A DNA stretch of 64,000 nucleotides, from positions 620,001 to 684,000 of the forward strand of contig NZ_BLXZ01000002.1 of NCBI RefSeq assembly GCF_014193675.1, in the 5' to 3' direction. A model generated the notes under the pieces. It had not been told where the DNA came from, did no database searches, and saw only the letters and a program-made list of their open reading frames with translations. The position numbers and the translations under genes were made by a program. Below are positions 1-64,000 of the stretch, in pieces. Every line of letters starts with the position of its first letter. Position 1 is the first letter of the stretch. The stretch is from Geomonas limicola (GTDB taxonomy: Bacteria; Desulfobacterota; Desulfuromonadia; Geobacterales; Geobacteraceae).

Positions 1-638
1 CCGCGACCCCGGACGGCAACGGCAGCCTCTCCTGCCCTGCGCTGGCCAACTCCGGGGAGGCCGCGGTCTGCAGCGCCACCCCGAGCACCGGCTACCAGAC
101 CGCCTCGGTCACCGGCTGCGGGACCGGCAACCTGGTGGGTGACTCCTACACCACCGGGCTCATCGCCGCCGACTGCACGGTGACTGCGACCTTCGCCCTG
201 AAGTCGTACCTGGTCACTCCGGCGACCGGCACCGGTTGGAACATCGTGCCGGCCACCGGCCAGAGCGTGAACCACGGCTCGAACACCAGCTTCACGGTGA
301 CCCCGCAGCCGGGGTACGGGATCCTCGAGGTGACCGGGTGCGGCGGCACCCTGACCGGCACGAGCTACCAGACCGGTGCGGTCACGGCAGCCTGCGCCGT
401 CACCGTGAACGCAGTGAAACACAGCGGCGGTGGCGTGAACGGACAGCCGCCGACCGTTTCGGACGCCTACAAGGCACTGCAGTCGCTCTCCGGGCGGGTG
501 CAGCTCACGGCGCAGGAGCAGATCGAGCTGGACGTGGCGCCGCTTGCCTCGAACGGCACCCCGACCGGTGACGGCAAGGTGGACGGTATCGACGTCATCC
601 ACATCCTCAGGCGCAGCATCGGCATCGGCACCTGGTAA
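1..638 (+). CDS. Secreted repeat protein with C-terminal dockerin-like segment (5' truncated)
   Basis: The reading frame is open from base 3 to the TAA at 636-638, so the gene starts outside the window. The visible part has two Cys-containing repeats of about 80 residues (GYQT / TGCG.L.G.SY.TG motifs followed by an AxC strand), like the bacterial repeat domains found in large surface proteins. The last 60 residues form a separate module ending in GDGKVDGIDVIHILRRSIG, which matches the Ca-binding loop and helix of a dockerin type I repeat; only one such loop is visible. The product is probably exported or on the cell surface. A lipoprotein gene with a cohesin-like body follows after 23 bp in the same direction, so the two are probably cotranscribed. 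The dockerin assignment is by motif only. Confidence 0.75.
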   Translation, partial: ATPDGNGSLSCPALANSGEAAVCSATPSTGYQTASVTGCGTGNLVGDSYTTGLIAADCTVTATFALKSYLVTPATGTGWNIVPATGQSVNHGSNTSFTVTPQPGYGILEVTGCGGTLTGTSYQTGAVTAACAVTVNAVKHSGGGVNGQPPTVSDAYKALQSLSGRVQLTAQEQIELDVAPLASNGTPTGDGKVDGIDVIHILRRSIGIGTW

Positions 639-661
639 GAAACCAACAGGAGGAAGCACAC

Positions 662-1183
662 GTGAAGAACAACCTCATCCTCAAGATAGCCCTGGTCCTG
701 GTGCTTCTGGTACTTGCCGCGTGCGGCGGCGGTGGCTCCTCGGCCCCGCCGGCGGGCAAGACCACGGCCACCGTGACCCTGAACCTCACCGGCTCCCTGC
801 CGCAAAACGGCGCCATCGCCGGTGCCACCTGCACCCTGGTCCTGCCGGCCAACGTGACGCCGCAGCTCACCAATGGGCTGCCGACCGGCGTGGTAAGCCT
901 CGCCGGCGTCATGGCCGGGAGCACCATTTCCCCGCTGGTGAGCTACACACCGGCGGGCCAGAACACCCCGGGGAGCCTCGACATCACCATCGCGAGCTCC
1001 GCACTCGCCGGGGTGACCCAGGTGGGGAACATCGCCACCGTCACCCTGCAGCTCGCCAACGGCGCCGAGCCGGCGGCGAACGCCTTCTCGGTCACCAACG
1101 ACCAGGTGGCCGACGCCAACTTAGGCGGCACCGGCGTCATCAACGGCATGGGTGTGGGGATCGCCGGGGTGACCCTGCAGTAG
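662..1183 (+). CDS. Lipoprotein with cohesin-like beta-sandwich domain
   Basis: A 173-residue protein with a lipoprotein signal peptide: hydrophobic residues 8-20 and lipobox LAAC with Cys21, followed by a Gly/Ser linker. The remainder (about 35-170) has no transmembrane segment and reads as a beta-rich domain: alternating Val/Leu strands, a hydrophobic TCTLVLPANV strand and a GNIATVTLQLANG strand. This pattern resembles cohesin-type domains, which bind dockerins, and the upstream gene ends in a dockerin-like module. The RBS AGGAGG lies at 649-654. A strong terminator follows at 1202-1236, so this gene ends its operon. The lipoprotein call is firm; the cohesin call is an inference from pattern and context. 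Confidence 0.7.
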   Translation: MKNNLILKIALVLVLLVLAACGGGGSSAPPAGKTTATVTLNLTGSLPQNGAIAGATCTLVLPANVTPQLTNGLPTGVVSLAGVMAGSTISPLVSYTPAGQNTPGSLDITIASSALAGVTQVGNIATVTLQLANGAEPAANAFSVTNDQVADANLGGTGVINGMGVGIAGVTLQ

Positions 1184-1201
1184 CAGAGCGTAGCGGTAAT
1201 G

Positions 1202-1236
1202 AAAAAGGGGAGCTCCCATTCGGGGCTCCCCTTTTT
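1202..1236. terminator. Bidirectional rho-independent terminator
   Basis: A 12-bp stem (AAAAAGGGGAGC with GCTCCCCTTTTT) has A and T runs on its two sides. It lies between the lipoprotein gene and the convergent chemoreceptor gene and can serve both. Confidence 0.85.
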
Positions 1237-1351
1237 GTGCTTCCCGTGATGAGTCATCACGGTCCGAGTTGGAACCAGCTCAGGCAGATCGCGTGCTCCA
1301 GGTTTCCGATCCCCGGTACCACAAGCTCAGCTGAACCCGCTCCCCCACCGC

Positions 1352-2971
1352 TCATACCGCCAGCTTGAACTGGTGGACGATCCCCTGAAGTGACTCTGCC
1401 AACTGGGACAGGTCCGCAGAGGCGGTGGCGGTCTCCTGGGCACCCCTGGTGGTGTCGTCTACCACCGTCGTGATCTGAAGGATGTTGTTGTTGATCTCAG
1501 AGGTCGTGGCAGTCTGTTCTTCCACGGCCGTTGCGATCTGATGTATCTGCAGGGCTACTTCTTGTATCTTGGAGAGGATTTCTTCCAGGGCATCTTCGGA
1601 GCGTTGAGACGCAGCGGTTCCCTTCTCTACCTCGCCAACCCCCTCCGCCATGGCCGCCACGGCTTCCTTGGTCCCATTTTGTATCGCCTTGATCATGTCA
1701 CCTGTTTCCCGGGTCGCCCGCGTCGTCCGTTCGGCGAGCGCACGGACCTCGCTTGCCACCACCGCAAAACCGCGCCCCTGGTCACCGGCCCGTGCGGCTT
1801 CAATGGCGGCATTGAGAGCCAGGAGGTTGGTCTGGTCGGCGATATCCTCGATCGTTCCGATGATGGTGCCGATCTCGGAGCTTTTTGCCCCGAGCTCTTC
1901 CACGGTCCTGGCGGCCTGCTGCACCTTGGTGGCGATTTTAGCCATACCGTCAATGGTTTGCCGGACGACATCGCCGCCGGATTGTGCAGAATCGCTGGCG
2001 TGGCTCGCACTCTCGGCGGCCCTTTGACAACTCTGGGTGATGTCTGCTCCGGTCGTGGCCATCTCTTCACTGGCTGTTGCCAAGGTACCCGTTTGGGAAG
2101 AGACCTCCTCTGCGCCGGCTGCTATTTGACCTGCGGTACTTTGCAACTGGTTGGCGGCAGTTGCGACTCGTTCGGAGGTGGTGGCTACCTGGGAGATGAT
2201 GAGGGCGATTTTTTCCAGGAACTGGTTGAACCAGCTGGCCAGCTCCCCGAATTCGTCAGGACGGCTCGCATCGAGTTTCCTGGTAAGGTCTCCCTCTCCG
2301 CGGGCCATATCCTGCAACACCTCCATCTGCTTGCGCAGGGGCCCCAACACTGACTGGGTCGTGCTGATCGACAGCGAAATCGAGACCGCCAATCCGAGGA
2401 GACCCACCAGGAGACAGGTGATCCTCATGGTGGCCCGGACCTCGTCAAAGGCCTGGTCGGCGTCCTTGGCTTTCTTGTCGATGTACTTGCGGAGCAGGCC
2501 CATACTTTCCGCCATCGATTTAACCTGCTTGTCGATCGCGTCGTCGACCTCCCTGATCTCCTTGGTCACTTCCGGCGTCGCCTTTAAAAGCGGTAACATC
2601 TTGTTTTCATAGAGGCTCACCACCTCGTCCAGCCCCTTTTTCCCTTCTGCTACCAGCCGGCGTTCTTCCGGGCCTTCAGCGTGCGTTGACATGTTCTCAA
2701 CGACGCTCTGGTAGGCCTCTTTCTTTGCCTTGGCCCACTCGCTGGCAGAGTTGTTCAAGTCTCGGTTGATTTCAGCGTCCGCAATCACCTGGTACAGCTT
2801 TGCTGCCATACCGGCGGCTTCAAGTGCGTCCTCGGCGTGAGCTGCGAGGACCGCTCCCTTGTCCTGCATGTTTCCCAGTTTCCCGGTACCCCAGTAGGCG
2901 CTCGCGATCAGTGCCGCCACCACCAGGACCGACGCCAAGGTATTAATCATCATCTTCGTTCTGATAGTCAT
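1352..2971 (-). CDS. Methyl-accepting chemotaxis protein
   Basis: A 539-residue transmembrane chemoreceptor. Residues 8-27 form TM1; a helical periplasmic sensor domain of about 150 residues follows, then TM2 (about 180-202), a HAMP domain and a long cytoplasmic coiled coil. The conserved hairpin tip that binds CheA and CheW is present ([16 protein letters not shown], then [16 protein letters not shown]). The ATG at 2971 is chosen over the GTG at 2980 because GAGGTG sits about six bases upstream of it. No che genes are nearby, so it is an orphan receptor that would signal through an array encoded elsewhere. The ligand cannot be read from the sequence; the all-helical sensor resembles four-helix-bundle types. 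Confidence 0.93.
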
Positions 2972-3375
2972 TTCATTCACCTCGTGTTGAATTTGGAGGT
3001 AGAAACGGAGTCAGGTGAGGAGTGCTGCGTGCTCTCTGGACACACCTGCCGATTGCCTGCTTGGTTTGCTGCTGAAACATTTACATGATGTATGCCACCT
3101 GGATTATCCTTTTATTTCAAGCTATTACCGTGTGCTCCTCTGGGTCGCTGTGTCCTGGCGGAACAAGGTGTGCCACCAGGGCACAGAGCGCGAAACCGGC
3201 AATCAGGTAGTCGAGGCTAAACGAGGGGCGTTACGGGATGGGCGCTGGGGGGGCGGGAAACCGGCAGGGGCGCAGCTGGACAAGGGGGGCTACTGCCAGA
3301 CGGAAAGTTGTGGACGCAAAAAAAGAGGAGGCCCGTAATGGCCTCCTCTTGGGAACCTGATACTTCTCTGAGACG
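2972..3375. other. Intergenic region
   Basis: About 400 bases between the divergent chemoreceptor and HemY-like gene ends. It holds the terminator of the HemY-like gene at 3318-3350. A 107-codon plus-strand reading frame (3015-3338) has no recognisable protein pattern and runs into that terminator, so it is not called. No clear promoter for the chemoreceptor was found. Confidence 0.5.
3318..3350 (-). terminator. Terminator of the HemY-like gene
   Basis: An 11-bp perfect stem (AAGAGGAGGCC with GGCCTCCTCTT) and a six-base loop. On the minus strand it is followed by a T run, so it acts on the gene that stops at 3376. Confidence 0.85.
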
Positions 3376-4575
3376 TCAGCGACCTGCCGTAAGTCGCGCG
3401 AATTCCCTCTGGGAGCGGACGATGCAGTCCTCGATGGCCATGCCGGCGAAGTAGTTGCCGGTGACGAAGAGCTTCTGCCCGGCGATGGAGCGGTCCAGAT
3501 CGGCGGTCAGCTGGTGGTGACCAAGGACGGGGGAGGGGAGGTTGCTCACCCGCTCGAAGGGCTGCTCCAGGTCCTCGACCCGCACCTTGAGCACCTTGGC
3601 GATCCGCTTCAGCTTCGCCTCGAGGGAGAGCCGCCCGACTTTGAAGTGGAAGCTGAAACCGCGCAGGGTGGGGTGCGCCACGGTGTCACGGGAAACGGCG
3701 GAGTAGAAGTCATCCTCGATGGGGATGATGCCGGCCAGAAGCGGGACGCTGAGTTTGCTCTTCTCGACGGCCACGCCAACCGACTCGATGGTCTCGGACT
3801 TGATCTGGGCCAAAAGGTCGGTGAGCTCGGGGGCGAAACCGCCGCACAGACGCGCTCCCTCGGAAGGGGGGAGGGCCAGGACCAGCTTGTCGCACGTAAA
3901 GCAGCGGCCGTCGGCAAGTTCCAGGGTGTAGCCGGCGTCGTCCTGGGCGATGCGCCGCACCTGGGCCCCGGTCGCCAGGGTAAGCCCGGACATCTTACCG
4001 AGCCTGTCGGTCACGCTGGAGAGGCCGGACTTGAAGGTGTAGCTCTTGATGATGTCTTTCCTGCGCGGCCGCTTGTTGAAGAGCATGTCCGCGGGGAAGT
4101 CGTTGGCCCGCTGGGAGAGCACCGCGTTGAAGGCGGGGGCGAACACCTTGCGGTAGTTGCCGCGCCCGACGATGCCGCCGTAGTAGGACTCGACGGACTC
4201 GCCCTCCTTCTTGGCGGTGAAGAGGTGCCATCCCGATAGGGCCAGCTCGAAAAAGGAGAGCTGCGAGGGGATCGACTTGATCTCGTCGCCCACCAGCATC
4301 TTGAAGCCGACCTTCTCGCGCGGCTGGAGGCTGTCCAGCATCCCGTGGCGCTCCAAAAGCCCGATCAACCCGCCATAGGAGTTGTAGCAGGTGTGGGCGC
4401 CCAGCTCCAGCCAGAACCCCTCAGCCGTGCCGGTGAACTGGTGCGAGTGGAAGCAACCCCCCACCCGTTCGCTCTTTTCGATGACGAGCGTCTTGAGACC
4501 GGCCTGAACCGCGTAACTGGCGAAGCTTAACCCGCTGATTCCTGCACCTATGACAATTACCTCGAATTGCTCCAT
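3376..4575 (-). CDS. HemY/PgoX-like FAD-dependent protoporphyrinogen oxidase
   Basis: A 399-residue flavoprotein of the amine oxidase / HemY family. The N-terminal dinucleotide fold is clear: GAGISGLSFA (residues 11-20), then Glu33 and RVGGC for FAD ribose and diphosphate contacts. The C-terminal FAD motif GNYFAGMAIEDCI matches the GNY..G....DC motif of protoporphyrinogen oxidases. Family members oxidise protoporphyrinogen IX (or coproporphyrinogen III) in the last steps of haem synthesis; this fits a cytochrome-rich anaerobe, where the electron acceptor need not be oxygen. It is shorter than typical HemY (about 450-470), so a related carotenoid-type oxidoreductase cannot be excluded. It is a single gene with its own promoter and terminator. 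Confidence 0.75.
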   Translation of the reverse strand: MEQFEVIVIGAGISGLSFASYAVQAGLKTLVIEKSERVGGCFHSHQFTGTAEGFWLELGAHTCYNSYGGLIGLLERHGMLDSLQPREKVGFKMLVGDEIKSIPSQLSFFELALSGWHLFTAKKEGESVESYYGGIVGRGNYRKVFAPAFNAVLSQRANDFPADMLFNKRPRRKDIIKSYTFKSGLSSVTDRLGKMSGLTLATGAQVRRIAQDDAGYTLELADGRCFTCDKLVLALPPSEGARLCGGFAPELTDLLAQIKSETIESVGVAVEKSKLSVPLLAGIIPIEDDFYSAVSRDTVAHPTLRGFSFHFKVGRLSLEAKLKRIAKVLKVRVEDLEQPFERVSNLPSPVLGHHQLTADLDRSIAGQKLFVTGNYFAGMAIEDCIVRSQREFARLTAGR

Positions 4576-4616
4576 GTGGCAGCTCCTGGTCGGCTAAGTA
4601 TGAGTTAACAACGGGA

Positions 4617-4646
4617 TATATAAGCTGCGACCACTCATGATGTCAA
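4617..4646 (-). promoter_or_regulatory. Sigma-70 promoter of the HemY-like gene
   Basis: On the minus strand TTGACA (4641-4646) and TATATA (4617-4622) are separated by 18 bases. The gene starts about 40 bases further on. Confidence 0.6.
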
Positions 4647-4657
4647 GCTTACAGTGG

Positions 4658-4686
4658 TTGACAAGGGCCCGGCAGGTGTTTACATT
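4658..4686 (+). promoter_or_regulatory. Sigma-70 promoter of the DnaJ-family gene
   Basis: TTGACA (4658-4663), a 17-base spacer and TACATT (4681-4686). The start codon is about 43 bases downstream, with RBS AAAGGAAG. The -35 boxes of this and the divergent promoter are only 11 bases apart. Confidence 0.65.
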
Positions 4687-4728
4687 CAGGGGAGCTGAAG
4701 GTCACCGTATCCGGAAAGGAAGTAAAGC

Positions 4729-5658
4729 ATGGCACAAAGGGATTACTACGAGGTACTGGGAGTCAAGAAGGGGGCCTCGATCGAGGAGCTGAAGAGGGCC
4801 TACCGCAAGCTCGCCGTCAAGTACCATCCCGATAAGAACCCGGGAGACAAGCAGGCCGAGGAGCGCTTCAAGGAGATCAACGAGGCGTACGCGGTACTCT
4901 CGGACCCGAAGAAGAAGGAGCAGTACGACCAGTTCGGTTCCACGAACTTCCACGAGCGCTTCTCGCAGGAGGACATCTTCCGCGGCTTCGACGTCGGCGA
5001 TATGTTCAAGGACCAGGGGTTTGGTTCCGACGACATCTTCTCGCGCCTCTTCGGCGACGCCATGCGGCGCCAGCGCGGCGCCCGGCAGGGCGGCGGTCCC
5101 CGCCACGGCGGCATGGGTGGTATGGGCGGCATGGGGGTGAAGGGGGACGACTACAACATGGAGGTCAGCGTCACCTTCCGCGACGCCTACGACGGGGCCG
5201 AGAAGCGGATCGCCTACCTGCGCGACGGGGTGCGCGAGGAACTCTCGGTCAAGGTCCCGGCGGGGATCGAGGATGGCGCCAAACTGAGGGTGGCCGGGAA
5301 GGGGGGCGCCGGCAGGATGGGGGGTGCCGCAGGCGACATCTACCTCACCGTGAAGGTGGGGGCGGACCCGCACTTCCAGCGCGAGGGGGACGACATCGTG
5401 GCCCCTCTGGATGTGAAGTTTTCCGAGGCGGTGTTGGGGGGCGCGGTCGAGGTGCCGACCATGCAGGGGACCAAGCGTATCAAGATCCCGGCAGGCATCC
5501 AGTCGGGGACCAAGGTGCGCCTCAAGGGGCTCGGCTTCCACCCGATGGGGAAAAAGGAGCGCGGCGACATGTACGTGAGGATCGGCGTGCAGGTCCCGGA
5601 ACGTCTCAGCGCCCGGCAGCGTGAACTGATGGAGGAACTGGCTAAAGAGGGGCTGTAG
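4729..5658 (+). CDS. DnaJ-family co-chaperone without zinc finger (CbpA-like)
   Basis: A 309-residue J-domain protein. The J domain occupies residues 4-70, with the HPD motif that stimulates DnaK ATPase. A Phe-rich stretch (about 75-120) and a Gly/Met-rich linker ([10 protein letters not shown], about 120-135) follow. There is no CxxCxGxG zinc domain. Two C-terminal beta domains bind substrate (motifs [14 protein letters not shown] and [21 protein letters not shown]) and a short dimerisation tail ends the protein. The layout is that of class II DnaJ such as CbpA. No DnaK or GrpE gene is next to it. It has its own promoter and is followed by a strong terminator, so it is monocistronic. Confidence 0.93.
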
Positions 5659-5705
5659 CGAGAGCGTCGCGGGATCCTTGGGTACGCGATAGCTGCGAAC
5701 GAAAG

Positions 5706-5747
5706 AAAAAAAGGGGGCGAAGACTTTAAGGTCTTCGCCCCCTTTTG
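5706..5747. terminator. Bidirectional terminator
   Basis: A long GC-rich stem (AAAGGGGGCGAAGAC with GTCTTCGCCCCCTTT) flanked by A and T runs lies between the convergent DnaJ-family and SurA-like genes and can serve both. Confidence 0.85.
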
Positions 5748-5830
5748 CGTTGTTTTATCTCCCTCTCCCATGGCGGTGGAGGGAGATGGAATCGAGCTCG
5801 GAAAGGTTGAAACAGCGCCCCTTCGGCCCC

Positions 5831-6784
5831 TTACTGCCTGATATCCACAGCCACCGAGGTGCGCAGGTCCTTCAGCCACTGGGTGAAACGCTCGTCGGCC
5901 TTCTTCTTGAAGAGGAGCTCCTCGATGTCGTTCTTCACCTCGGCCAGCGGCTTGGCCTGACCGAGCCCCTTCTCCTCCAGCTTGATGATGTGCAGACCGG
6001 CCTGGCTCATGACCAGGTTGCTCACCTCGCCGGGCTTCATGGCGGCGACGGTGTCGCCGATCTCGGCGAGCATGTCGGAACGCTTGAAGGTCCCCAGATC
6101 GCCACCGTCCTTGGCGGCCGCCGGGTCGTCGGAATACTTCTTGGCGAGCTCGACGAAATTCTTGCCGGCCTGCGCCTCCTTGAGCACCTCGTTGGCGTGG
6201 GCTTCAACCTTGGCCAGTTCGGCCGCCCCACCTTTCTTGTCCACCTTGAAGAAGATGTGCCGGGCCCGGAACTGCTCGATGGCGCCGTAGCGCGCCAGGT
6301 TCGCGTTGTAGTAGTCCTGGACCTCCTGATCGCCCACCTGGATCTTGGAGCGCACCTCCTGGCTCATCAGCCGCAGCCGCTCCAACTGCTCCCTCAACTG
6401 GCGCCGGTACTCGTCGAAGCTGAGCCCCTGGGCCGCCAGGGCCTGGACCAGCTGCTCCTGGGTCATGCGGTTTTGCTTCTTGACGTCCTCGATGGCTGCC
6501 TTCACCTCGTCGTCAAGCACCTTGACGTCCAACTCGCGCACCTTCTGGTCGATGAGTTTCTTGTCGATCAGCCGGTTCAGCGCGGCGGTCCTGAGTCCCA
6601 TCTTCTCTGAGGCCGGGAGCTGTTGCTGTTCTTTCTGCAACTGCTGGTACTCCCGGTCCAGCTCGTGGGTGGTGATCAGCTCATCGTTGACGACGGCAGC
6701 GATGCTGTCGATGACCTGCGCGGGGGCCAGGGCGGGGGTGAGCGCCAGGGCGAGGGCGATGATGCCGGTGCGGATCTTTACCAT
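5831..6784 (-). CDS. SurA-like periplasmic peptidyl-prolyl cis-trans isomerase
   Basis: A 317-residue exported chaperone. Residues 1-22 form a signal peptide ending APAQ. A SurA-type N-terminal domain follows (IDSIAAVVNDELITTHELDRE), then one parvulin domain at about 170-275 with the family motifs ARHIFFKV, FVELAKKYSDDP, GGDLGTF and GLHIIKLEEK. E. coli SurA has two parvulin domains; this one has one. It would help fold outer-membrane proteins in the periplasm, in line with the porins and cytochromes of this lineage. It is the last gene of a minus-strand group mfd - lipoprotein PPIase - this gene, 84 bp after the upstream PPIase. Confidence 0.9.
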   Translation of the reverse strand: MVKIRTGIIALALALTPALAPAQVIDSIAAVVNDELITTHELDREYQQLQKEQQQLPASEKMGLRTAALNRLIDKKLIDQKVRELDVKVLDDEVKAAIEDVKKQNRMTQEQLVQALAAQGLSFDEYRRQLREQLERLRLMSQEVRSKIQVGDQEVQDYYNANLARYGAIEQFRARHIFFKVDKKGGAAELAKVEAHANEVLKEAQAGKNFVELAKKYSDDPAAAKDGGDLGTFKRSDMLAEIGDTVAAMKPGEVSNLVMSQAGLHIIKLEEKGLGQAKPLAEVKNDIEELLFKKKADERFTQWLKDLRTSVAVDIRQ

Positions 6785-6868
6785 GTCGTTCTCTCGTACT
6801 GCGGGTAAAAAGGCGGCCGGACACAGCGGCCCGGCCGCTACTTAAGTCGAAGGGAAGCTGCCGAGGAA

Positions 6869-7819
6869 TTACTTCTTGGCCGGCTGGGCGGCCGGAGCTG
6901 CCTCGGTCTTGCCGGCGGCCGGCTCAGCCTTGGCCTCGTCGCCCCCCTTGGCCTTCAGACCTTTCAGGGCGTCTTCCTTGACGTTGATCTTGGCGCCCTT
7001 CTTGAGATCTTCCTTGATCTTCTTGAAGCTTGCCTGCTGTTTCTCGGGAGCGAGCGCCGCCTTGAGCTGATCCTTCACCTCGTCGAAGGTGCGGGTCCCT
7101 GCCGGGCGCTTGCCGGTCACCTTGATGATGTGGTAGCCGAACTTGGTCTGCACGATGCCGGAGGTGGTCCCTTCCTTGAGCGAGAAGGCGGCCTTCTCGA
7201 AGTCCGGCAGCATGGAACCCTTCCCGAACCAGCCCAGATCGCCACCTTTGGCTGCGGCGCCGTCGATGGAGTGCTTCTTGGCCAGCTCCTCGAAGTTACC
7301 GCCGGCCTTGAGCTGCTTCTCGATGTCCTTGGCCTCGGCCTCGGTCTTCACCAGGATGTGGCTCGCATGGATCTGCTCGCCGGTCTTGAACTTGTCGAGG
7401 TTCTTGTCGTAGAAGGCCTTCAGCTCGGAGTCGGGGATGTTGGCCGAGTCCTCGACCTTCTTCTTCAGGAACGCCTCGACGATGACGCGCTTTTTCAGGT
7501 CCTCGAGCTTGGCCGCTACCTCCGGGGACTTGTCGAGCCCTTCCTTCTGGGCCTCCTGCATGATCAGCTCACGCACCACCATGGTGTCGAGCATCTCCTT
7601 GCGCCCGTCCGGGGTCTCGGTCATCGGCTTGAGGTAGGGAGGAAGGTTCTCCTGCTCCTTGTAGAACTCCTTGTCGGTGATGGGGGTGCCGTTTACCTCG
7701 GCGAGCACCACGCCGCTTTTGTCTTCTTTTTTCGCCTCGCTGGTCGCCTGCTGCTTGCAGCCGGCAGCTGCCACGCTGAGGGCAAGGGCCAGAAAAATGG
7801 CTGATTTTTTGAAGTACAC
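6869..7819 (-). CDS. PrsA/PpiC-like lipoprotein peptidyl-prolyl isomerase
   Basis: A 316-residue lipoprotein. The signal peptide (MYFKKSAIFLALALSVAAAGC) has a lipobox AAGC with Cys21. A SurA-N-like helical region spans about 40-140, and one parvulin domain about 145-240 (ASHILVKTEAEA, FEELAKKHSIDG, GGDLGWFGKGSMLPDFE, FGYHIIKVTGKRP). The tail is Lys/Ala/Pro rich. It should isomerise prolyl bonds of exported proteins while anchored to a membrane. It stands 54 bp downstream of mfd and upstream of the SurA-like gene, and so is likely part of the same unit, as is common in Geobacter relatives. Confidence 0.9.
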   Translation of the reverse strand: MYFKKSAIFLALALSVAAAGCKQQATSEAKKEDKSGVVLAEVNGTPITDKEFYKEQENLPPYLKPMTETPDGRKEMLDTMVVRELIMQEAQKEGLDKSPEVAAKLEDLKKRVIVEAFLKKKVEDSANIPDSELKAFYDKNLDKFKTGEQIHASHILVKTEAEAKDIEKQLKAGGNFEELAKKHSIDGAAAKGGDLGWFGKGSMLPDFEKAAFSLKEGTTSGIVQTKFGYHIIKVTGKRPAGTRTFDEVKDQLKAALAPEKQQASFKKIKEDLKKGAKINVKEDALKGLKAKGGDEAKAEPAAGKTEAAPAAQPAKK

Positions 7820-7873
7820 AGTGACTCCTTTTTAATAATTTAAGTATCTTCCAATCCTGGTGACGCTAGCATA

Positions 7874-10800
7874 TCAGAATAGGCATTTCAAGAGATTTCT
7901 GGCTTCGCGCAGCACCCCGTCGAAGGAGGTGTCGCTGATCCGGGCGTAGAGCCGGTAGTCGGGAGTAAAGCGGAATTTTCCCTTCTCTTTGCGCAAAAGT
8001 CCCGTGATGGCGTCCGGCGAGACCGGTGTTCTTTCGTGGAAGGAGAGCACCAGGTCGTTGCCGGCCAGCTCGATCTCCTTGACCAGGAACCCCTTGAGGA
8101 GTACCCGCAGGCGCATTACCTCGAGGAGGTAGACGGCCGCCACCGGGAGCTGCCCGAAACGGTCCACCAGCTCGGCGCGGATGTCCTCGATCTCGGCCTC
8201 GTCGGCGGGCTGGGTGAGCTTCTTGTAGATGAGCAGGCGCTGGTTGGGGTCCCGGACGTACTCCTCGGGGATGAAGGCCGGCACCTTCAGCTTGATCTCC
8301 GGCTCGACCCGCTCGGGGAGCGCCTCCCCCTTCAGGGTGCGCACCGCCTCGTCCAGAAGCTCGGTGTAGAGCTCGAAGCCGACCGCGGCGATGTCGCCGG
8401 ACTGGCGCGCCCCCAGAAGGTCGCCGGCGCCGCGGATCTCCATGTCGTGGGTGGCGATGCGGAAGCCGGCGCCGAGTTCGGTGATGTCCTGGATGATCTT
8501 CAGGCGTTCCCGGGCGTCGGAGGAGATGGCCCCCTCCCCGGGGATCAGCAGGTAGGCGTAGGCGCGGCTCTTGGAGCGCCCGACCCGGCCCCTGAGCTGG
8601 TAGAGCTGGGAGAGGCCGAAGGTGTCGGCGCGGTTCACGATGAGGGTGTTCGCGTTGGGGATGTCCAGGCCGCTTTCGATGATGGTGGTGCAGAGAAGCA
8701 GGTTCGCCTCGCCGTGCATGAAGGAGAGCATCACCTTCTCGAGCTCCTTCTCGGCCATCTGGCCGTGACCCACCACGATGCGCGCCTCGGGGACGATGCG
8801 CCTGAGCTCCTCGGCCATGGCGCCGATGCTCTGCACCCGGTTGTGCACGAAGAAGACCTGGCCACCGCGCCTCAGTTCCCGTAAGACCGCCTCGCGGATC
8901 AGCTCGTCCGAGGAGCGCGACACGAAGGTCTTGATGGCGAGCCTATCCACCGGCGGGGTGTCGATGATGGAGAGGTCCCGGATCCCCATGAGCGACATGT
9001 AGAGGGTGCGCGGGATCGGGGTCGCGGTGAGGGTGAGGATGTCCACCACGGCGCGGAACTGCTTGAGGCGCTCCTTGTGGGTCACCCCGAAGCGCTGCTC
9101 CTCGTCCACGATCAAAAGCCCCAGGTCCTTGAAGACCACGTCCTTTTGCAGCAGGCGATGGGTGCCGATGATGATGTCCACCTCGCCCCTCTTGACCGCC
9201 TCGAGGATCTGCTTCTGCTCCTGGGGGGTCCTAAAGCGCGAGATCATCTCCACCCGCACCGGGTAGTCCTTCACGCGGGCCGAAAAGCTCTCGTAGTGCT
9301 GCTGGGCGAGCACGGTGGTGGGGACCAGCACGGCCACCTGCTTGTTGTCCAGGGCCGCCTTGAAGGCGGCGCGCATGGCGACCTCGGTCTTGCCGTACCC
9401 CACGTCGCCGCAGACCAGCCGGTCCATGGGGCGCGGGCTCTCCATGTCGGCGATCACCTGGTCGATGGCGGCGGCCTGGTCCGGGGTCTCCTCGAAGGCG
9501 AAGGCCGCCTCGAACTCGTGGTACATCTCGTCGGCGGGGGAGTAGCGGTACCCCTCCATCACCTCGCGGGCCGCGTGGACCTTCAAAAGCTCCGCGGCCA
9601 TCTCCTCGATCTCGCTCTTCGCCTTTGCCTTTGCCTTTTCCCAGCCGGCGCCACCCAGCTTGTCCAGGCGCGGCTCGACCCCCTCGGCCCCGACGTAGCG
9701 CTGCACCAGGTTGATGCGGTCCACCGGGAGGTAGAGCTTGTCTCCGCCGGCGTACTCGAGGAGCAGGAAGTCCCCCTCGAGACCGGTGAGGCTTAGGTGC
9801 TCGAGCCCCCGGTAGATGGCGACCCCGAAGTCGATGTGCACCATGTGGTCGCCGGGTTTCAGTTCGGCGAGCGAGGTGAGAAGCTGCTTCTTGCGGGCCT
9901 CGGAGAGGCCGCGGCGCTTGACGCGTTTGCCGAAGATCTCCTCCTCGGCGATGACCACGAGCTTGTCCGCCTCAAGACGGAAGCCGCGCGAGATCTCTCC
10001 GACCAGGATCTCCACGCGTCCTGGGGGGATCTGGGCCGCCTGCGGGAAACGGGACTCGGAGATCTCGATGGGGAGCCGGTAGTGGGAGAAGAGCTCGTAG
10101 AGACGGCGGGCCTGGCCGGCCTGGTGGCAGGGGACCAGCACGCGGTTCCCGGCGGCGATCCAGTGCACCATCCGGTCGGCCAGGGGTGCCAGTACGCGCT
10201 CCCCTTCGCCGCCCAGTTCCAGCTTCAGGTCGGCGTTGTCCTGGAACTCCAGGCGCAGCCGGGTGCCGGGAGCGTCGGAGAGGTCGAGCTGCGGCAGGTT
10301 CAGGCGCCGGCCGCCGGCCACCAGCTCCTCGAGCTTTTCCCGGGAAAGGTAGAGCTCGGCCGGGTCGCAGACGATGGCGTCGCGCAGCTCGGCTCGGGTG
10401 AAGGCGAGGGCCAGGTCCGCTTCGCAGCGCTCGGTCTCTGCCTCAAGGGCCGCGGGGTCGACCAATACCCGGACGGCGTCGGGTCCCAGGTAGTCGAAGA
10501 CCGTCTCCAGCCCCGGGTGGAAGAGTGGCTGCAGGAAGTCGATCCCCGGCGGGTAGATGGCGTGTTGCAGCTGTTCCAGAAGCTCGCGGCGCCGGTCCGC
10601 CCCGATCCCCAGGTGGTCGCAGCGCCTCTTCAGGCGCGGGGCGAACTCCTTCAGGACCGCCTCGGAGAGGATCACCTCACGCGAGGGGACCAGCACCAGC
10701 TCCTCGATCGGTTCCAGCGAGCGCTGGGTCACCGGGTCGAAGCTGCGCATGGTCTCCACCTGGTCGCCGAAGAACTCGATGCGCACCGGGCGGGGGAGGT

Positions 10801-11341
10801 CGGGGGGGAAGATGTCCAGGATGCCGCCGCGCACCGAGAAGCTGCCGCGGTCCTCGACGATCGGGACGTGGGCGTACCCGAGCTGCACCAGTTTGGCCAC
10901 CAAGGGCTCGCGCTCGAGCTCGGCCCCCACCACCAGGTACTGGCAGACCTCGCCCAGGACCTCCCGGGGGAGCACGCGCTGCAGGGCGCTCGCCAGCGGC
11001 AGGACCAGGACCTTGACCCGGCCGTCCAGAAGGGCGAGGAGCGCCTTCAAGCGCTCGCCGACGATCTCCTGGTGCGGCGAGGCCGCCTCGAAGGGGGTGA
11101 TGTCCCAGCCCGGGAAGGGGAGGATCTCCTCGGGGCGCGCGGCGAAGTAGCAAAGCTCCTTCGTAAGCTCGTCGGCGGCGTCCTGGTCCGGCGTCAGCAC
11201 CACGAGCGGCGTAGAGAGCCGGGAGGAAAGCCGCGACACCAGGTAGGCCGGGGCCGAGCCTTTCAGTCCGGTCAGGCTCAGGTTGGCGTCGCCCGGTTCG
11301 AGCTGTCGGATTATTTCGTTGAGGTAATCGGAGGTTGGCAT
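7874..11341 (-). CDS. mfd: Transcription-repair coupling factor Mfd
   Basis: A 1155-residue DNA translocase that removes stalled RNA polymerase and recruits UvrA to lesions. The UvrB-like N-terminal domains are present (GLKGSAPAYLVSRL; GGILDIFPPDLPRPVRIEFFG), followed by the CarD-like polymerase-interacting domain (LKPGDHMVHIDFGVAIYRGLE). The helicase motor has Walker A GDVGYGKTEVA, DEEQRFG, the TATPIPRTLYMSL motif and the GRVGRS motif, and a C-terminal regulatory domain closes it. The frame stays open upstream to 11413, but the ATG at 11341 has AGGA just before it and gives the usual length (E. coli 1148). uvrA lies about 9 kb away on the other strand. Confidence 0.97.
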   Translation of the reverse strand: MPTSDYLNEIIRQLEPGDANLSLTGLKGSAPAYLVSRLSSRLSTPLVVLTPDQDAADELTKELCYFAARPEEILPFPGWDITPFEAASPHQEIVGERLKALLALLDGRVKVLVLPLASALQRVLPREVLGEVCQYLVVGAELEREPLVAKLVQLGYAHVPIVEDRGSFSVRGGILDIFPPDLPRPVRIEFFGDQVETMRSFDPVTQRSLEPIEELVLVPSREVILSEAVLKEFAPRLKRRCDHLGIGADRRRELLEQLQHAIYPPGIDFLQPLFHPGLETVFDYLGPDAVRVLVDPAALEAETERCEADLALAFTRAELRDAIVCDPAELYLSREKLEELVAGGRRLNLPQLDLSDAPGTRLRLEFQDNADLKLELGGEGERVLAPLADRMVHWIAAGNRVLVPCHQAGQARRLYELFSHYRLPIEISESRFPQAAQIPPGRVEILVGEISRGFRLEADKLVVIAEEEIFGKRVKRRGLSEARKKQLLTSLAELKPGDHMVHIDFGVAIYRGLEHLSLTGLEGDFLLLEYAGGDKLYLPVDRINLVQRYVGAEGVEPRLDKLGGAGWEKAKAKAKSEIEEMAAELLKVHAAREVMEGYRYSPADEMYHEFEAAFAFEETPDQAAAIDQVIADMESPRPMDRLVCGDVGYGKTEVAMRAAFKAALDNKQVAVLVPTTVLAQQHYESFSARVKDYPVRVEMISRFRTPQEQKQILEAVKRGEVDIIIGTHRLLQKDVVFKDLGLLIVDEEQRFGVTHKERLKQFRAVVDILTLTATPIPRTLYMSLMGIRDLSIIDTPPVDRLAIKTFVSRSSDELIREAVLRELRRGGQVFFVHNRVQSIGAMAEELRRIVPEARIVVGHGQMAEKELEKVMLSFMHGEANLLLCTTIIESGLDIPNANTLIVNRADTFGLSQLYQLRGRVGRSKSRAYAYLLIPGEGAISSDARERLKIIQDITELGAGFRIATHDMEIRGAGDLLGARQSGDIAAVGFELYTELLDEAVRTLKGEALPERVEPEIKLKVPAFIPEEYVRDPNQRLLIYKKLTQPADEAEIEDIRAELVDRFGQLPVAAVYLLEVMRLRVLLKGFLVKEIELAGNDLVLSFHERTPVSPDAITGLLRKEKGKFRFTPDYRLYARISDTSFDGVLREARNLLKCLF

Positions 11342-11563
11342 GGTCCTGTGCTGGCTGGCTCGGCCCCGCCGGGGGCGGGGGGAAGGGTAAACAACATTGC
11401 TGGAGCATAGCAAAAACGGGGCCGATTATCCAGCGCAATGGGGGGTGGATCAGGTCGCCGTGAAAAAATTATTTTTATAAAGTAACCGGGGGGCGTGCCG
11501 AATAGATTTCCATACTGTGCAATGGCCTGCGGCTTCGTGCCGCTAAAGGATAGGGTGAGTTTG

Positions 11564-11905
11564 ATGCGCAACGACGATACCATACAATCGGATGTCCTAA
11601 GCTACTTCACCTCCGAGTTTCGCGCTCTCGAGGAGCGCCTGAAATCGGGGGGGCTGGACGACTATCGCGAGAGGGTGCTGATGAGCCAGAAGATCAGCGA
11701 GGCGGTGCACCTGCTCTCCCCCTACGTGCGGAGCGACCCGCGCGCCCGGCACCTGGTGCGCACCGCCGAGAGCCTGAAGAAAAACCTCCTTTCGGTGCGC
11801 GAGATCATCGTGAAGCAGCTCTTGCAGCAAAAGGAGCAGCAGACCCTGCTGCAGGCCATCATCGCCCGCAAGAAGACCACGCGCCAGATGGATGGGCCGT
11901 GCTGA
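11564..11905 (+). CDS. Conserved hypothetical helical protein
   Basis: A 113-residue protein of no family I recognise. It is strongly charged and predicted all-helical: residues 8-30 (FTSEFRALEERLKSGG) and 75-105 (LLQQKEQQTLLQAIIARKK) look like amphipathic or coiled-coil helices. No signal peptide or membrane segment is seen. The ATG at 11564 is preferred to upstream starts in the same frame because AAGGA lies 13 bases before it and the upstream 23 codons lack family-like character. It stands alone between divergent mfd and tRNA-Ser. Confidence 0.6.
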   Translation: MRNDDTIQSDVLSYFTSEFRALEERLKSGGLDDYRERVLMSQKISEAVHLLSPYVRSDPRARHLVRTAESLKKNLLSVREIIVKQLLQQKEQQTLLQAIIARKKTTRQMDGPC

Positions 11906-11984
11906 ACAGCGCCGTCCCCCGGTACGCCAAGCCTTGGGGACGGCTGGTTCCCCCGGCTCATTTCCCCATCTCTTAAGAAATCAC

Positions 11985-12012
11985 TTTACAATTACGACCG
12001 GCTATATTATAA
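11985..12012 (+). promoter_or_regulatory. Promoter for tRNA-Ser and probably SRP RNA
   Basis: TTTACA (11985-11990) and TTATAA (12007-12012) are 16 bases apart, within an AT-rich stretch. The tRNA begins 13 bases after the -10 box. Confidence 0.5.
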
Positions 12013-12025
12013 ACGTCCTTCTCGT

Positions 12026-12116
12026 GGAGAGATGTCCGAGTGGTTGAAGGAGCACGCCTGGAAAGCGTGTGTACGTTAATAGCGTACCGAGGGTTCGAAT
12101 CCCTCTCTCTCCGCCA
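12026..12116 (+). tRNA. tRNA-Ser(GGA)
   Basis: A 91-base class II tRNA with encoded CCA end. Acceptor stem GGAGAGA pairs with TCTCTCC, discriminator G. The anticodon stem CACGC/GCGTG encloses loop CTGGAAA, giving anticodon GGA (reads UCC and UCU). A long variable arm (TACGTTAATAGCGTA) and the T arm GGGTTCGAATCCC are clear. It lies just upstream of the SRP RNA gene. Confidence 0.97.
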
Positions 12117-12134
12117 TACTTAAATTATTTCCTT

Positions 12135-12260
<126 letters not shown>

Positions 12261-12327
12261 AATCCCCCTTTAGTCGTTCCCTCCCCCCGGCACCTAGTAA
12301 CCGGCATTTTGCCGCGAGGTAGTCTTC

Positions 12328-14058
12328 TTGTCCTATCAGGTACTTGCGAGAAAGTGGCGGCCCCAGACCTTCACCGACCTGGTGGGGCAGGAGCACGTCA
12401 GCCAAACCCTGAAAAACGCCATCGACGGCGGCCGGGTGGCGCACGCCTTCCTGTTCACCGGGGCCCGCGGCGTCGGCAAGACCAGCTCCGCGCGCATTCT
12501 CGCCAAGGCGCTCAACTGCGAGGAGGGACTCTCGGTCGAGCCGTGCAACCACTGCTCGGCGTGCCTCGAGATCACCGAGGGGAACTCGGTCGACGTCTTC
12601 GAGATCGACGGCGCCTCCAACACCGGCGTCGACGACATCCGCGAACTACGCGACAACATCAAGTACCTCCCCTCGCGCTCGCGCTACAAGATCTTCATCA
12701 TCGATGAAGTGCACATGCTCACCACCAACGCCTTCAACGCCCTGTTGAAGACGCTGGAAGAGCCCCCCGCCCACGTCAAGTTCATCTTCGCCACCACCGA
12801 ACCGCACAAGGTCCCCATCACCATCCTGTCCCGCTGCCAGCGCTTCGACTTCAAGCGGATCGCGTTGCCGCGCATCGTCTCGAGGCTGCGCTACATCGTA
12901 GACCAGGAAGGGGTCTCGGTAAGCGATGAGGCGCTCACCATCGTGGCCCGCAAGGGGGATGGCAGCATGCGCGACTCGCTGACCACCCTGGACCAGGTGC
13001 TCGCCTTCTGCGGAGAGCAGGTCTCGGACGAGGAGGTTACCGCTCTTCTCGGGGTTGTGGACCGCCGCCTGATCCTGGACGCCGCGCGCGCCGTCTTCGA
13101 GCGCGACCTGCGCGGGGTGCTGGAACTGGTGGCCCGGGTGGACAGCTTCGGCTACAACATGCGCCAGTTCTGCCAGGAGCTCATCGACCTGTTCCGCGCG
13201 GTGGCGATCATCCAGGCGGTGGGGGATGCCCAGGGGCTTTTGGACCTCTCCGAGGCGGAACTCGCCGAACTGGCCGGCCTCGCCAAGACGCAGAACCCGG
13301 GCGAGTTGCAGCGCCACCTCACCCTGCTTCTGAAGGCGGAAGGGGAGATGGGGCAGGCAAGCTTCCCGCGGCTCGTGCTGGAGATGGCACTCATGAAGAT
13401 GGCCACCCTGCGCCCGGCAGTACCGGTGCAGGAGCTTTTGCAGCGGATCGCGGCGCTGGAAGGGGGAGCTCCCCCGGCAGCGCGCCCGGCCCAGCTGGCA
13501 GCCGCCGAGCGTACCGCAGCGGCTCCCCGGCCCCAGGCACCCGTTGCCCAGGCTGCCCCGTCCGGTGCAGCACCCCGCCCGGCTGCCGCGCCGGCGCCTC
13601 AGGCCCCGCGTCCCGCGCCCCAGGCTGCTCCGGCCGGTCCCCCCGTGGGCTCCGGGGACCTCTGGGGGAGCCTGGTGCGCTTCATAAAGGGTAAGAAGCC
13701 GATGCTCGGCTCGCTTCTGGAGCAGGTCTACCCGGTCCGTGTGACCCCGCAGAGCCTGGAACTGGGCTGCCTGGCCGGCTCCTACGAGCTGATGCAGGTG
13801 CAGGACAACGCCAAGCAGGCCGAGCTGCGCGCCCTGGCCGGCGAGCACTTCGGCGGCAACCCCACCTTGAAGGTGGTGGCGCTGGATGCCGTCCCCAGTA
13901 ACGCCGCCCCGAGCCTCTCGGAAAAAAAAAGCCTTGAAGACGCCGAACGGGCCGCAACCCTGAGGCGCGAGGCGGAAGAACACCCCCTGGTGACCGCCGC
14001 CGTCGAGCTCTTCGACGGCGAGATCGCCGAAGTAACCGAAATCAAGACAAAGCCCTGA
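12328..14058 (+). CDS. dnaX: DNA polymerase III subunit gamma/tau
   Basis: A 576-residue clamp-loader ATPase. The start is TTG, fixed by RBS GAGGTAG and by the conserved MSYQVLARKWRP start. Walker A is GARGVGKT (residues 45-52), the zinc cysteines are C64, C73, C76 and C79, and DEVHML (Walker B) and the LSRCQRFDF sensor follow. A Pro/Ala-rich linker occupies about 375-450. The C-terminal tau region ends with HPLVTAAVELFDGEI. A run of nine A at 13922-13930 (codons 532-534) could cause slippage; both alternative frames reach a stop within 11 codons, which would remove the last 40-odd residues. The genes ybaB and recR follow. Confidence 0.96.
   Translation: MSYQVLARKWRPQTFTDLVGQEHVSQTLKNAIDGGRVAHAFLFTGARGVGKTSSARILAKALNCEEGLSVEPCNHCSACLEITEGNSVDVFEIDGASNTGVDDIRELRDNIKYLPSRSRYKIFIIDEVHMLTTNAFNALLKTLEEPPAHVKFIFATTEPHKVPITILSRCQRFDFKRIALPRIVSRLRYIVDQEGVSVSDEALTIVARKGDGSMRDSLTTLDQVLAFCGEQVSDEEVTALLGVVDRRLILDAARAVFERDLRGVLELVARVDSFGYNMRQFCQELIDLFRAVAIIQAVGDAQGLLDLSEAELAELAGLAKTQNPGELQRHLTLLLKAEGEMGQASFPRLVLEMALMKMATLRPAVPVQELLQRIAALEGGAPPAARPAQLAAAERTAAAPRPQAPVAQAAPSGAAPRPAAAPAPQAPRPAPQAAPAGPPVGSGDLWGSLVRFIKGKKPMLGSLLEQVYPVRVTPQSLELGCLAGSYELMQVQDNAKQAELRALAGEHFGGNPTLKVVALDAVPSNAAPSLSEKKSLEDAERAATLRREAEEHPLVTAAVELFDGEIAEVTEIKTKP
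13922..13930 (+). promoter_or_regulatory. A9 slippery run within dnaX
   Basis: The zero frame reads GAA AAA AAA AGC. A -1 shift (or one added A in the mRNA) gives AAG CCT TGA, and loss of one A gives a frame that stops at TGA 13961-13963. dnaX is known to use slippage in E. coli (A AAA AAG) and Thermus (A9), so this run is a good candidate for making a shorter subunit. Confidence 0.5.
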
Positions 14059-14112
14059 CGAAAGCCTCACGGCGCTCGTCGGGACAGGTCAGATACTCAC
14101 GCGGAGGATACG

Positions 14113-14427
14113 ATGTCTAAAGGTTTGGCGCAGATCATGAAGCAGGCTCAGATGATGCAGCAGAAGATGGGTAAACTGCAGGAAGAAGCGGCGGAGAAAA
14201 CCGCCGAGGCGACCGCAGGCGGCGGTGCCGTAACAGTGGTTGTCAACGGGAAGAACCAGGTGCTCTCCCTGACCATCAAGAAAGAGGCGGTCGATCCGGA
14301 GGACGTCGAGATGCTGCAGGATCTCATCCTCAGCGCGGTGAACGAGGCACTGAAAAAAGTGCACCAGGCGATGAGCGAGGAGATGAGCAAGATCACCGGC
14401 GGCCTGAACATCCCGGGACTCTTCTAA
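14113..14427 (+). CDS. YbaB/EbfC family nucleoid-associated protein
   Basis: A 104-residue DNA-binding protein of the YbaB/EbfC family: N-terminal helix [21 protein letters not shown], a central sheet ([37 protein letters not shown]) and a C-terminal helix and tail. Dimers of this family bind DNA as tweezer-like structures. The RBS is GGAGGAT. It lies 54 bp after dnaX and 183 bp before recR, the conserved dnaX-ybaB-recR order. A likely terminator follows at 14447-14510. Confidence 0.95.
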
Positions 14428-14446
14428 GAAAAGACCTACAGTTAGG

Positions 14447-14510
14447 CGCGGATGCCGGCCGGGCGGGACGATCCTTCGATCGGAACATCCCGGACCGTCA
14501 TCCGCGTTTT
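14447..14510 (+). terminator. Probable terminator after ybaB
   Basis: CGCGGATG pairs with CATCCGCG over 64 bases that contain further GC-rich inner pairing, and TTTT follows. It may separate recR from dnaX-ybaB, at least in part. Confidence 0.55.
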
Positions 14511-14517
14511 GCGTTCA

Positions 14518-14605
14518 ATTTCTGGTGTTTTAATTAATTAACCGATTCTCGGTCAAAAAATTTTTTGGCCAAAATAATCAGTAAAAAAATGTTTTATCCG
14601 TGGTG
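14518..14605. other. AT-rich palindromic segment upstream of recR
   Basis: This stretch is far richer in A and T than its surroundings. It holds TTAATTAATTAA (14530-14541), ACCGA..CTCGGT (from 14541) and the near-palindrome GGTCAAAAAATTTTTTGGCC (14551-14570). Such A-tract DNA is often curved and is the likely site of a recR promoter, but no clean -35/-10 pair can be named. Confidence 0.4.
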
Positions 14606-14610
14606 GGAAT

Positions 14611-15204
14611 ATGCTACATTTTTCGAACTCGCTGACCCGGCTGGTAGGTGAACTCAAGAAATTACCAGGAGTTGGCGAGAAGAGCGCACTGCGACTGGCG
14701 TTTCACCTCCTGAAGCATCCCGACAACATCGACGCCCTGGCCGAGAGCCTCACCCTGGTGCGGGAGCGGGTCAGGTTCTGCTCGGTCTGCTTCGCCATCA
14801 CCGAGGAGGACCCCTGCTGGATCTGCTCGGGAGAGCGCGACGCCAGCACCCTCTGCGTGGTGGAGGAGCCCCAGGACATCCTGGCCATCGAGAAGAGCCG
14901 GGCCTTCCGCGGGCGCTACCACGTGATGCAGGGAGCCCTTTCCCCCTTGAGCGGGGTAACCCCGGCGGAACTGAGGATCGCCGAGCTCATGAAGCGGCTG
15001 GAGGGGGGCGAGGTTCGCGAGGTGCTCATCGCCACCAACTTCAGCGTCGAGGGTGAGGCGACCGCACTTTTCTTGACAAAGCTCATCAAGCCGTTATCCA
15101 TTAGAGTCACCCGGCTGGCCCACGGCATCCCCATCGGCAGCGACCTCGAATACGTAGATGCAGCAACGGTGCAGCGCGCCGTCGAAGGGCGCTCTGAATT
15201 GTGA
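14611..15204 (+). CDS. recR: Recombination mediator protein RecR
   Basis: A 197-residue protein, the normal length for RecR. The helix-hairpin-helix region (LKKLPGVGEKSALRLAFHLL) is at residues 11-30, the four-Cys zinc finger CSVCF...CWICS at about 57-73, and the Toprim domain from about 80 (VVEEPQDILAIEKS) to 175. With RecF and RecO it loads RecA at gaps. It is preceded by GTGGGA as a weak RBS. Neighbours dnaX and ybaB confirm the call. Confidence 0.97.
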   Translation: MLHFSNSLTRLVGELKKLPGVGEKSALRLAFHLLKHPDNIDALAESLTLVRERVRFCSVCFAITEEDPCWICSGERDASTLCVVEEPQDILAIEKSRAFRGRYHVMQGALSPLSGVTPAELRIAELMKRLEGGEVREVLIATNFSVEGEATALFLTKLIKPLSIRVTRLAHGIPIGSDLEYVDAATVQRAVEGRSEL

Positions 15205-15293
15205 ACCGTAATCCACGGCGGAACCGACCCGGAAAACCGACCGCCGTTCAACCGCTTCATTAATCCTAGCCCTATTCTCACAGGAGGAAATCA

Positions 15294-18200
15294 ATGTCCC
15301 GCAGAATGGTAACGATCGACGGTAATACTGCCGCAGCACACGTGGCGCACGCCACCAACGAGGTGATCGCCATCTACCCGATCACCCCTTCCTCCGTCAT
15401 GGGGGAGATCTCGGACGAGAAGAGCGCCCGGGGCGAGAAGAACATCTGGGGAACCGTACCTTTCGTCTCGGAGCTGCAGTCCGAGGGTGGCGCCTCCGGC
15501 GCCGTGCACGGTGCGCTGCAGGCCGGTGCCCTTACCACGACCTTTACCGCAAGCCAGGGCTTGCTCCTCATGATCCCGAACATGTTCAAGATCGCCGGCG
15601 AATTGACCTCGACGGTGTTCCACATCTCGGCCCGCGCCATCTCGGCCGCAGCGCTGAACATCTTCGGCGACCACTCCGACGTCATGGCGGCCCGCTCCAC
15701 CGGCTGGGGGATGCTCTGCTCCAACAACGTGCAGGAGGTCATGGACTTCGCCCTGATCGCCCAGGCTGCGACGCTTAGGGCCCGGGTTCCCTTCATGCAC
15801 TTCTTCGACGGCTTCAGGACCTCCCACGAGGTACAGAAGGTCGAGGAGCTTACCTTCGACGACATGCGCGCCATGCTCACCGACGAGTTGGTGCAGGCGC
15901 ACCGCGACCGCGCGCTCACCCCGGACCGCCCGGTGATGCGCGGCACCGCCCAGAACCCGGACGTCTACTTCCAGGGTCGCGAGACCGTGAACGCCTTCTA
16001 CCCGAAGGCGATGACCATCGTCCAGGAGGAGATGGACAAGTTCGCCAAGGTGACCGGCCGCAGCTACAAGCTCGTCGAGTACGTGGGCGCCCCGGACGCG
16101 GAGCGCGTGGTCATCGTGATGGGGAGCGCCGCCGACACCTTCCAGGAGACCCTGGAGACCCTGAACAAGAACGGCGAGAAGGTCGGCCTCCTGAAAGTAC
16201 GCTTGTTCCGTCCCTTCCCGGCGGAAATCCTGGCTGCCGCCATCCCGGCCACGGCCAGGAAGATCGCCGTACTGGACCGCACCAAGGAGCCGGGCTCCCT
16301 GGGCGAACCGCTCTACCTCGACGTGCGCACCGCCGTCGGCGAGGCGATGGCCGATGGCACGGTCTCTTTCCCGGGGTACCCGATCATCGTCGGCGGCCGC
16401 TTCGGCCTGGGATCCAAGGAGCTCACCCCGGGGATGGCCAAGGGGGTCTACGACAACCTGAAACTCGACAAGCCGAAGAACCACTTCGTGGTCGGTATCG
16501 TCGAGGACGTGACCAACTGCTCGCTCCCCTACGACGCCAAGTTCATGAACCCCTCCCCGGGCACCTACTCGGCGATGTTCTACGGCCTCGGTTCCGACGG
16601 CACCGTGGGCGCCAACAAGAACTCCATCAAGATCATCGGCGAGCACTCGGACAACAACGTCCAGGCCTACTTCGTGTACGACTCGAAGAAGGCGGGCAGC
16701 GTGACCACCTCGCACCTAAGGTTCGGCAAGGGGGAGATCCGCTCCCCGTACCTGATCGACCAGGCGGACTTCGTGGCCTGCCACAACTTCTCCTTCCTGG
16801 AGAAGTACGACATGCTGGAGCGCGCCAAGACGGGCGGCACCTTCCTGCTCTGCTCGCCGTTTGACAAGGACTCGGTCTGGGATTCCATGCCGGTCGAGGT
16901 GCAGAAAGAAATCATCGCCAAGAAGCTCAAGTTCTACGTGATCGACGCCATCAGGCTCGCCGAGGAACTGGGTCTGGGCGCCCGCATCAACGTGATCATG
17001 CAGACCGCCTTCTTCAAGATCTCCGGCATCATGGAGCTGCAGGTCGCCATCGACGCCATCAAGGACGCCATCAAGAAGTCCTACGGCAAGTCCGGCGAGA
17101 AGGTCGTCGAGATGAACAACAAGGCGGTGGATGCGGCGCTCGCCAACATCTTCGAGGTTAAGGTGCCGGCCCAGGCCAGCAGCAAGCTGAAGAAGCCGCC
17201 GGTCGTCGGTGCCCACGCCCCTGCCTTCGTCCAGGAGGTCACCGCCCCGATCATCGCCGGCTACGGCGACAACCTGCCGGTCTCCAAGATGCCGGCCGAC
17301 GGCACCTTCCCGACCGCGACCTCGCAGTACGAGAAACGCAACATCGCCGTGGACATCCCGGTCTGGGACGAGGCGCTCTGCATCCAGTGCGGCATCTGCT
17401 CGTTCGTCTGCCCGCACGCCACCATCAGGATGAAGGTGTACGAGGGCGACAGCCTCAAGGGTGCGCCGGAGACCTTCAAGTCGGCCGACGCCCGCGGCAA
17501 CGAGTTCAAGGGGATGAAGTGCACCGTGCAGGTCGCCCCGGAAGACTGCACCGGCTGCGGCGCCTGCGTCTACAACTGCCCGGCGAAGTCCAAGGAAGAT
17601 CCCAAGCACAAGGCGATCAACATGAAGTTCCAGGCCCCGCTCAGGGCGACCGAGGCGGCCAACTACGACTTCTTCCTGCAGATCCCGGACACCGATCCGA
17701 AGCTCTACAAGCGCGACACCCTGAAGGGAAGCCAACTGATCACCCCGCTCTTCGAGTACTCGGGCGCCTGCGCCGGCTGCGGCGAGACCCCGTACTTAAA
17801 GCTCATGTCGCAGCTCTTCGGCGACCGCGCCATGATCGCCAACGCGACCGGCTGCACCTCGATCTACGGCGGCAACCTCCCGACCACCCCCTGGTCGCAG
17901 AATCAGGATGGCCGCGGCCCGGCCTGGTCCAACTCGCTCTTCGAGGACAACGCCGAGTTCGGCTTCGGCATGCGACTGGCCATCGACAAGTTCAACGAGG
18001 CGGCCCGCGAGCTGGTGACCCAGCTGATCGGCTGCTCCTGCAAGTCCTGCGATCCGGTCAAGCCGGTCATGCAGGAGATCCTCGCCGCCGACCAGAAGGA
18101 CCAGGCGGGCGTCGAGGCGCAGCGCGGGCGCGTGGCGAAGCTGAAAGAGGCGCTGGCTGGCTGCAGTGAGCCGGCCGCCAAGAAGCTCCTCTCCATCGCC

Positions 18201-18866
18201 GACTACCTGGTGAAGAAGTCGGTCTGGTGCGTGGGCGGCGACGGCTGGGCCTACGACATCGGCTACGGCGGCCTGGACCACGTGATCGCCTCCGGCAAGA
18301 ACGTGAACCTCCTGGTGCTCGACACCGAGGTGTACTCGAACACCGGCGGCCAAGCCTCCAAGGCTACCCCGATGGGGGCCGTGGCCCAGTTCGCCGCAGG
18401 CGGCAAGCCGCAGGCCAAGAAGGACCTGGCGATGATCGCCATGGCCTACGGCAACGTCTACGTGGCGCGCGTGGCGCTCTCCAACCCCGGCCAGGTGGTG
18501 AAGGCGTTCCTCGAGGCGGAAGCCTACGACGGACCGTCCCTGATCATCGCCTACAGCCACTGCATCGCCCACGGCATCGACATGGCGAGCGCCGTAGAGG
18601 AGGACCGCCGTGCGGTTGCCTCAGGTCACTGGCCGCTCTTGCGCTACAACCCGGAGCTGGCCGAGGCAGGGAAGAACCCGCTGCTGCTCGATTCCAAGGA
18701 GCCGACCATCACGCTCGAGGAGTACGCCTACGGCGAGAACCGCTACCGGGTGCTCAAGAAGAACAACCCGGAGGCCGCGGCGGCCCTCATGGCGCGCTCC
18801 AGCGAGCTCACCACCCGTCGCTTCGACCTCTACAAGCGGATGGCCGAGATGGAGTTCGGCAAATAG
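15294..18866 (+). CDS. nifJ: Pyruvate:ferredoxin (flavodoxin) oxidoreductase, single chain
   Basis: A 1190-residue enzyme that converts pyruvate and CoA to acetyl-CoA and CO2 (or the reverse) with reduction of ferredoxin. The N-terminal region (from RMVTIDGNTAAAHVAHATNEV; YPITPSS motif) binds pyruvate, followed by the domain II and gamma-type domains. Two 4Fe-4S motifs are seen: CIQCGICSFVCP and CTGCGACVYNCP. The C-terminal TPP domain has CAGCGE, GDGWAYDIGYGGLDH and the conserved Cys of the third cluster. The RBS AGGAGG lies 8 bases before the ATG. It is monocistronic. In acetate- and citrate-using anaerobes this enzyme links acetyl-CoA, pyruvate and ferredoxin. Confidence 0.97.
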   Translation: MSRRMVTIDGNTAAAHVAHATNEVIAIYPITPSSVMGEISDEKSARGEKNIWGTVPFVSELQSEGGASGAVHGALQAGALTTTFTASQGLLLMIPNMFKIAGELTSTVFHISARAISAAALNIFGDHSDVMAARSTGWGMLCSNNVQEVMDFALIAQAATLRARVPFMHFFDGFRTSHEVQKVEELTFDDMRAMLTDELVQAHRDRALTPDRPVMRGTAQNPDVYFQGRETVNAFYPKAMTIVQEEMDKFAKVTGRSYKLVEYVGAPDAERVVIVMGSAADTFQETLETLNKNGEKVGLLKVRLFRPFPAEILAAAIPATARKIAVLDRTKEPGSLGEPLYLDVRTAVGEAMADGTVSFPGYPIIVGGRFGLGSKELTPGMAKGVYDNLKLDKPKNHFVVGIVEDVTNCSLPYDAKFMNPSPGTYSAMFYGLGSDGTVGANKNSIKIIGEHSDNNVQAYFVYDSKKAGSVTTSHLRFGKGEIRSPYLIDQADFVACHNFSFLEKYDMLERAKTGGTFLLCSPFDKDSVWDSMPVEVQKEIIAKKLKFYVIDAIRLAEELGLGARINVIMQTAFFKISGIMELQVAIDAIKDAIKKSYGKSGEKVVEMNNKAVDAALANIFEVKVPAQASSKLKKPPVVGAHAPAFVQEVTAPIIAGYGDNLPVSKMPADGTFPTATSQYEKRNIAVDIPVWDEALCIQCGICSFVCPHATIRMKVYEGDSLKGAPETFKSADARGNEFKGMKCTVQVAPEDCTGCGACVYNCPAKSKEDPKHKAINMKFQAPLRATEAANYDFFLQIPDTDPKLYKRDTLKGSQLITPLFEYSGACAGCGETPYLKLMSQLFGDRAMIANATGCTSIYGGNLPTTPWSQNQDGRGPAWSNSLFEDNAEFGFGMRLAIDKFNEAARELVTQLIGCSCKSCDPVKPVMQEILAADQKDQAGVEAQRGRVAKLKEALAGCSEPAAKKLLSIADYLVKKSVWCVGGDGWAYDIGYGGLDHVIASGKNVNLLVLDTEVYSNTGGQASKATPMGAVAQFAAGGKPQAKKDLAMIAMAYGNVYVARVALSNPGQVVKAFLEAEAYDGPSLIIAYSHCIAHGIDMASAVEEDRRAVASGHWPLLRYNPELAEAGKNPLLLDSKEPTITLEEYAYGENRYRVLKKNNPEAAAALMARSSELTTRRFDLYKRMAEMEFGK

Positions 18867-18867
18867 C

Positions 18868-18897
18868 TTGACACCATTAGGACGTAAAGCCTAAGAT
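18868..18897 (+). promoter_or_regulatory. Promoter of the cold-shock gene
   Basis: TTGACA (18868-18873) begins two bases after the nifJ stop codon. TAAGAT (18892-18897) follows at a spacing of 18. The leader to the ATG would be about 60 bases. Confidence 0.55.
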
Positions 18898-18964
18898 CTT
18901 AACAGTGGCGGGGAGATCGTCCCCGCCCGATTTTCAACCAGAAGTTAGTAAGGAGAATGCAGGA

Positions 18965-19165
18965 ATGGCACAAGGCGTAGTGAAGTGGTTCAACGACAGC
19001 AAAGGTTTTGGTTTTATCGAACAGGACAACGGTGATGATGTCTTCGTGCATTTCTCCGCTATCCAGGGTGATGGGTTTAAGTCCCTGGCGGAAGGCGACC
19101 AGGTTTCCTTCGACGTTCAGAAGGGGCCGAAAGGTCTGCAGGCCGCAAACGTGGTGAAAATCTAG
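18965..19165 (+). CDS. Cold-shock protein, CspA family
   Basis: A 66-residue single-domain CSD protein with RNP1 (KGFGFIEQ) and RNP2 (VFVHFSAI) motifs that bind single-stranded RNA or DNA. The start ATG at 18965 is set by AAGGAG upstream and by the family start [11 protein letters not shown]. It has its own promoter just after nifJ and a strong terminator after it. Family members act as RNA chaperones, and not all are cold-induced. Confidence 0.96.
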
Positions 19166-19193
19166 TAACTGACGACAACGGCTGACAAAAGCG

Positions 19194-19224
19194 AAAAAGC
19201 CCCGGAGAGATCCGGGGCTTTTTT
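19194..19224. terminator. Bidirectional terminator after the cold-shock gene
   Basis: The stem AAAAAGCCCCGGA / TCCGGGGCTTTTT with loop GAGA carries a T run. The convergent pentapeptide-repeat gene ends at 19280 and may use it too. Confidence 0.88.
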
Positions 19225-19279
19225 CGTTGAGGCTGGCAGTGGGTGATCGATCCCGATTCCTCGGATCTGCCCCATGGGG

Positions 19280-19927
19280 TTACTCGATGCAGCTGCCGAC
19301 CGAGCCGTTGCGGCAGACCGTCTTGTCGATCCAGAGAGCGCCGTCCATGCGGCTTCCGTCCAGGCGGGTGCCGCGCAGGCGGGCCTGGCTCAGGCTGGCG
19401 CCGCGCAGGTTGGCGCCGGTCAGGTCGGCGAGCTCCAGGTCGGTCTCGGCGAGGTCGGCACGCTCCAGGTTGGCCATGCGCAGGTTGACCCGGTTCAGCT
19501 TGGCACCGCTTAGGTCCATGCCGGTCAGGTTGAGCCCGGAGAGGTCCATGCCCGAGAGGTCCCGGGTGGTGCTCAGGATGCCGCGCACCTCGTTTTCGGA
19601 GAGTCGGCGGTTGTAGACCTTGGCCTGGGCCGGGTCGGTCTTTCCCTTGGCCTTATGCGCCCTGGCCTTCTTCTTTTTGGTTGCCGGCTTCTTCTTCGGC
19701 TCGGCGGGCTTGGCGGTGCCGTTCCCCTCGGCGGCAAGTGCAGCGAGCTTCGCCTCGGCGAGTGCCAGTTTACGGGACTGCACCTCGTTGCTCGGCTCGG
19801 CCTTCTCGGGCGCCGCCGCTGCAACAGCTGCCACGGCCGCGGGGGGCGCCGGTTCGGACGCGGCCAGGACGGCCGCGGGGAGAGCCAGGCTGAGGGCGAT
19901 AAGTATGATCTGGTAACGGCGGTTCAT
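19280..19927 (-). CDS. Exported pentapeptide-repeat protein
   Basis: A 215-residue protein. Residues 1-24 form a signal peptide (MNRRYQIILIALSLALPAAVLA). An Ala/Lys/Pro-rich linker of about 90 residues follows, then about 17 pentapeptide repeats of the A(D/N)LxX type from LSGMDLSGLNLTGMDLSG to RLDGSRMDGALW. The end has Cys residues (TVCRNGSVGSC) that could form a disulphide. The start at 19927 is chosen because GGAGG lies seven bases upstream; the eight codons before it are excluded. The repeats should fold as a right-handed square helix. The role is unknown; the periplasmic location differs from the cytoplasmic gyrase-protecting type. Confidence 0.85.
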   Translation of the reverse strand: MNRRYQIILIALSLALPAAVLAASEPAPPAAVAAVAAAAPEKAEPSNEVQSRKLALAEAKLAALAAEGNGTAKPAEPKKKPATKKKKARAHKAKGKTDPAQAKVYNRRLSENEVRGILSTTRDLSGMDLSGLNLTGMDLSGAKLNRVNLRMANLERADLAETDLELADLTGANLRGASLSQARLRGTRLDGSRMDGALWIDKTVCRNGSVGSCIE

Positions 19928-20132
19928 GCGTCGCCTCCGGTAAATGGACATCAGGACTCTGCTGCACTGAACCTATCGGCTTCAGCTGAAAAAACTGTAG
20001 CGATTTCCTCGCCTGGCGTGAGGAAACCGGCCCTTTACGGAGAAAACCGGGAAAATGAGTGCACGATGTGCTATATTCTAATGTTACCTTCGGCCCACCT
20101 GGTTGGGTGGAAAATCTGGATGCGGGAGTACC

Positions 20133-22973
<2,841 letters not shown>

Positions 22974-23003
22974 CCTTCGGTTGCCTAGCCAGGAGGTAGT
23001 GTC

Positions 23004-23171
23004 ATGACAGAAAAGAACTGCAGTTGCGAGCCGGGTCGTCCCGGCAGTTGCCCCAGCTGTTTTGCGGAGCAGCTCATCGACTACTGGTGCGAGACCTGCC
23101 GGCTCTCGGTGCCGGACAAGCGCTGCCCGCACTGCGGGCTGAAGACCAAGAAAAAACGGCAGCAGGGCTAG
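23004..23171 (+). CDS. Small zinc-ribbon protein (55 residues)
   Basis: A 55-codon gene 30 bp after uvrA with a perfect AGGAGG RBS (22991-22996). The protein has eight Cys: C6, C8, C16 and C19 in the first half and a clear zinc ribbon C29-x2-C32 / C41-x2-C44 (CETC...CPHC), then a basic tail KTKKKRQQG. A terminator follows 32 bases after the stop. Codon use and RBS support a real gene. I do not recognise the family; the basic tail and ribbon suggest a nucleic-acid or protein contact, and the place after uvrA hints at, but does not prove, a link to repair. Confidence 0.75.
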   Translation: MTEKNCSCEPGRPGSCPSCFAEQLIDYWCETCRLSVPDKRCPHCGLKTKKKRQQG

Positions 23172-23203
23172 CCCCTGACAAAACGGATCCAAGCGACCTC
23201 TGG

Positions 23204-23237
23204 GCCCGCCACTCACCTGCAGTGGCGGGCTCTTTTT
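23204..23237 (+). terminator. Terminator of uvrA and the zinc-ribbon gene
   Basis: A perfect 10-bp stem (GCCCGCCACT / AGTGGCGGGC) with a seven-base loop, followed by TCTTTTT. Confidence 0.9.
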
Positions 23238-23402
23238 GCTCCATTTCCCGGGTTCACCTCCGGTCGCCCGGCACTGGAGAGCCTGCCCCCGTCTTCCCCG
23301 CCCGTTACGCCAGGACCACCCGGAACCACCTCTCCTGTTCCCTCTGCGAATCTGCGTTATAATAAACCAGCTTTAATCTAACCTTTAACCGGGGCGCGGG
23401 AC

Positions 23403-23975
23403 ATGCGGCGTAACCTGCTACTGCAATTGACGGTGCTGGCTCTTCTGGTGCTCCAGGTCGGATGCAGCCGGCTGCTGCCCAGCGGCAAGGCGGTGGCCGA
23501 ATCGCCCTGGACCAACTACTCCGACGCCAAGGGGGCCTTCGACAAGATAACCGTCGGCGAAACCACCGTGGAGGATCTGAAGGTGCTCGGCTTCGACGTG
23601 AAGAGCTCCCCCAACCTCAAGGTGCTCAACTACCTGGACATCGCGGCGACCGTGCAGGGGATCCCGCACGAGGAACTCGACCCCGGGTTGCAGGCCTGCC
23701 TCATGGCGCGCGACGACTGCCGCGCCTACGTTTTCGAGCCGAAGCGGACCTATACCAAGCGCATCGGCAATTTCTGGCTGGATATCGCGAGTTTCCGGCG
23801 GGTTACCCAGGAGACCGGCTGGCGCTTCAAGGCACTCATCGTCTTCGTGAACCACCACGTCGCCTACAAGCTCGCCAGCGGGGAACCGCAGATCGATCAA
23901 CTGCAGGAACAGAACAACCCCCTGGGGCCGTTCCAACTCCCCTCCAACCTGATTTTCGGCATCATACCCTTCTGA
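23403..23975 (+). CDS. Conserved hypothetical lipoprotein
   Basis: A 190-residue lipoprotein: signal peptide of residues 1-20 and lipobox LQVGC with Cys21. The start of the mature part (DKITVGETTVEDLKVLGFDV) recalls the short helix region of BamE/SmpA-type lipoproteins, where a similar G.T..D...LG motif occurs, but the rest does not match. Two Cys (LQACLMARDDC) may form a disulphide. No partner is evident: the methyltransferase gene downstream has its own promoter. Function unknown. Confidence 0.75.
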   Translation: MRRNLLLQLTVLALLVLQVGCSRLLPSGKAVAESPWTNYSDAKGAFDKITVGETTVEDLKVLGFDVKSSPNLKVLNYLDIAATVQGIPHEELDPGLQACLMARDDCRAYVFEPKRTYTKRIGNFWLDIASFRRVTQETGWRFKALIVFVNHHVAYKLASGEPQIDQLQEQNNPLGPFQLPSNLIFGIIPF

Positions 23976-24015
23976 TTGACGTGCTCGAACAGTTCATTAG
24001 ACAATAGGTCACTGG

Positions 24016-24044
24016 TTGACATAACCGGGGCTAGCTGCTATTTT
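24016..24044 (+). promoter_or_regulatory. Sigma-70 promoter of the methyltransferase gene
   Basis: TTGACA (24016-24021), a 17-base spacer and TATTTT (24039-24044). The start codon is about 68 bases downstream. Confidence 0.65.
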
Positions 24045-24112
24045 GCGGCCTTTGTAAACATTTGTAATAAACGGCTCCCGAGGCATCGGCTGAGGAAGCA
24101 AGGGCAGGCACC

Positions 24113-25630
24113 ATGGAATGGCAAGACGGCTACATCACCGAGGTCGAATACGTGCACGGGGTCTACCGCGAGCTGGGTCCCTCGGCCCTCAACTTCATCC
24201 TGCTGCTGCAAAGCCGCGATCCGGTGCCGCTCAAGGAAGGGTTCAGCTACCTGGACCTCGGTTGCGGTCAGGGTGAATCGGTAAACCTGTTCGCCGCCTG
24301 CCACCCAGAGGGGCAGTTCCACGCCGTGGACTTCAACGCGGCGCATATCGCAGGCGCGCGCAACGTGGCGCGCCAGGCGAGCATCCAGAACGTCACCTTC
24401 TGGGAGGCGAGCTTCGCCGACCTCCCCGAGCTGGACCTCCCCCAGTTCGACTTCATCGTGCTGCACGGCATCTACTCCTGGGTCGGGCCGGAGAACCGGC
24501 AGCGCATCGTCGACTTCCTGCGCACCCACCTCAAATCCGGCGGCGTGGTCTATGTAAGCTACAACAGCCTCCCGGGCTGGAGCAGCTACGCCCCGTTGCG
24601 CCAGCTGCTCTCAAGCTACGCCGACACCCAGCCGGGGAACCTGGAGGAGCGTGTCGAGCGCGCGCTCAGGTTTGCCCAGCGGCTCAAAAGTGCCGGAGCC
24701 TCCTTCTTCAGCACCAATTCAGCTGCCCGGGATTTCTTCGACTACATCTGCACCCTGCCGCGTAACTACGTGGTGCACGAATTCTTCAACCGGGACTGGT
24801 CCCTTTTCTACCATGCCGAGGTGGTACGCAACCTCGCCGCGGCCAAGCTGCACTTCGTCGGTTCGGCGAACCTCGCCGAGAACCAGGACATGCTCCGCTT
24901 CAGCGCCGAGCAGCAGCAGGTGCTGGGGGCGATCTCGGACCGGGTGATGCGCGAGACCGTGAAAGACTTCACGGTGGCGCCGCTGCTGCGCCGGGACATC
25001 TTCACCAAGGGGGGGCGGCGCATCCCGGCGGTGGAACAGCTGCGCCACGTGGGGGAGACCGGGTTCGCCCTGGTGGTGCCCCGGGCGAGGGTCGAGTACA
25101 AGGCAGCCTTCCCCATCGGTGAGGTGGCTCTCGAGCCCCTGTTGTACGACCCGATCCTCCTGGCGCTGGAAGAAAGGCCGCAGACCCTGGACCAGCTCCT
25201 GTCCCATCCGGAGGTCGAGTCCCTGGGCAAGACCCGGGTGATCGAGGCGCTCATGGTGCTCATGGCGGCGGACTACGTGATGACCGCGGTGGAACCGGCG
25301 CTCTACACCACCATGACCACGCGCCGGCTCAACAACGCGATCATCGAGCGGCACCTGGACAACCTGGAGAAAAAGACCCTCGCCTCGCCGGTCCTGCAAA
25401 GCGGCGTGAAGGTGGACTGGCTGGAGCGGCTGCTCCTGCTCTGCGAGATCCGCGGCACCGACGACCCGGCGGCCTTTATCTGGGGAGAGATGCGGCAGCG
25501 CGAACAACTGCTGAGCCGAGAAGGAGAGATCCTCACTACCGAAGAGGAGAACCTCGCCGAGCTGGCCCGGGTGATCGCGGTGTTTCGCGAGGAGAAGCTC
25601 CCGCTCTTGCGGCAACTCGGTGTTTTCTGA
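24113..25630 (+). CDS. Class I SAM-dependent methyltransferase with regulatory domain
   Basis: A 505-residue protein. The SAM-binding motif is LDLGCGQGESV (about residues 48-58), followed by HAVDFN (motif II), DFIVLHGIYSWV and the VYVSYNSLPGW strand. A long middle and C-terminal part (about 210-500) corresponds to the methyltransferase regulatory domain seen in this two-domain family, and ends with winged-helix-like text (LDQLLSHPEVESLGKTRVIEALMVLMAADYV). The substrate is unknown; members often act on peptides or proteins. It stands 87 bp before srkA, which may be read through from the same promoter. Confidence 0.88.
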   Translation: MEWQDGYITEVEYVHGVYRELGPSALNFILLLQSRDPVPLKEGFSYLDLGCGQGESVNLFAACHPEGQFHAVDFNAAHIAGARNVARQASIQNVTFWEASFADLPELDLPQFDFIVLHGIYSWVGPENRQRIVDFLRTHLKSGGVVYVSYNSLPGWSSYAPLRQLLSSYADTQPGNLEERVERALRFAQRLKSAGASFFSTNSAARDFFDYICTLPRNYVVHEFFNRDWSLFYHAEVVRNLAAAKLHFVGSANLAENQDMLRFSAEQQQVLGAISDRVMRETVKDFTVAPLLRRDIFTKGGRRIPAVEQLRHVGETGFALVVPRARVEYKAAFPIGEVALEPLLYDPILLALEERPQTLDQLLSHPEVESLGKTRVIEALMVLMAADYVMTAVEPALYTTMTTRRLNNAIIERHLDNLEKKTLASPVLQSGVKVDWLERLLLLCEIRGTDDPAAFIWGEMRQREQLLSREGEILTTEEENLAELARVIAVFREEKLPLLRQLGVF

Positions 25631-25716
25631 GGCGGAACCGGGCGTTGCCGTCGGGCGGCCAATGGTGGTATGGTAGCAAACGTAGCTAAGCCAAACGCGC
25701 AGGAGATACCCGCCCG

Positions 25717-26712
25717 ATGCCGGAGAGCACCCATCCCTTTCAGACCCTGACCCCCAGCTTCATCATGGACGCCGTGGAGAGCCAGGGATACCGCTGCGAC
25801 TGCCGCACCTCGGCCCTGAACAGCTACGAAAACCGCGTCTACCAGGTGGGGGTCGAGGACGGTCAACCGCTGATCGCCAAGTTCTACCGCCCTAGGCGCT
25901 GGAGCGACGCCCAGATCCTCGAAGAGCATGCCTTCTCCTTCGAGCTTGCCGAGCACGAGCTCCCCGTGGTGGCCCCCTGCCGCAACGAGGCAGGCGAGAG
26001 CCTGTTCCACTACGAGGGGTTCCGTTTCGCGCTCTACCCGCGCCAGGGGGGGCACGCCCCCGAGTTCGACAACGACGAGAACCTGGTGATCCTCGGTCGC
26101 ATGCTGGGGCGCATCCACTCGATCGGTGCCCTGCGACCCTTCAAGGAGCGCCCAACCCTGGACTGCATGAGTTTCGGGCGGCGCAGCGTGCAGCTCATCA
26201 GTGCCGACTTCATCCCGGACGAGTACCGGGAGAGTTACCTGGCGGTGACCGAGCAGCTCCTGCAGGCGATCGACGAGATCTTCGCCGCCACCCCGGACGT
26301 CCGCGTCATCCGCGCCCACGGCGACTGTCATGCCGGCAACATCCTCTGGCGCGACGGTGCCCCGCACTTCGTGGACTTCGACGACGCCCGGACCGCTCCG
26401 GCCATCCAGGACCTCTGGATGATGCTCTCCGGCGAGCGGCCGCGCCAGCAGGCACAACTGGTCCAGCTCATCAAGGGATACCGCGAGTTCAACGACTTCC
26501 ACTCCCGCGAGCTCTGGCTGGTAGAGGCTTTGCGCGCCCTGCGCATGCTGCACTACAGCGCCTGGCTCGCCAGCCGCTGGGAGGACCCCAGTTTTCCGCG
26601 CACCTTCCCCTGGTTCAACACGGTGCGCTACTGGGGGGAGCACATCCTGCAGCTGCGCGAGCAGTTGGCGCTCCTCGAGGAACCGCCCCTGGAGCTCCCC
26701 CGCGACCTGTGA
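25717..26712 (+). CDS. srkA: Stress response kinase A (YihE/RdoA-type)
   Basis: A 331-residue Ser/Thr kinase of the APH/ChoK fold. It follows E. coli SrkA along its whole length: FQTLTPSFIMDAVESQG, LNSYENRVYQVG, FYRPRRWSDAQILEEH, the catalytic loop HGDCHAGNILWRDG and the metal-binding FVDFDDAR, then AIQDLWMM. Family members protect cells from death under stress. The length equals E. coli SrkA (328). A terminator follows directly. The DsbA gene that accompanies it in enterobacteria is absent here. Confidence 0.94.
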   Translation: MPESTHPFQTLTPSFIMDAVESQGYRCDCRTSALNSYENRVYQVGVEDGQPLIAKFYRPRRWSDAQILEEHAFSFELAEHELPVVAPCRNEAGESLFHYEGFRFALYPRQGGHAPEFDNDENLVILGRMLGRIHSIGALRPFKERPTLDCMSFGRRSVQLISADFIPDEYRESYLAVTEQLLQAIDEIFAATPDVRVIRAHGDCHAGNILWRDGAPHFVDFDDARTAPAIQDLWMMLSGERPRQQAQLVQLIKGYREFNDFHSRELWLVEALRALRMLHYSAWLASRWEDPSFPRTFPWFNTVRYWGEHILQLREQLALLEEPPLELPRDL

Positions 26713-26725
26713 TCGAACCTTATGA

Positions 26726-26759
26726 CAAAAAAAGGGCGCCTCTGCGGCGCCCTTTTTTG
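26726..26759. terminator. Bidirectional terminator after srkA
   Basis: The stem AAAAAAAGGGCGCC / GGCGCCCTTTTTT has a five-base loop. Confidence 0.9.
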
Positions 26760-26775
26760 TGGGTTGTGTGATGTT

Positions 26776-26813
26776 AATCCCCCCGCCCTTGACGGGAGGG
26801 GGATAGGGGGTGG
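26776..26813 (-). repeat. Partial copy of the composite intergenic repeat
   Basis: A CCGCCCTTGACGGGAGGG palindrome followed by GGATAGGGGGTGG. It matches, in inverse orientation, the second palindrome of the repeats at 35791, 39402 and 48333. Only this half is present. Confidence 0.7.
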
Positions 26814-26872
26814 CGGGACTCCACGATCTTAGAGAAGATCCACCGCCCTGCTCCTTTTAGACCGCGGATATT

Positions 26873-27943
<1,071 letters not shown>

Positions 27944-28471
27944 CTAACGTTTTTTTTCAAGTTCCAGGTCGAGGTGTTTCAACTGCTCGATGTTCTTGTT
28001 CAGGTCGTTGATGGTACGGTTCAGGTCCCCGACCTCGTGGCTGAGGGTCTGGTTGGTGATCCGGTAGGCGCGGTTTTGTCTCTTCAGTTCATCGGCAGTA
28101 GTGATCAATTCTACAAGAGGGGTGGCTTGGACGCTCCAGGGACTGGCAGGAAATTCCTTCTTCAGGCGCCTGAGCAGCTGGTGCCCCTGGGGTGAGGCCG
28201 GACGCTCGACGCTGGGTTTCAAGGACAACAGCGCCAGCCTAAAGAGCGCCTCGTCGGTAACGCCGGGGATGGCCGGGCCGCTCACGATAGACTCCAGGAT
28301 CTTGCTGGCGCCGGCACTGTCCCCTTTCTCGAGGGAGGTCCGCGCCGAGGCGAGGCGGCGCCCTTCCGAGAAGCTCTGCAGGAAGCCGCTCCCTTTTTCG
28401 CCGGACCGCCCGGTAGCGCAGCCGGCGCACAGGGCGGCGGCCAGGATAAGGGTCAGGTGCTTTTTCATCAT
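27944..28471 (-). CDS. Lipoprotein with helical repeat and coiled coil
   Basis: A 175-residue lipoprotein with lipobox LCAGC (Cys18). Residues 35-110 have TPR-like helices (ARTSLEKGDSAGASKILESI; DEALFRLALLSL). Residues 120-175 form a long heptad region (HEVGDLNRTINDLNKNIEQLKHLDLELEKKR). The architecture resembles QseG-type lipoproteins that accompany envelope sensor kinases. Here the start codon overlaps the stop of a membrane diguanylate cyclase gene by four bases, which suggests joint translation and a periplasmic role beside that sensor. Function not proven. Confidence 0.8.
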   Translation of the reverse strand: MMKKHLTLILAAALCAGCATGRSGEKGSGFLQSFSEGRRLASARTSLEKGDSAGASKILESIVSGPAIPGVTDEALFRLALLSLKPSVERPASPQGHQLLRRLKKEFPASPWSVQATPLVELITTADELKRQNRAYRITNQTLSHEVGDLNRTINDLNKNIEQLKHLDLELEKKR

Positions 28472-29802
28472 GCCTGCTTTCGTTTCCCGACGATCAGGTA
28501 GTTGCTGCCGGGAGTCTCCTTGGCCGAATCCTTGGCCTGGGCCGAGGCCCGGGCGATGTCGACCGCGGAGGAGTACTCGTCGCCGCCGCAGATGATGACG
28601 GCGATGGAGATGGTGGTGATGGGGAAGAAGCGGTGCACGCCGTAGCGGTCGCAGCCGTCTATGCCGCCGCGCGCCAGGTCCTCGGGTCCGAAGTGCCGGC
28701 GTACTTCCCTGTCAAAGTTGCGGATCACCGCCTCGCAGACCTCGGCGACCCGGTCGGTGGAGAGGACCATGACGAAGTCGTCGCCGCCGACGTGGCCGAC
28801 GAAGCTCCCCGGGTCGCCTACTTCCTTCACGGTGGCGAGGATCAGGTCGCCGGTCACCCGCAAGAGCTCGCTCCCCTTGGCGTAGCCGTAGTGGTCGCTG
28901 AAGGGCTTGAAGTTGTCCAGGTCGGCGTAGCAGAAGGCGAAGTTGCCGCCGCTTTTCAGCCGCTGGTCCAGGACCCGCTCGATGGCGATGTTTCCGGGGA
29001 GCCGGGTGAGGGGGCTCGCGTCCAGGCTGTTTTGCTCGAGCACCTTGAGGCGCGCCGCCATCCTGGTGAAGTCGCGGGCCAGTTCGCTGATCTCGTCGCC
29101 CGGGGGGATCTGCGGGTCGTAGTCGAAGTCACCCTCGGCGATCCGGTGCGTGGCGCGCTGCAGCTTCCGGATCGCCCGGAAGGTGCGGTAGGTCACGAAG
29201 GGGGCGACCCCGATGGCGAGCAGGAACCCGGTGCAGGAGATGATGATGGTCCAGCGGATGGTCGATTCCTGCTGGTAGTTGGCGCTCTGCAGTTCGGCCT
29301 GCAAGAGGTCCTGGCGCTTGCCGTAGAAGGCATCAACGGCGTTCAGGAGCCGCACGGAAAGGGCCCTGAGTTCCCCCTCACGGTCACTTTCCCCGGAGAA
29401 AAGCCGGGCCGCGGCCAGGCGGAAGTCGGCGTAGAGCCGGTTCAGGGTCGCCGTGTCGCGCGAGGAGTCGAGGTCCTGGAGCACCCCCAGGTTTACCATG
29501 GTCTCCTTTTCGCGCTGGTGGAACAGTTCGACGAAGGTCGGGTCCTTGAGTATCTGGTACTTTCCCGCGTAGCTCTCCTGTGCCAGGAGCGAGGTGCGCA
29601 ACTTGATCAGGGAACTGATCATGGGGAGATCTTTGTTGGCGATCCCCCGGGCGGTCTTGTTCAGAGCGTACAGGCTGAAGGAAGAGAACGCAAGGGCGGC
29701 CATGGTAAACAGTGCCATGGCTGCATAACCCACACTGATCTTTTGGATCAGAGAGAAGTTGGAGAAGCGGAAAGCCGATTTTAGCTTGGGGAGGATTTCC
29801 AT
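28468..29802 (-). CDS. Membrane diguanylate cyclase (sensor-HAMP-GGDEF)
   Basis: About 444 residues. TM1 (about 20-40) and TM2 (about 188-208) flank a helical periplasmic sensor domain; HAMP follows (about 210-260), then a GGDEF domain with DASPLTRLPGN, YADLDNFKPFSDHYGY and the active-site motif GGDDF. The D-for-E change is seen in active cyclases, so c-di-GMP synthesis is likely. No RxxD inhibitory site precedes GGDDF. The ATG at 29802 is preferred; a TTG at 29838 is possible, and neither has a clear RBS. The lipoprotein gene downstream overlaps by four bases and may encode an input partner. Confidence 0.88.
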   Translation of the reverse strand: MEILPKLKSAFRFSNFSLIQKISVGYAAMALFTMAALAFSSFSLYALNKTARGIANKDLPMISSLIKLRTSLLAQESYAGKYQILKDPTFVELFHQREKETMVNLGVLQDLDSSRDTATLNRLYADFRLAAARLFSGESDREGELRALSVRLLNAVDAFYGKRQDLLQAELQSANYQQESTIRWTIIISCTGFLLAIGVAPFVTYRTFRAIRKLQRATHRIAEGDFDYDPQIPPGDEISELARDFTRMAARLKVLEQNSLDASPLTRLPGNIAIERVLDQRLKSGGNFAFCYADLDNFKPFSDHYGYAKGSELLRVTGDLILATVKEVGDPGSFVGHVGGDDFVMVLSTDRVAEVCEAVIRNFDREVRRHFGPEDLARGGIDGCDRYGVHRFFPITTISIAVIICGGDEYSSAVDIARASAQAKDSAKETPGSNYLIVGKRKQA

Positions 29803-29846
29803 AGCGAGAATATTAGGGGAGACTGAGGGATAAGTCAACGGATCAG

Positions 29847-30365
29847 TCAGTCCTTGTGCCAGTAAGCTTGCAGTTGTGCAAGTACCTGGTCGGCTTCCGA
29901 TTCAGCGGTCGCTTCGCTGCAGTGGATGCAGAGGTGCGCCCAGTGCCGGTAGAGCGGCAGGCGTATGGCGAGCAGGGCCTCGAGGCTGCCGGCGTCCGTC
30001 AGGCCGATGATCCCGCGCGGGGCCTGTCCGGCGATATGTTCGCGAACCTCGGCAATCGGGGCGTCCAGGAAGACCACCGTCGAGAGGGAGGCCAGGCGCT
30101 GCATGCCGGCCTCGGAATAGATCGCGCTCCCCCCCGGGGCGATGACGCAGCAGTCGGGGAACTCGACATCGACCAGGGTCTCCTCCTCGATCTCCAGGAA
30201 GGCCGATTCGCCCACCCGGTCGATGAGCTGCTGCAGCAGAACTCCCCGGCGCGCCTCGATCACCTTGTCGGTGTCGAGGAACTGCCAGCCGAGCCGTTCG
30301 GCCACCAGGCGCCCGACCGCGCTTTTGCCGGAACCGGGCATACCGATCATGGTTACTCTGGACAT
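29847..30365 (-). CDS. Shikimate kinase-like P-loop kinase
   Basis: A 172-residue protein of the shikimate kinase fold: Walker A GMPGSGKS (residues 8-15), DTDKVIEAR (shikimate and Mg site), the RVGESAFLEIEE stretch, APGGSAIYSE and RLPLYRHWA near the end. In typical AroK the third motif is GGG; here it is GGS, and the lid segment around PRGIIGLTD is unusual. It may therefore be a second, divergent family member with another substrate. It is not near other aro genes. It lies 45 bp upstream of the diguanylate cyclase in the same direction. Confidence 0.8.
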   Translation of the reverse strand: MSRVTMIGMPGSGKSAVGRLVAERLGWQFLDTDKVIEARRGVLLQQLIDRVGESAFLEIEEETLVDVEFPDCCVIAPGGSAIYSEAGMQRLASLSTVVFLDAPIAEVREHIAGQAPRGIIGLTDAGSLEALLAIRLPLYRHWAHLCIHCSEATAESEADQVLAQLQAYWHKD

Positions 30366-30522
30366 GAAACCCTACCCTGAAATCTTGATCGCACCGGATC
30401 CCGCGCCAGGCGTTTTCCGGAGCTGAGAGCATACTGGCAGCCACTGCGTTAGCCAAGAAAAAAGCGTCGCGGTCAGTTTTTGTCATCTTTTTTCGGTCGG
30501 GGGGAGCTGCGAGGCGCCGGCG

Positions 30523-30954
30523 TCAGTACCAGGGGTACCCCTTGCGGCGTCGTCTGATCAGGTGCTCCACCAGGAAATAGGGACGGATGAAGATGATCCC
30601 CTTGCGCTTGAGGTCGCACAGGTCGAGCACGAAGTGAAACAGGCAGCCGGCCAAAAGGGGCCAGAGCTGCGGATGCCAGAAGAGTAACAGGGCCAACAGG
30701 AGGAAGAAGTCGATGGTGTGAAAGACGCAGAGACCTACGTAGGAGATGCTTCTCTCGAGCGGTATCAGTTCGGCGAAGTAGCGGAACATCCCCGGTACGC
30801 TGAAGTTCTTGCGGCGCTGGATGTAGAGGAAGTAGTGATCGACGTCGATCAGCACTCCGCCTGCGGCAAAGAGTGCGAGATCCTGTGCGCCAAGGACCGG
30901 GGCGAGGGCTGCGGCGGCAAGGCCGGTGAATGCCAGATGCTGGGTGAGGGTCAT
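30523..30954 (-). CDS. Small integral membrane protein, metal-dependent hydrolase-like
   Basis: 143 residues with four hydrophobic segments. The conserved-looking motif GGVLIDVDHYFLY (residues 33-45) and the later HTIDFFLLL and LFHFVLDLCD recall the membrane-bound metal-dependent hydrolase family (YdjM / DUF457-like), where His and Asp residues near the membrane surface are conserved. The tail is basic (RRRRKGYPWY). The ATG at 30954 is chosen since the extra upstream residues do not look like family sequence. Substrate unknown. Confidence 0.7.
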   Translation of the reverse strand: MTLTQHLAFTGLAAAALAPVLGAQDLALFAAGGVLIDVDHYFLYIQRRKNFSVPGMFRYFAELIPLERSISYVGLCVFHTIDFFLLLALLLFWHPQLWPLLAGCLFHFVLDLCDLKRKGIIFIRPYFLVEHLIRRRRKGYPWY

Positions 30955-31040
30955 CGATGCTACCTGGAAAGAGAGCTGGACGGAACTCGGGGAACCGCCG
31001 GGCAACTGTACCAGCTTTCGAGCCTGGGCGCCAGTCCTGG

Positions 31041-31340
31041 CTAGCTCCCGCTGAAGAGCAGGGTCCCCTTCAGGAGGTCGCGCAGGTCGCTGTCGGCGCC
31101 GGCAGATTCCTTTTTGACCATGGCCTTGCGCTCCTTGAGGCTCAGGAAAGCGGCCAGGTGGCCCGCGGCGAGCTTGCGGCTGCCGGCGATGGAGACGGCG
31201 AGCCGGCAGAGGATCTGGGCGGGGATACCGTTGCGGTACCCTTCCACCAGCTTGCCGATCTCGTCACGGCGCTGCTCGTCGCTCCAGGTCTGGTAGACCT
31301 CGTCACCTATATTGTTGAGATTACTCAGATTGTTCAGCAT
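31041..31340 (-). CDS. Hypothetical protein
   Basis: A 99-residue soluble, helix-rich protein; no family recognised. The start at 31340 has a GGAGG RBS seven bases upstream; the longer frame adds 16 unsupported codons. The Asn-rich start MLNNLSNLNNIG and a basic middle (SLKERKAMVKK) are the only striking features. It lies 75 bp downstream of the rhomboid-like gene on the same strand. Confidence 0.6.
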   Translation of the reverse strand: MLNNLSNLNNIGDEVYQTWSDEQRRDEIGKLVEGYRNGIPAQILCRLAVSIAGSRKLAAGHLAAFLSLKERKAMVKKESAGADSDLRDLLKGTLLFSGS

Positions 31341-31415
31341 GTTCCCTCCGCATCGTGGTGGTGACGGCGTGAGTTGGGTGGTGCACACACGACTTCGTGC
31401 GCCGGGCCGTCCCTG

Positions 31416-32201
31416 CTATTTCTTGTGCTGGTGGCTGAAGATGTGGTCCCGGCAGTACCCGTAGGTCCCTTTGCACTGGGGGCAGTAGCGGAAGTCCATC
31501 TCCGGGTGGGTCTTTTCGGTGATGCCGCAAACGCTGCAGCGGTGCACGGTTTCGCTGCGACGCGGAGCGAAGCCTGCGGCCTTCCTGGTCAGCTGTTTGC
31601 TGCCGTAGCGGGCGTTCACGGCGATGTCGCGGGCGAAGAAGATCAGGTAGTTGGCCAGGGCAGAGAGGACCATGACCCGGGTTGCCCAGTCCCCTGCGAT
31701 CAGCTGCCAGGCGTAGCCCAGCCAGGTAAGCAGGGCAAGCCACTTGATCTTCACCGGGATGACGAAGAACAGCAGGATCTGGAACTCGGGGAAGAGCGTC
31801 GCAAAGGCCAGGAAGACCGACCCGGCGAGGAAGCCGTTGCTGATCGGGTACCCCGGCACCAGAAACGCGGCGGCAATGGTGATGAGGCAGCCCAAAAGGA
31901 GGTAGACGTTGTAACGGAACGCGCCCCAGTGCTCCTCGAGTGCCGAGCCAAGCATGTAGAAGAAATACCAGGCGATGAGGGTGAAGATCAGGCTCTGCCG
32001 GGGCGGGTCGAAGGGGAGCGTGAAGATGCGCCACCATTCTCCCTGCAGGAGCAACTCGGCGGAGAAGTAGGTAGCACCGCGCTCCAGCTTCCCCGTCAGG
32101 TACATGACGTAGAAAAGTGACTGGCCCGCGATGAGGTACAGGGTCAGGTTCGGAATGGCATAACGTCCGAATTTGCGTTCCAGGGAGTCCAGCATGTTCA
32201 T
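31416..32201 (-). CDS. Rhomboid-like membrane protein without catalytic residues, zinc-binding tail
   Basis: A 261-residue protein with about six TM segments between residues 15 and 190. Rhomboid family features are GEWWRIFTLPF (54-64) and FYMLGSALEEHWGAFRYNVYLLLG (81-104). In the place of the catalytic GxSG motif stands FLAG (124-127), so the nucleophile Ser is Ala126, and no His is present in the last TM segment (ALANYLIFF). It is therefore probably a non-proteolytic rhomboid. A cytoplasmic-looking tail (210-261) has a Cys4 ribbon C222-x2-C225 / C240-x2-C243 and a His-rich end. The start at 32201 has no strong RBS. Confidence 0.75.
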   Translation of the reverse strand: MNMLDSLERKFGRYAIPNLTLYLIAGQSLFYVMYLTGKLERGATYFSAELLLQGEWWRIFTLPFDPPRQSLIFTLIAWYFFYMLGSALEEHWGAFRYNVYLLLGCLITIAAAFLVPGYPISNGFLAGSVFLAFATLFPEFQILLFFVIPVKIKWLALLTWLGYAWQLIAGDWATRVMVLSALANYLIFFARDIAVNARYGSKQLTRKAAGFAPRRSETVHRCSVCGITEKTHPEMDFRYCPQCKGTYGYCRDHIFSHQHKK

Positions 32202-32742
32202 AGCGGATCTGGCCCTCTCGGTCGTGCAGCCAGCAGGTCGGCCGCACCTGCTGCAGGGTAAAGGGAAAAGCGTCGCGTGGTGACGCGCGGGAGGTGACTG
32301 GAGCAGGATTTCCCGGTCTTGCCGGTGCTCGATGCGCTGACCATCCAGCTGTGCCAGGAGCCGGAGCCGACGGGGGCGACGGTTGCCGGAGCCCGGGTCG
32401 CGCACCTCGTTGACCGGGAAGAGAGGCTTGCTATCATACCAGCTGCACTCGGGACCCTTGCAGCTAGCCTGTATAGCAGTTTCTAAGAAAGGTGACAATG
32501 TAAATTACTCCAAGGGAAACCCTTCCAGGAACCCGAGTTTCCCGGGGAAACTGCCGCGGCGGCTCTCCTCCACTTCGTACGACGCTGGTTTCATGAATAG
32601 GCTTGTTTGAGAGGACCGAGAGGAGGTGGCGGCGCGGTCCACGGGGTTCTGCAAAATGTGCCCCGAGGTGTTGAATACTATTGATTCTTGCGCCCTGCTC
32701 CCCTAGAATGGGCCAATTCCCGAACTACCCTCCAAGGATCTC
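32202..32742. other. Intergenic region
   Basis: 540 bases between divergent genes. A 75-codon frame at 32383-32610 and the upstream extension of the rhomboid frame show no protein-like pattern. The right end holds the promoter at 32681-32709. Otherwise nothing recognisable. Confidence 0.45.
32681..32709 (+). promoter_or_regulatory. Sigma-70 promoter of the pseudo-receiver gene
   Basis: TTGATT (32681-32686), a 17-base spacer and TAGAAT (32704-32709). RBS AAGGA and the ATG at 32743 follow. Confidence 0.6.
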
Positions 32743-34404
32743 ATGAAGCACGTTCTCCTCATCTCCGATACCCCCAGAGTGCAACAGGTCTTCGAGTCGC
32801 TCGAAGCACAGGGACTCCTGCAGCTTAAGACCGCGGTCACCCTGAACCAGGCCGACCAGGAGATCGCGGCGGCCGCGCCGCAGCTTGCCTTCGTGCAGGG
32901 GCGCATCTCGGGGTTCTCGCGCGACATCATCGTGCGGCACCTGAAGAAGGTGCTCCCCAAGGACGCCGCGCTCGTCCTCTTGGCAGGGAGCTTTGAGGAG
33001 ATGGATCAGGCCTTTCAGCACCAGGAGACGTTCGTAGACGTGGCGCTGGAGGACCAGGCACTGGCAGACGTAGTACGCCAGGTGCTGGAGGGGAGTTACC
33101 AACCGCAGCGCCCCGTGCCGGCAAAACCCGCGGCGTCGGAGCCTGTCGAAACAGAACCTGCCGAAGCGAAACCTTCCGAAACCGAGCCTGTCGAAGCAGT
33201 GCCTGCCGAACCGGAGCCGGAGGCAGAACCGGAGCGGGACGAGCCGCAGGCCGAGGTCGTGCAGACCGGGGTGGAAACGCCCCAGGCGCCGCCTGCCGAG
33301 GCCGGGCCGGCCGCCGAGTCTGCCCCCGCCGAGCCGTCTGCCGAGGCTGCACCTCCTGAGCCGCAGGCTCCGCCGGAACCGGAATCGCTCGAGCAGCATC
33401 AGTTCGTCCCCCAGTTCGAACCGTTCAGCGAGTCCCACCCGGTTCAGCTCTCCGGGCAGTCGGCCGAGAAGACGGCCCAGCTTGCCTCGTTTGCAGCCCT
33501 GATGGATGAGGCGCAAAAGGAAGCTGCCGGGCCGGAAGGTTCCCTGAATATCGAGGAGCGCATCGTGCTGGGAGCCCACAAGAAGGCTCCGGAAGCCGCT
33601 GCCGCCCATTCCGAACGCCCGCAGCAGGAACACGGTGCGGGAGAACGCCTGATTGGTGAGCCGCTGGCTGATGCGCTGCGGCGTGCCAAGAAGGAGAAAC
33701 GACCGCTCTGGATCCCGGTTGCCCTGGTGCTGGCGCTCATCCTGGTGCCGCTGTTCTCCTACCTGGCCGGCAAGAAGACAGCCCCGAAGGAGCCGGCGCT
33801 TGCGCCTTTGAGCTCCGCGCGTCCTGCCAAGGAAAAGAAGAAAACGGTCCCGGCAGCGCCGGCGGCACCCCGGGTTGCCGAAGCGCCGCTCGCGGCGCCC
33901 GCTGCCAAGCCACAGCCTGCCCCGGCTCCCAAGCTGCAGCCCGCCCCGCCGCAACCCGTTCCTGCGCCCGCGGCCGTCAAGGCGCAGCCGCAGGCCGTCG
34001 TGGCACCGCCTCCGGTCGCCGCTCCGACTGCTGGGACTGCTGCAAACGGCCAGAAGGCGTTGCCGGCACTCTTGGGCCAGACCAAGCCCGATCCCGAGTA
34101 CGCCAAGAATCACCCCGGCTGGCAGCGCTTTGTGGGCACCAGCGCGGAGTACAAGGTCTTCAGGGAAGGAGAGCGCTACAAGGCGCTCCAGGTGCTGACC
34201 CTGCACGGCGAGACGCTTCCCGAGCCCCTTTTGACCCGGGCGCTCAAGGAGTTTGGCGGAACCGAGAAGTACCGCGTGGGGACGGGCGGTGTGAAAGGGA
34301 AGTATCTGGTTCAGCAGGGTGATGCAGGCGGCGGCGTCGCGCTCACCGTGTACCGGAATAAGAGCGATCGTAGCCTGAAGGCGTTCGTCATCTATTACCG
34401 TTAG
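32743..34404 (+). CDS. Membrane protein with N-terminal pseudo-receiver domain and Pro/Ala/Glu-rich linkers
   Basis: A 553-residue protein. Residues 1-115 read as a response-regulator receiver fold (MKHVLLISDTP, then PQLAFVQGRISG), but the phospho-acceptor Asp is replaced by Gln/Gly, so it should not be phosphorylated. A Glu/Pro-rich repeat stretch (about 125-220) follows. A single TM lies at about 322-342 (WIPVALVLALILVPLFSYLAG), then a Pro/Ala-rich spacer and a compact C-terminal domain of about 105 residues (from AKNHPGWQRFVGTSAEY) that would be periplasmic. The topology would link the cytoplasm and cell envelope. The next gene encodes a LysM protein. No family recognised for the C-terminal domain. 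Confidence 0.75.
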   Translation: MKHVLLISDTPRVQQVFESLEAQGLLQLKTAVTLNQADQEIAAAAPQLAFVQGRISGFSRDIIVRHLKKVLPKDAALVLLAGSFEEMDQAFQHQETFVDVALEDQALADVVRQVLEGSYQPQRPVPAKPAASEPVETEPAEAKPSETEPVEAVPAEPEPEAEPERDEPQAEVVQTGVETPQAPPAEAGPAAESAPAEPSAEAAPPEPQAPPEPESLEQHQFVPQFEPFSESHPVQLSGQSAEKTAQLASFAALMDEAQKEAAGPEGSLNIEERIVLGAHKKAPEAAAAHSERPQQEHGAGERLIGEPLADALRRAKKEKRPLWIPVALVLALILVPLFSYLAGKKTAPKEPALAPLSSARPAKEKKKTVPAAPAAPRVAEAPLAAPAAKPQPAPAPKLQPAPPQPVPAPAAVKAQPQAVVAPPPVAAPTAGTAANGQKALPALLGQTKPDPEYAKNHPGWQRFVGTSAEYKVFREGERYKALQVLTLHGETLPEPLLTRALKEFGGTEKYRVGTGGVKGKYLVQQGDAGGGVALTVYRNKSDRSLKAFVIYYR

Positions 34405-34441
34405 CCCCCGGCAGCAGAGCAGCACCGATTTGAGGTATGGA

Positions 34442-35662
34442 ATGACCAATGCACAACATGGCGGGGCCTTTTTGCTGGTGGCACTTTTGTCGCTTCCCTG
34501 TCACCTGTACGCCGCAGCCTCCCCCTTCGACATAGACGTGAAAGAGCTGGACCGCTCGGCGCCCAAGGCGTCAGCCCCGGCGGCGCAGCCCAAGGCAGCT
34601 TCCCCCTACGATATCGACCTGAAGGAACTGGACCGCTCCAGCACTCCCCCGCCCAAGCCGGAAAAGAAGGCCAAGAAGAAAGAAGCCCCGGCGCGTAGCG
34701 CCAAGCCGTCCCGCGGGCACCACGCCGTGAGCGGCGAGGGGGAGTACGTCCGCTACACGGTGAAGCCGGGTGACCACATTTTCAAGATCCTGGTCGCGCG
34801 CTTCGGCCTCTCCAACGAGGCCGCCGAAAAGCTGATCCCGGAGATCATCCGGATCAACGACGTCCCCGACATCAGAAGGCTCACCGTGGGGAGCACCCTC
34901 TTGATCCCGACCTCTGCGCACCAGGCACGCTCGGCACGCACGCACCGGCATCATGAGCCGGCCAGCAGTCCGGAGGCCGCGCAGGCACCCGTGCCGGCTC
35001 CCACTCCGCTGCCGAGTCTCCCCGCGGTCGCTGCGCCCCCGGTTTCGGCTGCGCCCGCGGCACCGCGCGAGCTGCCGCCTCCACCCGCTCCGGTAGCCAA
35101 GGCCCCGACTCCGGCCCCGGCCCCCACTGCGCCGTCGGCGGCAGTCTCCCCGGCAGCGCCGGCAGCCCAGCCTGCGCCGCCGGTCGCCAACACCTGGATC
35201 TGCTCGGTGCGCGACCGTGAGCCTGCCCGCATCGTGGACACCGTGCTGAATGCCCTGGCACTGCGCTGGAGCAAGAACCGCATCATCCAGTCCGCCGAAG
35301 GTGCCTCCAACGCCTACAGCATCAGGGTGGATCGTTACTTCGAGAAGAACGGCGCGCGCTACATCGTGAGTATTGGCGAGGAAGATCCCTACAGCTACAC
35401 GCTGCTCAGGCTTCTGGAGGGTTCGGGCTACCGGGTGCTGATGATCGGCAAGGGGGATGACTTCCTGAGCATCGGCGAGAAGCTGTTGCGCCTGATCGGG
35501 CTGACGCCGGACTTCGGCAAGCACCTGATCCAGGGGGGGAAGGCGGAGACCGGCTTCCTGGTGCAGCAGGACGACCCGGAAGGGCGGCGGGTGCTGCTGA
35601 CCAGCGACCCGGCAGACCCGACGGTGAAGTGGACCCTCCCCGCCGGCTGCGCGTCCCGCTAG
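34442..35662 (+). CDS. Exported LysM-domain protein
   Basis: A 406-residue protein with a signal peptide (about residues 1-26). Two short repeats follow, SPFDIDVKELDRS and SPYDIDLKELDRS, then a basic segment and a LysM-like domain (VRYTVKPGDHIFKILVARFG ... INDVPDIRRLTVGSTLLIP) that should bind peptidoglycan. A Pro/Ala linker leads to a C-terminal domain of about 150 residues of unknown type. The ATG at 34442 has GAGGT upstream; a TTG at 34430 is the alternative. It is 37 bp after the pseudo-receiver gene and is followed by a terminator, so the two form an operon. Confidence 0.8.
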   Translation: MTNAQHGGAFLLVALLSLPCHLYAAASPFDIDVKELDRSAPKASAPAAQPKAASPYDIDLKELDRSSTPPPKPEKKAKKKEAPARSAKPSRGHHAVSGEGEYVRYTVKPGDHIFKILVARFGLSNEAAEKLIPEIIRINDVPDIRRLTVGSTLLIPTSAHQARSARTHRHHEPASSPEAAQAPVPAPTPLPSLPAVAAPPVSAAPAAPRELPPPPAPVAKAPTPAPAPTAPSAAVSPAAPAAQPAPPVANTWICSVRDREPARIVDTVLNALALRWSKNRIIQSAEGASNAYSIRVDRYFEKNGARYIVSIGEEDPYSYTLLRLLEGSGYRVLMIGKGDDFLSIGEKLLRLIGLTPDFGKHLIQGGKAETGFLVQQDDPEGRRVLLTSDPADPTVKWTLPAGCASR

Positions 35663-35686
35663 GCCAAGGCGCCCAATCATACAAAC

Positions 35687-35728
35687 AAAGAGACCGCAGT
35701 TCCCGGTTGGGGCTGCGGTCTCTTTTTT
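35687..35728 (+). terminator. Terminator of the LysM operon
   Basis: The stem AAAGAGACCGCAG / CTGCGGTCTCTTT is followed by a T run. Confidence 0.9.
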
Positions 35729-35790
35729 GCCTGCTACGTTTGCAGGTCAGGGCTCATCTGAAAAAAGGAAAGTCGGTGGAGAACGGTCCC

Positions 35791-35895
35791 CACTCCCCTT
35801 GCGGGGGAGGGATAGGGTGAGGGGGAAGGGGCCACTTCAGTGCAGCTGGCAGCTTCACCCACCCCCCGACCCCCTCCCGTCAAGGGAGGGGGGGG
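35791..35895 (+). repeat. Composite intergenic repeat, copy A
   Basis: Left palindrome CTCCCCTTGCGGGGGAG, then GGATAGGGTGAGGGGGAAGG, a spacer with GCCAC.TCAG and GGCAGCTTCACCC, then a right palindrome around CCCTCCCGTCAAGGGAGGG. The same order of parts recurs at 39402-39504 and, inverted, at 48333-48413. It lies between the LysM and lytic transglycosylase gene ends. Confidence 0.8.
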
Positions 35896-35920
35896 AGTAA
35901 CCCTGAAACTTCAGCTGTTT

Positions 35921-36634
35921 TTACGGGGTCGGCGGGCGGTTCTCACCCTGGTGCCCCTCGGGCGCCGGATCGAAGGACATGAGCGGTTGGCTGCCGTTTA
36001 AACTCGGGAGCGTCCCCTGCAGCGCGGTCTCGGAGAGGCTGGGCGGCTCCTGGCCGGCGCCCTGGGGCTCGGCCGCACCGGCTGCCGGGGGGACCTGCAC
36101 CACGAACTGTTCCTTCCCCTGCTGTGCGCCGGCGACCCAGTCGTCGACCTTGTTCTTGATGAGGGCCTCGAGCCGGTCCTTGATCGGCGCGTAGGAGGCC
36201 TCCTCGGGTACCGGCTTCACCTTCTGCAACTGCTCGAAGACCATCCTGGCATAATGGTCGCGCTTGTCGGGGGTCTGGCTGTTGTAGCAGCCGATCGCCT
36301 TCCAGTTGTAGCCGTACTTCTCGATGCACATGGAGAGGATCCAGGCGCCGGTTTTCGCGTTGACGCAGGCGTCCCCCAGCGAGTTCCAGCGCTCCTTCCC
36401 CAGGGTGGGAGCCCAGCTCGAGTTGATCTGCATGAGGCCGAAGTCGAAGGTGCCGTTCGTGTTGCGGTGCACTGAGCGGGGGTTGAAGTTCGATTCCACC
36501 TTGGCGATGGCGCGCAGGATCTGCGGGTTGATGCCGTACTGCGCTCCCGCTTCCTCGAAGCAGAAGGCACGTGCCTTGCCGGAAAAGGCAAGGAGCAGCG
36601 CGGCGATCAGGCAGAGCGTTCTGCGATTACCCAT
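35921..36634 (-). CDS. Lytic transglycosylase (SLT family, IagB/VirB1-like)
   Basis: A 237-residue exported enzyme: signal peptide of residues 1-23 (LIAALLLAFSGKARA). The SLT domain occupies about 24-150: the catalytic Glu in AIAKVESNFNP, then GTFDFGLMQINSSW, and AIGCYNSQTPDKRDHYARMV. It cleaves peptidoglycan between MurNAc and GlcNAc to give anhydro-MurNAc. The C-terminal 80 residues are Pro/Gln-rich and low in structure. Small SLT proteins of this kind often help secretion or pilus systems cross the wall. RBS GAGG lies eight bases upstream. The neighbouring LysM protein also contacts the wall, though the genes are convergent. Confidence 0.88.
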   Translation of the reverse strand: MGNRRTLCLIAALLLAFSGKARAFCFEEAGAQYGINPQILRAIAKVESNFNPRSVHRNTNGTFDFGLMQINSSWAPTLGKERWNSLGDACVNAKTGAWILSMCIEKYGYNWKAIGCYNSQTPDKRDHYARMVFEQLQKVKPVPEEASYAPIKDRLEALIKNKVDDWVAGAQQGKEQFVVQVPPAAGAAEPQGAGQEPPSLSETALQGTLPSLNGSQPLMSFDPAPEGHQGENRPPTP

Positions 36635-36998
36635 GAGGTACCTCGTAAGGATCCCTTCCCTCCGGATGCAGCGCGAGGGAAAGGGCTAATGATATCTGGT
36701 GCGCTCCCGATATAGTGTGGTACGGCGGGCCGTGCGGTTGGCAGGGGCGCGGGAACGTGTGAAAGGTCGCTGCGGGCGGAGCCGGAACTGTGCCGGCAAC
36801 CTCGGGAATGATACCCGTTTCGAATTTTCCTGTCACCCCTTTTCGACCGTGCGTGCCGGGAGCCCCGGCCTCTAGCCCGCTCGGCGGCTGGAACTGGCAG
36901 AGGCAAACGGCCGGTTTGACAAGGATAAGGCACAGCGATAGCATGTCTCGTCTGGGACTGTGTCGCAACGCCATGCAGGTTGAGAGGACACAACGCAG
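36635..36998. other. Intergenic region between divergent genes
   Basis: About 360 bases. The right part holds the promoter at 36916-36944. Short frames here (for example 36790-37029) look non-coding. A promoter for the transglycosylase could not be named. Confidence 0.4.
36916..36944 (+). promoter_or_regulatory. Sigma-70 promoter of the transglutaminase-like gene
   Basis: TTGACA (36916-36921), a 17-base spacer and TAGCAT (36939-36944). The start codon is at 36999. Confidence 0.65.
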
Positions 36999-38084
36999 AT
37001 GCTCTCTGAGCGAGCTTCATCTGTCATAGCTTCTGGCGAAGAAGAACGCTGCTTCTCGGTACCGGGACTGAAACTCTGGTCGGTACTGTGCCTGGGCGCG
37101 CTGATCCTCTGTGCGACCGTGGTCGTGCAGGTGGAAGGGCGCCAGCGGTCAACTGCCGCGGGCGTTGTGGGGCGGCGAGCCGGGGCCGGTGAGACCCTCT
37201 CGGTTCACGCACCGGTCCCCGAACAGCGTCCCGGTGCGGTCGGTGCCGCGCAGTTCCAGCGCATCGAGGAGAAACGGGGGGAGATCTGTGCCGAGTACGG
37301 CTGCCGCAACTTCAACAACGACTCCCTGCGGGCGGGGCTGACGATCTCGACCCGGGAGCTGGTCCGCTACCTCCAGGGGTACGGCTATTTCCCGTCGGAG
37401 CTGGAGTCGCTCACCCAGTGGCAGAAGAAGGCGCTGGACGAGGCGTACCGCTACGCGGTGCAGAACCGGCAGAGCCAGCAGGATCTGAACCGGGCCGGAG
37501 CCGCCATCAAGGCGGAGTACCGCGCCAAGTACCGCTCCTTTCTCACCTCGCGCGGCTTCACCATCCTGCCGGGGAACACGCTCAGCGCGGACCTTCCTGG
37601 CATAGCGGGCCGTAACGTGAAGGAGTTGCGCCCCATGGCCCAGGCGCTCGGGGCGATCGCGGAGAAAAACGGCTACGATTCCTCCGAGGTTATCGGGGCG
37701 GCCCTGTCGCTGGTGCAGACCGCGTTCCGCTACGAGGCGGTCCCCATGGTGATCGACGGCCGGCAGACCGGCGGCATCTATCCGCCGCTGGAGGCGGTGG
37801 CCAAGGGGAAAGGGGACTGTGATACCAAGAGCGTGCTCCTGGCGGCCCTGCTCATGAACTGGAACAAGGTGAAGCTGGTCGGCATCGGGGTGCCGGACCA
37901 CTACCTGATGGGGGTCCTGCGCAATCCGGGCAAGGGTGACGCCTACGTCGAGTACCAGGGGCTGCGCTACGTGCTGATGGAGCCCTCGGGGCCGGCCTGG
38001 CTCCCGCCCGGGATGGTGGGACCGACCACGACCGCCCTGCTCAACTCCGGCGCCGGCATGGCGGTGGAACCGTTTACCAACTGA
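36999..38084 (+). CDS. Membrane-anchored transglutaminase-like protein
   Basis: A 361-residue protein. A single TM (about residues 24-44) anchors it; the rest is predicted periplasmic. The C-terminal half has a papain/transglutaminase-type core: KGKGDCDTKSVLLAALL with Cys274, PDHYLMGV with His301, and an acidic residue Glu328 (MEPSGP) where Asp is usual. The region at about 75-230 has no recognised fold and includes several helices. The reaction could be proteolysis, amide hydrolysis or crosslinking. A DUF350 membrane protein gene follows 14 bp later, so the products probably work together. Confidence 0.72.
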   Translation: MLSERASSVIASGEEERCFSVPGLKLWSVLCLGALILCATVVVQVEGRQRSTAAGVVGRRAGAGETLSVHAPVPEQRPGAVGAAQFQRIEEKRGEICAEYGCRNFNNDSLRAGLTISTRELVRYLQGYGYFPSELESLTQWQKKALDEAYRYAVQNRQSQQDLNRAGAAIKAEYRAKYRSFLTSRGFTILPGNTLSADLPGIAGRNVKELRPMAQALGAIAEKNGYDSSEVIGAALSLVQTAFRYEAVPMVIDGRQTGGIYPPLEAVAKGKGDCDTKSVLLAALLMNWNKVKLVGIGVPDHYLMGVLRNPGKGDAYVEYQGLRYVLMEPSGPAWLPPGMVGPTTTALLNSGAGMAVEPFTN

Positions 38085-38098
38085 CAACTGGAGACCTC

Positions 38099-38650
38099 AT
38101 GTTTTTCCTGCGCCTTCTGGTGAGCTTTTTCGAACTCGGCCTGATGATCGTCCTGTCCGGACTGATCATCTACGTCATCTACCGCGTGTTCATCAAGGCC
38201 AACCCGGAATTCGACATGGAAGAGGAGATCATCAAGGGGAACCCTGCGGTGGGGATCCTGGTCTCCGCCATCATGGTGTCGGCAGCGCTCATGCTGCGCA
38301 AGGGGGTGGGGGCGTCGGTCGGGATGTTCCGGCTCTCCATCTCGGCCCCCGCAGATGTCGCCTTCCCGCTTTGGCAGACCGCGCTCCTTACCCTGGGGCA
38401 CCTGGTGATCACCCTGTTCTTCGCCATCTTCACCATTTCGTTGACTTTGCGGCTGTTCGGGAGGATGGTCAACAAGCTGAACCCGGCGCTGAGCCTGGGG
38501 GAGCAGGTACGCCAGGGGAACCTCGCAGTGGGGATCCTGCTCTCCGCCGTGGTGTTTATCGCCACCCTGTACGTCGGCGAAGGGGTGAGCGCGCTTACCA
38601 AGGCCCTCGTGCCGCAGCCGAGGATCGGCACCATCCAGATCATGGAATGA
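38099..38650 (+). CDS. DUF350 family membrane protein
   Basis: A 183-residue integral membrane protein with four to five TM segments. It has two copies of the DUF350 pattern: EEIIKGNPAVGILVSAIMVSAALM (about 42-65) and EQVRQGNLAVGILLSAVVFIATL (about 134-156). RBS GGAG lies before the ATG. The genes around DUF350 proteins in other bacteria often encode amidase- or ligase-like enzymes, and here the upstream partner is transglutaminase-like. No transport or enzymatic role is established. yceH follows after 23 bp. Confidence 0.88.
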   Translation: MFFLRLLVSFFELGLMIVLSGLIIYVIYRVFIKANPEFDMEEEIIKGNPAVGILVSAIMVSAALMLRKGVGASVGMFRLSISAPADVAFPLWQTALLTLGHLVITLFFAIFTISLTLRLFGRMVNKLNPALSLGEQVRQGNLAVGILLSAVVFIATLYVGEGVSALTKALVPQPRIGTIQIME

Positions 38651-38673
38651 CGCAGTCCTAGAAGGAGCAGCAG

Positions 38674-39333
38674 ATGAAGATGAACCTGACCGACCTGGAA
38701 ATCCGCGTGCTCGGCTGCCTGATGGAGAAAGAGCTGACCACCCCGGAGAACTACCCGCTGAGCCTTAACTCGCTCATGAGTGCCTGCAACCAGAAATCGA
38801 ACCGCGACCCGGTGCTCTCGCTTAGCGAGCCCGAGGTGCAGAAGGTGCTGGAGGCTTTGGGGGCGCGGGGGCTCGCGCGGCTCACCACCACCGGCGGACG
38901 GGTGGCCAAGTACGTTCACTCGGCGGCTGACAAGCTCGGTCTGGCGGTGCCGGCACGGGCGATCCTGGCCGAGCTGATGCTGAGGGGGGCGCAGACCGCC
39001 GGCGAGCTGCGCAACCGCGCCGAGCGGATGGCACCCTTTGCCGACATCGAGGCGGTGGATGAGGTGCTCGGCGAGCTCATGCGCGCCGGTCCCCCCCTGG
39101 TGGTGCGGCTGCCGCGTCAGTCGGGGCGCAAGGAGGTGCGCTACGCCCAGGTGTTCGGCGGGATGCCGGAGCTCCCCGAGGAAGAGGAAGAAGAGGTTTC
39201 CGAACCCGCGCTTCCCTACAAGCTCCCCATGACCGGGCGGCTCCAGAAGCTGGAGAACGAGATCGCCGACCTGCGCGCCGAGACGGCGGAGCTGCGCAAA
39301 GAGGTGCAGGAATTTCTGGCGCAGTTTGGCTAG
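38674..39333 (+). CDS. YceH family (DUF480) protein
   Basis: A 219-residue protein with the DUF480 signature: LTDLEIRVLGCLMEKELTTPENYPLSLNSLMSACNQKSNRDPV, two winged-helix repeats (about 1-80 and 85-170) and a coiled-coil end (LQKLENEIADLRAETAELRKEVQEF). It matches E. coli YceH in length (215). The fold suggests DNA or protein binding; the role is unknown. RBS AAGGAG lies before the ATG. It may be the third gene of the transglutaminase/DUF350 operon. Confidence 0.93.
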   Translation: MKMNLTDLEIRVLGCLMEKELTTPENYPLSLNSLMSACNQKSNRDPVLSLSEPEVQKVLEALGARGLARLTTTGGRVAKYVHSAADKLGLAVPARAILAELMLRGAQTAGELRNRAERMAPFADIEAVDEVLGELMRAGPPLVVRLPRQSGRKEVRYAQVFGGMPELPEEEEEEVSEPALPYKLPMTGRLQKLENEIADLRAETAELRKEVQEFLAQFG

Positions 39334-39401
39334 AAACGGTTGGTTCTACGCGAGCTACCAAGGAAATGGGCTTGCATCCGGAAAAACTTGCCATGGCGTC
39401 C

Positions 39402-39504
39402 GCTCTCCCCTTGCGGAGAGGGACAGGGTGAGGGGGAAGGCGCCACCTCAGCAGAGCTGCCAGCTTCACCCATCCCCTAACCCCCTCCCGTCAAGGGAGG
39501 GGGG
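39402..39504 (+). repeat. Composite intergenic repeat, copy B
   Basis: Left palindrome CTCTCCCCTTGCGGAGAG, then GGACAGGGTGAGGGGGAAGG, the CGCCACCTCAG spacer, CCAGCTTCACCC, and the right palindrome CCCTCCCGTCAAGGGAGGG. The base changes against copy A in the left palindrome keep the pairing. Confidence 0.8.
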
Positions 39505-39527
39505 ACTACTTCTCGATCCTGCAAACA

Positions 39528-39574
39528 AAGAGAGCTCCTGGAATGACTCCGGGAGCTCTCTTTTATTTTGGGTG
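39528..39574. terminator. Bidirectional terminator
   Basis: The stem AAAGAGAGCTCC / GGAGCTCTCTTT lies between the convergent yceH and pilT-like genes. Confidence 0.85.
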
Positions 39575-39602
39575 ACTGAAAACCGGTAAAGCCGGCGCCG
39601 CC

Positions 39603-40673
39603 TCAACTGGTGAACATCAGCTTGCGCTCCAGGTCGGTGGAGTGGGACAGGCGCTTGGCCTCTTCCATGGTGATCAGGTCCTGCTCGTGCAGCTGGATCA
39701 GGTGCTGGTCGAGGGTCTGCATCTGGTACTGGCTGCGGCCGTTCTCCATGTGCCCCTCGATCTCGTCCAGACGCCCCTCGCGGATGCAGCTCTGGATGGT
39801 CGTGGTGGAACGCATGATCTCCAGGGCCGGCAAAATAAAATCGCCGGTCTTGTTCTTGATGAGCCGGATCGAGACGGTCGCCACCAGGATGTCGGCCAAC
39901 CGGTGCCGCACGATCTCCTGGGCGTCGGGCGGGAAGTGCCCCACGATACGGTTGATGGTCGAGACCGCACCCTGGGTGTGCAGGGTGGAGAGCACCAGGT
40001 GACCGGTCTCGGCGGCCATGAGACATGACTCGATGGTCTGGGTGTCGCGCATCTCGCCCACCATGATGATGTCGGGGTCCATGCGCAGGGAAGCCTTCAG
40101 GGCGCTCGCGAAACTGTCGGTGTCGATCCCCACCTCGCGCTGGATGATGCAGCTTTTCATCGAGGAGAACAGGAACTCGATCGGGTCCTCGATGGTGATG
40201 CAGTTGTAGCTGAAGTTCTCGTTGATGTGGCGCAGCATCGAGGCGAGCGTGGTGGACTTGCCGTTGCCGGTAGGCCCGGTCACCAGGATGAGCCCGTTGG
40301 GGGCCTTCACGATATCACCCAGGACGCTTGGGAGTCTCAGCTCGTCGAAGGTGCCGATGTTGGCTGGAATCACGCGCATGATGATGCCGAAGTGGCCACG
40401 CTGCCTAAAGATGCTCACCCGGAAGCGCGCGCCGGTGGGGAGCGAGAAGGAGGTGTCGAACTCCTTCTGGTCCGGCTCCCAGCGCCGGTTGTTGTGCTCC
40501 AGGATGGTGTTGGCGATGAACTCGGTGTCGGCAGGGGTCAGGTTGGGGAGCTTGGACCGGATGATCTGTCCCTTGCCCCGGAAAAAGGGGGGGTTGTCCA
40601 CCTCGAAATGTACGTCGGACACCTTCTTGTTGAAGGCAATCTCAAGAATCTGGACCAGTATCTTGGAATCCAT
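39603..40673 (-). CDS. PilT-family twitching motility ATPase
   Basis: A 356-residue hexameric ATPase that drives type IV pilus retraction. It has an N-terminal PAS-like domain (residues 1-100), Walker A GPTGNGKST, Asp box (ITIEDPIEFLF), Walker B DPDIIMVGEMRD and His box (HLVLSTLHTQGA). The motif set is that of PilT/PilU rather than the assembly ATPase PilB. Geobacter relatives carry several PilT copies, so this may be a specialised one. It is 24 bp downstream of the DUF4388 gene on the same strand and ends at the shared terminator. Confidence 0.93.
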   Translation of the reverse strand: MDSKILVQILEIAFNKKVSDVHFEVDNPPFFRGKGQIIRSKLPNLTPADTEFIANTILEHNNRRWEPDQKEFDTSFSLPTGARFRVSIFRQRGHFGIIMRVIPANIGTFDELRLPSVLGDIVKAPNGLILVTGPTGNGKSTTLASMLRHINENFSYNCITIEDPIEFLFSSMKSCIIQREVGIDTDSFASALKASLRMDPDIIMVGEMRDTQTIESCLMAAETGHLVLSTLHTQGAVSTINRIVGHFPPDAQEIVRHRLADILVATVSIRLIKNKTGDFILPALEIMRSTTTIQSCIREGRLDEIEGHMENGRSQYQMQTLDQHLIQLHEQDLITMEEAKRLSHSTDLERKLMFTS

Positions 40674-40697
40674 GGCTGCCCCTTCAGGTTTAAGTGG

Positions 40698-42425
40698 TTA
40701 CTTCTGTGCCACCCGCTTGCGGTAGAGCGCGTTGTCGATGACCAGGCTGGCGTGCAGGGCCAGCATCTCCAAAAGTTCCGGCTGGGGTGACCCGCCGGCC
40801 CGGCTGCCGAAATCGGCGTAGATGAGGGCGATGACCCGGCCGAAGCTCTGCACCGGCAGGAGCAGCACCTTCTGACTCGCCGGTGCGCCGATCACCGGGA
40901 AGAGGTTCTGGCTCAGCGCGGCGTCGGGGACGCCATAGTAGCTGGTGCGCTGGTCCAGCGTCTGCTGCACCAGCGAGTCCCCACCAAGGGGGAGGCGCAG
41001 CTTCAGCGAGCTTACCTGGCCCGGGGCGTCGAAGCCGATGCCGCGCTCGGCGATGAGCTCCGAGCGCACTGCAACCAGGGTGAGGGCCCGGTCGAAGAGG
41101 CCGCCGATCGCCTTCAAGAGCTGGAAGGTGACCTCGGAGGGCTCGCGCTGCTCGGAAAGCCCCACGAGCATCCCCTTGAACTGCTGCAGGAGCCCCTGCC
41201 CGGGCTGGCTCCCCAAGTCTTTCAGGTAGCGGCTCAGGGCGCGGGTGCACTCGATCGCGTCGTCGAGGAAGCTTTCCGGGCGCTCCTCGCGGCTTGCCCT
41301 GGGGAGCACGGTCTTGAGCCCGGCCTGCAGTGCCAGCGCGCCGAGTCGGAAGTCGCCGGGACAGCCAAGGACCACGATGGTGAGGTCCGGGTACTTCTGC
41401 CGCTTCTGGTGCACCAGGTCGAGGAGCTCCTCGCGCCCCTGTCGCCGGGTTCCCGGCTCGCCGGGATCAAGCAGCAAGAGGGGGGCCACGCCGCGCGACA
41501 ACGACTGGTCGAGGATCGGGTCGAGACCGGCAGGATCGTTGGTCGCGATCCTGAAGAGCGGGCCGCAGGCGGCGGCAACGCACTCGCGCAGCACCTTGTC
41601 CGAGGTAAAGAGGATTACGCCGGTACCATCGGCGGGGAGCGCGGAGGCACCCAGCAGCGAGTCGAGGAACCTGAAAAACCGTTCCTGCTCCTCGGCCGGG
41701 ACCCCGGTGAGCAACCCCTTCAGACGGGAGCGCGGGGTGTCGGGTTCCTGGTCGGAAAGCCCTGCAAAGGGGGTGGGGATGTGGCTATCCAGGAGGTCCA
41801 GTGCGTCGAGCCCCAGGTCCTCCGCGGAGAGGTCCGGCCCCTGCAACTCCTCGGTCTCCGGGAGGGTCGGGATCTTGCCGAAGATGAGCTCGGAGGAGAG
41901 GGTGCCGTCGCGCTTGCGCTCGTCGTAGATACGCAGGGCGTCCATCAGCACGTTCTGGGTGTTGAGCTGGATGTCCTTCTTCAGCTGTTCGGGGAAGTAG
42001 CGGTACTCGTCCGAGACGAAGGTCTTGGTGACGTCGAGGGAGAAGGTGCCGCGCACCCAGGTGAGCACCTCGACGATGGTCATCTCGATGAGGACTTCCA
42101 GCCCCTGGTAGGCGTCTTCGGTGCGGATGCGCCCCGCCTCGATCATGGTCTGGATGATCGGCTTGCGCGCTGCGCCGGCCCGCTGCTGTTCGTTCAGGGC
42201 CGCGGAGAGCTCTTCCGGGCTGATCATTCCCATGTCGATCAGGACTTGACCTATGCGCACACTGTTATTGACGTGGTTGGCACTGACAATGTAGCCGTCG
42301 TGGAAGACCAGCTGACTGTCACCCTTGGGGCCACGCAGGGTCAGCGTGCCCGATTTACCCGTGGCGTGCAGGAGCTGGATGACATCGACAATGGGGAGGT
42401 GTTCCAAATCGCCGTCGAATGACAT
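40698..42425 (-). CDS. DUF4388-domain regulatory protein with GAF-like C-terminus
   Basis: A 575-residue cytoplasmic protein. The N-terminal DUF4388 domain is clear (FDGDLEHLPIVDVIQLLHATGKSGTLTLRG ... GYIVSANHVNN), followed by a helical domain (about 80-190). A receiver-like part lies in the middle (about 265-385). A GAF-like domain ends the protein (about 420-575; KAIGGLFDRALTLVAVRSELIAERGIGFD). DUF4388 proteins accompany Ras-like GTPase and motility regulators in delta-proteobacteria. The pilT-like gene follows, so it probably helps control pilus activity. Function not proven. Confidence 0.82.
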   Translation of the reverse strand: MSFDGDLEHLPIVDVIQLLHATGKSGTLTLRGPKGDSQLVFHDGYIVSANHVNNSVRIGQVLIDMGMISPEELSAALNEQQRAGAARKPIIQTMIEAGRIRTEDAYQGLEVLIEMTIVEVLTWVRGTFSLDVTKTFVSDEYRYFPEQLKKDIQLNTQNVLMDALRIYDERKRDGTLSSELIFGKIPTLPETEELQGPDLSAEDLGLDALDLLDSHIPTPFAGLSDQEPDTPRSRLKGLLTGVPAEEQERFFRFLDSLLGASALPADGTGVILFTSDKVLRECVAAACGPLFRIATNDPAGLDPILDQSLSRGVAPLLLLDPGEPGTRRQGREELLDLVHQKRQKYPDLTIVVLGCPGDFRLGALALQAGLKTVLPRASREERPESFLDDAIECTRALSRYLKDLGSQPGQGLLQQFKGMLVGLSEQREPSEVTFQLLKAIGGLFDRALTLVAVRSELIAERGIGFDAPGQVSSLKLRLPLGGDSLVQQTLDQRTSYYGVPDAALSQNLFPVIGAPASQKVLLLPVQSFGRVIALIYADFGSRAGGSPQPELLEMLALHASLVIDNALYRKRVAQK

Positions 42426-42566
42426 GGGCTGAAAACCTTCTGGTAGTGTCGGGGAAAGCAGGATAGAGATGAGCGCAGGGATTCTAACATGCCGTAGCCG
42501 TTAAAGTAAACGCTAATCTGGGGTGGGATTCAGTCCTACAGCGGGTGCGCCAGGGCGCGGGGAGGG

Positions 42567-43463
42567 TCAGCCGTGGCAGGCGGAGACCTGCTCCAGCTGC
42601 GCCGCGGGGCGCGCGGCTGGGGGGGCGAGTTCGCCGGTGTGGCTGAGCCAGGAGAGCGCCAGGCCGAGCAGGTCCGCGACGCCGCCCATGGTGAGGTTCT
42701 GCTCGATGTAATAAGCGTTGCGCTCGATGAGAAAGCCGAGGAAATCCTCGCGCTCGAGCACCATGCGCTCCAGGGTCCTGCCGTCTTCCTGCACGGTCTT
42801 AAGTCCTTCGGGGCCGCAGCGGTGCAGCGCGGTGGTGTCCTCCACGGTCTGCATGAGCCGCCCGAGCATGGCGTAGGTGGCGGTACCGCGGTTGCCGCCG
42901 GAGGCGATCTCCTGGCGGAAGACGGGGAGGGCGTGCTCGAAGAGGGTGGTGAATCCGGAGAGTGCCTCGTGGCGCACCCCCCCTACCTTGTAGCGGCTGC
43001 GCGCCTTGCTGCCGTTGGTCGACTCGTACTCGCCGCGGGCGAAGAAACGCTTGGCGAGGAGGGCGATCTCCTGGCTCAAAAGCTTCTCGTCGAGGCTTGG
43101 AACCAGGGCGCTGGCGGCGAGCAGCATACCGCTTACGAAGATGTAGCCGCGATGGCAGTTGGTGCCGGTCAGGCGCAGCATGGCCCGCTCGGCCGCGGTT
43201 CCCAGGCGCACCTGGGCGGCCAGCGGCTCGCCGCCTGCCAGGGCGTCGGCCAGGTCGCCCAGGTAGCAGGAGACGATCTGCAGGGAGGCCTCCATGCGTG
43301 CCACGGAGAGGTCGGGGTGCGAGCCGCTGTCGTTTAAGTCGACGAGGCCCGGCTTGGGAGTCAGGTAGAGTTCCAGAAAGGCGCCGCGCACCAGGTCCTG
43401 GGCGAGCTTCCCCAGGTGGGCGGGTGCAGGATCGGTTGTGCAATAGGTAGTGTTAGAGTGCAT
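42567..43463 (-). CDS. citG: Triphosphoribosyl-dephospho-CoA synthase
   Basis: A 298-residue enzyme that makes the precursor of the citrate lyase prosthetic group from ATP and dephospho-CoA. Family motifs are LTPKPGLVDLNDSGSHPDLSVARMEAS (residues 34-60), GTNCHRGYIFVSGMLLAA (the TNTHKG region) and VRHEALSGF; the Asp/His clusters bind nucleotide and metal. Its ATG overlaps the citX stop by 11 bases. It is the last gene of the citrate lyase operon. Confidence 0.93.
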   Translation of the reverse strand: MHSNTTYCTTDPAPAHLGKLAQDLVRGAFLELYLTPKPGLVDLNDSGSHPDLSVARMEASLQIVSCYLGDLADALAGGEPLAAQVRLGTAAERAMLRLTGTNCHRGYIFVSGMLLAASALVPSLDEKLLSQEIALLAKRFFARGEYESTNGSKARSRYKVGGVRHEALSGFTTLFEHALPVFRQEIASGGNRGTATYAMLGRLMQTVEDTTALHRCGPEGLKTVQEDGRTLERMVLEREDFLGFLIERNAYYIEQNLTMGGVADLLGLALSWLSHTGELAPPAARPAAQLEQVSACHG

Positions 43464-43947
43464 CGATCACCGCGTGTGCGCGTGCCTGCAGTTGGGCGCC
43501 GTCGTGACGCCCGGCCCGGATGCAGGCAACTGCTGCCTCGCTACAGATAAGGCAGGTTCTGGGGGAAATGCCCAAGCCGGCGCGGTCCACGGGACGCCCG
43601 GAGGGGTCGTAGATGTCAAGGTCCAGGAGGCGGCCGGCGGGGTGCGCCGTTTCCACCTCGATGGCCTTGCGTTTCGCCGGTTCGGCCGCAAGCCCGACGC
43701 CGTACAGGGCGAAGGGGCCGAGCGCGTCGTCCTCCCGCGCGAGGAGTCGGGCCGGCAGCGCGGCCAGCAGGGCCTGCTCGCCCCACCGGAAGAGGCGCTC
43801 CGCCCGCGGCCCGGTCTTCCGGTCACCCGGCAGGTTGAGGCTCAGCATGAGGATGGCGGGGTACTCGCTGGGGAACCGGCGCTCGAGGAGTGCCTGGCGC
43901 CGGTCGCGTGCCGCCAGGAGGCTATTCCTTAACGCGTCGCACCACAT
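43453..43947 (-). CDS. citX: Citrate lyase holo-ACP synthase
   Basis: A 164-residue protein that moves the phosphoribosyl-dephospho-CoA group onto Ser of CitD. Motifs match CitX: AARDRRQALLERRF near the start, NLPGDRKTG, and AGRLLDLDIYDPSG...RTCLICSEAA near the end. The ATG at 43947 is chosen, overlapping citF by 26 bases; the longer frame would overlap by 83. A fused CitXG occurs in some bacteria; here the two are separate but overlapping. Confidence 0.92.
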   Translation of the reverse strand: MWCDALRNSLLAARDRRQALLERRFPSEYPAILMLSLNLPGDRKTGPRAERLFRWGEQALLAALPARLLAREDDALGPFALYGVGLAAEPAKRKAIEVETAHPAGRLLDLDIYDPSGRPVDRAGLGISPRTCLICSEAAVACIRAGRHDGAQLQARAHAVIDAL

Positions 43948-45460
43948 CGATGATCGACCCGTCACGGTATTCGATAAGTGCCACGATTTCATCCTCAAAG
44001 TCAAGAGGTCGCGGCGTTCCGGTGATCCTGCAGGTCTCTTTTTGCAGGTCGTGGATCTCTTTTACCGGCAGTTTGCGCCGGATAAGCTCCTCTTTCAGCT
44101 CGGGATGCCGGTCGTGCACCGCGATGCCGCGCTCGGTCACCACCACCGAGATGGTTTCGCCGGGGGTGGTGATGGTGGTCACCTGGTCGCGCACGATGGG
44201 GAGCCTGCCGCGGATCGAGGGGGCCACGATGATGGAGAGCTTGGCGCCGGCCGCGGTGTCCGAGTGCCCGCCGGTGTTGTGCAGCAGGTAGCCGTTACTC
44301 TCGGTGTTCACGTTCACGTTGAAGTTGCAGTCCACCTCGGTGGCGCCCAGGATCACGCAGTCCAGCCGGTTCACCACCGCGCCTCGGTTGAAGGGGTTCG
44401 CGTAGAGGTCGGCGCTGATCTCCTGGTGCGCCTGGTTCACCCCGATGGAGCGCACCGCTTCGGTATCGAAGCACTGCACGTCCATGAGCGAGGAGAAAAG
44501 CCCCTCCTCGAGCATCCCGACGAAGTAGCCGGTGATGCCGCCGCAGCCGAAACTCCCCTTGATGTTGCCGCGGCGCATGGCGCTTCTCATCTTGTCCGCC
44601 ACGGCAAGCGAGATGCCGCCCGAGCCGGTCTGGAAGGAGAAGCCGTCCTGCAAGAGCCCCGAGGCCTCGATGACCTGCGCGGCGTAGGAGGCGATCTGCA
44701 GGCCGACCGGGTCGGTGGTGATGCGGGTGGTGGTGGAGACGATCTTCGCCGGGTCGCCGAGCCTTTCGACCTGGACCACGAAGTCCACGAGCGTCTGCGG
44801 GATCACCACGGGGACCGCGGGGTAGGGGACCAGGTTGTCGGTTACGGCCACGACACAGGCCGCGTGCAGGGCGTCGCTCTGCGCGTACCCCAGGCTGCCG
44901 CAGGCCGAGGGGCCGAAGTAGCCGTTCAAGTTCCCGCAGGGGTCGCAGCAGGGGGCGGCGATGAAGGAGACGTCGATCTTCACCGACCCTTCCAGGATTG
45001 CCCGGGCCCGGCCGCCGTGGGAGCGCACGATGATGGGGACCTGGAGTTCCCCCTTGCTGGCGAGCTCGCCGATAAGCCCGTTCACGCCGCACTGGAAGCC
45101 GGCGATCACGCCGCTTTTGATGTGCGGGATGATCTCGGCGTGCACCGGGTGCACCGACGAGGATGCGATCCAGATGCCGCGGATCCCCAGCGCCGCGATC
45201 TCGTTCACTACCGCGTTCAACAGGTAGTCGCCGTTTCGCAGCGCGTGGTGCGTCGAGATGGTCATGCCGTCTTTAAGCCCGCTCGCCTCGATCGCTTCCC
45301 TGAGCGAGCCAACCAGCTTGCTGGTCCCCGGGTTCACCCGGGTGATGGGGCGCGGGGCGGCGAGGCCGGAGGGCTGGTTCGAGAAGGGGTCGCGGTAGGG
45401 GGTAAGCGTGCGTCCCGCGTAGCTTGCCGGGATCTCCCGCCCGAGGCTATTGAGCGCCAT
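43922..45460 (-). CDS. citF: Citrate lyase alpha subunit
   Basis: A 512-residue CoA-transferase-type subunit that exchanges acetyl on the ACP for citrate to form citryl-ACP. It follows CitF throughout: MALNSLGREIPASYAGR start, GMTISTHHALRNGDYLLN, VRSHGGRARAILEGSV, FQTGSGGISLAVA and GGHSDTAAGAKLSI. The length equals other CitF (about 505-510). The start overlaps the end of citE by 14 bases. Confidence 0.96.
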   Translation of the reverse strand: MALNSLGREIPASYAGRTLTPYRDPFSNQPSGLAAPRPITRVNPGTSKLVGSLREAIEASGLKDGMTISTHHALRNGDYLLNAVVNEIAALGIRGIWIASSSVHPVHAEIIPHIKSGVIAGFQCGVNGLIGELASKGELQVPIIVRSHGGRARAILEGSVKIDVSFIAAPCCDPCGNLNGYFGPSACGSLGYAQSDALHAACVVAVTDNLVPYPAVPVVIPQTLVDFVVQVERLGDPAKIVSTTTRITTDPVGLQIASYAAQVIEASGLLQDGFSFQTGSGGISLAVADKMRSAMRRGNIKGSFGCGGITGYFVGMLEEGLFSSLMDVQCFDTEAVRSIGVNQAHQEISADLYANPFNRGAVVNRLDCVILGATEVDCNFNVNVNTESNGYLLHNTGGHSDTAAGAKLSIIVAPSIRGRLPIVRDQVTTITTPGETISVVVTERGIAVHDRHPELKEELIRRKLPVKEIHDLQKETCRITGTPRPLDFEDEIVALIEYRDGSIIDVVRRVKE

Positions 45461-46367
45461 GGATGGCCTCCTCGTCGATCAGGGTGTCCACCATGCCGTG
45501 GGCGTAGGCGGTGCGCAGGACGCGCGCGGCGCGCTTCACGACCGGGGCGTCCACCATCTTCCCCTTCAGGGAGATGACGCCGGTACCCAGCGCACGGGCC
45601 CGCTGGATCGCCTCGATGACCTGCAGGGCGTAGTCGACCTCCTCCTTTTTCGGGGCGAAGACGTCGTGCACCACCTCGATCTGGCGCGGGTTGACCAGGC
45701 ACTTCCCGGTGTAGCCGAGCCTCTTGGCGAGCTCGGTCTCGGCTTTCAGTCCTTCCATGTCGTTCACGTCGGCGAAGATGGTATCGATGGCCTGGATGCC
45801 GGCGGCCTTGGCGGCCCAGAGCACCCGGGTACGGGCGTTGAAGAGCTCCTCGCCCCCCTTGGTCCGCTCGATCTCCATACTGGCCGTGTAGTCCTCGGCG
45901 CCGAAGGCGAGCGCGAAGATGCGCTGCGAGCTGTTGGCGATCCCCACCGCGTTGATGATGGCGAGCGCGCTCTCCAGCGAGGGGAGCACCCGGAAACGGC
46001 CGATCTCGAGGTCCAGTTCCTCTTCGAACTCGGTCAAAAGGGTGTCGAGCCGCTCCACGATCTCCGGAGTGTCCGCCTTGGGGAGGCGGATGCCGTCGGG
46101 GAGCGCCGGGAGCACCACCTTCAGGTCCTCGTAGCCCCACTTGGAGTCGAGGGGGTTGATGCGCACCAAAAGTTCCTTGTTGCGCTCGGTGTAGTTCATC
46201 AGGAAGTGTTTCACCAGGTGGCGCGCCGCGTCCTTCTCGCTCATCGGGACGGCGTCTTCCAGGTCGATGATCACCGCGTCGCAGTTGAAGATCGGGATGT
46301 TCTGCAGCATGGAGGGCATGTTGCCCGGCACGTACAAAAGCGAGCGCCTCAGCTTGAAATCGCCCAT
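45447..46367 (-). CDS. citE: Citrate lyase beta subunit
   Basis: A 306-residue HpcH/HpaI-type lyase that cleaves citryl-ACP to oxaloacetate and acetyl-ACP. Motifs: LRRSLLYVPGNMPSML, DAVIIDLEDAVP (Mg site Asp/Glu), VRINPLDS, LPSLESALAIINA, ALAFGAEDYTAS and KCLVNPRQIEVV. Its ATG directly follows the stop of the PPC-domain gene (TAAATG), so the two are tightly coupled. Confidence 0.96.
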   Translation of the reverse strand: MGDFKLRRSLLYVPGNMPSMLQNIPIFNCDAVIIDLEDAVPMSEKDAARHLVKHFLMNYTERNKELLVRINPLDSKWGYEDLKVVLPALPDGIRLPKADTPEIVERLDTLLTEFEEELDLEIGRFRVLPSLESALAIINAVGIANSSQRIFALAFGAEDYTASMEIERTKGGEELFNARTRVLWAAKAAGIQAIDTIFADVNDMEGLKAETELAKRLGYTGKCLVNPRQIEVVHDVFAPKKEEVDYALQVIEAIQRARALGTGVISLKGKMVDAPVVKRAARVLRTAYAHGMVDTLIDEEAIHGAQ

Positions 46368-46850
46368 TTAGGCACCCCCTTCGTCGATGTAGAGGGTGGG
46401 GATCCCCCCCATCTTGGAGACGTGGCGCTCGACCCCCTCGACGGAGAGCTCGGTAAGCACGATCTCGCAGGTGGCGAAGACCTGGGCGTCGTAGAGATGC
46501 CCCCCCACCACCTCGCCGGAGGACTTCGACATCATGATGTGGAAGTGGCAGTCCAAAAGGTCGTCCTCGCCGGGGACGATGTTCCCCTGCAGCCCGAGAA
46601 GCTCGAGCGGTCCCTCGATCTCGTGGATGGTGACCCGCGGGGCGGTGATCGGGAGCTTGGCGCCGGTCTTGATGCCGCGCAGCTTCACGTTCTTCACGCT
46701 CCCCAGCGCCGAGACGATCATGGCGTAGCGCACGTCGGCCAGGTGGGCGAACTGCAGAAGCCGGGTGGTCAGGTTCTCGCCCGGCGTGATCTTGATGATG
46801 AAGCGTCTCCCCTGGGAACACTCCTTGTACCAGAGCCCTTCCATGTTCAC
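46368..46850 (-). CDS. PPC (DUF296) domain protein inside the citrate lyase operon
   Basis: A 160-residue protein with the plants-and-prokaryotes conserved domain: RFIIKITPGENLTTRLLQFA, ALGSVKNVKLRG, then the zinc-binding His pattern HFHIMMSKSSGEVVGGHL and CEIVLTE. In bacteria the PPC domain is usually found as a small trimeric protein with a bound metal; it is a DNA-binding partner domain in plants. Here it is inserted between citD and citE with gaps of 3 and 0 bases. It is not part of the known citrate lyase complex. It could regulate the operon or help the enzyme; not proven. Confidence 0.88.
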   Translation of the reverse strand: MNMEGLWYKECSQGRRFIIKITPGENLTTRLLQFAHLADVRYAMIVSALGSVKNVKLRGIKTGAKLPITAPRVTIHEIEGPLELLGLQGNIVPGEDDLLDCHFHIMMSKSSGEVVGGHLYDAQVFATCEIVLTELSVEGVERHVSKMGGIPTLYIDEGGA

Positions 46851-46853
46851 GTC

Positions 46854-47117
46854 TTACTCCTCCGCTGCCCGTAGAAGGGCGGTCTCCAGGCGAGCCTCGA
46901 TGGCGTAGTCCAGGGCGCCGCGGTCGGTGATGCGCACCTCGCCTGATTCCACGTGGTGCCGCGCGAGCACCTCGTCGACCTTGGCCCGGATCAGCTCGCC
47001 GAACTGCTTCAAAACCGTCGACTCGATGGTCACCGTGAGGTGCTCCGCCGGCTCGAGAAATACCATCAGGTCGCTGGACTGCATGGTCCCGGCCTGCACC
47101 TTACGCGTGATTTTCAT
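46854..47117 (-). CDS. citD: Citrate lyase acyl carrier protein (gamma subunit)
   Basis: An 87-residue carrier. The prosthetic group site is the Ser pair in AGTMQSSD (residues 9-16), the place of Ser14 in enterobacterial CitD. The rest matches the family (VLKQFGELIRAKVDEVLARHHV; DRGALDYAIEARLE). ATGA overlap with citC at 47114-47117. Confidence 0.95.
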   Translation of the reverse strand: MKITRKVQAGTMQSSDLMVFLEPAEHLTVTIESTVLKQFGELIRAKVDEVLARHHVESGEVRITDRGALDYAIEARLETALLRAAEE

Positions 47118-48118
47118 GCTGCCTCTCCTTTGGGGTCCCAGACCCGCCGCCCTTCGCGCGACAACAGGAAGTTGAGCGTGGTCTCCGGCACCAGGCTCGC
47201 GAGCTGCCGCGAGTCCCCCTCGGCCAGAAGCGCCCGGACCCGGGTTGCGCTGATCGGGGCGCTCCCCGCGTCCACCCGCTCGAGTTCGCTGACCTCGATG
47301 CCGTGCTCGGGGAGGATCCGCTGCATCGCCGCATTGTAGCTCGCGGTGGTGGGGGAGAGCGGCTCGCTTCCCACGAAGCGCCGGGTGATGTGGAAAAAGG
47401 GTGCGATGTGCTTGGCGAAGAGTAAGAGGTCGAGCTCCATCTGGAGGACACCGCCCGGATCGCCGTTCTTCAGAAAGTAGGTGGGGAAGGTGACGCTGGA
47501 GACCGCGTAGCTGGAGGTGTCCAGGAGGATCACGTTGGGGAGGTCAGCGGTTCCCTCGCGCACCATCCGGTGGCGGTAGTCGAAGGAGAACAGCGAGCGT
47601 TCCTCGCGCACCACGAAGAGGTAAAGCTTTTCGACCTGGGAGGCGGCCTCCTCGACCAGGTAACGATGCCCCAGGGTGAACGGGTTGCAGTTGGCGACGA
47701 TGGCGCCGTTGGGCCCCGGGGTGACCAGCTGGCGGTGCCGGTTCAGGTAGCGCCCCAGGCCGTCGCCGTATTCCAGGAGCGCGCTCTTCGACGAGGCGGC
47801 CAGGAGGTGAAAGTTGAGGGCCTGGAAGCTGGTGACCTGGCCGGGCGAGGTGAAGATGAAGAAGGAGTCGAGCCCCTCCTGGTAGCCGCGTCCCACCAGG
47901 ACGGTGACGATCTCGTCCAACAGGCTCCCCCCCTGCGCCTCGGGCGCCACCGCGAGCATCTTGAGGACCCGCCCTTCGCGTGCGCCCACCGCCTGCAGTC
48001 GGCCGGCCTGGAAGATACCTACCAGGTCGTCGAAAGGGGGCTCGAAGCTCAGGCCGCTGGCGTCGATAAGGTCGCAGGCCTGGCGCAGATCGTCTGTGGA
48101 AAGCAGCGAGGTAACCAT
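47114..48118 (-). CDS. citC: [Citrate (pro-3S)-lyase] ligase
   Basis: A 334-residue enzyme that acetylates the citrate lyase prosthetic group with acetate and ATP to activate it. An N-terminal GNAT-like domain (about 1-120) precedes the nucleotidyltransferase domain with GAIVANCNPFTLGHRYLVEEAA (HxGH-type site), VREERSLFSFDYRHRMVREGT and SATRVR near the end. The ATG at 48118 is used; a TTG at 48142 is possible, and neither has a strong RBS. It is the first gene of the operon citC-citD-PPC-citE-citF-citX-citG. Confidence 0.93.
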   Translation of the reverse strand: MVTSLLSTDDLRQACDLIDASGLSFEPPFDDLVGIFQAGRLQAVGAREGRVLKMLAVAPEAQGGSLLDEIVTVLVGRGYQEGLDSFFIFTSPGQVTSFQALNFHLLAASSKSALLEYGDGLGRYLNRHRQLVTPGPNGAIVANCNPFTLGHRYLVEEAASQVEKLYLFVVREERSLFSFDYRHRMVREGTADLPNVILLDTSSYAVSSVTFPTYFLKNGDPGGVLQMELDLLLFAKHIAPFFHITRRFVGSEPLSPTTASYNAAMQRILPEHGIEVSELERVDAGSAPISATRVRALLAEGDSRQLASLVPETTLNFLLSREGRRVWDPKGEAA

Positions 48119-48175
48119 GGCCACAATGTTATCATTATTCAAGAATATGGGTAATCATGTATACGGCGAGAGACG

Positions 48176-48193
48176 GGTTGAGGTTAAGGTTAA
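48176..48193 (-). promoter_or_regulatory. Three tandem hexamers upstream of citC
   Basis: On the plus strand GGTTGA GGTTAA GGTTAA are fused without spacers, about 60-75 bases upstream of citC. They could be an operator for a regulator of the citrate lyase operon or overlap a -35 box; unproven. Confidence 0.35.
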
Positions 48194-48277
48194 TGCTGAG
48201 AACTACGAAGTTTTTGAGAGTAAAGTTAGAGGTGGTTCATTATGTTAGTGGTGGCCGGATGGGTTTCTTAAAAAGAA

Positions 48278-48320
48278 GAGGCCGAGGTGGGGGTGCAGTC
48301 TGCATCCTTTCCTCGGCCTC
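48278..48320 (-). terminator. Terminator of the TraF-type outer-membrane gene
   Basis: GAGGCCGAGG / CCTCGGCCTC with a 23-base loop. On the minus strand TTCTTTTT follows. Confidence 0.75.
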
Positions 48321-48332
48321 GCTTTCGTTTTT

Positions 48333-48413
48333 CCCCCCTCCCTTGACGGGAGGGGGGTTAGGGGGTGGGTGAAGCCGCCAGCCGGGTAGAGGTGCAACCT
48401 TCCCCCCCACCCT
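48333..48413 (-). repeat. Composite intergenic repeat, copy C (inverted)
   Basis: On the minus strand the order is GGGGGGAAGG, a spacer, GGCGGCTTCACCCACCC, CTAACCCCCCTCCCGTCAAGGGAGGGG, the same order as copies A and B. The left palindrome is largely missing or altered. Confidence 0.75.
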
Positions 48414-48419
48414 TCTTGT

Positions 48420-49643
48420 CTAGAACGCGAAGTTTAAGCTGACCTGGGCCTTCGCTTCGCTGGGGTAGGAGTGGTTATCGAATTTCGCGGTCCCCAAGCC
48501 GTAGGCGCCGTCGATGTCCAGGAAGAACCAGGGGATGCCGATGCTCAAGCCGGCGGTGACCGCACCGTCGGAGCCGGAGTCGGCGAGGTTGGTGTAGCCA
48601 CCGGCGCGCAGCTTAAGGCAGCTGAAGGGGTGGAACTCGGCGCCGCCGCCCAGGTTCTGGCTCTTCATCCCGGGGATGATGGTCGAGTTGGAAAGGACAT
48701 CGATGTCGCCGGTCAGCTCCAGCCAGGAGAGGGCGTCCCAGGAAACACCGGCACGCACCTGGCGTCCGACGCTGATCTTCTCGCCGTTTTTCGCCTTGAA
48801 GGACGGGGAGTTCAGGTTCTTGCCGACCAGGCCCACGGCGAAAGAGGGTACCGGCTTCCAGAGGGTGCCGAGGTCGATGCCGAAGGACGAGGAGTCGTGG
48901 AAGTTCTTCTTCCCTTCCTTGAAGAGGTCCGAGGAGGAGATGACCGATTTATTGGCGGCGTCGTAGATCTGCAGGTTCTCCTTCATGGTAACCATGCCGT
49001 TCAAGTATTTAAGGCTGGCACCCACGCCCAGCTTGCCCCACTTCCCTGCATCGAAGGCGTGGCCGTAGGATACCGGTACCTCGGTCAGCACGATGCCGCG
49101 GGTGGTGACGGTTTTCGAGGAGAGTGCGGCGTCGATGGTGCTCTGGGTGGAGCCGTTCACCGTGACGGGAACCGTGAGCTTGGTGCCGCCCGGGTCGGGG
49201 TTGGCTCCGACTTCGGCGGTGCCGTAGGCTCCGAAGCCGAAATGCTTGATCTGCACCCCGAGGGCCGCCCCACCGGTGACGTGGAAGTTGTCCTTGGTGT
49301 TGGTGTCGACCAGGGTGTTGAAGGCGTTAGCGAGCGCGTCGGCATTGGTCTGGTTCTGGGTGCCGTTCCAGGCGTCGTTTGCCTTCACCAGGTTGTCGAG
49401 ATCTTCGGCAAGCTTGCCGTGGGTGTTGAGGCCCGCTCCCGCGGTGAGGGAGACCGTCACGGTCTTCGGGGCGAAGGCGAGGCCCGCCGGGTTCCAGTAG
49501 GGGGCCATGGCGCCGTAGGTGCGTGCGACGCCGGAACCGCCGACGCCGAGCGAACCGGCGCCCAGGGGCTGGAATTCAAGCGCGTGAGCCGTGGAGCCGA
49601 TACCGAGGAGAATTGCCGCTACTGCTGCTGAACGTCTGATCAT
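48420..49643 (-). CDS. TraF-type outer-membrane beta-barrel protein
   Basis: A 407-residue porin-like protein. Signal peptide of residues 1-21 (RSAAVAAILLGIGSTAHA). The start of the mature part, LEFQPLGAGSLGVGGSGVARTYGAMAPYWNPAGLA, has the NPAGL motif of the OmpP1/FadL and TraF_2 families, and many alternating beta strands follow to the C-terminal aromatic end SLNFAF. The name TraF is a family label; there is no conjugation operon here. A transport role for hydrophobic compounds is possible. The start at 49643 has AAGGAGT upstream; the frame extends 53 codons further without support. Confidence 0.85.
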   Translation of the reverse strand: MIRRSAAVAAILLGIGSTAHALEFQPLGAGSLGVGGSGVARTYGAMAPYWNPAGLAFAPKTVTVSLTAGAGLNTHGKLAEDLDNLVKANDAWNGTQNQTNADALANAFNTLVDTNTKDNFHVTGGAALGVQIKHFGFGAYGTAEVGANPDPGGTKLTVPVTVNGSTQSTIDAALSSKTVTTRGIVLTEVPVSYGHAFDAGKWGKLGVGASLKYLNGMVTMKENLQIYDAANKSVISSSDLFKEGKKNFHDSSSFGIDLGTLWKPVPSFAVGLVGKNLNSPSFKAKNGEKISVGRQVRAGVSWDALSWLELTGDIDVLSNSTIIPGMKSQNLGGGAEFHPFSCLKLRAGGYTNLADSGSDGAVTAGLSIGIPWFFLDIDGAYGLGTAKFDNHSYPSEAKAQVSLNFAF

Positions 49644-49972
49644 GTGCCACTCCTTGCAGGTTGGGATATCAAAGCAGTCCAAAGACAGGGATGCCGAACT
49701 CGGTATCGAGAACTCCCGCGACGGGCAAAATCTAATTAACGATCTGCCACTTCGGGTCGATGCGGGCCGAGTATACACAAAAATGTCGGGTTGGTGCAGC
49801 AAAACTTTAGGTTTTATGGGGACATGCAGAGTCTTTTAACTTCCCGCTCAGGAACCGGCAGGAGCGCCGGGCACATTAACCTTGAATTCGCGCGTGGATC
49901 TGGGATAATCTCCCCTTTGGCGCTTCGCGCCGGAACTGCGCGATTACGCTAGTCAAACGGGGGATACCGCTC
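49644..49972. other. Intergenic region between divergent genes
   Basis: About 330 bases. It contains the promoter at 49882-49909 for PBP1A. A TATACT box (minus strand, about 49770) may belong to the TraF-type gene. Confidence 0.4.
49882..49909 (+). promoter_or_regulatory. Promoter of the PBP1A gene
   Basis: TTGAAT (49882-49887), a 16-base spacer and GATAAT (49904-49909). Confidence 0.55.
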
Positions 49973-52459
49973 GTGGAAATCTACAGGGCACAGCAACGCA
50001 GGCGTCCGCAACGCTCGGGCGCCAAGCTTTTCTTCACCATACTGGGCGCTGGTGCCTTACTCGCCCTGTTAGGCGGACTGGGCTACTTCTTCTACCTCCT
50101 GGGAGCGCTCCCCAAGGTCGACCGCCTGGCCGACTACCGCCCCCCCATCCTCTCGCAGGTCTTCGGGGAGGACGGCAGTCTGGTGGGCGAGTTCTACCTG
50201 GAGCGGCGCACCGTGGTGCCGGTGGACAAGATCCCGCGCCGGCTGATCCAGGCTTTCGTCTCGGCCGAGGACTCCAACTTCTACCAGCACAAGGGGATCG
50301 ACTACCTGGGGATCGTGCGCGCCGCGGTGAAAAACGTGGTGTCGCTCCGGAAAAAAGAGGGTGCCTCGACCATCACCCAGCAGGTGGCCAAGTCGATGCT
50401 GCTCACCCCCGAGAAGAAGTTCTCACGAAAGATCAAGGAGGCGATCCTCGCCAAACGGATGGAGGAACGGCTCACCAAGGACGAGATCCTCTACATCTAC
50501 CTGAACCAGATCTACCTGGGGGCCGGCGCCTACGGGGTGCAGCTCGCCTCGGAGACCTACTTCGGCAAGGAAGTGGACCAGCTGAACCTGGCCGAGATGG
50601 CCATGATGGCCGGGCTCCCCAAGGCGCCCAACACCTACTCGCCGATCAAGCACCTCGACAAGGCCAAGGAGCGCCAGGGGTACGTCCTGGAGCGCATGGT
50701 GAAAGAGGGGTACATCACCCAGGCCGAGGCCGACCACGCCAAGGCTACCCCTATCGAGATCCGTCCGCTCAAGAAGGTGAACGCCGACCAGTCGGCCTAC
50801 TTCCTGGAGCAGGTGCGCCAGCAGCTCGAACAGAAGTACGGCGAGGAAAGGCTCTACAAGGATGGGCTCAAGATCTACACCACCATGAACGCCGAGATGC
50901 AGAAGGGGGCCTACGAGTCGGTGGTGAACGGGCTGAAGGCGCTGGACAAGCGCCAGGGGTTCCGCGGCGCGGCCCGGTACCTGGCTGAGAGCGAGGTGGA
51001 TGCCTTCTGCAAGAAGATCGAAGACGGCATCGACTACCTCTCCCTGAAGCAGGGCTCCACCTACCAGGGGGTGGTGATCGCCGTGGACCCGGCCAAGCGC
51101 GAACTGACCGTCAGGGTCGGCGACCGGATCGGCTCCATCACCAAAAAGACCATGGATTGGGCCGGCAAGCTGGAGCTGGTGAACGCCTGGGGGAAACCGG
51201 AGGCCAAGCGGGCCATCGGCCTTGGGGCGGTGCTCGAGGTGCAGGTGAAGGAGCCGGACGTAAACCGCGCCGGTGCCCTCTTTAACCTGGACCAGGTGCC
51301 GGAGAGCCAGGCGGCGCTCATCGCACTCGACCCGTTGACCGGCGCGGTGCGTGCCATGGTCGGGGGGTACGACTTCAAGAAGAGCCAGTTCAACCGGGCC
51401 ATGCAGGCCAAGCGCAACCCCGGTTCCGCCTTCAAGCCGATCATCTACGCGGCGGCCCTCGACAAGGGGCTCACCCCGGCGACGGTCATCGAGGACAGCC
51501 AGGTGGAGTACGACTCGGGTCAGGAGAAGGCCTGGAAACCGAAGAACTACGACAACGTCTACCGCGGACCGGTGACCATGCGCGAGGCGCTCACCGAGTC
51601 GATCAACGTGGTGAGCGTGAAGATCCTGGAGCAGATCGGGGTGCAGACCGCCATCGAGTACGCCAAGAAACTCGGGATCACCTCCCCCCTGGCGGCGAAC
51701 CTCACCCTGGCCCTGGGCTCCTCGAGCCTCACCCCGCTCGAGCTCACCAGCGCCTACGCGGTCTTTGCCTCGGGGGGGTACCGCACCACCCCGTACTTCG
51801 TGACCAAGGTCCTGGACCGCGACGGCCGGGTGCTCGAGGAAGTGGCGCCGCCGCGCATCCCGGTCTTTACCCGGATGTCCAGCGCGGCCCCCGCGGCGGA
51901 CGGTGCAGAGGGGGACGAGTCTGCCAAGCCGATCGAACTGAAACTGCCGGCACCGGCGCAGGAACCGGTCCCGGTGGGGGCCCAGGGGCTCTCCGCGGTG
52001 CCGGTCATCTCCCCCGAGACCTCCTACCTCATGACCAACCTCATGGAGAGCGTGGTAACCAGCGGCACCGGCAGCCGGGCGCGTGCCGTGGGGCGGCCGG
52101 TGGCGGGCAAGACCGGCACCACCAACGACATGAAGGACGCCTGGTTCGTGGGATACGTGCCGCAACTGGTGGCCGGCGTCTGGGTCGGCTACGACCAGGA
52201 ACGCAGCCTCGGGGCGGGGGGGTCGGGCGGCCAGGCCGCCGCGCCGATCTGGACCGAGTTCATGCAGCGCGCGCTGGCGGGGATGCCGGTCAAGCCGTTC
52301 AGCGCACCCCAAAACGTGACCTTCGCGCTCATAGACCCGCGCACCGGGCGGCTTGCCAAGGAAGGAACGCCGGGCGCCATCCAGGAATGTTTCATAAGCG
52401 GCACCGAGCCGACCAGCTACAGCGAGGGACCGGCCCCGGCGCCCGAAGCGGCTCCGTAA
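49973..52459 (+). CDS. mrcA: Penicillin-binding protein 1A (bifunctional transglycosylase/transpeptidase)
   Basis: An 828-residue peptidoglycan synthase. One TM (about residues 20-42) anchors it. The GT51 domain has AEDSNFYQHKGID, GASTITQQVAKSM and RKIKEAILAKRMEERLTKDEILYIYLNQIYLG. An OB-like insertion (about 330-430) is followed by the transpeptidase domain: Ser nucleophile in NPGSAFKP, SIN (SxN) and KTGTTND (KTG). GTG start with GGGGGA upstream. It is an essential-type enzyme of the inner membrane facing the periplasm. The C-terminus is Pro/Ala rich. Confidence 0.96.
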   Translation: MEIYRAQQRRRPQRSGAKLFFTILGAGALLALLGGLGYFFYLLGALPKVDRLADYRPPILSQVFGEDGSLVGEFYLERRTVVPVDKIPRRLIQAFVSAEDSNFYQHKGIDYLGIVRAAVKNVVSLRKKEGASTITQQVAKSMLLTPEKKFSRKIKEAILAKRMEERLTKDEILYIYLNQIYLGAGAYGVQLASETYFGKEVDQLNLAEMAMMAGLPKAPNTYSPIKHLDKAKERQGYVLERMVKEGYITQAEADHAKATPIEIRPLKKVNADQSAYFLEQVRQQLEQKYGEERLYKDGLKIYTTMNAEMQKGAYESVVNGLKALDKRQGFRGAARYLAESEVDAFCKKIEDGIDYLSLKQGSTYQGVVIAVDPAKRELTVRVGDRIGSITKKTMDWAGKLELVNAWGKPEAKRAIGLGAVLEVQVKEPDVNRAGALFNLDQVPESQAALIALDPLTGAVRAMVGGYDFKKSQFNRAMQAKRNPGSAFKPIIYAAALDKGLTPATVIEDSQVEYDSGQEKAWKPKNYDNVYRGPVTMREALTESINVVSVKILEQIGVQTAIEYAKKLGITSPLAANLTLALGSSSLTPLELTSAYAVFASGGYRTTPYFVTKVLDRDGRVLEEVAPPRIPVFTRMSSAAPAADGAEGDESAKPIELKLPAPAQEPVPVGAQGLSAVPVISPETSYLMTNLMESVVTSGTGSRARAVGRPVAGKTGTTNDMKDAWFVGYVPQLVAGVWVGYDQERSLGAGGSGGQAAAPIWTEFMQRALAGMPVKPFSAPQNVTFALIDPRTGRLAKEGTPGAIQECFISGTEPTSYSEGPAPAPEAAP

Positions 52460-52612
52460 CTGTCCTACAAGGCGGGAACTGGCGGCACATCCTTGTAATT
52501 TCTTGCAGTTAGCGGCACAACGCGCTTCCCGGGCCCGGGGGGAAGCTTCCGCTGGAAGGCGGCCCGGGCGCAGCTGACGGCGCCAGAAAAGCTGCCAACC
52601 CCAAGAAAACCC

Positions 52613-52640
52613 TTGCAAATTGCCAGATTATGATTATAGT
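52613..52640 (+). promoter_or_regulatory. Promoter of the HU gene
   Basis: TTGCAA (52613-52618), a 16-base spacer and TATAGT (52635-52640), in an AT-rich patch ahead of RBS AAGGAGG. Confidence 0.6.
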
Positions 52641-52672
52641 GACCTTAATTTAATCCATCCAAGGAGGGTGAC

Positions 52673-52954
52673 ATGACTAAAGCTGAACTCGTCGAAGCCG
52701 TAGCAAAATCCGCGAACATCCCCAAAAGCGCCGCCGAGAAGGCTGTGGGTGCCTTCATCGACAGCGTGAGCGACGCGCTGAAACAGGGTGACCGGGTGAC
52801 GCTCGTTGGCTTCGGCAGCTTTGAGGTTTCCAGCCGTCAGGCCCGTACCGGCCGGAACCCGCAGACTGGCAAGGAGATCAACATCGCCGAAGCCAAGGTG
52901 CCCAAATTCCGCCCCGGCAAGGCGCTTAAGGATGCGGTAGCCAGCAAGAAGTAA
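52673..52954 (+). CDS. HU family DNA-binding protein
   Basis: A 93-residue histone-like protein with the full HU pattern: [47 protein letters not shown] (the DNA-binding arm) and [15 protein letters not shown]. It is 90-94 residues in the family. Strong RBS AAGGAGG. A terminator follows at 53001-53028. Confidence 0.97.
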
Positions 52955-53408
52955 TCGGCGGGCGCCCTGGCGCCTCCGACCAGCTGTTCCGGTACCTACC
53001 AAAAAACCCCGCTCCGGCGGGGTTTTTTGTGGGGCCAGTTTCCGGGCCGGGAGACCTCCCAGCATAAAAAGCTTGCTTTTTGGAAACGAACTGTAGTAAG
53101 TGTGTTCGACTGACGGTCAGCAGTTCCATCGGGGAGTACCGACTCCCGTCCCATCGATCCAACCCCCTCGCATTCAATCCCCATGAGAAATGCGGCAGCA
53201 GCTTTGGTTGGCGACGATGTATGTGTTTGCCGGTCACTAGTTGCGCGTCGTAATCGAATCTTAGCGGCAAAATGGTTGCTGCGGCGTTTTTGCGCGCTCC
53301 GAATAATCTTTTCACCACCCGCCCGGAGTCTGGCGGGCCGCACTCGTTTCCGGGGGATGACGGATACGTTTGTGTGGTCCAGCTGTCGCCTGGCCAGAAG
53401 GAAACTCC
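52955..53408. other. Intergenic region before the DEAD-box gene
   Basis: About 450 bases. It holds the HU terminator at its left end. The rest (53030-53408) has no clear gene; it may be a long leader of the helicase gene. No consensus promoter could be named. Confidence 0.4.
53001..53028 (+). terminator. Terminator of the HU gene
   Basis: A 12-bp stem AAAAAACCCCGC / GCGGGGTTTTTT with a four-base loop. Confidence 0.92.
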
Positions 53409-54719
53409 ATGTCGTTTGAAGCACTCAACCTCGCAGCACCCCTCGTAAAAGCTATCGCCGCCTGCGGCTACACCGCGCCGACCCCGATCCAGGCCGAGTC
53501 GATCCCGCTGGCACTTGCCGGCAAGGACCTGATCGGCAGCGCCCAGACCGGTACCGGCAAGACCGCCTCCTTCGTACTCCCGGCGCTGCAGCGCCTTTTG
53601 ACCCCCTCGCAGAAGCCGGGCAAGGGGCCGCGCATCCTGGTGCTCACCCCGACCCGCGAATTGGCCACCCAGGTCACCGACGCGGTCAGGAGCTACGGCA
53701 AGTTCATGCGGGTGCGCTGCGGCTCGATCCTGGGCGGCATGCCCTACCGCGACCAGATGATGCTGCTCGCGCAGCCGGTCGACATCATCGTGGCCACCCC
53801 GGGGCGTCTCATCGACCACCTGGACCGCCGCTCGCTCAACTTCTCGCGCCTGGAGCTTCTGGTCCTGGACGAGGCGGACCGGATGCTCGACATGGGCTTC
53901 TCGGAGGACGTGGACCGCATCGCGGCCGCAGCTCCCGAAGACCGCCAGACCCTGCTCTTCACCGCCACCATGGACGACGCCATGGCGAAACTCGCCAAGA
54001 GGCTTTTGACGGACCCGGTTCGCATCGCCGTGGAGGCCAAGGAGCTGGCCCAGCCCAAGATCGAGCAGCGCCTGCACGTCACCGACGACATGCGCCACAA
54101 AAACCGCCTGCTGCAGCACCTGGTGAACGACGCGAGCGTCACCAAGGCGATCATCTTCTCGGCCACCAAGCGCGACGCCGATCAGCTGGCCGCAGAGCTC
54201 TACGCCCAGGGGCATGCCGCAGCCGCACTGCACGGTGACATGTCGCAGGGGGCCCGCAACCGGACCATCGTCAACATGCGCCGCGGCAAGGTGCGCCTGT
54301 TGGTGGCGACCGACGTGGCGGCCCGCGGCCTCGACGTCTCCGGGATCAGCCACGTGATCAACTTCGACCTCCCCAAGTTCGCCGAGGACTACGTGCACCG
54401 CATCGGCCGTACCGGCCGGGCCGGCGCGACCGGCGTCGCCATCTCCTTCTGCTCGACGAACGAGGTCGCCTACCTGGACCGCATCGAGCGCTACACCGGT
54501 AAGAGCCTGCCGCAGAGCGTGATCCCGGGTCTCGAGCCGAGCCGCCCTTTGAGGCGCGCAAGCGGCGCCCCCGGTGCCCGCAAGCCGCGTCCCGGCGCCC
54601 CCGGCAAGAAACCTTTCGCGGGTGGCAAACGTCCCTTCGGCCCCGGTAATGGCGCGAGCCGCCGCGATTCCCAGGTGCACGTAGAGTACCGGCGCGGCAG
54701 GGGCGGCGCCCCGAAGTAG
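53409..54719 (+). CDS. DEAD-box ATP-dependent RNA helicase (RhlE-like)
   Basis: A 436-residue helicase. Motifs in order: Q motif (GYTAPTPIQ), I AQTGTGKT, Ia PTRELATQV, II DEAD (VLDEADRMLDMGF), III TATM, V ATDVAARGLDVSG and VI HRIGRTGRAG. The tail from residue 380 is Arg/Gly/Pro-rich (ARKPRPGAPGKKPFAGGKRPFGPG) and should bind RNA. The ATG at 53409 is set by AGAAGG upstream and MSFEALNLAAP. It is RhlE-type in ordering, and such helicases help ribosome assembly and RNA decay, often in cold. Confidence 0.95.
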   Translation: MSFEALNLAAPLVKAIAACGYTAPTPIQAESIPLALAGKDLIGSAQTGTGKTASFVLPALQRLLTPSQKPGKGPRILVLTPTRELATQVTDAVRSYGKFMRVRCGSILGGMPYRDQMMLLAQPVDIIVATPGRLIDHLDRRSLNFSRLELLVLDEADRMLDMGFSEDVDRIAAAAPEDRQTLLFTATMDDAMAKLAKRLLTDPVRIAVEAKELAQPKIEQRLHVTDDMRHKNRLLQHLVNDASVTKAIIFSATKRDADQLAAELYAQGHAAAALHGDMSQGARNRTIVNMRRGKVRLLVATDVAARGLDVSGISHVINFDLPKFAEDYVHRIGRTGRAGATGVAISFCSTNEVAYLDRIERYTGKSLPQSVIPGLEPSRPLRRASGAPGARKPRPGAPGKKPFAGGKRPFGPGNGASRRDSQVHVEYRRGRGGAPK

Positions 54720-54869
54720 CCGTTTTCCGGGTTGCTTTCACCCGATCTTTTTGATATCGTCAGCGCAGTGTTTACGGCATCCCTTGGCGACGAGGCCAGG
54801 GGATGCCGATTTTATACCTGGGATCTTGCACGATGGTCGCCGCCCCAGGTATTCACGGAGGGTATCAGC

Positions 54870-56057
54870 ATGAGTGGAGCTGTTGAAATAGCGAAGGGCA
54901 TCCATCTGGTGGGGGTAAAGGACCCGGGGCTTACCCTGTTCGACGACCTGTTCCCGACCGCCTTCGGGACCACCTACAACGCCTACCTGGTCCAGGGCGC
55001 TACCCATACCGCTCTCATCGACACGGTGAAGGGGAAACGCTTCGACGAGCTGATGGCCAACATCCGCTCCGTCATGGACCCCTCCAAGATCGATTATATC
55101 GTGGTGAACCATTCCGAGCCGGACCACTCGGGCTCGCTCGCCAAGCTGGTCAAGGAGTGCCCCCAGGCGACCGTGGTTTCCAGCCAGGCCGCCCGCACCT
55201 TCCTGGGTAACCAGATCCACACCCCGTTCGAATCCAAAATCGTGAAGGACCAGGACACCCTCGACCTCGGGGGACGCACCCTGCGCTTCATCGCCGCGCC
55301 GTTTCTGCACTGGCCGGACACCATGTTCACCCTCCTGGAAGGGGAGGGAGCCCTGTTCTCCTGTGACGCCTTCGGTTCGCACTACGCCGGCGAGGGGGCT
55401 TTTGCCGACGAGATGCCCGACTTCTCCGGCGAGACCCGCTTCTACTACGACTGCATCATGCGCCCCTTCAAGGACCGGATCCTCCAGGCGGTGGAGAAGC
55501 TCGACGGCATCGAGCTTTCCCTGGTTTGCCCGAGCCATGGCCCGGTGTACCGCAAGGACGTGCGCAAGCCGATCGAGCTGTACCGCAAGTGGTCGGTCCC
55601 CAAGGCAGGCGGCAAGCGTATCGCCATCTTCTACCTCTCCCCGCACGGCAACACCGAGAGCATGGCGGAGGCGGTAGCCCGCGGCGCCTCGCTCCCCGGC
55701 GTGGTGGTGACCCAGTGCCACATCAACCACGCCTCGGTGGCCGACATCCGCGACCTGATGGAGGAGTCCGACGCGCTGATCTTCGGCACCCCGACCATCA
55801 ACCGCGACATCCCGAAACCGATGTGGGACGTGCTTGCCTACCTCTCGACCGTGAGCCTCAAGGGGAACATCGGCGGCATCTTCGGGAGCTACGGCTGGAG
55901 CGGCGAGGCCTGCCGCATGGCTGAGGACCGTCTCAAGGGGATGAACTTCAAGCTGCCGCACCCCTTCGTGCGCACCCCCTTCATGCCCAAGCCCGAGATG
56001 ATGGCCGAGTGCGAGGCCCTGGGGCGCACCATCGCCGAAGAAGTGCTCAAGAAGTAG
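54870..56057 (+). CDS. fprA: Flavodiiron protein (FprA family A-type flavoprotein)
   Basis: A 395-residue two-domain enzyme. The N-terminal metallo-beta-lactamase-like domain carries diiron ligands in NHSEPDHSG (H-x-E-x-D motif) and later His (HWPD; SPSHGP region). The flavodoxin-like C-terminal domain starts near IAIFYLSPHGNTESMAEA and binds FMN. These enzymes reduce O2 to water or NO to N2O, protecting anaerobes. The start at 54870 is set by GGAGGG, discarding 46 codons of the longer frame. No rubredoxin gene is adjacent. Confidence 0.94.
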   Translation: MSGAVEIAKGIHLVGVKDPGLTLFDDLFPTAFGTTYNAYLVQGATHTALIDTVKGKRFDELMANIRSVMDPSKIDYIVVNHSEPDHSGSLAKLVKECPQATVVSSQAARTFLGNQIHTPFESKIVKDQDTLDLGGRTLRFIAAPFLHWPDTMFTLLEGEGALFSCDAFGSHYAGEGAFADEMPDFSGETRFYYDCIMRPFKDRILQAVEKLDGIELSLVCPSHGPVYRKDVRKPIELYRKWSVPKAGGKRIAIFYLSPHGNTESMAEAVARGASLPGVVVTQCHINHASVADIRDLMEESDALIFGTPTINRDIPKPMWDVLAYLSTVSLKGNIGGIFGSYGWSGEACRMAEDRLKGMNFKLPHPFVRTPFMPKPEMMAECEALGRTIAEEVLKK

Positions 56058-56072
56058 CCAAACCTCAATCCA

Positions 56073-56152
56073 CCACGGATTCACGGAGTACACGGAGAAG
56101 GCAAAAACCTTAAAGCTTTTGGTTTTTCTCCGTGACCTCCGTGTCTCCGTGG
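56073..56152. repeat. Inverted repeat built of CACGGAG units
   Basis: CCACGGA..CACGGAG..CACGGAG on the left is answered by CTCCGTG..CTCCGTG..CTCCGTGG on the right. The inner part pairs as CAAAAACC / GGTTTTT. It gives a long hairpin between the flavodiiron and priA genes and may terminate or process the message. Confidence 0.8.
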
Positions 56153-56189
56153 CAGTTTTTCCCCGGCTTTACCCACAAAAAACTCTCCT

Positions 56190-58463
56190 ATGACGACTAC
56201 CGCAGCCCACATCGTCGAAGTCGCCATCCCGCTCCCCCTCGAAGGACACTTCCACTACCTGGTCCCCGAACCGCTGGTCCCCCGCGCCCTCCCCGGCACG
56301 CGCGTCCTGGTCCCCTTTGGCCGCCGCAAGCTGACCGGCTACCTTTTGGGGAGCGCTCCTGCCGCTGCCGGCGAGCTCAAGGAGATCCTCGACGTCCTGG
56401 ACGAGGCGCCGCTTTTCACCCCCGATGAGCTCGAGTTCTACCGCTGGATCGCCAACTACTACCTGCACCCGTTGGGCGAGGTGATCAAGATGGCGCTTCC
56501 CGCCGGGATCAACCTGGTGAGCCGCTACCGCTGCGAAACGGCCGAGGACGGCACCCCGGTGATCCGGGAGTTCCTGGCCGGCGGCAGGAACGTGCGGCTC
56601 GAGCGCTTCTACGCGGCACTTCCCGACCCACCGGTCAAGCCGCGCGGCAAGGGGCTCGAGATCCTGGAATACCTCGAGTACCTGCGCGAGTCGGATGAGT
56701 CGGCCGAGGTCTCCGGTGCCGACCTGCGGGCCCGCTTCGGCCCCTGCACACCGCAGCTGAACCGACTGGTGGAACTGCGTGCCGTGCGCACCGCCGAGCA
56801 CGAGGTCTACCGCGATCCCTTCAAAACCCAGATCTTCGGTAAAGACCAGGCGCTGGAGTTGAACGAGGAGCAAAAGGCGGCGCACGGCAGGATCGCCGAG
56901 GCGCTCCGGGCCGGCAGCTTCGCACCGTTTCTGCTGCACGGCGTGACCGGTTCCGGCAAGACCGAGGTTTACCTGCAGTCGATCGCCGTTGCGCTGGAAT
57001 TGCAGCGCACCGCGCTCGTGCTGGTCCCCGAGATCGCGCTCACCCCGCAGCTGGTCGGCCGGTTCAAAAGGCGCTTCAGCTGCGGGATTGCGGTATTGCA
57101 CTCGGGGCTTTCCGACGGCGAGCGCTACGACGAGTGGCGCCGCATCCGGCGCGGCGAGGCCCAGATCGTGATCGGAGCCCGCTCGGCGCTCTTCGCACCG
57201 CTCTCGGACATCGGCATCATCGTGGTGGACGAGGAGCACGAGGGGAGCTACAAGCAGTCCGAGGGGGTGCGCTACAACGCCCGGGACCTCGCCCTGGTGC
57301 GCGGCAAACAGGCCGGCGCCGCGGTGGTACTCGGCTCGGCGACCCCTCTCATCACCAGCTTCTACGCGGCGCGCCAGGGGCGCCTTGGCTACCTTAAGCT
57401 CCCGAACCGGGTGCGCGAGCTCCCCATGCCGGCGACCCAACTCCTGGACGTGCGCGGCAAGAAGGGCCTCACCTTCCTCCCCGAACTGGTGCAGGCCATC
57501 GAGGAGAACCTGGACGTCGGTGGGCAGACCCTGCTCTTCCTGAACCGGCGCGGCTTCGCAACCTACCTGGTCTGCGAGGACTGCGGCCACGTGATGCGTT
57601 GCCCAAACTGCGAGGTGACCCTTACCTACCACCGTGGCAAAGGGCGCCACATCTGCCACTACTGCGACTACTCCCTCCCGGCCCCCTCGGTCTGCCCCAC
57701 CTGTAAGGGAAAGGAGATCACCCTCCTGGGGCGCGGCACCGAACGGGTCGAGGAGGAGGTCCAGGAGCGCTTTCCGCTGGCGCGGGTGGCCCGGATGGAC
57801 CGCGATTCGACCAAGGGGAAAGGGGGGCACGCCCGGGTCCTGAAGGCCCTTGAAGACGGGTCCGTGGACATCCTGATCGGGACCCAGATGATCGCCAAGG
57901 GGCACGACTTTCCCGGCGTCACGCTGGTCGGGGTCATCTCGGCGGACGCTTCCCTGAACCTCCCGGACTTCCGCTCTTCCGAGCGCACCTTCCAGCTGGT
58001 GACCCAGGTGATGGGGCGAGCCGGGCGCGGCGACCGCCCGGGCCGGGTATTGGTGCAGACCCTAGCGCCCGAGCACTACGCCCTAAGCCACGCGGTGGCA
58101 CATGACTACGAGGGGTTCTACGACCAGGAGATCGCCTTTCGCGAGGAGGTGGGCTATCCCCCCTTCGCGCACCTGGCCGCGCTCACCTTCTCCGGGATCG
58201 ATTCCCGCCAGACCGAGCAGAGCGCCCAGGAGGCGGCCCGGCTCCTGCGCAAGATCAAGGGGGAGGTCCGGCTGCGGGTCGAGATACTCGGGCCGGTGAC
58301 GGCTCCCCTGGGGAAGGTGCGCGGGCGCTACCGCTGGCAGATCCTCGTCAAGGGGCGCGAGCGCAGCGAGCTGCACCGGGTGCTGTTCCACCTGCGCGGC
58401 AGCTTCAGCCACCCCTCGACCATCCGGCTGGTGATCGACGTCGACCCGGTAGAGATGCTCTAA
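56190..58463 (+). CDS. priA: Primosomal protein N' (replication restart helicase)
   Basis: A 757-residue helicase that reloads the replicative helicase at broken forks. The N-terminal 3'-DNA-end binding domain is present (AIPLPLEGHFHYLVPE, GTRVLVPFGRRKLTGYLLG), then Walker A GVTGSGKTEVYL, DEEH (VVDEEHEGSYKQ), the zinc region of eight Cys (CEDCGHVMRCPNC ... CHYC ... CPTC) and GRAGRGDRPG. The length is slightly above E. coli PriA (732). A terminator follows. Confidence 0.97.
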   Translation: MTTTAAHIVEVAIPLPLEGHFHYLVPEPLVPRALPGTRVLVPFGRRKLTGYLLGSAPAAAGELKEILDVLDEAPLFTPDELEFYRWIANYYLHPLGEVIKMALPAGINLVSRYRCETAEDGTPVIREFLAGGRNVRLERFYAALPDPPVKPRGKGLEILEYLEYLRESDESAEVSGADLRARFGPCTPQLNRLVELRAVRTAEHEVYRDPFKTQIFGKDQALELNEEQKAAHGRIAEALRAGSFAPFLLHGVTGSGKTEVYLQSIAVALELQRTALVLVPEIALTPQLVGRFKRRFSCGIAVLHSGLSDGERYDEWRRIRRGEAQIVIGARSALFAPLSDIGIIVVDEEHEGSYKQSEGVRYNARDLALVRGKQAGAAVVLGSATPLITSFYAARQGRLGYLKLPNRVRELPMPATQLLDVRGKKGLTFLPELVQAIEENLDVGGQTLLFLNRRGFATYLVCEDCGHVMRCPNCEVTLTYHRGKGRHICHYCDYSLPAPSVCPTCKGKEITLLGRGTERVEEEVQERFPLARVARMDRDSTKGKGGHARVLKALEDGSVDILIGTQMIAKGHDFPGVTLVGVISADASLNLPDFRSSERTFQLVTQVMGRAGRGDRPGRVLVQTLAPEHYALSHAVAHDYEGFYDQEIAFREEVGYPPFAHLAALTFSGIDSRQTEQSAQEAARLLRKIKGEVRLRVEILGPVTAPLGKVRGRYRWQILVKGRERSELHRVLFHLRGSFSHPSTIRLVIDVDPVEML

Positions 58464-58487
58464 GAGGAAGATAGCCCCTGAGAAAAG

Positions 58488-58525
58488 AAAGCCCCTGGCC
58501 GCAGTCGCGGTGCAGGGGCTTTTTG
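58488..58525 (+). terminator. Terminator of priA
   Basis: The stem AAAGCCCCTG / CAGGGGCTTT is followed by a T run. Confidence 0.85.
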
Positions 58526-58570
58526 TTAGGTGCTTGCGTGATTGCCAGGAAGGTCTTGAGCCATCTCCTG

Positions 58571-58616
58571 AAAAAGAAAACTCCTGCCGACGCTGGGTCG
58601 ACAGGAGTTTCTTTTT
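58571..58616 (-). terminator. Terminator of the CbcL-like cytochrome gene
   Basis: AAAAAGAAAACTCCTG pairs with CAGGAGTTTCTTTTT around a 15-base loop that can form a further short stem. Its minus-strand side is T-rich. Confidence 0.8.
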
Positions 58617-58658
58617 GGTGCTGCGGGTCAGGCTGACCCGTGGTGTTCGCTTACCGGG

Positions 58659-60509
58659 TTAGTGCCCCGGGTTGATGAAGGCGTAGATCATCAGGATCAG
58701 CAGGGCGATACCGATGGACAGTGCGGTGAAGCCGAAGGTCTTCAGGCAGAAGTCGTAGGCAATGCCGCTGCTCCTGTTGGCACGGAACTTCTCGGTGATC
58801 CCTTCCTGCTCGTAACGAGCCCACTGGTCACCACGCTCCTCGATGAACTCGTGCTTGGACATCTGGCCGTTGAAGATGACGAAGTCCATCGGGAACTTCT
58901 CCGGACGCCCGTGGGTGTTGAAGAAGTGTACCGTGAAGATGAAGCCGGTGGCCAGGAGCGCCTCGTCAGAGTGGATGATGGTGGCCACGTTGAAGGCCCA
59001 GCCCGGCAGGAAGCTGCCGAAGAACTCGGGGAACCAGAGCATCAGGCCGGAGCCGCCGATGGCGAACATACCCCAGAAGACTGCGATGAAGTCGAATTTC
59101 TCCCAGTAGGTCCAGCGCTCGAAGGTCGGCTTGGGACCCTTGAAGAAGAACCAGCGCACCATCCCCACCACGTCGGTGATGTCGCGGAGGTTCGGGCAGA
59201 GGGAGTCAGGTCCGAAGAGCCTCTGGATGAAGTTGCCTTTGAGGTCCTGCCTGATGAACAGGAAGTGGATGCTCAGGCCCAGCGCCATGACGAAGTACAC
59301 GAAGGTGATGCCGGCGCACATGCGGTGGATCAGCGCCGCGTTGGGAGCGCCGCCGTAGAGGCCCATGAGCACTTTAGCCCAGCCCTGGTCGGAGAACTTG
59401 AGCGGCAGGCCGGTCAGCGACAGGCCGAGGAAGCTGATGATGACCAACAGGTGCATGAACACGTGACGCGGCTGGAAGCGGCGGTACTGCTTGTGGCCGT
59501 CGGCTACCTGGTGCAGAACGTGACCTTCCTCGAGGGCAGCGGCCTTCTCGCGGTTCTCGACGAAGCCGCGGATCATCCAGAGCAGGGTGTGCAGCCAGAA
59601 CACCGCGAAGGTACCGGTCAGCAGGCCGGTCATGGCGATGAAGGTGTAGTAGAGGATCGGGTAGTGCTCGCGGTCGTTATGCTCGCCATGGGCGTAGAAC
59701 TTGGTGAACAGTACGGAGCCTTTCTTGTGGCAGGTGCCGCAGGTCTTCACCAGGTTGTTCGGGTTGACCGAGGAGTTGGGATCCTTGGAGGGGAGGATGC
59801 CGTGTGCGGTGTGGCAGTCGGCGCAACCGGCAACCTTCTCCGGGTAGCCCAGGCGGTAGTTCTTGCCGTGGTAGCTGGCGAGGTAGCTCTCGACGGCAAC
59901 CTTGGAGATGTGGTTACGCTCGACCAGTTTTTCGTCGCCGTGGCAGCGCAGGCAGACCTTGGTGTGGAACTCGCGGTTGGCGTGCGAGGTCGGATCGCCG
60001 ATCGCCTTGATGTCGTGCAGGTTGTGGCAGTCGTTGCAGGCTGCGGAGTCCTGGTTCCCGGCGAGTACCCCCTTACCGTGTACCGACTGGGCGAAACCAC
60101 GCTCATCCTTGTGGCACTGGACGCACTTGGCGATGACGCGACGCTTGTCCTTGTTCCAGGAGGTGTGGGTGTGGATGTCGGTGTGGCAGTTGTAGCAGCC
60201 TACCCCTTTCTGGGTGTGGATGCTGCCGGCATGCTCGGCTGCCTCTTTCTTGTGGCAGCGTACGCACTGCACCTTGCCGACCTTGATCTCACCCTTCATG
60301 TGCTTGGCGAGTTCGATGATCTCGACGTGGCAGCTGGTGCACCCGTTTTTGCCATGGACCGAATTGGCCATGAGGGTTGCCGAGATCTTGTCTCCATGGC
60401 AGCCAAGGCAGGTGGCCGGGTCGATGGCCAAGCCTTGCTGGGCGGCGACCGGCCGCGCAAGCACAATGAGCAACAATAGAGGGAGGATACTTCTCAAAAC
60501 ACGGGCCAT
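58659..60509 (-). CDS. Multihaem cytochrome c fused to cytochrome b membrane domain (CbcL-like)
   Basis: A 616-residue redox protein. Signal peptide of residues 1-23. The periplasmic part (about 24-290) has nine CxxCH haem c motifs: CLGCH, CTSCH, CVRCH, CYNCH, CVQCH, CNDCH, CLRCH, CADCH and CGTCH. The C-terminal half has about six TM segments with His residues suited to b-type haems (for example HVFMHLLVIISFLG, ALIHRMCAGITFVYF and IIHSDEALLATGFIFTVHFFNTH). The layout equals Geobacter CbcL, an inner-membrane quinol dehydrogenase for extracellular electron transfer at low potential. RBS AGGAG lies upstream. It is monocistronic. Confidence 0.88.
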   Translation of the reverse strand: MARVLRSILPLLLLIVLARPVAAQQGLAIDPATCLGCHGDKISATLMANSVHGKNGCTSCHVEIIELAKHMKGEIKVGKVQCVRCHKKEAAEHAGSIHTQKGVGCYNCHTDIHTHTSWNKDKRRVIAKCVQCHKDERGFAQSVHGKGVLAGNQDSAACNDCHNLHDIKAIGDPTSHANREFHTKVCLRCHGDEKLVERNHISKVAVESYLASYHGKNYRLGYPEKVAGCADCHTAHGILPSKDPNSSVNPNNLVKTCGTCHKKGSVLFTKFYAHGEHNDREHYPILYYTFIAMTGLLTGTFAVFWLHTLLWMIRGFVENREKAAALEEGHVLHQVADGHKQYRRFQPRHVFMHLLVIISFLGLSLTGLPLKFSDQGWAKVLMGLYGGAPNAALIHRMCAGITFVYFVMALGLSIHFLFIRQDLKGNFIQRLFGPDSLCPNLRDITDVVGMVRWFFFKGPKPTFERWTYWEKFDFIAVFWGMFAIGGSGLMLWFPEFFGSFLPGWAFNVATIIHSDEALLATGFIFTVHFFNTHGRPEKFPMDFVIFNGQMSKHEFIEERGDQWARYEQEGITEKFRANRSSGIAYDFCLKTFGFTALSIGIALLILMIYAFINPGH

Positions 60510-60957
60510 TGGTAATCTCCTGTAATTAAAAAAACGACGTTTTACAAAGCCGTATTCATGTGAGCTGCCCCTGAGACGGCGCCTAATGTATAACGGGCAG
60601 TCTCATAAATCAACACAAAATGTGCAAAGTAATAAGGTACATACAACAACGGTGGCTGGTTATTTGGCGGAATTAACCCGAGGTGGCCCAGTGAAATCGC
60701 CGAAATCGGATTTATCTTCATGAATAAAAGTAGGAGAATTGACAGGCAGATAGGAATGGATCGTGGGTAGCTGTAGGAGAACCGGGGCCGGTATCTGACG
60801 GAGGAAAACGAGTCGCGAAGGTATGCATCAGAAAAGATGGCGACTGCGGGAAGGCTCTTGACGCGCCAGGGGCAGGGCTTGGCAGAGTTGCCACGGGGTG
60901 GGGCGCCGCACCGCTCAGGTCGGAAGTGCCGAGAAGTGATGTCCTGAAAAGGGCAAC
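60510..60957. other. Intergenic region upstream of the CbcL-like gene
   Basis: About 450 bases. It holds a promoter at 60587-60614 and, downstream of it, pairs of inverted sequences (GAGAC..GTCTC; CTGCCC..GGGCAG). The rest (60650-60957) shows no gene or clear signal and no terminator for either neighbour. Confidence 0.45.
60587..60614 (-). promoter_or_regulatory. Promoter of the CbcL-like gene
   Basis: On the minus strand GTTGAT (60609-60614), a 16-base spacer and TATACA (60587-60592). The leader would be about 70 bases. Confidence 0.5.
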
Positions 60958-62802
60958 CTATCGTAACATAACGATTCCTTCGCCGACCGCAAACTCGAGG
61001 AACGTCTGGGCGTCGCGCCAGGAGAGCCCGAGGCGTTTGGAAAGCTCTCCGGCGGGGCTCATGCCGTCCAGGGCGGCCAAAAGCTCGTAGTAGGCAGGAT
61101 CGAGCGATTCGGTGCAGATCTCACCCTGCGCCGGGTAGATCACCGCACCGGAGGCCGCCGGCTTGAAGCAGGAGGCAAAGGGGGCGAGTTCGATATCGCC
61201 GGCTTCCAGGATATCGAGGATCTCGTACGAGAAGCGGCCCAAAAAGGCGGAAGGGGCGAGCGCCAGCGCCTGGCGCTTCAGGTCGAGCTTCTTGAGCTCT
61301 TTGGGGGTGAGCGGTGGGGGAGGTGCGGCAAGAAGCGCCTGAGCGTAGTAGTGGTGGTAGTCCACCAGGTCGAGGGCGAGCGGCAAGAGCTTCGCTTTCT
61401 TGCGCGCCGGGAAGAGCTCGCTCAGAAAGCCGCGTTGCAGCGGCCAGATCTCGTCTTCGGCAATCTCTTCTTCTCGTCCGGCGCGCGGGCCGAGGAAACG
61501 GGCGAATTCGGCGATGAGCTCCGCGGGGGCGAGCTTTACCGCCTGGCAGACAGCGTTGAACCAAGCGACCGCCTTGCCGCGGCTGTAGAAGACGTCACAG
61601 GCCGCGGCGAGGCGCCCGGCCTGGGCAAGCTCCTCAGGAGAGAAGCTCGGGGTAGCGGTCACGGTGTACGGGGGAGCGTCCAGGTGTTCGAGCCCGAGGC
61701 TCGCCGCCTTGGTGGAGAGGCGGGTCCCGGGGAGCACCGCGAGAGGGAAGATGTCCAGGTGGTTCGGGTAGAGCGACAGGGCGAAGTCGAGCGATTTCCG
61801 AAACAGGGAGATGCTGTCCCCGGGGAGCCCGAAGATGAGGTCGAAGCCGAAGATGGCGCCGGTCTGGTTCAAAAGCGCGACCCGGTGCACGAAGTCGTCC
61901 CGGTCGAAGCCGCGCCCCACGCCACGCAGTACGCCCGGGTCGGCGCTCTGCAAGCCGATCTGCAATGAGCAGGTGATCGAGGCGAAGAGTTCGGCCATCT
62001 CGGCGTCCAGGAACTCGCTGCGCACCTCGAAGTGGAAGTGCACCCCGGGCGCCAGCCGCCGGATCAGCCTGAGGATCTCCTTGGCCCGGGAGGGGATCTT
62101 GTTGAAGGTGGAGTCCAGCACGAAGACCTGGGGCACCTCGAGCTGGGCGAACAGGCGCAGTTCCGCCTCGATCCGCTCCAGCGAGACCCGGCGTACCCCG
62201 CCCCCCCCCTTGTGGTCGAAGCAGAAGGAACAGGCGAAGTCGCAGCCGCGCGAGAGTTGCCAGAGCGCCCCGCCGACCGGGGTCGGGTCGAGGATACCGG
62301 TCAGGTAGGGGGAGGGGATCTCTTCGGGATCGACGGAAAACGCCAGGGGACCGGGAGCCGCGCCGGGGAGTTGGATCCCGGGGATGCCGGAGAGTTCGCC
62401 CGTTTCACCCAGGGCGCGCAGCGCGGCCGCGAAGGGGGCCTCCCCCGCACCGCGTACCAGGAAGTCGAAGTGTCCCTGGTCCAGGAACTGCTCCCCGGCG
62501 GTACTTGGCTCCGGCCCTCCCGCACACAGGGTGAGGCCCGGCCGGGTGCCACGCAGCTCGCGGGCGAGGGCGAAGGCGTCCTCACGGTTCCAGACGTAGA
62601 CCGAGAAGGCGACCAGGTCGGGGCGGTGTGCCAGGATCTCGGCGGCACCCGAGGCCGCATCGGCTCCGGCGAACAAGTTGACAATCTCGATTCGGTGCTG
62701 GTCCGGCTGGTCTTTTTCCAGGTGGGCCTGCAAGAAGGCGCACGCCAAGGGGACCGCTTGGGGAGACGGGTAGGGATGGATGGCTACCAGGACGATATTC
62801 AT
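60958..62802 (-). CDS. B12-binding domain radical SAM protein
   Basis: A 614-residue enzyme. The N-terminal cobalamin-binding-like domain is at about 1-150 (MNIVLVAIHPYPSP...), and the radical SAM core from about 180 has CDFACSFC (CxxxCxxC binding 4Fe-4S), then FVLDSTFNK and FGFDLIFGLPGDS. A C-terminal helical region of about 240 residues, of the kind called DUF4080, includes FYSRGKAVAWFNAVCQAVK. The start codon overlaps the stop of the upstream gene (ATGA), which excludes the longer frame. The substrate is unknown; family members modify lipids, cofactors or peptides. Confidence 0.88.
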   Translation of the reverse strand: MNIVLVAIHPYPSPQAVPLACAFLQAHLEKDQPDQHRIEIVNLFAGADAASGAAEILAHRPDLVAFSVYVWNREDAFALARELRGTRPGLTLCAGGPEPSTAGEQFLDQGHFDFLVRGAGEAPFAAALRALGETGELSGIPGIQLPGAAPGPLAFSVDPEEIPSPYLTGILDPTPVGGALWQLSRGCDFACSFCFDHKGGGGVRRVSLERIEAELRLFAQLEVPQVFVLDSTFNKIPSRAKEILRLIRRLAPGVHFHFEVRSEFLDAEMAELFASITCSLQIGLQSADPGVLRGVGRGFDRDDFVHRVALLNQTGAIFGFDLIFGLPGDSISLFRKSLDFALSLYPNHLDIFPLAVLPGTRLSTKAASLGLEHLDAPPYTVTATPSFSPEELAQAGRLAAACDVFYSRGKAVAWFNAVCQAVKLAPAELIAEFARFLGPRAGREEEIAEDEIWPLQRGFLSELFPARKKAKLLPLALDLVDYHHYYAQALLAAPPPPLTPKELKKLDLKRQALALAPSAFLGRFSYEILDILEAGDIELAPFASCFKPAASGAVIYPAQGEICTESLDPAYYELLAALDGMSPAGELSKRLGLSWRDAQTFLEFAVGEGIVMLR

Positions 62803-63350
62803 GAGCGGACCGGGCGAGCCTTCAGACGAGGCTTGCCTCCTTCCACGATGACCGCGAACTCGATGTCGCGGCAGCGGTACTTCTCCATGATGGCGGGTTT
62901 CTGACGCTCGATTGCGGCGGCGATCTTCTCCTGGGAGAGGTGCTCCACCGGGAGATTGCAGGCGGCACAGGCTGCCAGGTAGTCCTGGTAGATCTTGTCG
63001 ACCGAAGCACCCGGGGAATGCTCGTGTTTCCTCGAGGCCTTTTCGGTCCCTTCCCGCTGGTGCAGCGACATCTTGAAGCGGTCCCGGTTGTACTTCCCCT
63101 CCTCGATGAGGCGGTTGATCCGGCTCCACTTCTGCCGGTGCACCGCGAGGCTGGCCACCAGCGAGTTGTACTTGAACTTGTACATCGAGTTGGTGATGTT
63201 CACGTTCTGGTAGTGCCGGCAGGTGCGCTCCACCGCCTCGAGCAACAATAGCGGCTCGCGCTTCTCGATCCCGCAGAAGTACTGCTCGTAGCGGATGATC
63301 AAGTCGCGCAGATCCTTCTCCAGTTGCGCTATGTCCTCGGGTAACGCCAT
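62799..63350 (-). CDS. Hypothetical protein, possibly MXAN_5187 C-terminal domain type
   Basis: A 183-residue protein. It begins with a helical, possibly coiled-coil region (MALPEDIAQLEKDLRDLIIRYEQYFCGIEKREPLLLLEAVERTCRHYQN) that resembles the domain known from Myxococcus protein MXAN_5187. A basic middle with two Cys (AACAACNLP) and a beta-like end (FAVIVEGGKPRLKARPV) follow. The start at 63350 has GGAGG; the frame extends 56 codons further without support. It is translationally coupled to the radical SAM gene, so it may be its partner or a regulator. Function unknown. Confidence 0.72.
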   Translation of the reverse strand: MALPEDIAQLEKDLRDLIIRYEQYFCGIEKREPLLLLEAVERTCRHYQNVNITNSMYKFKYNSLVASLAVHRQKWSRINRLIEEGKYNRDRFKMSLHQREGTEKASRKHEHSPGASVDKIYQDYLAACAACNLPVEHLSQEKIAAAIERQKPAIMEKYRCRDIEFAVIVEGGKPRLKARPVRS

Positions 63351-63508
63351 GCCACTCCTCCACGAGCGACTATAACGGGAACTTATCGAGCTGTAAATCT
63401 TAAAAGTTAGGCGCGATGCGGGCTTGCAAAGGTTAAAGACCTTGACGCGATTCGCTAATGTTGTTAGAAATACGCAATCTAGCAATTGTACGTGGGTAAG
63501 GAGGAGAG

Positions 63509-64000
63509 ATGGCAGCAATATCTGCAGTGGTGCTGGCAGCCGGAATGGGAACCAGGATGAAGTCCGGGCTGGTGAAGGTCATGCATCCGCTGGCCGGTCC
63601 TCCCATGATCGCCTGGCCGGTTGCCGCGGCGCTCGATGCCGGCGTGGACGCCTGTGTCCTGGTGGTTGGTCACCAGGGGGAGAAGGTGCGTAACTACTTT
63701 GCCGGCCGCGCCGAGATCGCTTTTGCGACCCAGGCCGAACAACTGGGGACCGGGCACGCCGTGGCCTGCGCGCTGCCGGAGCTTCCGGCGAGCAGCGACA
63801 CCGTGCTGATCCTGTGCGGCGACACCCCGCTTTTGACCTCGGCCACCTTGAGCGCCATGCTGAGCGCCCATGCCCAAAGCGGCGCCGTGCTCACCGTGAT
63901 GACCGCGAGCTTCGCTGACCCCTTCGGCTATGGCCGGATCGTCAAGGGGGCCGACGGCAAGGTCCTGAGGATCACCGAGCAGAAGGACGCCACTCCCGAG
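63509..64000 (+). CDS. glmU: Bifunctional GlmU (N-acetylglucosamine-1-P uridyltransferase), 3' truncated
   Basis: The first 164 codons of GlmU. The pyrophosphorylase signature LAAGMGTRMKSGLVKVMHPLAG is present at residues 9-30, then QLGTGHAVACA and CGDTPLL (Asp binding metal) and GYGRIV. The enzyme makes UDP-GlcNAc for peptidoglycan and lipopolysaccharide. RBS AAGGAGGAG lies at 63498-63506. The frame is open to the window edge; the C-terminal acetyltransferase half is outside. Confidence 0.95.
   Translation, partial: MAAISAVVLAAGMGTRMKSGLVKVMHPLAGPPMIAWPVAAALDAGVDACVLVVGHQGEKVRNYFAGRAEIAFATQAEQLGTGHAVACALPELPASSDTVLILCGDTPLLTSATLSAMLSAHAQSGAVLTVMTASFADPFGYGRIVKGADGKVLRITEQKDATPE

Follow-up and report, generated by a model that had tools for sequence, protein, structure and literature searches.

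Citrate lyase is an enzyme complex familiar from textbooks. In E. coli K-12 it is encoded by citCDEFXG, whose six genes are arranged as in the locus described here. There, however, citD overlaps citE by 4 bases, whereas a gene for a PPC-domain protein lies between the two in the DNA analyzed here, a 64,000-nucleotide stretch of Geomonas limicola (the window). The PPC-bearing operon is a variant of the known citrate lyase operon. In Geobacter bemidjiensis the cluster Gbem_3862-Gbem_3856 has been called citCDEFXG, i. e. six names for seven locus tags (PMC2996986, excerpt). It is very probably the same operon as that of the window. The tags between Gbem_3862 and Gbem_3857 are not discussed singly in the excerpted text, and the seventh tag would be the PPC gene. 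The same excerpt suggests a reductive TCA use of the G. bemidjiensis lyase. It also describes the citG- and citX-like genes GSU0806 and GSU0807, which G. sulfurreducens keeps without a lyase, and reads them as indicating that the precursor of the prosthetic group may have a second use. In the openly licensed literature we found no report of a PPC/DUF296 gene in a citrate lyase operon; the excerpt of PMC6053493 concerns ATP-citrate lyase and has no bearing on the protein.

The best solved relatives are the stand-alone prokaryotic PPC proteins 2h6l and 2dt4 (PH0802), which share the domain with profile E-values of 2.1e-35 and 2.5e-30, respectively. Unlike the operon-borne protein, both were deposited as hypothetical proteins. 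We know of no tie of either to citrate lyase; the protein of 2h6l has been described as metal-containing. For other prokaryotic PPC proteins a homotrimer is reported in the excerpted part of PMC4209074.

In the window the operon lies on the minus strand in the order citC, citD, PPC gene, citE, citF, citX and a citG-like gene. Only two of its cit genes pass the NCBIfam equivalog cut-offs, namely citD for the acyl carrier subunit (46854..47117; PF06857, TIGR01608) and citF for the alpha subunit (43922..45460; PF04223, TIGR01584). The ligase gene citC (47114..48142; PF08218, 1.9e-65) falls just short with 260.0 bits for TIGR00124 (cut-off 262.1), as do, by larger margins, citE for the beta subunit (45447..46367; PF03328, 8.5e-60; TIGR01588 341 bits, cut-off 443.4) and citX (43453..44004; PF03802, 5.4e-35; TIGR03124 96.2 bits, cut-off 105.25). 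The best NCBIfam match of the citG-like gene (42567..43463; PF01874, 4.2e-52) is mdcB, likewise below its cut-off. The PPC gene occupies 46368..46850, with a GTG start, 160 codons and the stop TAA at 46370-46368. The original prediction of a complete PPC gene separated from citD and citE by 3 and 0 bases, respectively, is correct by the window coordinates. The GTG start is uncertain since 35 of 37 aligned loci, with starts picked by rule, begin at the position of an in-frame ATG (46844) two codons further in. From there the protein would have 158 residues and the gap to citD would be 9 bases. The spacing suggests that the PPC gene may be translationally coupled to citD and citE, or translated in fixed proportion with them.

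Among named organisms, Geomonas silvestris (98% identity), of the class Desulfuromonadia, is the nearest relative. We sampled 244 genomes from 79 genera of this class and found close relatives of the PPC protein (E <= 1e-10) in 44 genomes from 16 genera. The citD model TIGR01608 matched in 56 genomes, in 48 of them above its cut-off. Comparison of coordinates showed that each of the 44 close relatives adjoins a citD over the cut-off, and the order citD-PPC-citE-citF was the same in all 44 genomes. Thus an insertion particular to the genome of the window is ruled out, and so are close relatives scattered through the class at this threshold. The examination of other cit operons of the group, which had been proposed along with the original prediction, therefore came out in its favor. 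Four genomes have a citD over the cut-off but no PPC gene (G397, G424, G468, G486); in these, citD shares a frame of 374-409 amino acids with citE, i. e. they carry CitD-CitE fusions. In one such locus (L156) Pfam detected ACP and HpcH_HpaI in a single frame. The eight class genomes whose best citD match remained below the cut-off gave no PPC match. Two congeners (G004, G016) lack citD and lack any PF03479 protein, and in the genome of the window the single PF03479 match is the gene in the cit operon.

The spacing was examined across 37 loci (the window, L002-L008, L127-L153, L161 and L162), again with starts picked by rule. The gap between the PPC gene and citE ranges from -8 to +5 bases, and that between citD and the PPC gene from -4 to +4, except for 86, 23 and 18 in L140, L147 and L152. 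In 29 loci drawn for comparison, the genes flanking the operon vary between lineages, so the unit of conservation is the operon itself. The same-strand gene upstream of citC in the window (48420-49802; PF13729, TraF_2, 2.3e-27) belongs to no cluster common to at least three of these loci. In five loci (L134, L135, L143, L145, L146) divergent genes for a sigma-54 response regulator, a histidine kinase and a CHASE4/PAS/GAF protein adjoin the operon upstream of citC (checked by Pfam in L135).

In a draw of 297 genomes from the phylum, 41 PPC matches were found besides those of the window's genome and G231, all at most 36% identical, and none of the 28 that were examined had cit genes nearby (2.5-3.4 kb each). 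Plasmid records held PPC proteins at 32% identity or below only, and the viral contigs scanned gave no match. The PPC protein of the cit operon (cit-PPC) may be a dedicated seventh member of the Desulfuromonadia citrate lyase operon, an assumption that forms part of the explanation favored below. In the openly licensed papers searched, this additional gene, conserved through a bacterial class, seems to have gone unnoticed.

The statement that known operons have no gene between citD and citE held in all 12 comparison loci in which the two are separate: those of E. coli, Fusobacterium, Peptoclostridium, Gluconobacter, Azospirillum, Secundilactobacillus and Enterococcus, and five from the phylum of the window (L197-L201). 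Altogether, no PPC gene was found in 21 comparison loci of 3.5-18 kb, 14 from outside the class, including E. coli, and seven of the fused type from inside it, while two positive controls were detected in the same run; L202, with citF alone in the stretch covered, was left out. The Cupriavidus and Rhizobium loci have citF without an adjoining citD match. The Peptoclostridium set, which has methylaspartate genes alongside, may encode a citramalate lyase. The fused-type loci (L154-L160) represent a second lyase type of the class, with CitD fused to CitE (about 404 amino acids), a citF and no PPC gene. This lyase possibly has a different substrate; in L158 a fumarase-family gene lies near it. Sampling of other phyla was confined to plasmid records and E. 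coli, and the genome-contig scan covered near relatives only (seven loci), so a wider spread of cit-PPC is possible.

The PPC gene is under purifying selection. In 45 pairs from ten hand-picked loci of Geomonas and near relatives (L005 omitted), its median dN/dS of 0.10 (Nei-Gojobori) was the lowest of six operon genes tested, followed by citE (0.11), citD (0.17), citF (0.20) and citC (0.23); for citX six pairs were available. Over 33 of the 37 loci (L128, L140, L144 and L153 dropped), PPC distances correlate with those of CitE (r 0.917) and CitF (r 0.908), but with kinship uncorrected all tested operon genes correlate pairwise (r 0.83-0.95). This fits joint descent of the operon.

The PPC protein of the window matches PF03479 (PCC) with 90.7 bits (1e-25; curated cut-off 25). 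Pfam assigned this domain alone, without a direct match to the acetolactate decarboxylase family PF03306, and a search of NCBIfam gave no match. An intact, putatively metal-binding histidine pattern, as had been noted, is present in the form HxH...GGH with H102, H104 and H118 (codons H102-H118, 46497..46547, minus strand). In an alignment of the 37 cit-PPCs with 42 other PPC proteins, these three residues and E83 do not vary within the cit set. The pattern is shared well beyond it: G50, G89, H102, H104 and G116 occur in all 42 others, E83 in 40, E129 in 38 and H118 in 33. What sets the cit-PPCs apart is a loop, R58-GIK-x-GA-xx-PI68, which is invariant in all 37, its single residues recurring in 0-12 of the 42 others (R58 6, G59 0, I60 0, K61 8, G63 12, A64 2, P67 7, I68 1). 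Further residues typical of the cit set are likewise rare among the others, namely R72 (5), H76 (4), D100 (0), S110 (8), S111 (2), E113 (5) and C128 (8); H76, S111 and E113 are each present in 36 of the 37 cit-PPCs.

In SCOP, PPC proteins are grouped with the fold of the acetolactate decarboxylases. When a profile of all 79 PPC sequences was compared by hhalign with one of acetolactate decarboxylases, the score was 31.3, with an E-value of 7.7e-4 that applies to a single comparison and a probability of only 25.2%; the decarboxylase profile was built from 10 of 15 loci, selected by length and by a motif criterion that already requires the triad. The best of 100 column shuffles scored 19.6 and the reversed profile 13.7. 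The alignment spans 97 columns, and in it HFH...GGHL of the PPCs meets HLHF...GGHLL of the decarboxylases, i. e. the two triads coincide. The similarity is remote, and it was lower for the cit-PPCs alone (25.2, probability 6.2%) and for the other PPCs alone (29.6, 17.8%). An AlphaFold model of the protein, built from seven near-identical sequences, had a pLDDT of 35.7 and was unusable for fold comparison. A protein related in structure to acetolactate decarboxylases is PTD012/C11orf54, which carries zinc on three histidines, decarboxylates beta-ketogulonate and hydrolyses p-nitrophenyl acetate (PMC12435205). Its family, PF08925, had no match in 247 genomes and none in 14 controls either, so this absence counts neither way.

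The interpretation we favor, with a probability of roughly 0.38, is that cit-PPC is a metalloenzyme that assists citrate lyase, with oxaloacetate as its likeliest substrate. The PPC-fold protein would be a remote relative of zinc beta-keto-acid decarboxylases such as acetolactate decarboxylase, with its metal held by H102, H104 and H118. It would act directly after citrate lyase on the product oxaloacetate, which would be decarboxylated to pyruvate and CO2, or tautomerised, and this removal could pull the reversible cleavage of citrate forward. Oxaloacetate is proposed because citrate lyase releases it and it is a beta-keto acid, but to go from the fold to this substrate is conjecture; the triad gives no pointer to oxaloacetate, as it is general to many PPC proteins. 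In favor of the interpretation stand the constant position beside citD, the low dN/dS, the invariant triad and cit-specific loop, the profile alignment with acetolactate decarboxylases, the decarboxylation of beta-ketogulonate by PTD012 and the neighborhoods of other PPC genes described below. Several observations count against this role, beside the low hhalign probability and the triad filter mentioned above. The 12 operons compared in which citD and citE are separate all manage without a PPC gene. An oadA-like gene is present elsewhere in the genome of the window (668.9 bits, below the cut-off of 756.5). In three loci (L136, L138, L147; checked by Pfam in L136) genes for an OAD-beta membrane subunit, a biotin carrier and a carboxyltransferase, i. 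e. a sodium-pump decarboxylase set, directly precede citC. If the lyase served CO2 fixation, as suggested in the excerpt of PMC2996986, decarboxylation of oxaloacetate would even be counterproductive. To see whether cit-PPC might replace a missing OadA, 23 genomes were searched for oadA; two passed the cut-off, one with the PPC-bearing operon (G007) and one without cit genes (G016), and some others gave matches at 665-685 bits. The five cit genomes without PPC that come from elsewhere in the phylum had no oadA match above 127 bits, so the absence of oadA does not track the PPC gene.

Other roles have to be weighed against that of an enzyme acting on oxaloacetate. Cit-PPC could be a non-catalytic subunit, an assembly factor or a ligand-sensing subunit of the CitDEF complex. 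Its gene is flanked by subunit genes on both sides in every one of the 44 genomes, and its distances track those of CitE and CitF, although those of every operon gene tested do so as well. Since homologous lyases elsewhere lack the protein and a triad so strictly conserved points to more than a scaffold, we regard this as rather unlikely. A catalytic role on the complex itself would be that of citrate lyase deacetylase, a metal hydrolase which removes the acetyl group from the prosthetic group of CitD, switches the lyase off and thereby opposes CitC. The position directly after citD in 44 of 44 genomes and the esterase activity of PTD012, of related fold, point in this direction, and the basic residues specific to the cit set could hold the phosphorylated prosthetic group. 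To our knowledge no gene has been assigned to this activity, and we consider the assignment improbable for cit-PPC. The activity itself has been described in Rhodopseudomonas gelatinosa and R. palustris (Giffhorn 1981, as cited in an excerpt of PMC11204750).

A role as regulator of transcription, which the original prediction had offered and which the common label of PPC proteins implies, has less support. Plant AHL proteins with a PPC domain do act in transcription, according to the excerpt of PMC4209074. The AT-hook core RGR, however, is absent from all 37 cit-PPCs, and the protein has a pI of about 5.8 (median of the cit set 5.86); judged from these features, the label "DNA-binding" seems to fit poorly. 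A GTATAC element recurs upstream of citC (48159..48164, minus strand, in the window) and could be read as the site of such a regulator. It lies within 170 nt of the start of the citC match, which is not a proven start codon, in 20 of 35 loci, versus 54 of 6670 background windows; L140 and L144 were left out because citC is cut by a contig end. Yet all 35 loci carry the PPC gene, and ten of the 20 with the element belong to Geomonas. Of four Geomonas genomes searched for a longer form of the element, three have a single copy, located at the cit operon; the window's own has none. The element may be a promoter -10 or an operator, in the latter case possibly that of another regulator. Hence a DNA-binding regulator of the cit operon appears highly improbable to us. 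That a generic PPC protein is simply carried along, unlinked to citrate lyase, is scarcely to be expected: PPC proteins do occur in other gene contexts, but the unbroken position in 44 of 44 genomes, the residue signature of its own and the joint absence with citD in two congeners speak against a passenger.

If cit-PPC is an enzyme, many PPC annotations are misleading. More generally, it is conceivable, though we would not yet bet on it, that prokaryotic PPC/DUF296 proteins with HxH...GGH belong to the acetolactate decarboxylase superfamily and work as metalloenzymes in metabolism, not as DNA-binding proteins. Cit-PPC would then be the first with an identifiable substrate, either oxaloacetate or the acetyl-thioester on CitD. 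For a widespread domain whose prokaryotic role is unsettled, it provides a handle in the form of an operon, a candidate substrate and invariant residues. The neighborhoods of the four best-scoring PPC genes of the phylum outside cit operons lean to a metabolic role as well, as far as four loci can tell. One lies beside genes for an aldehyde:ferredoxin oxidoreductase and an uptake binding protein (L205), one beside an aldehyde dehydrogenase and a GntR/FCD regulator (L206), one beside an uptake binding protein (L207) and one beside an E1 dehydrogenase and a TRAP transporter (L208).
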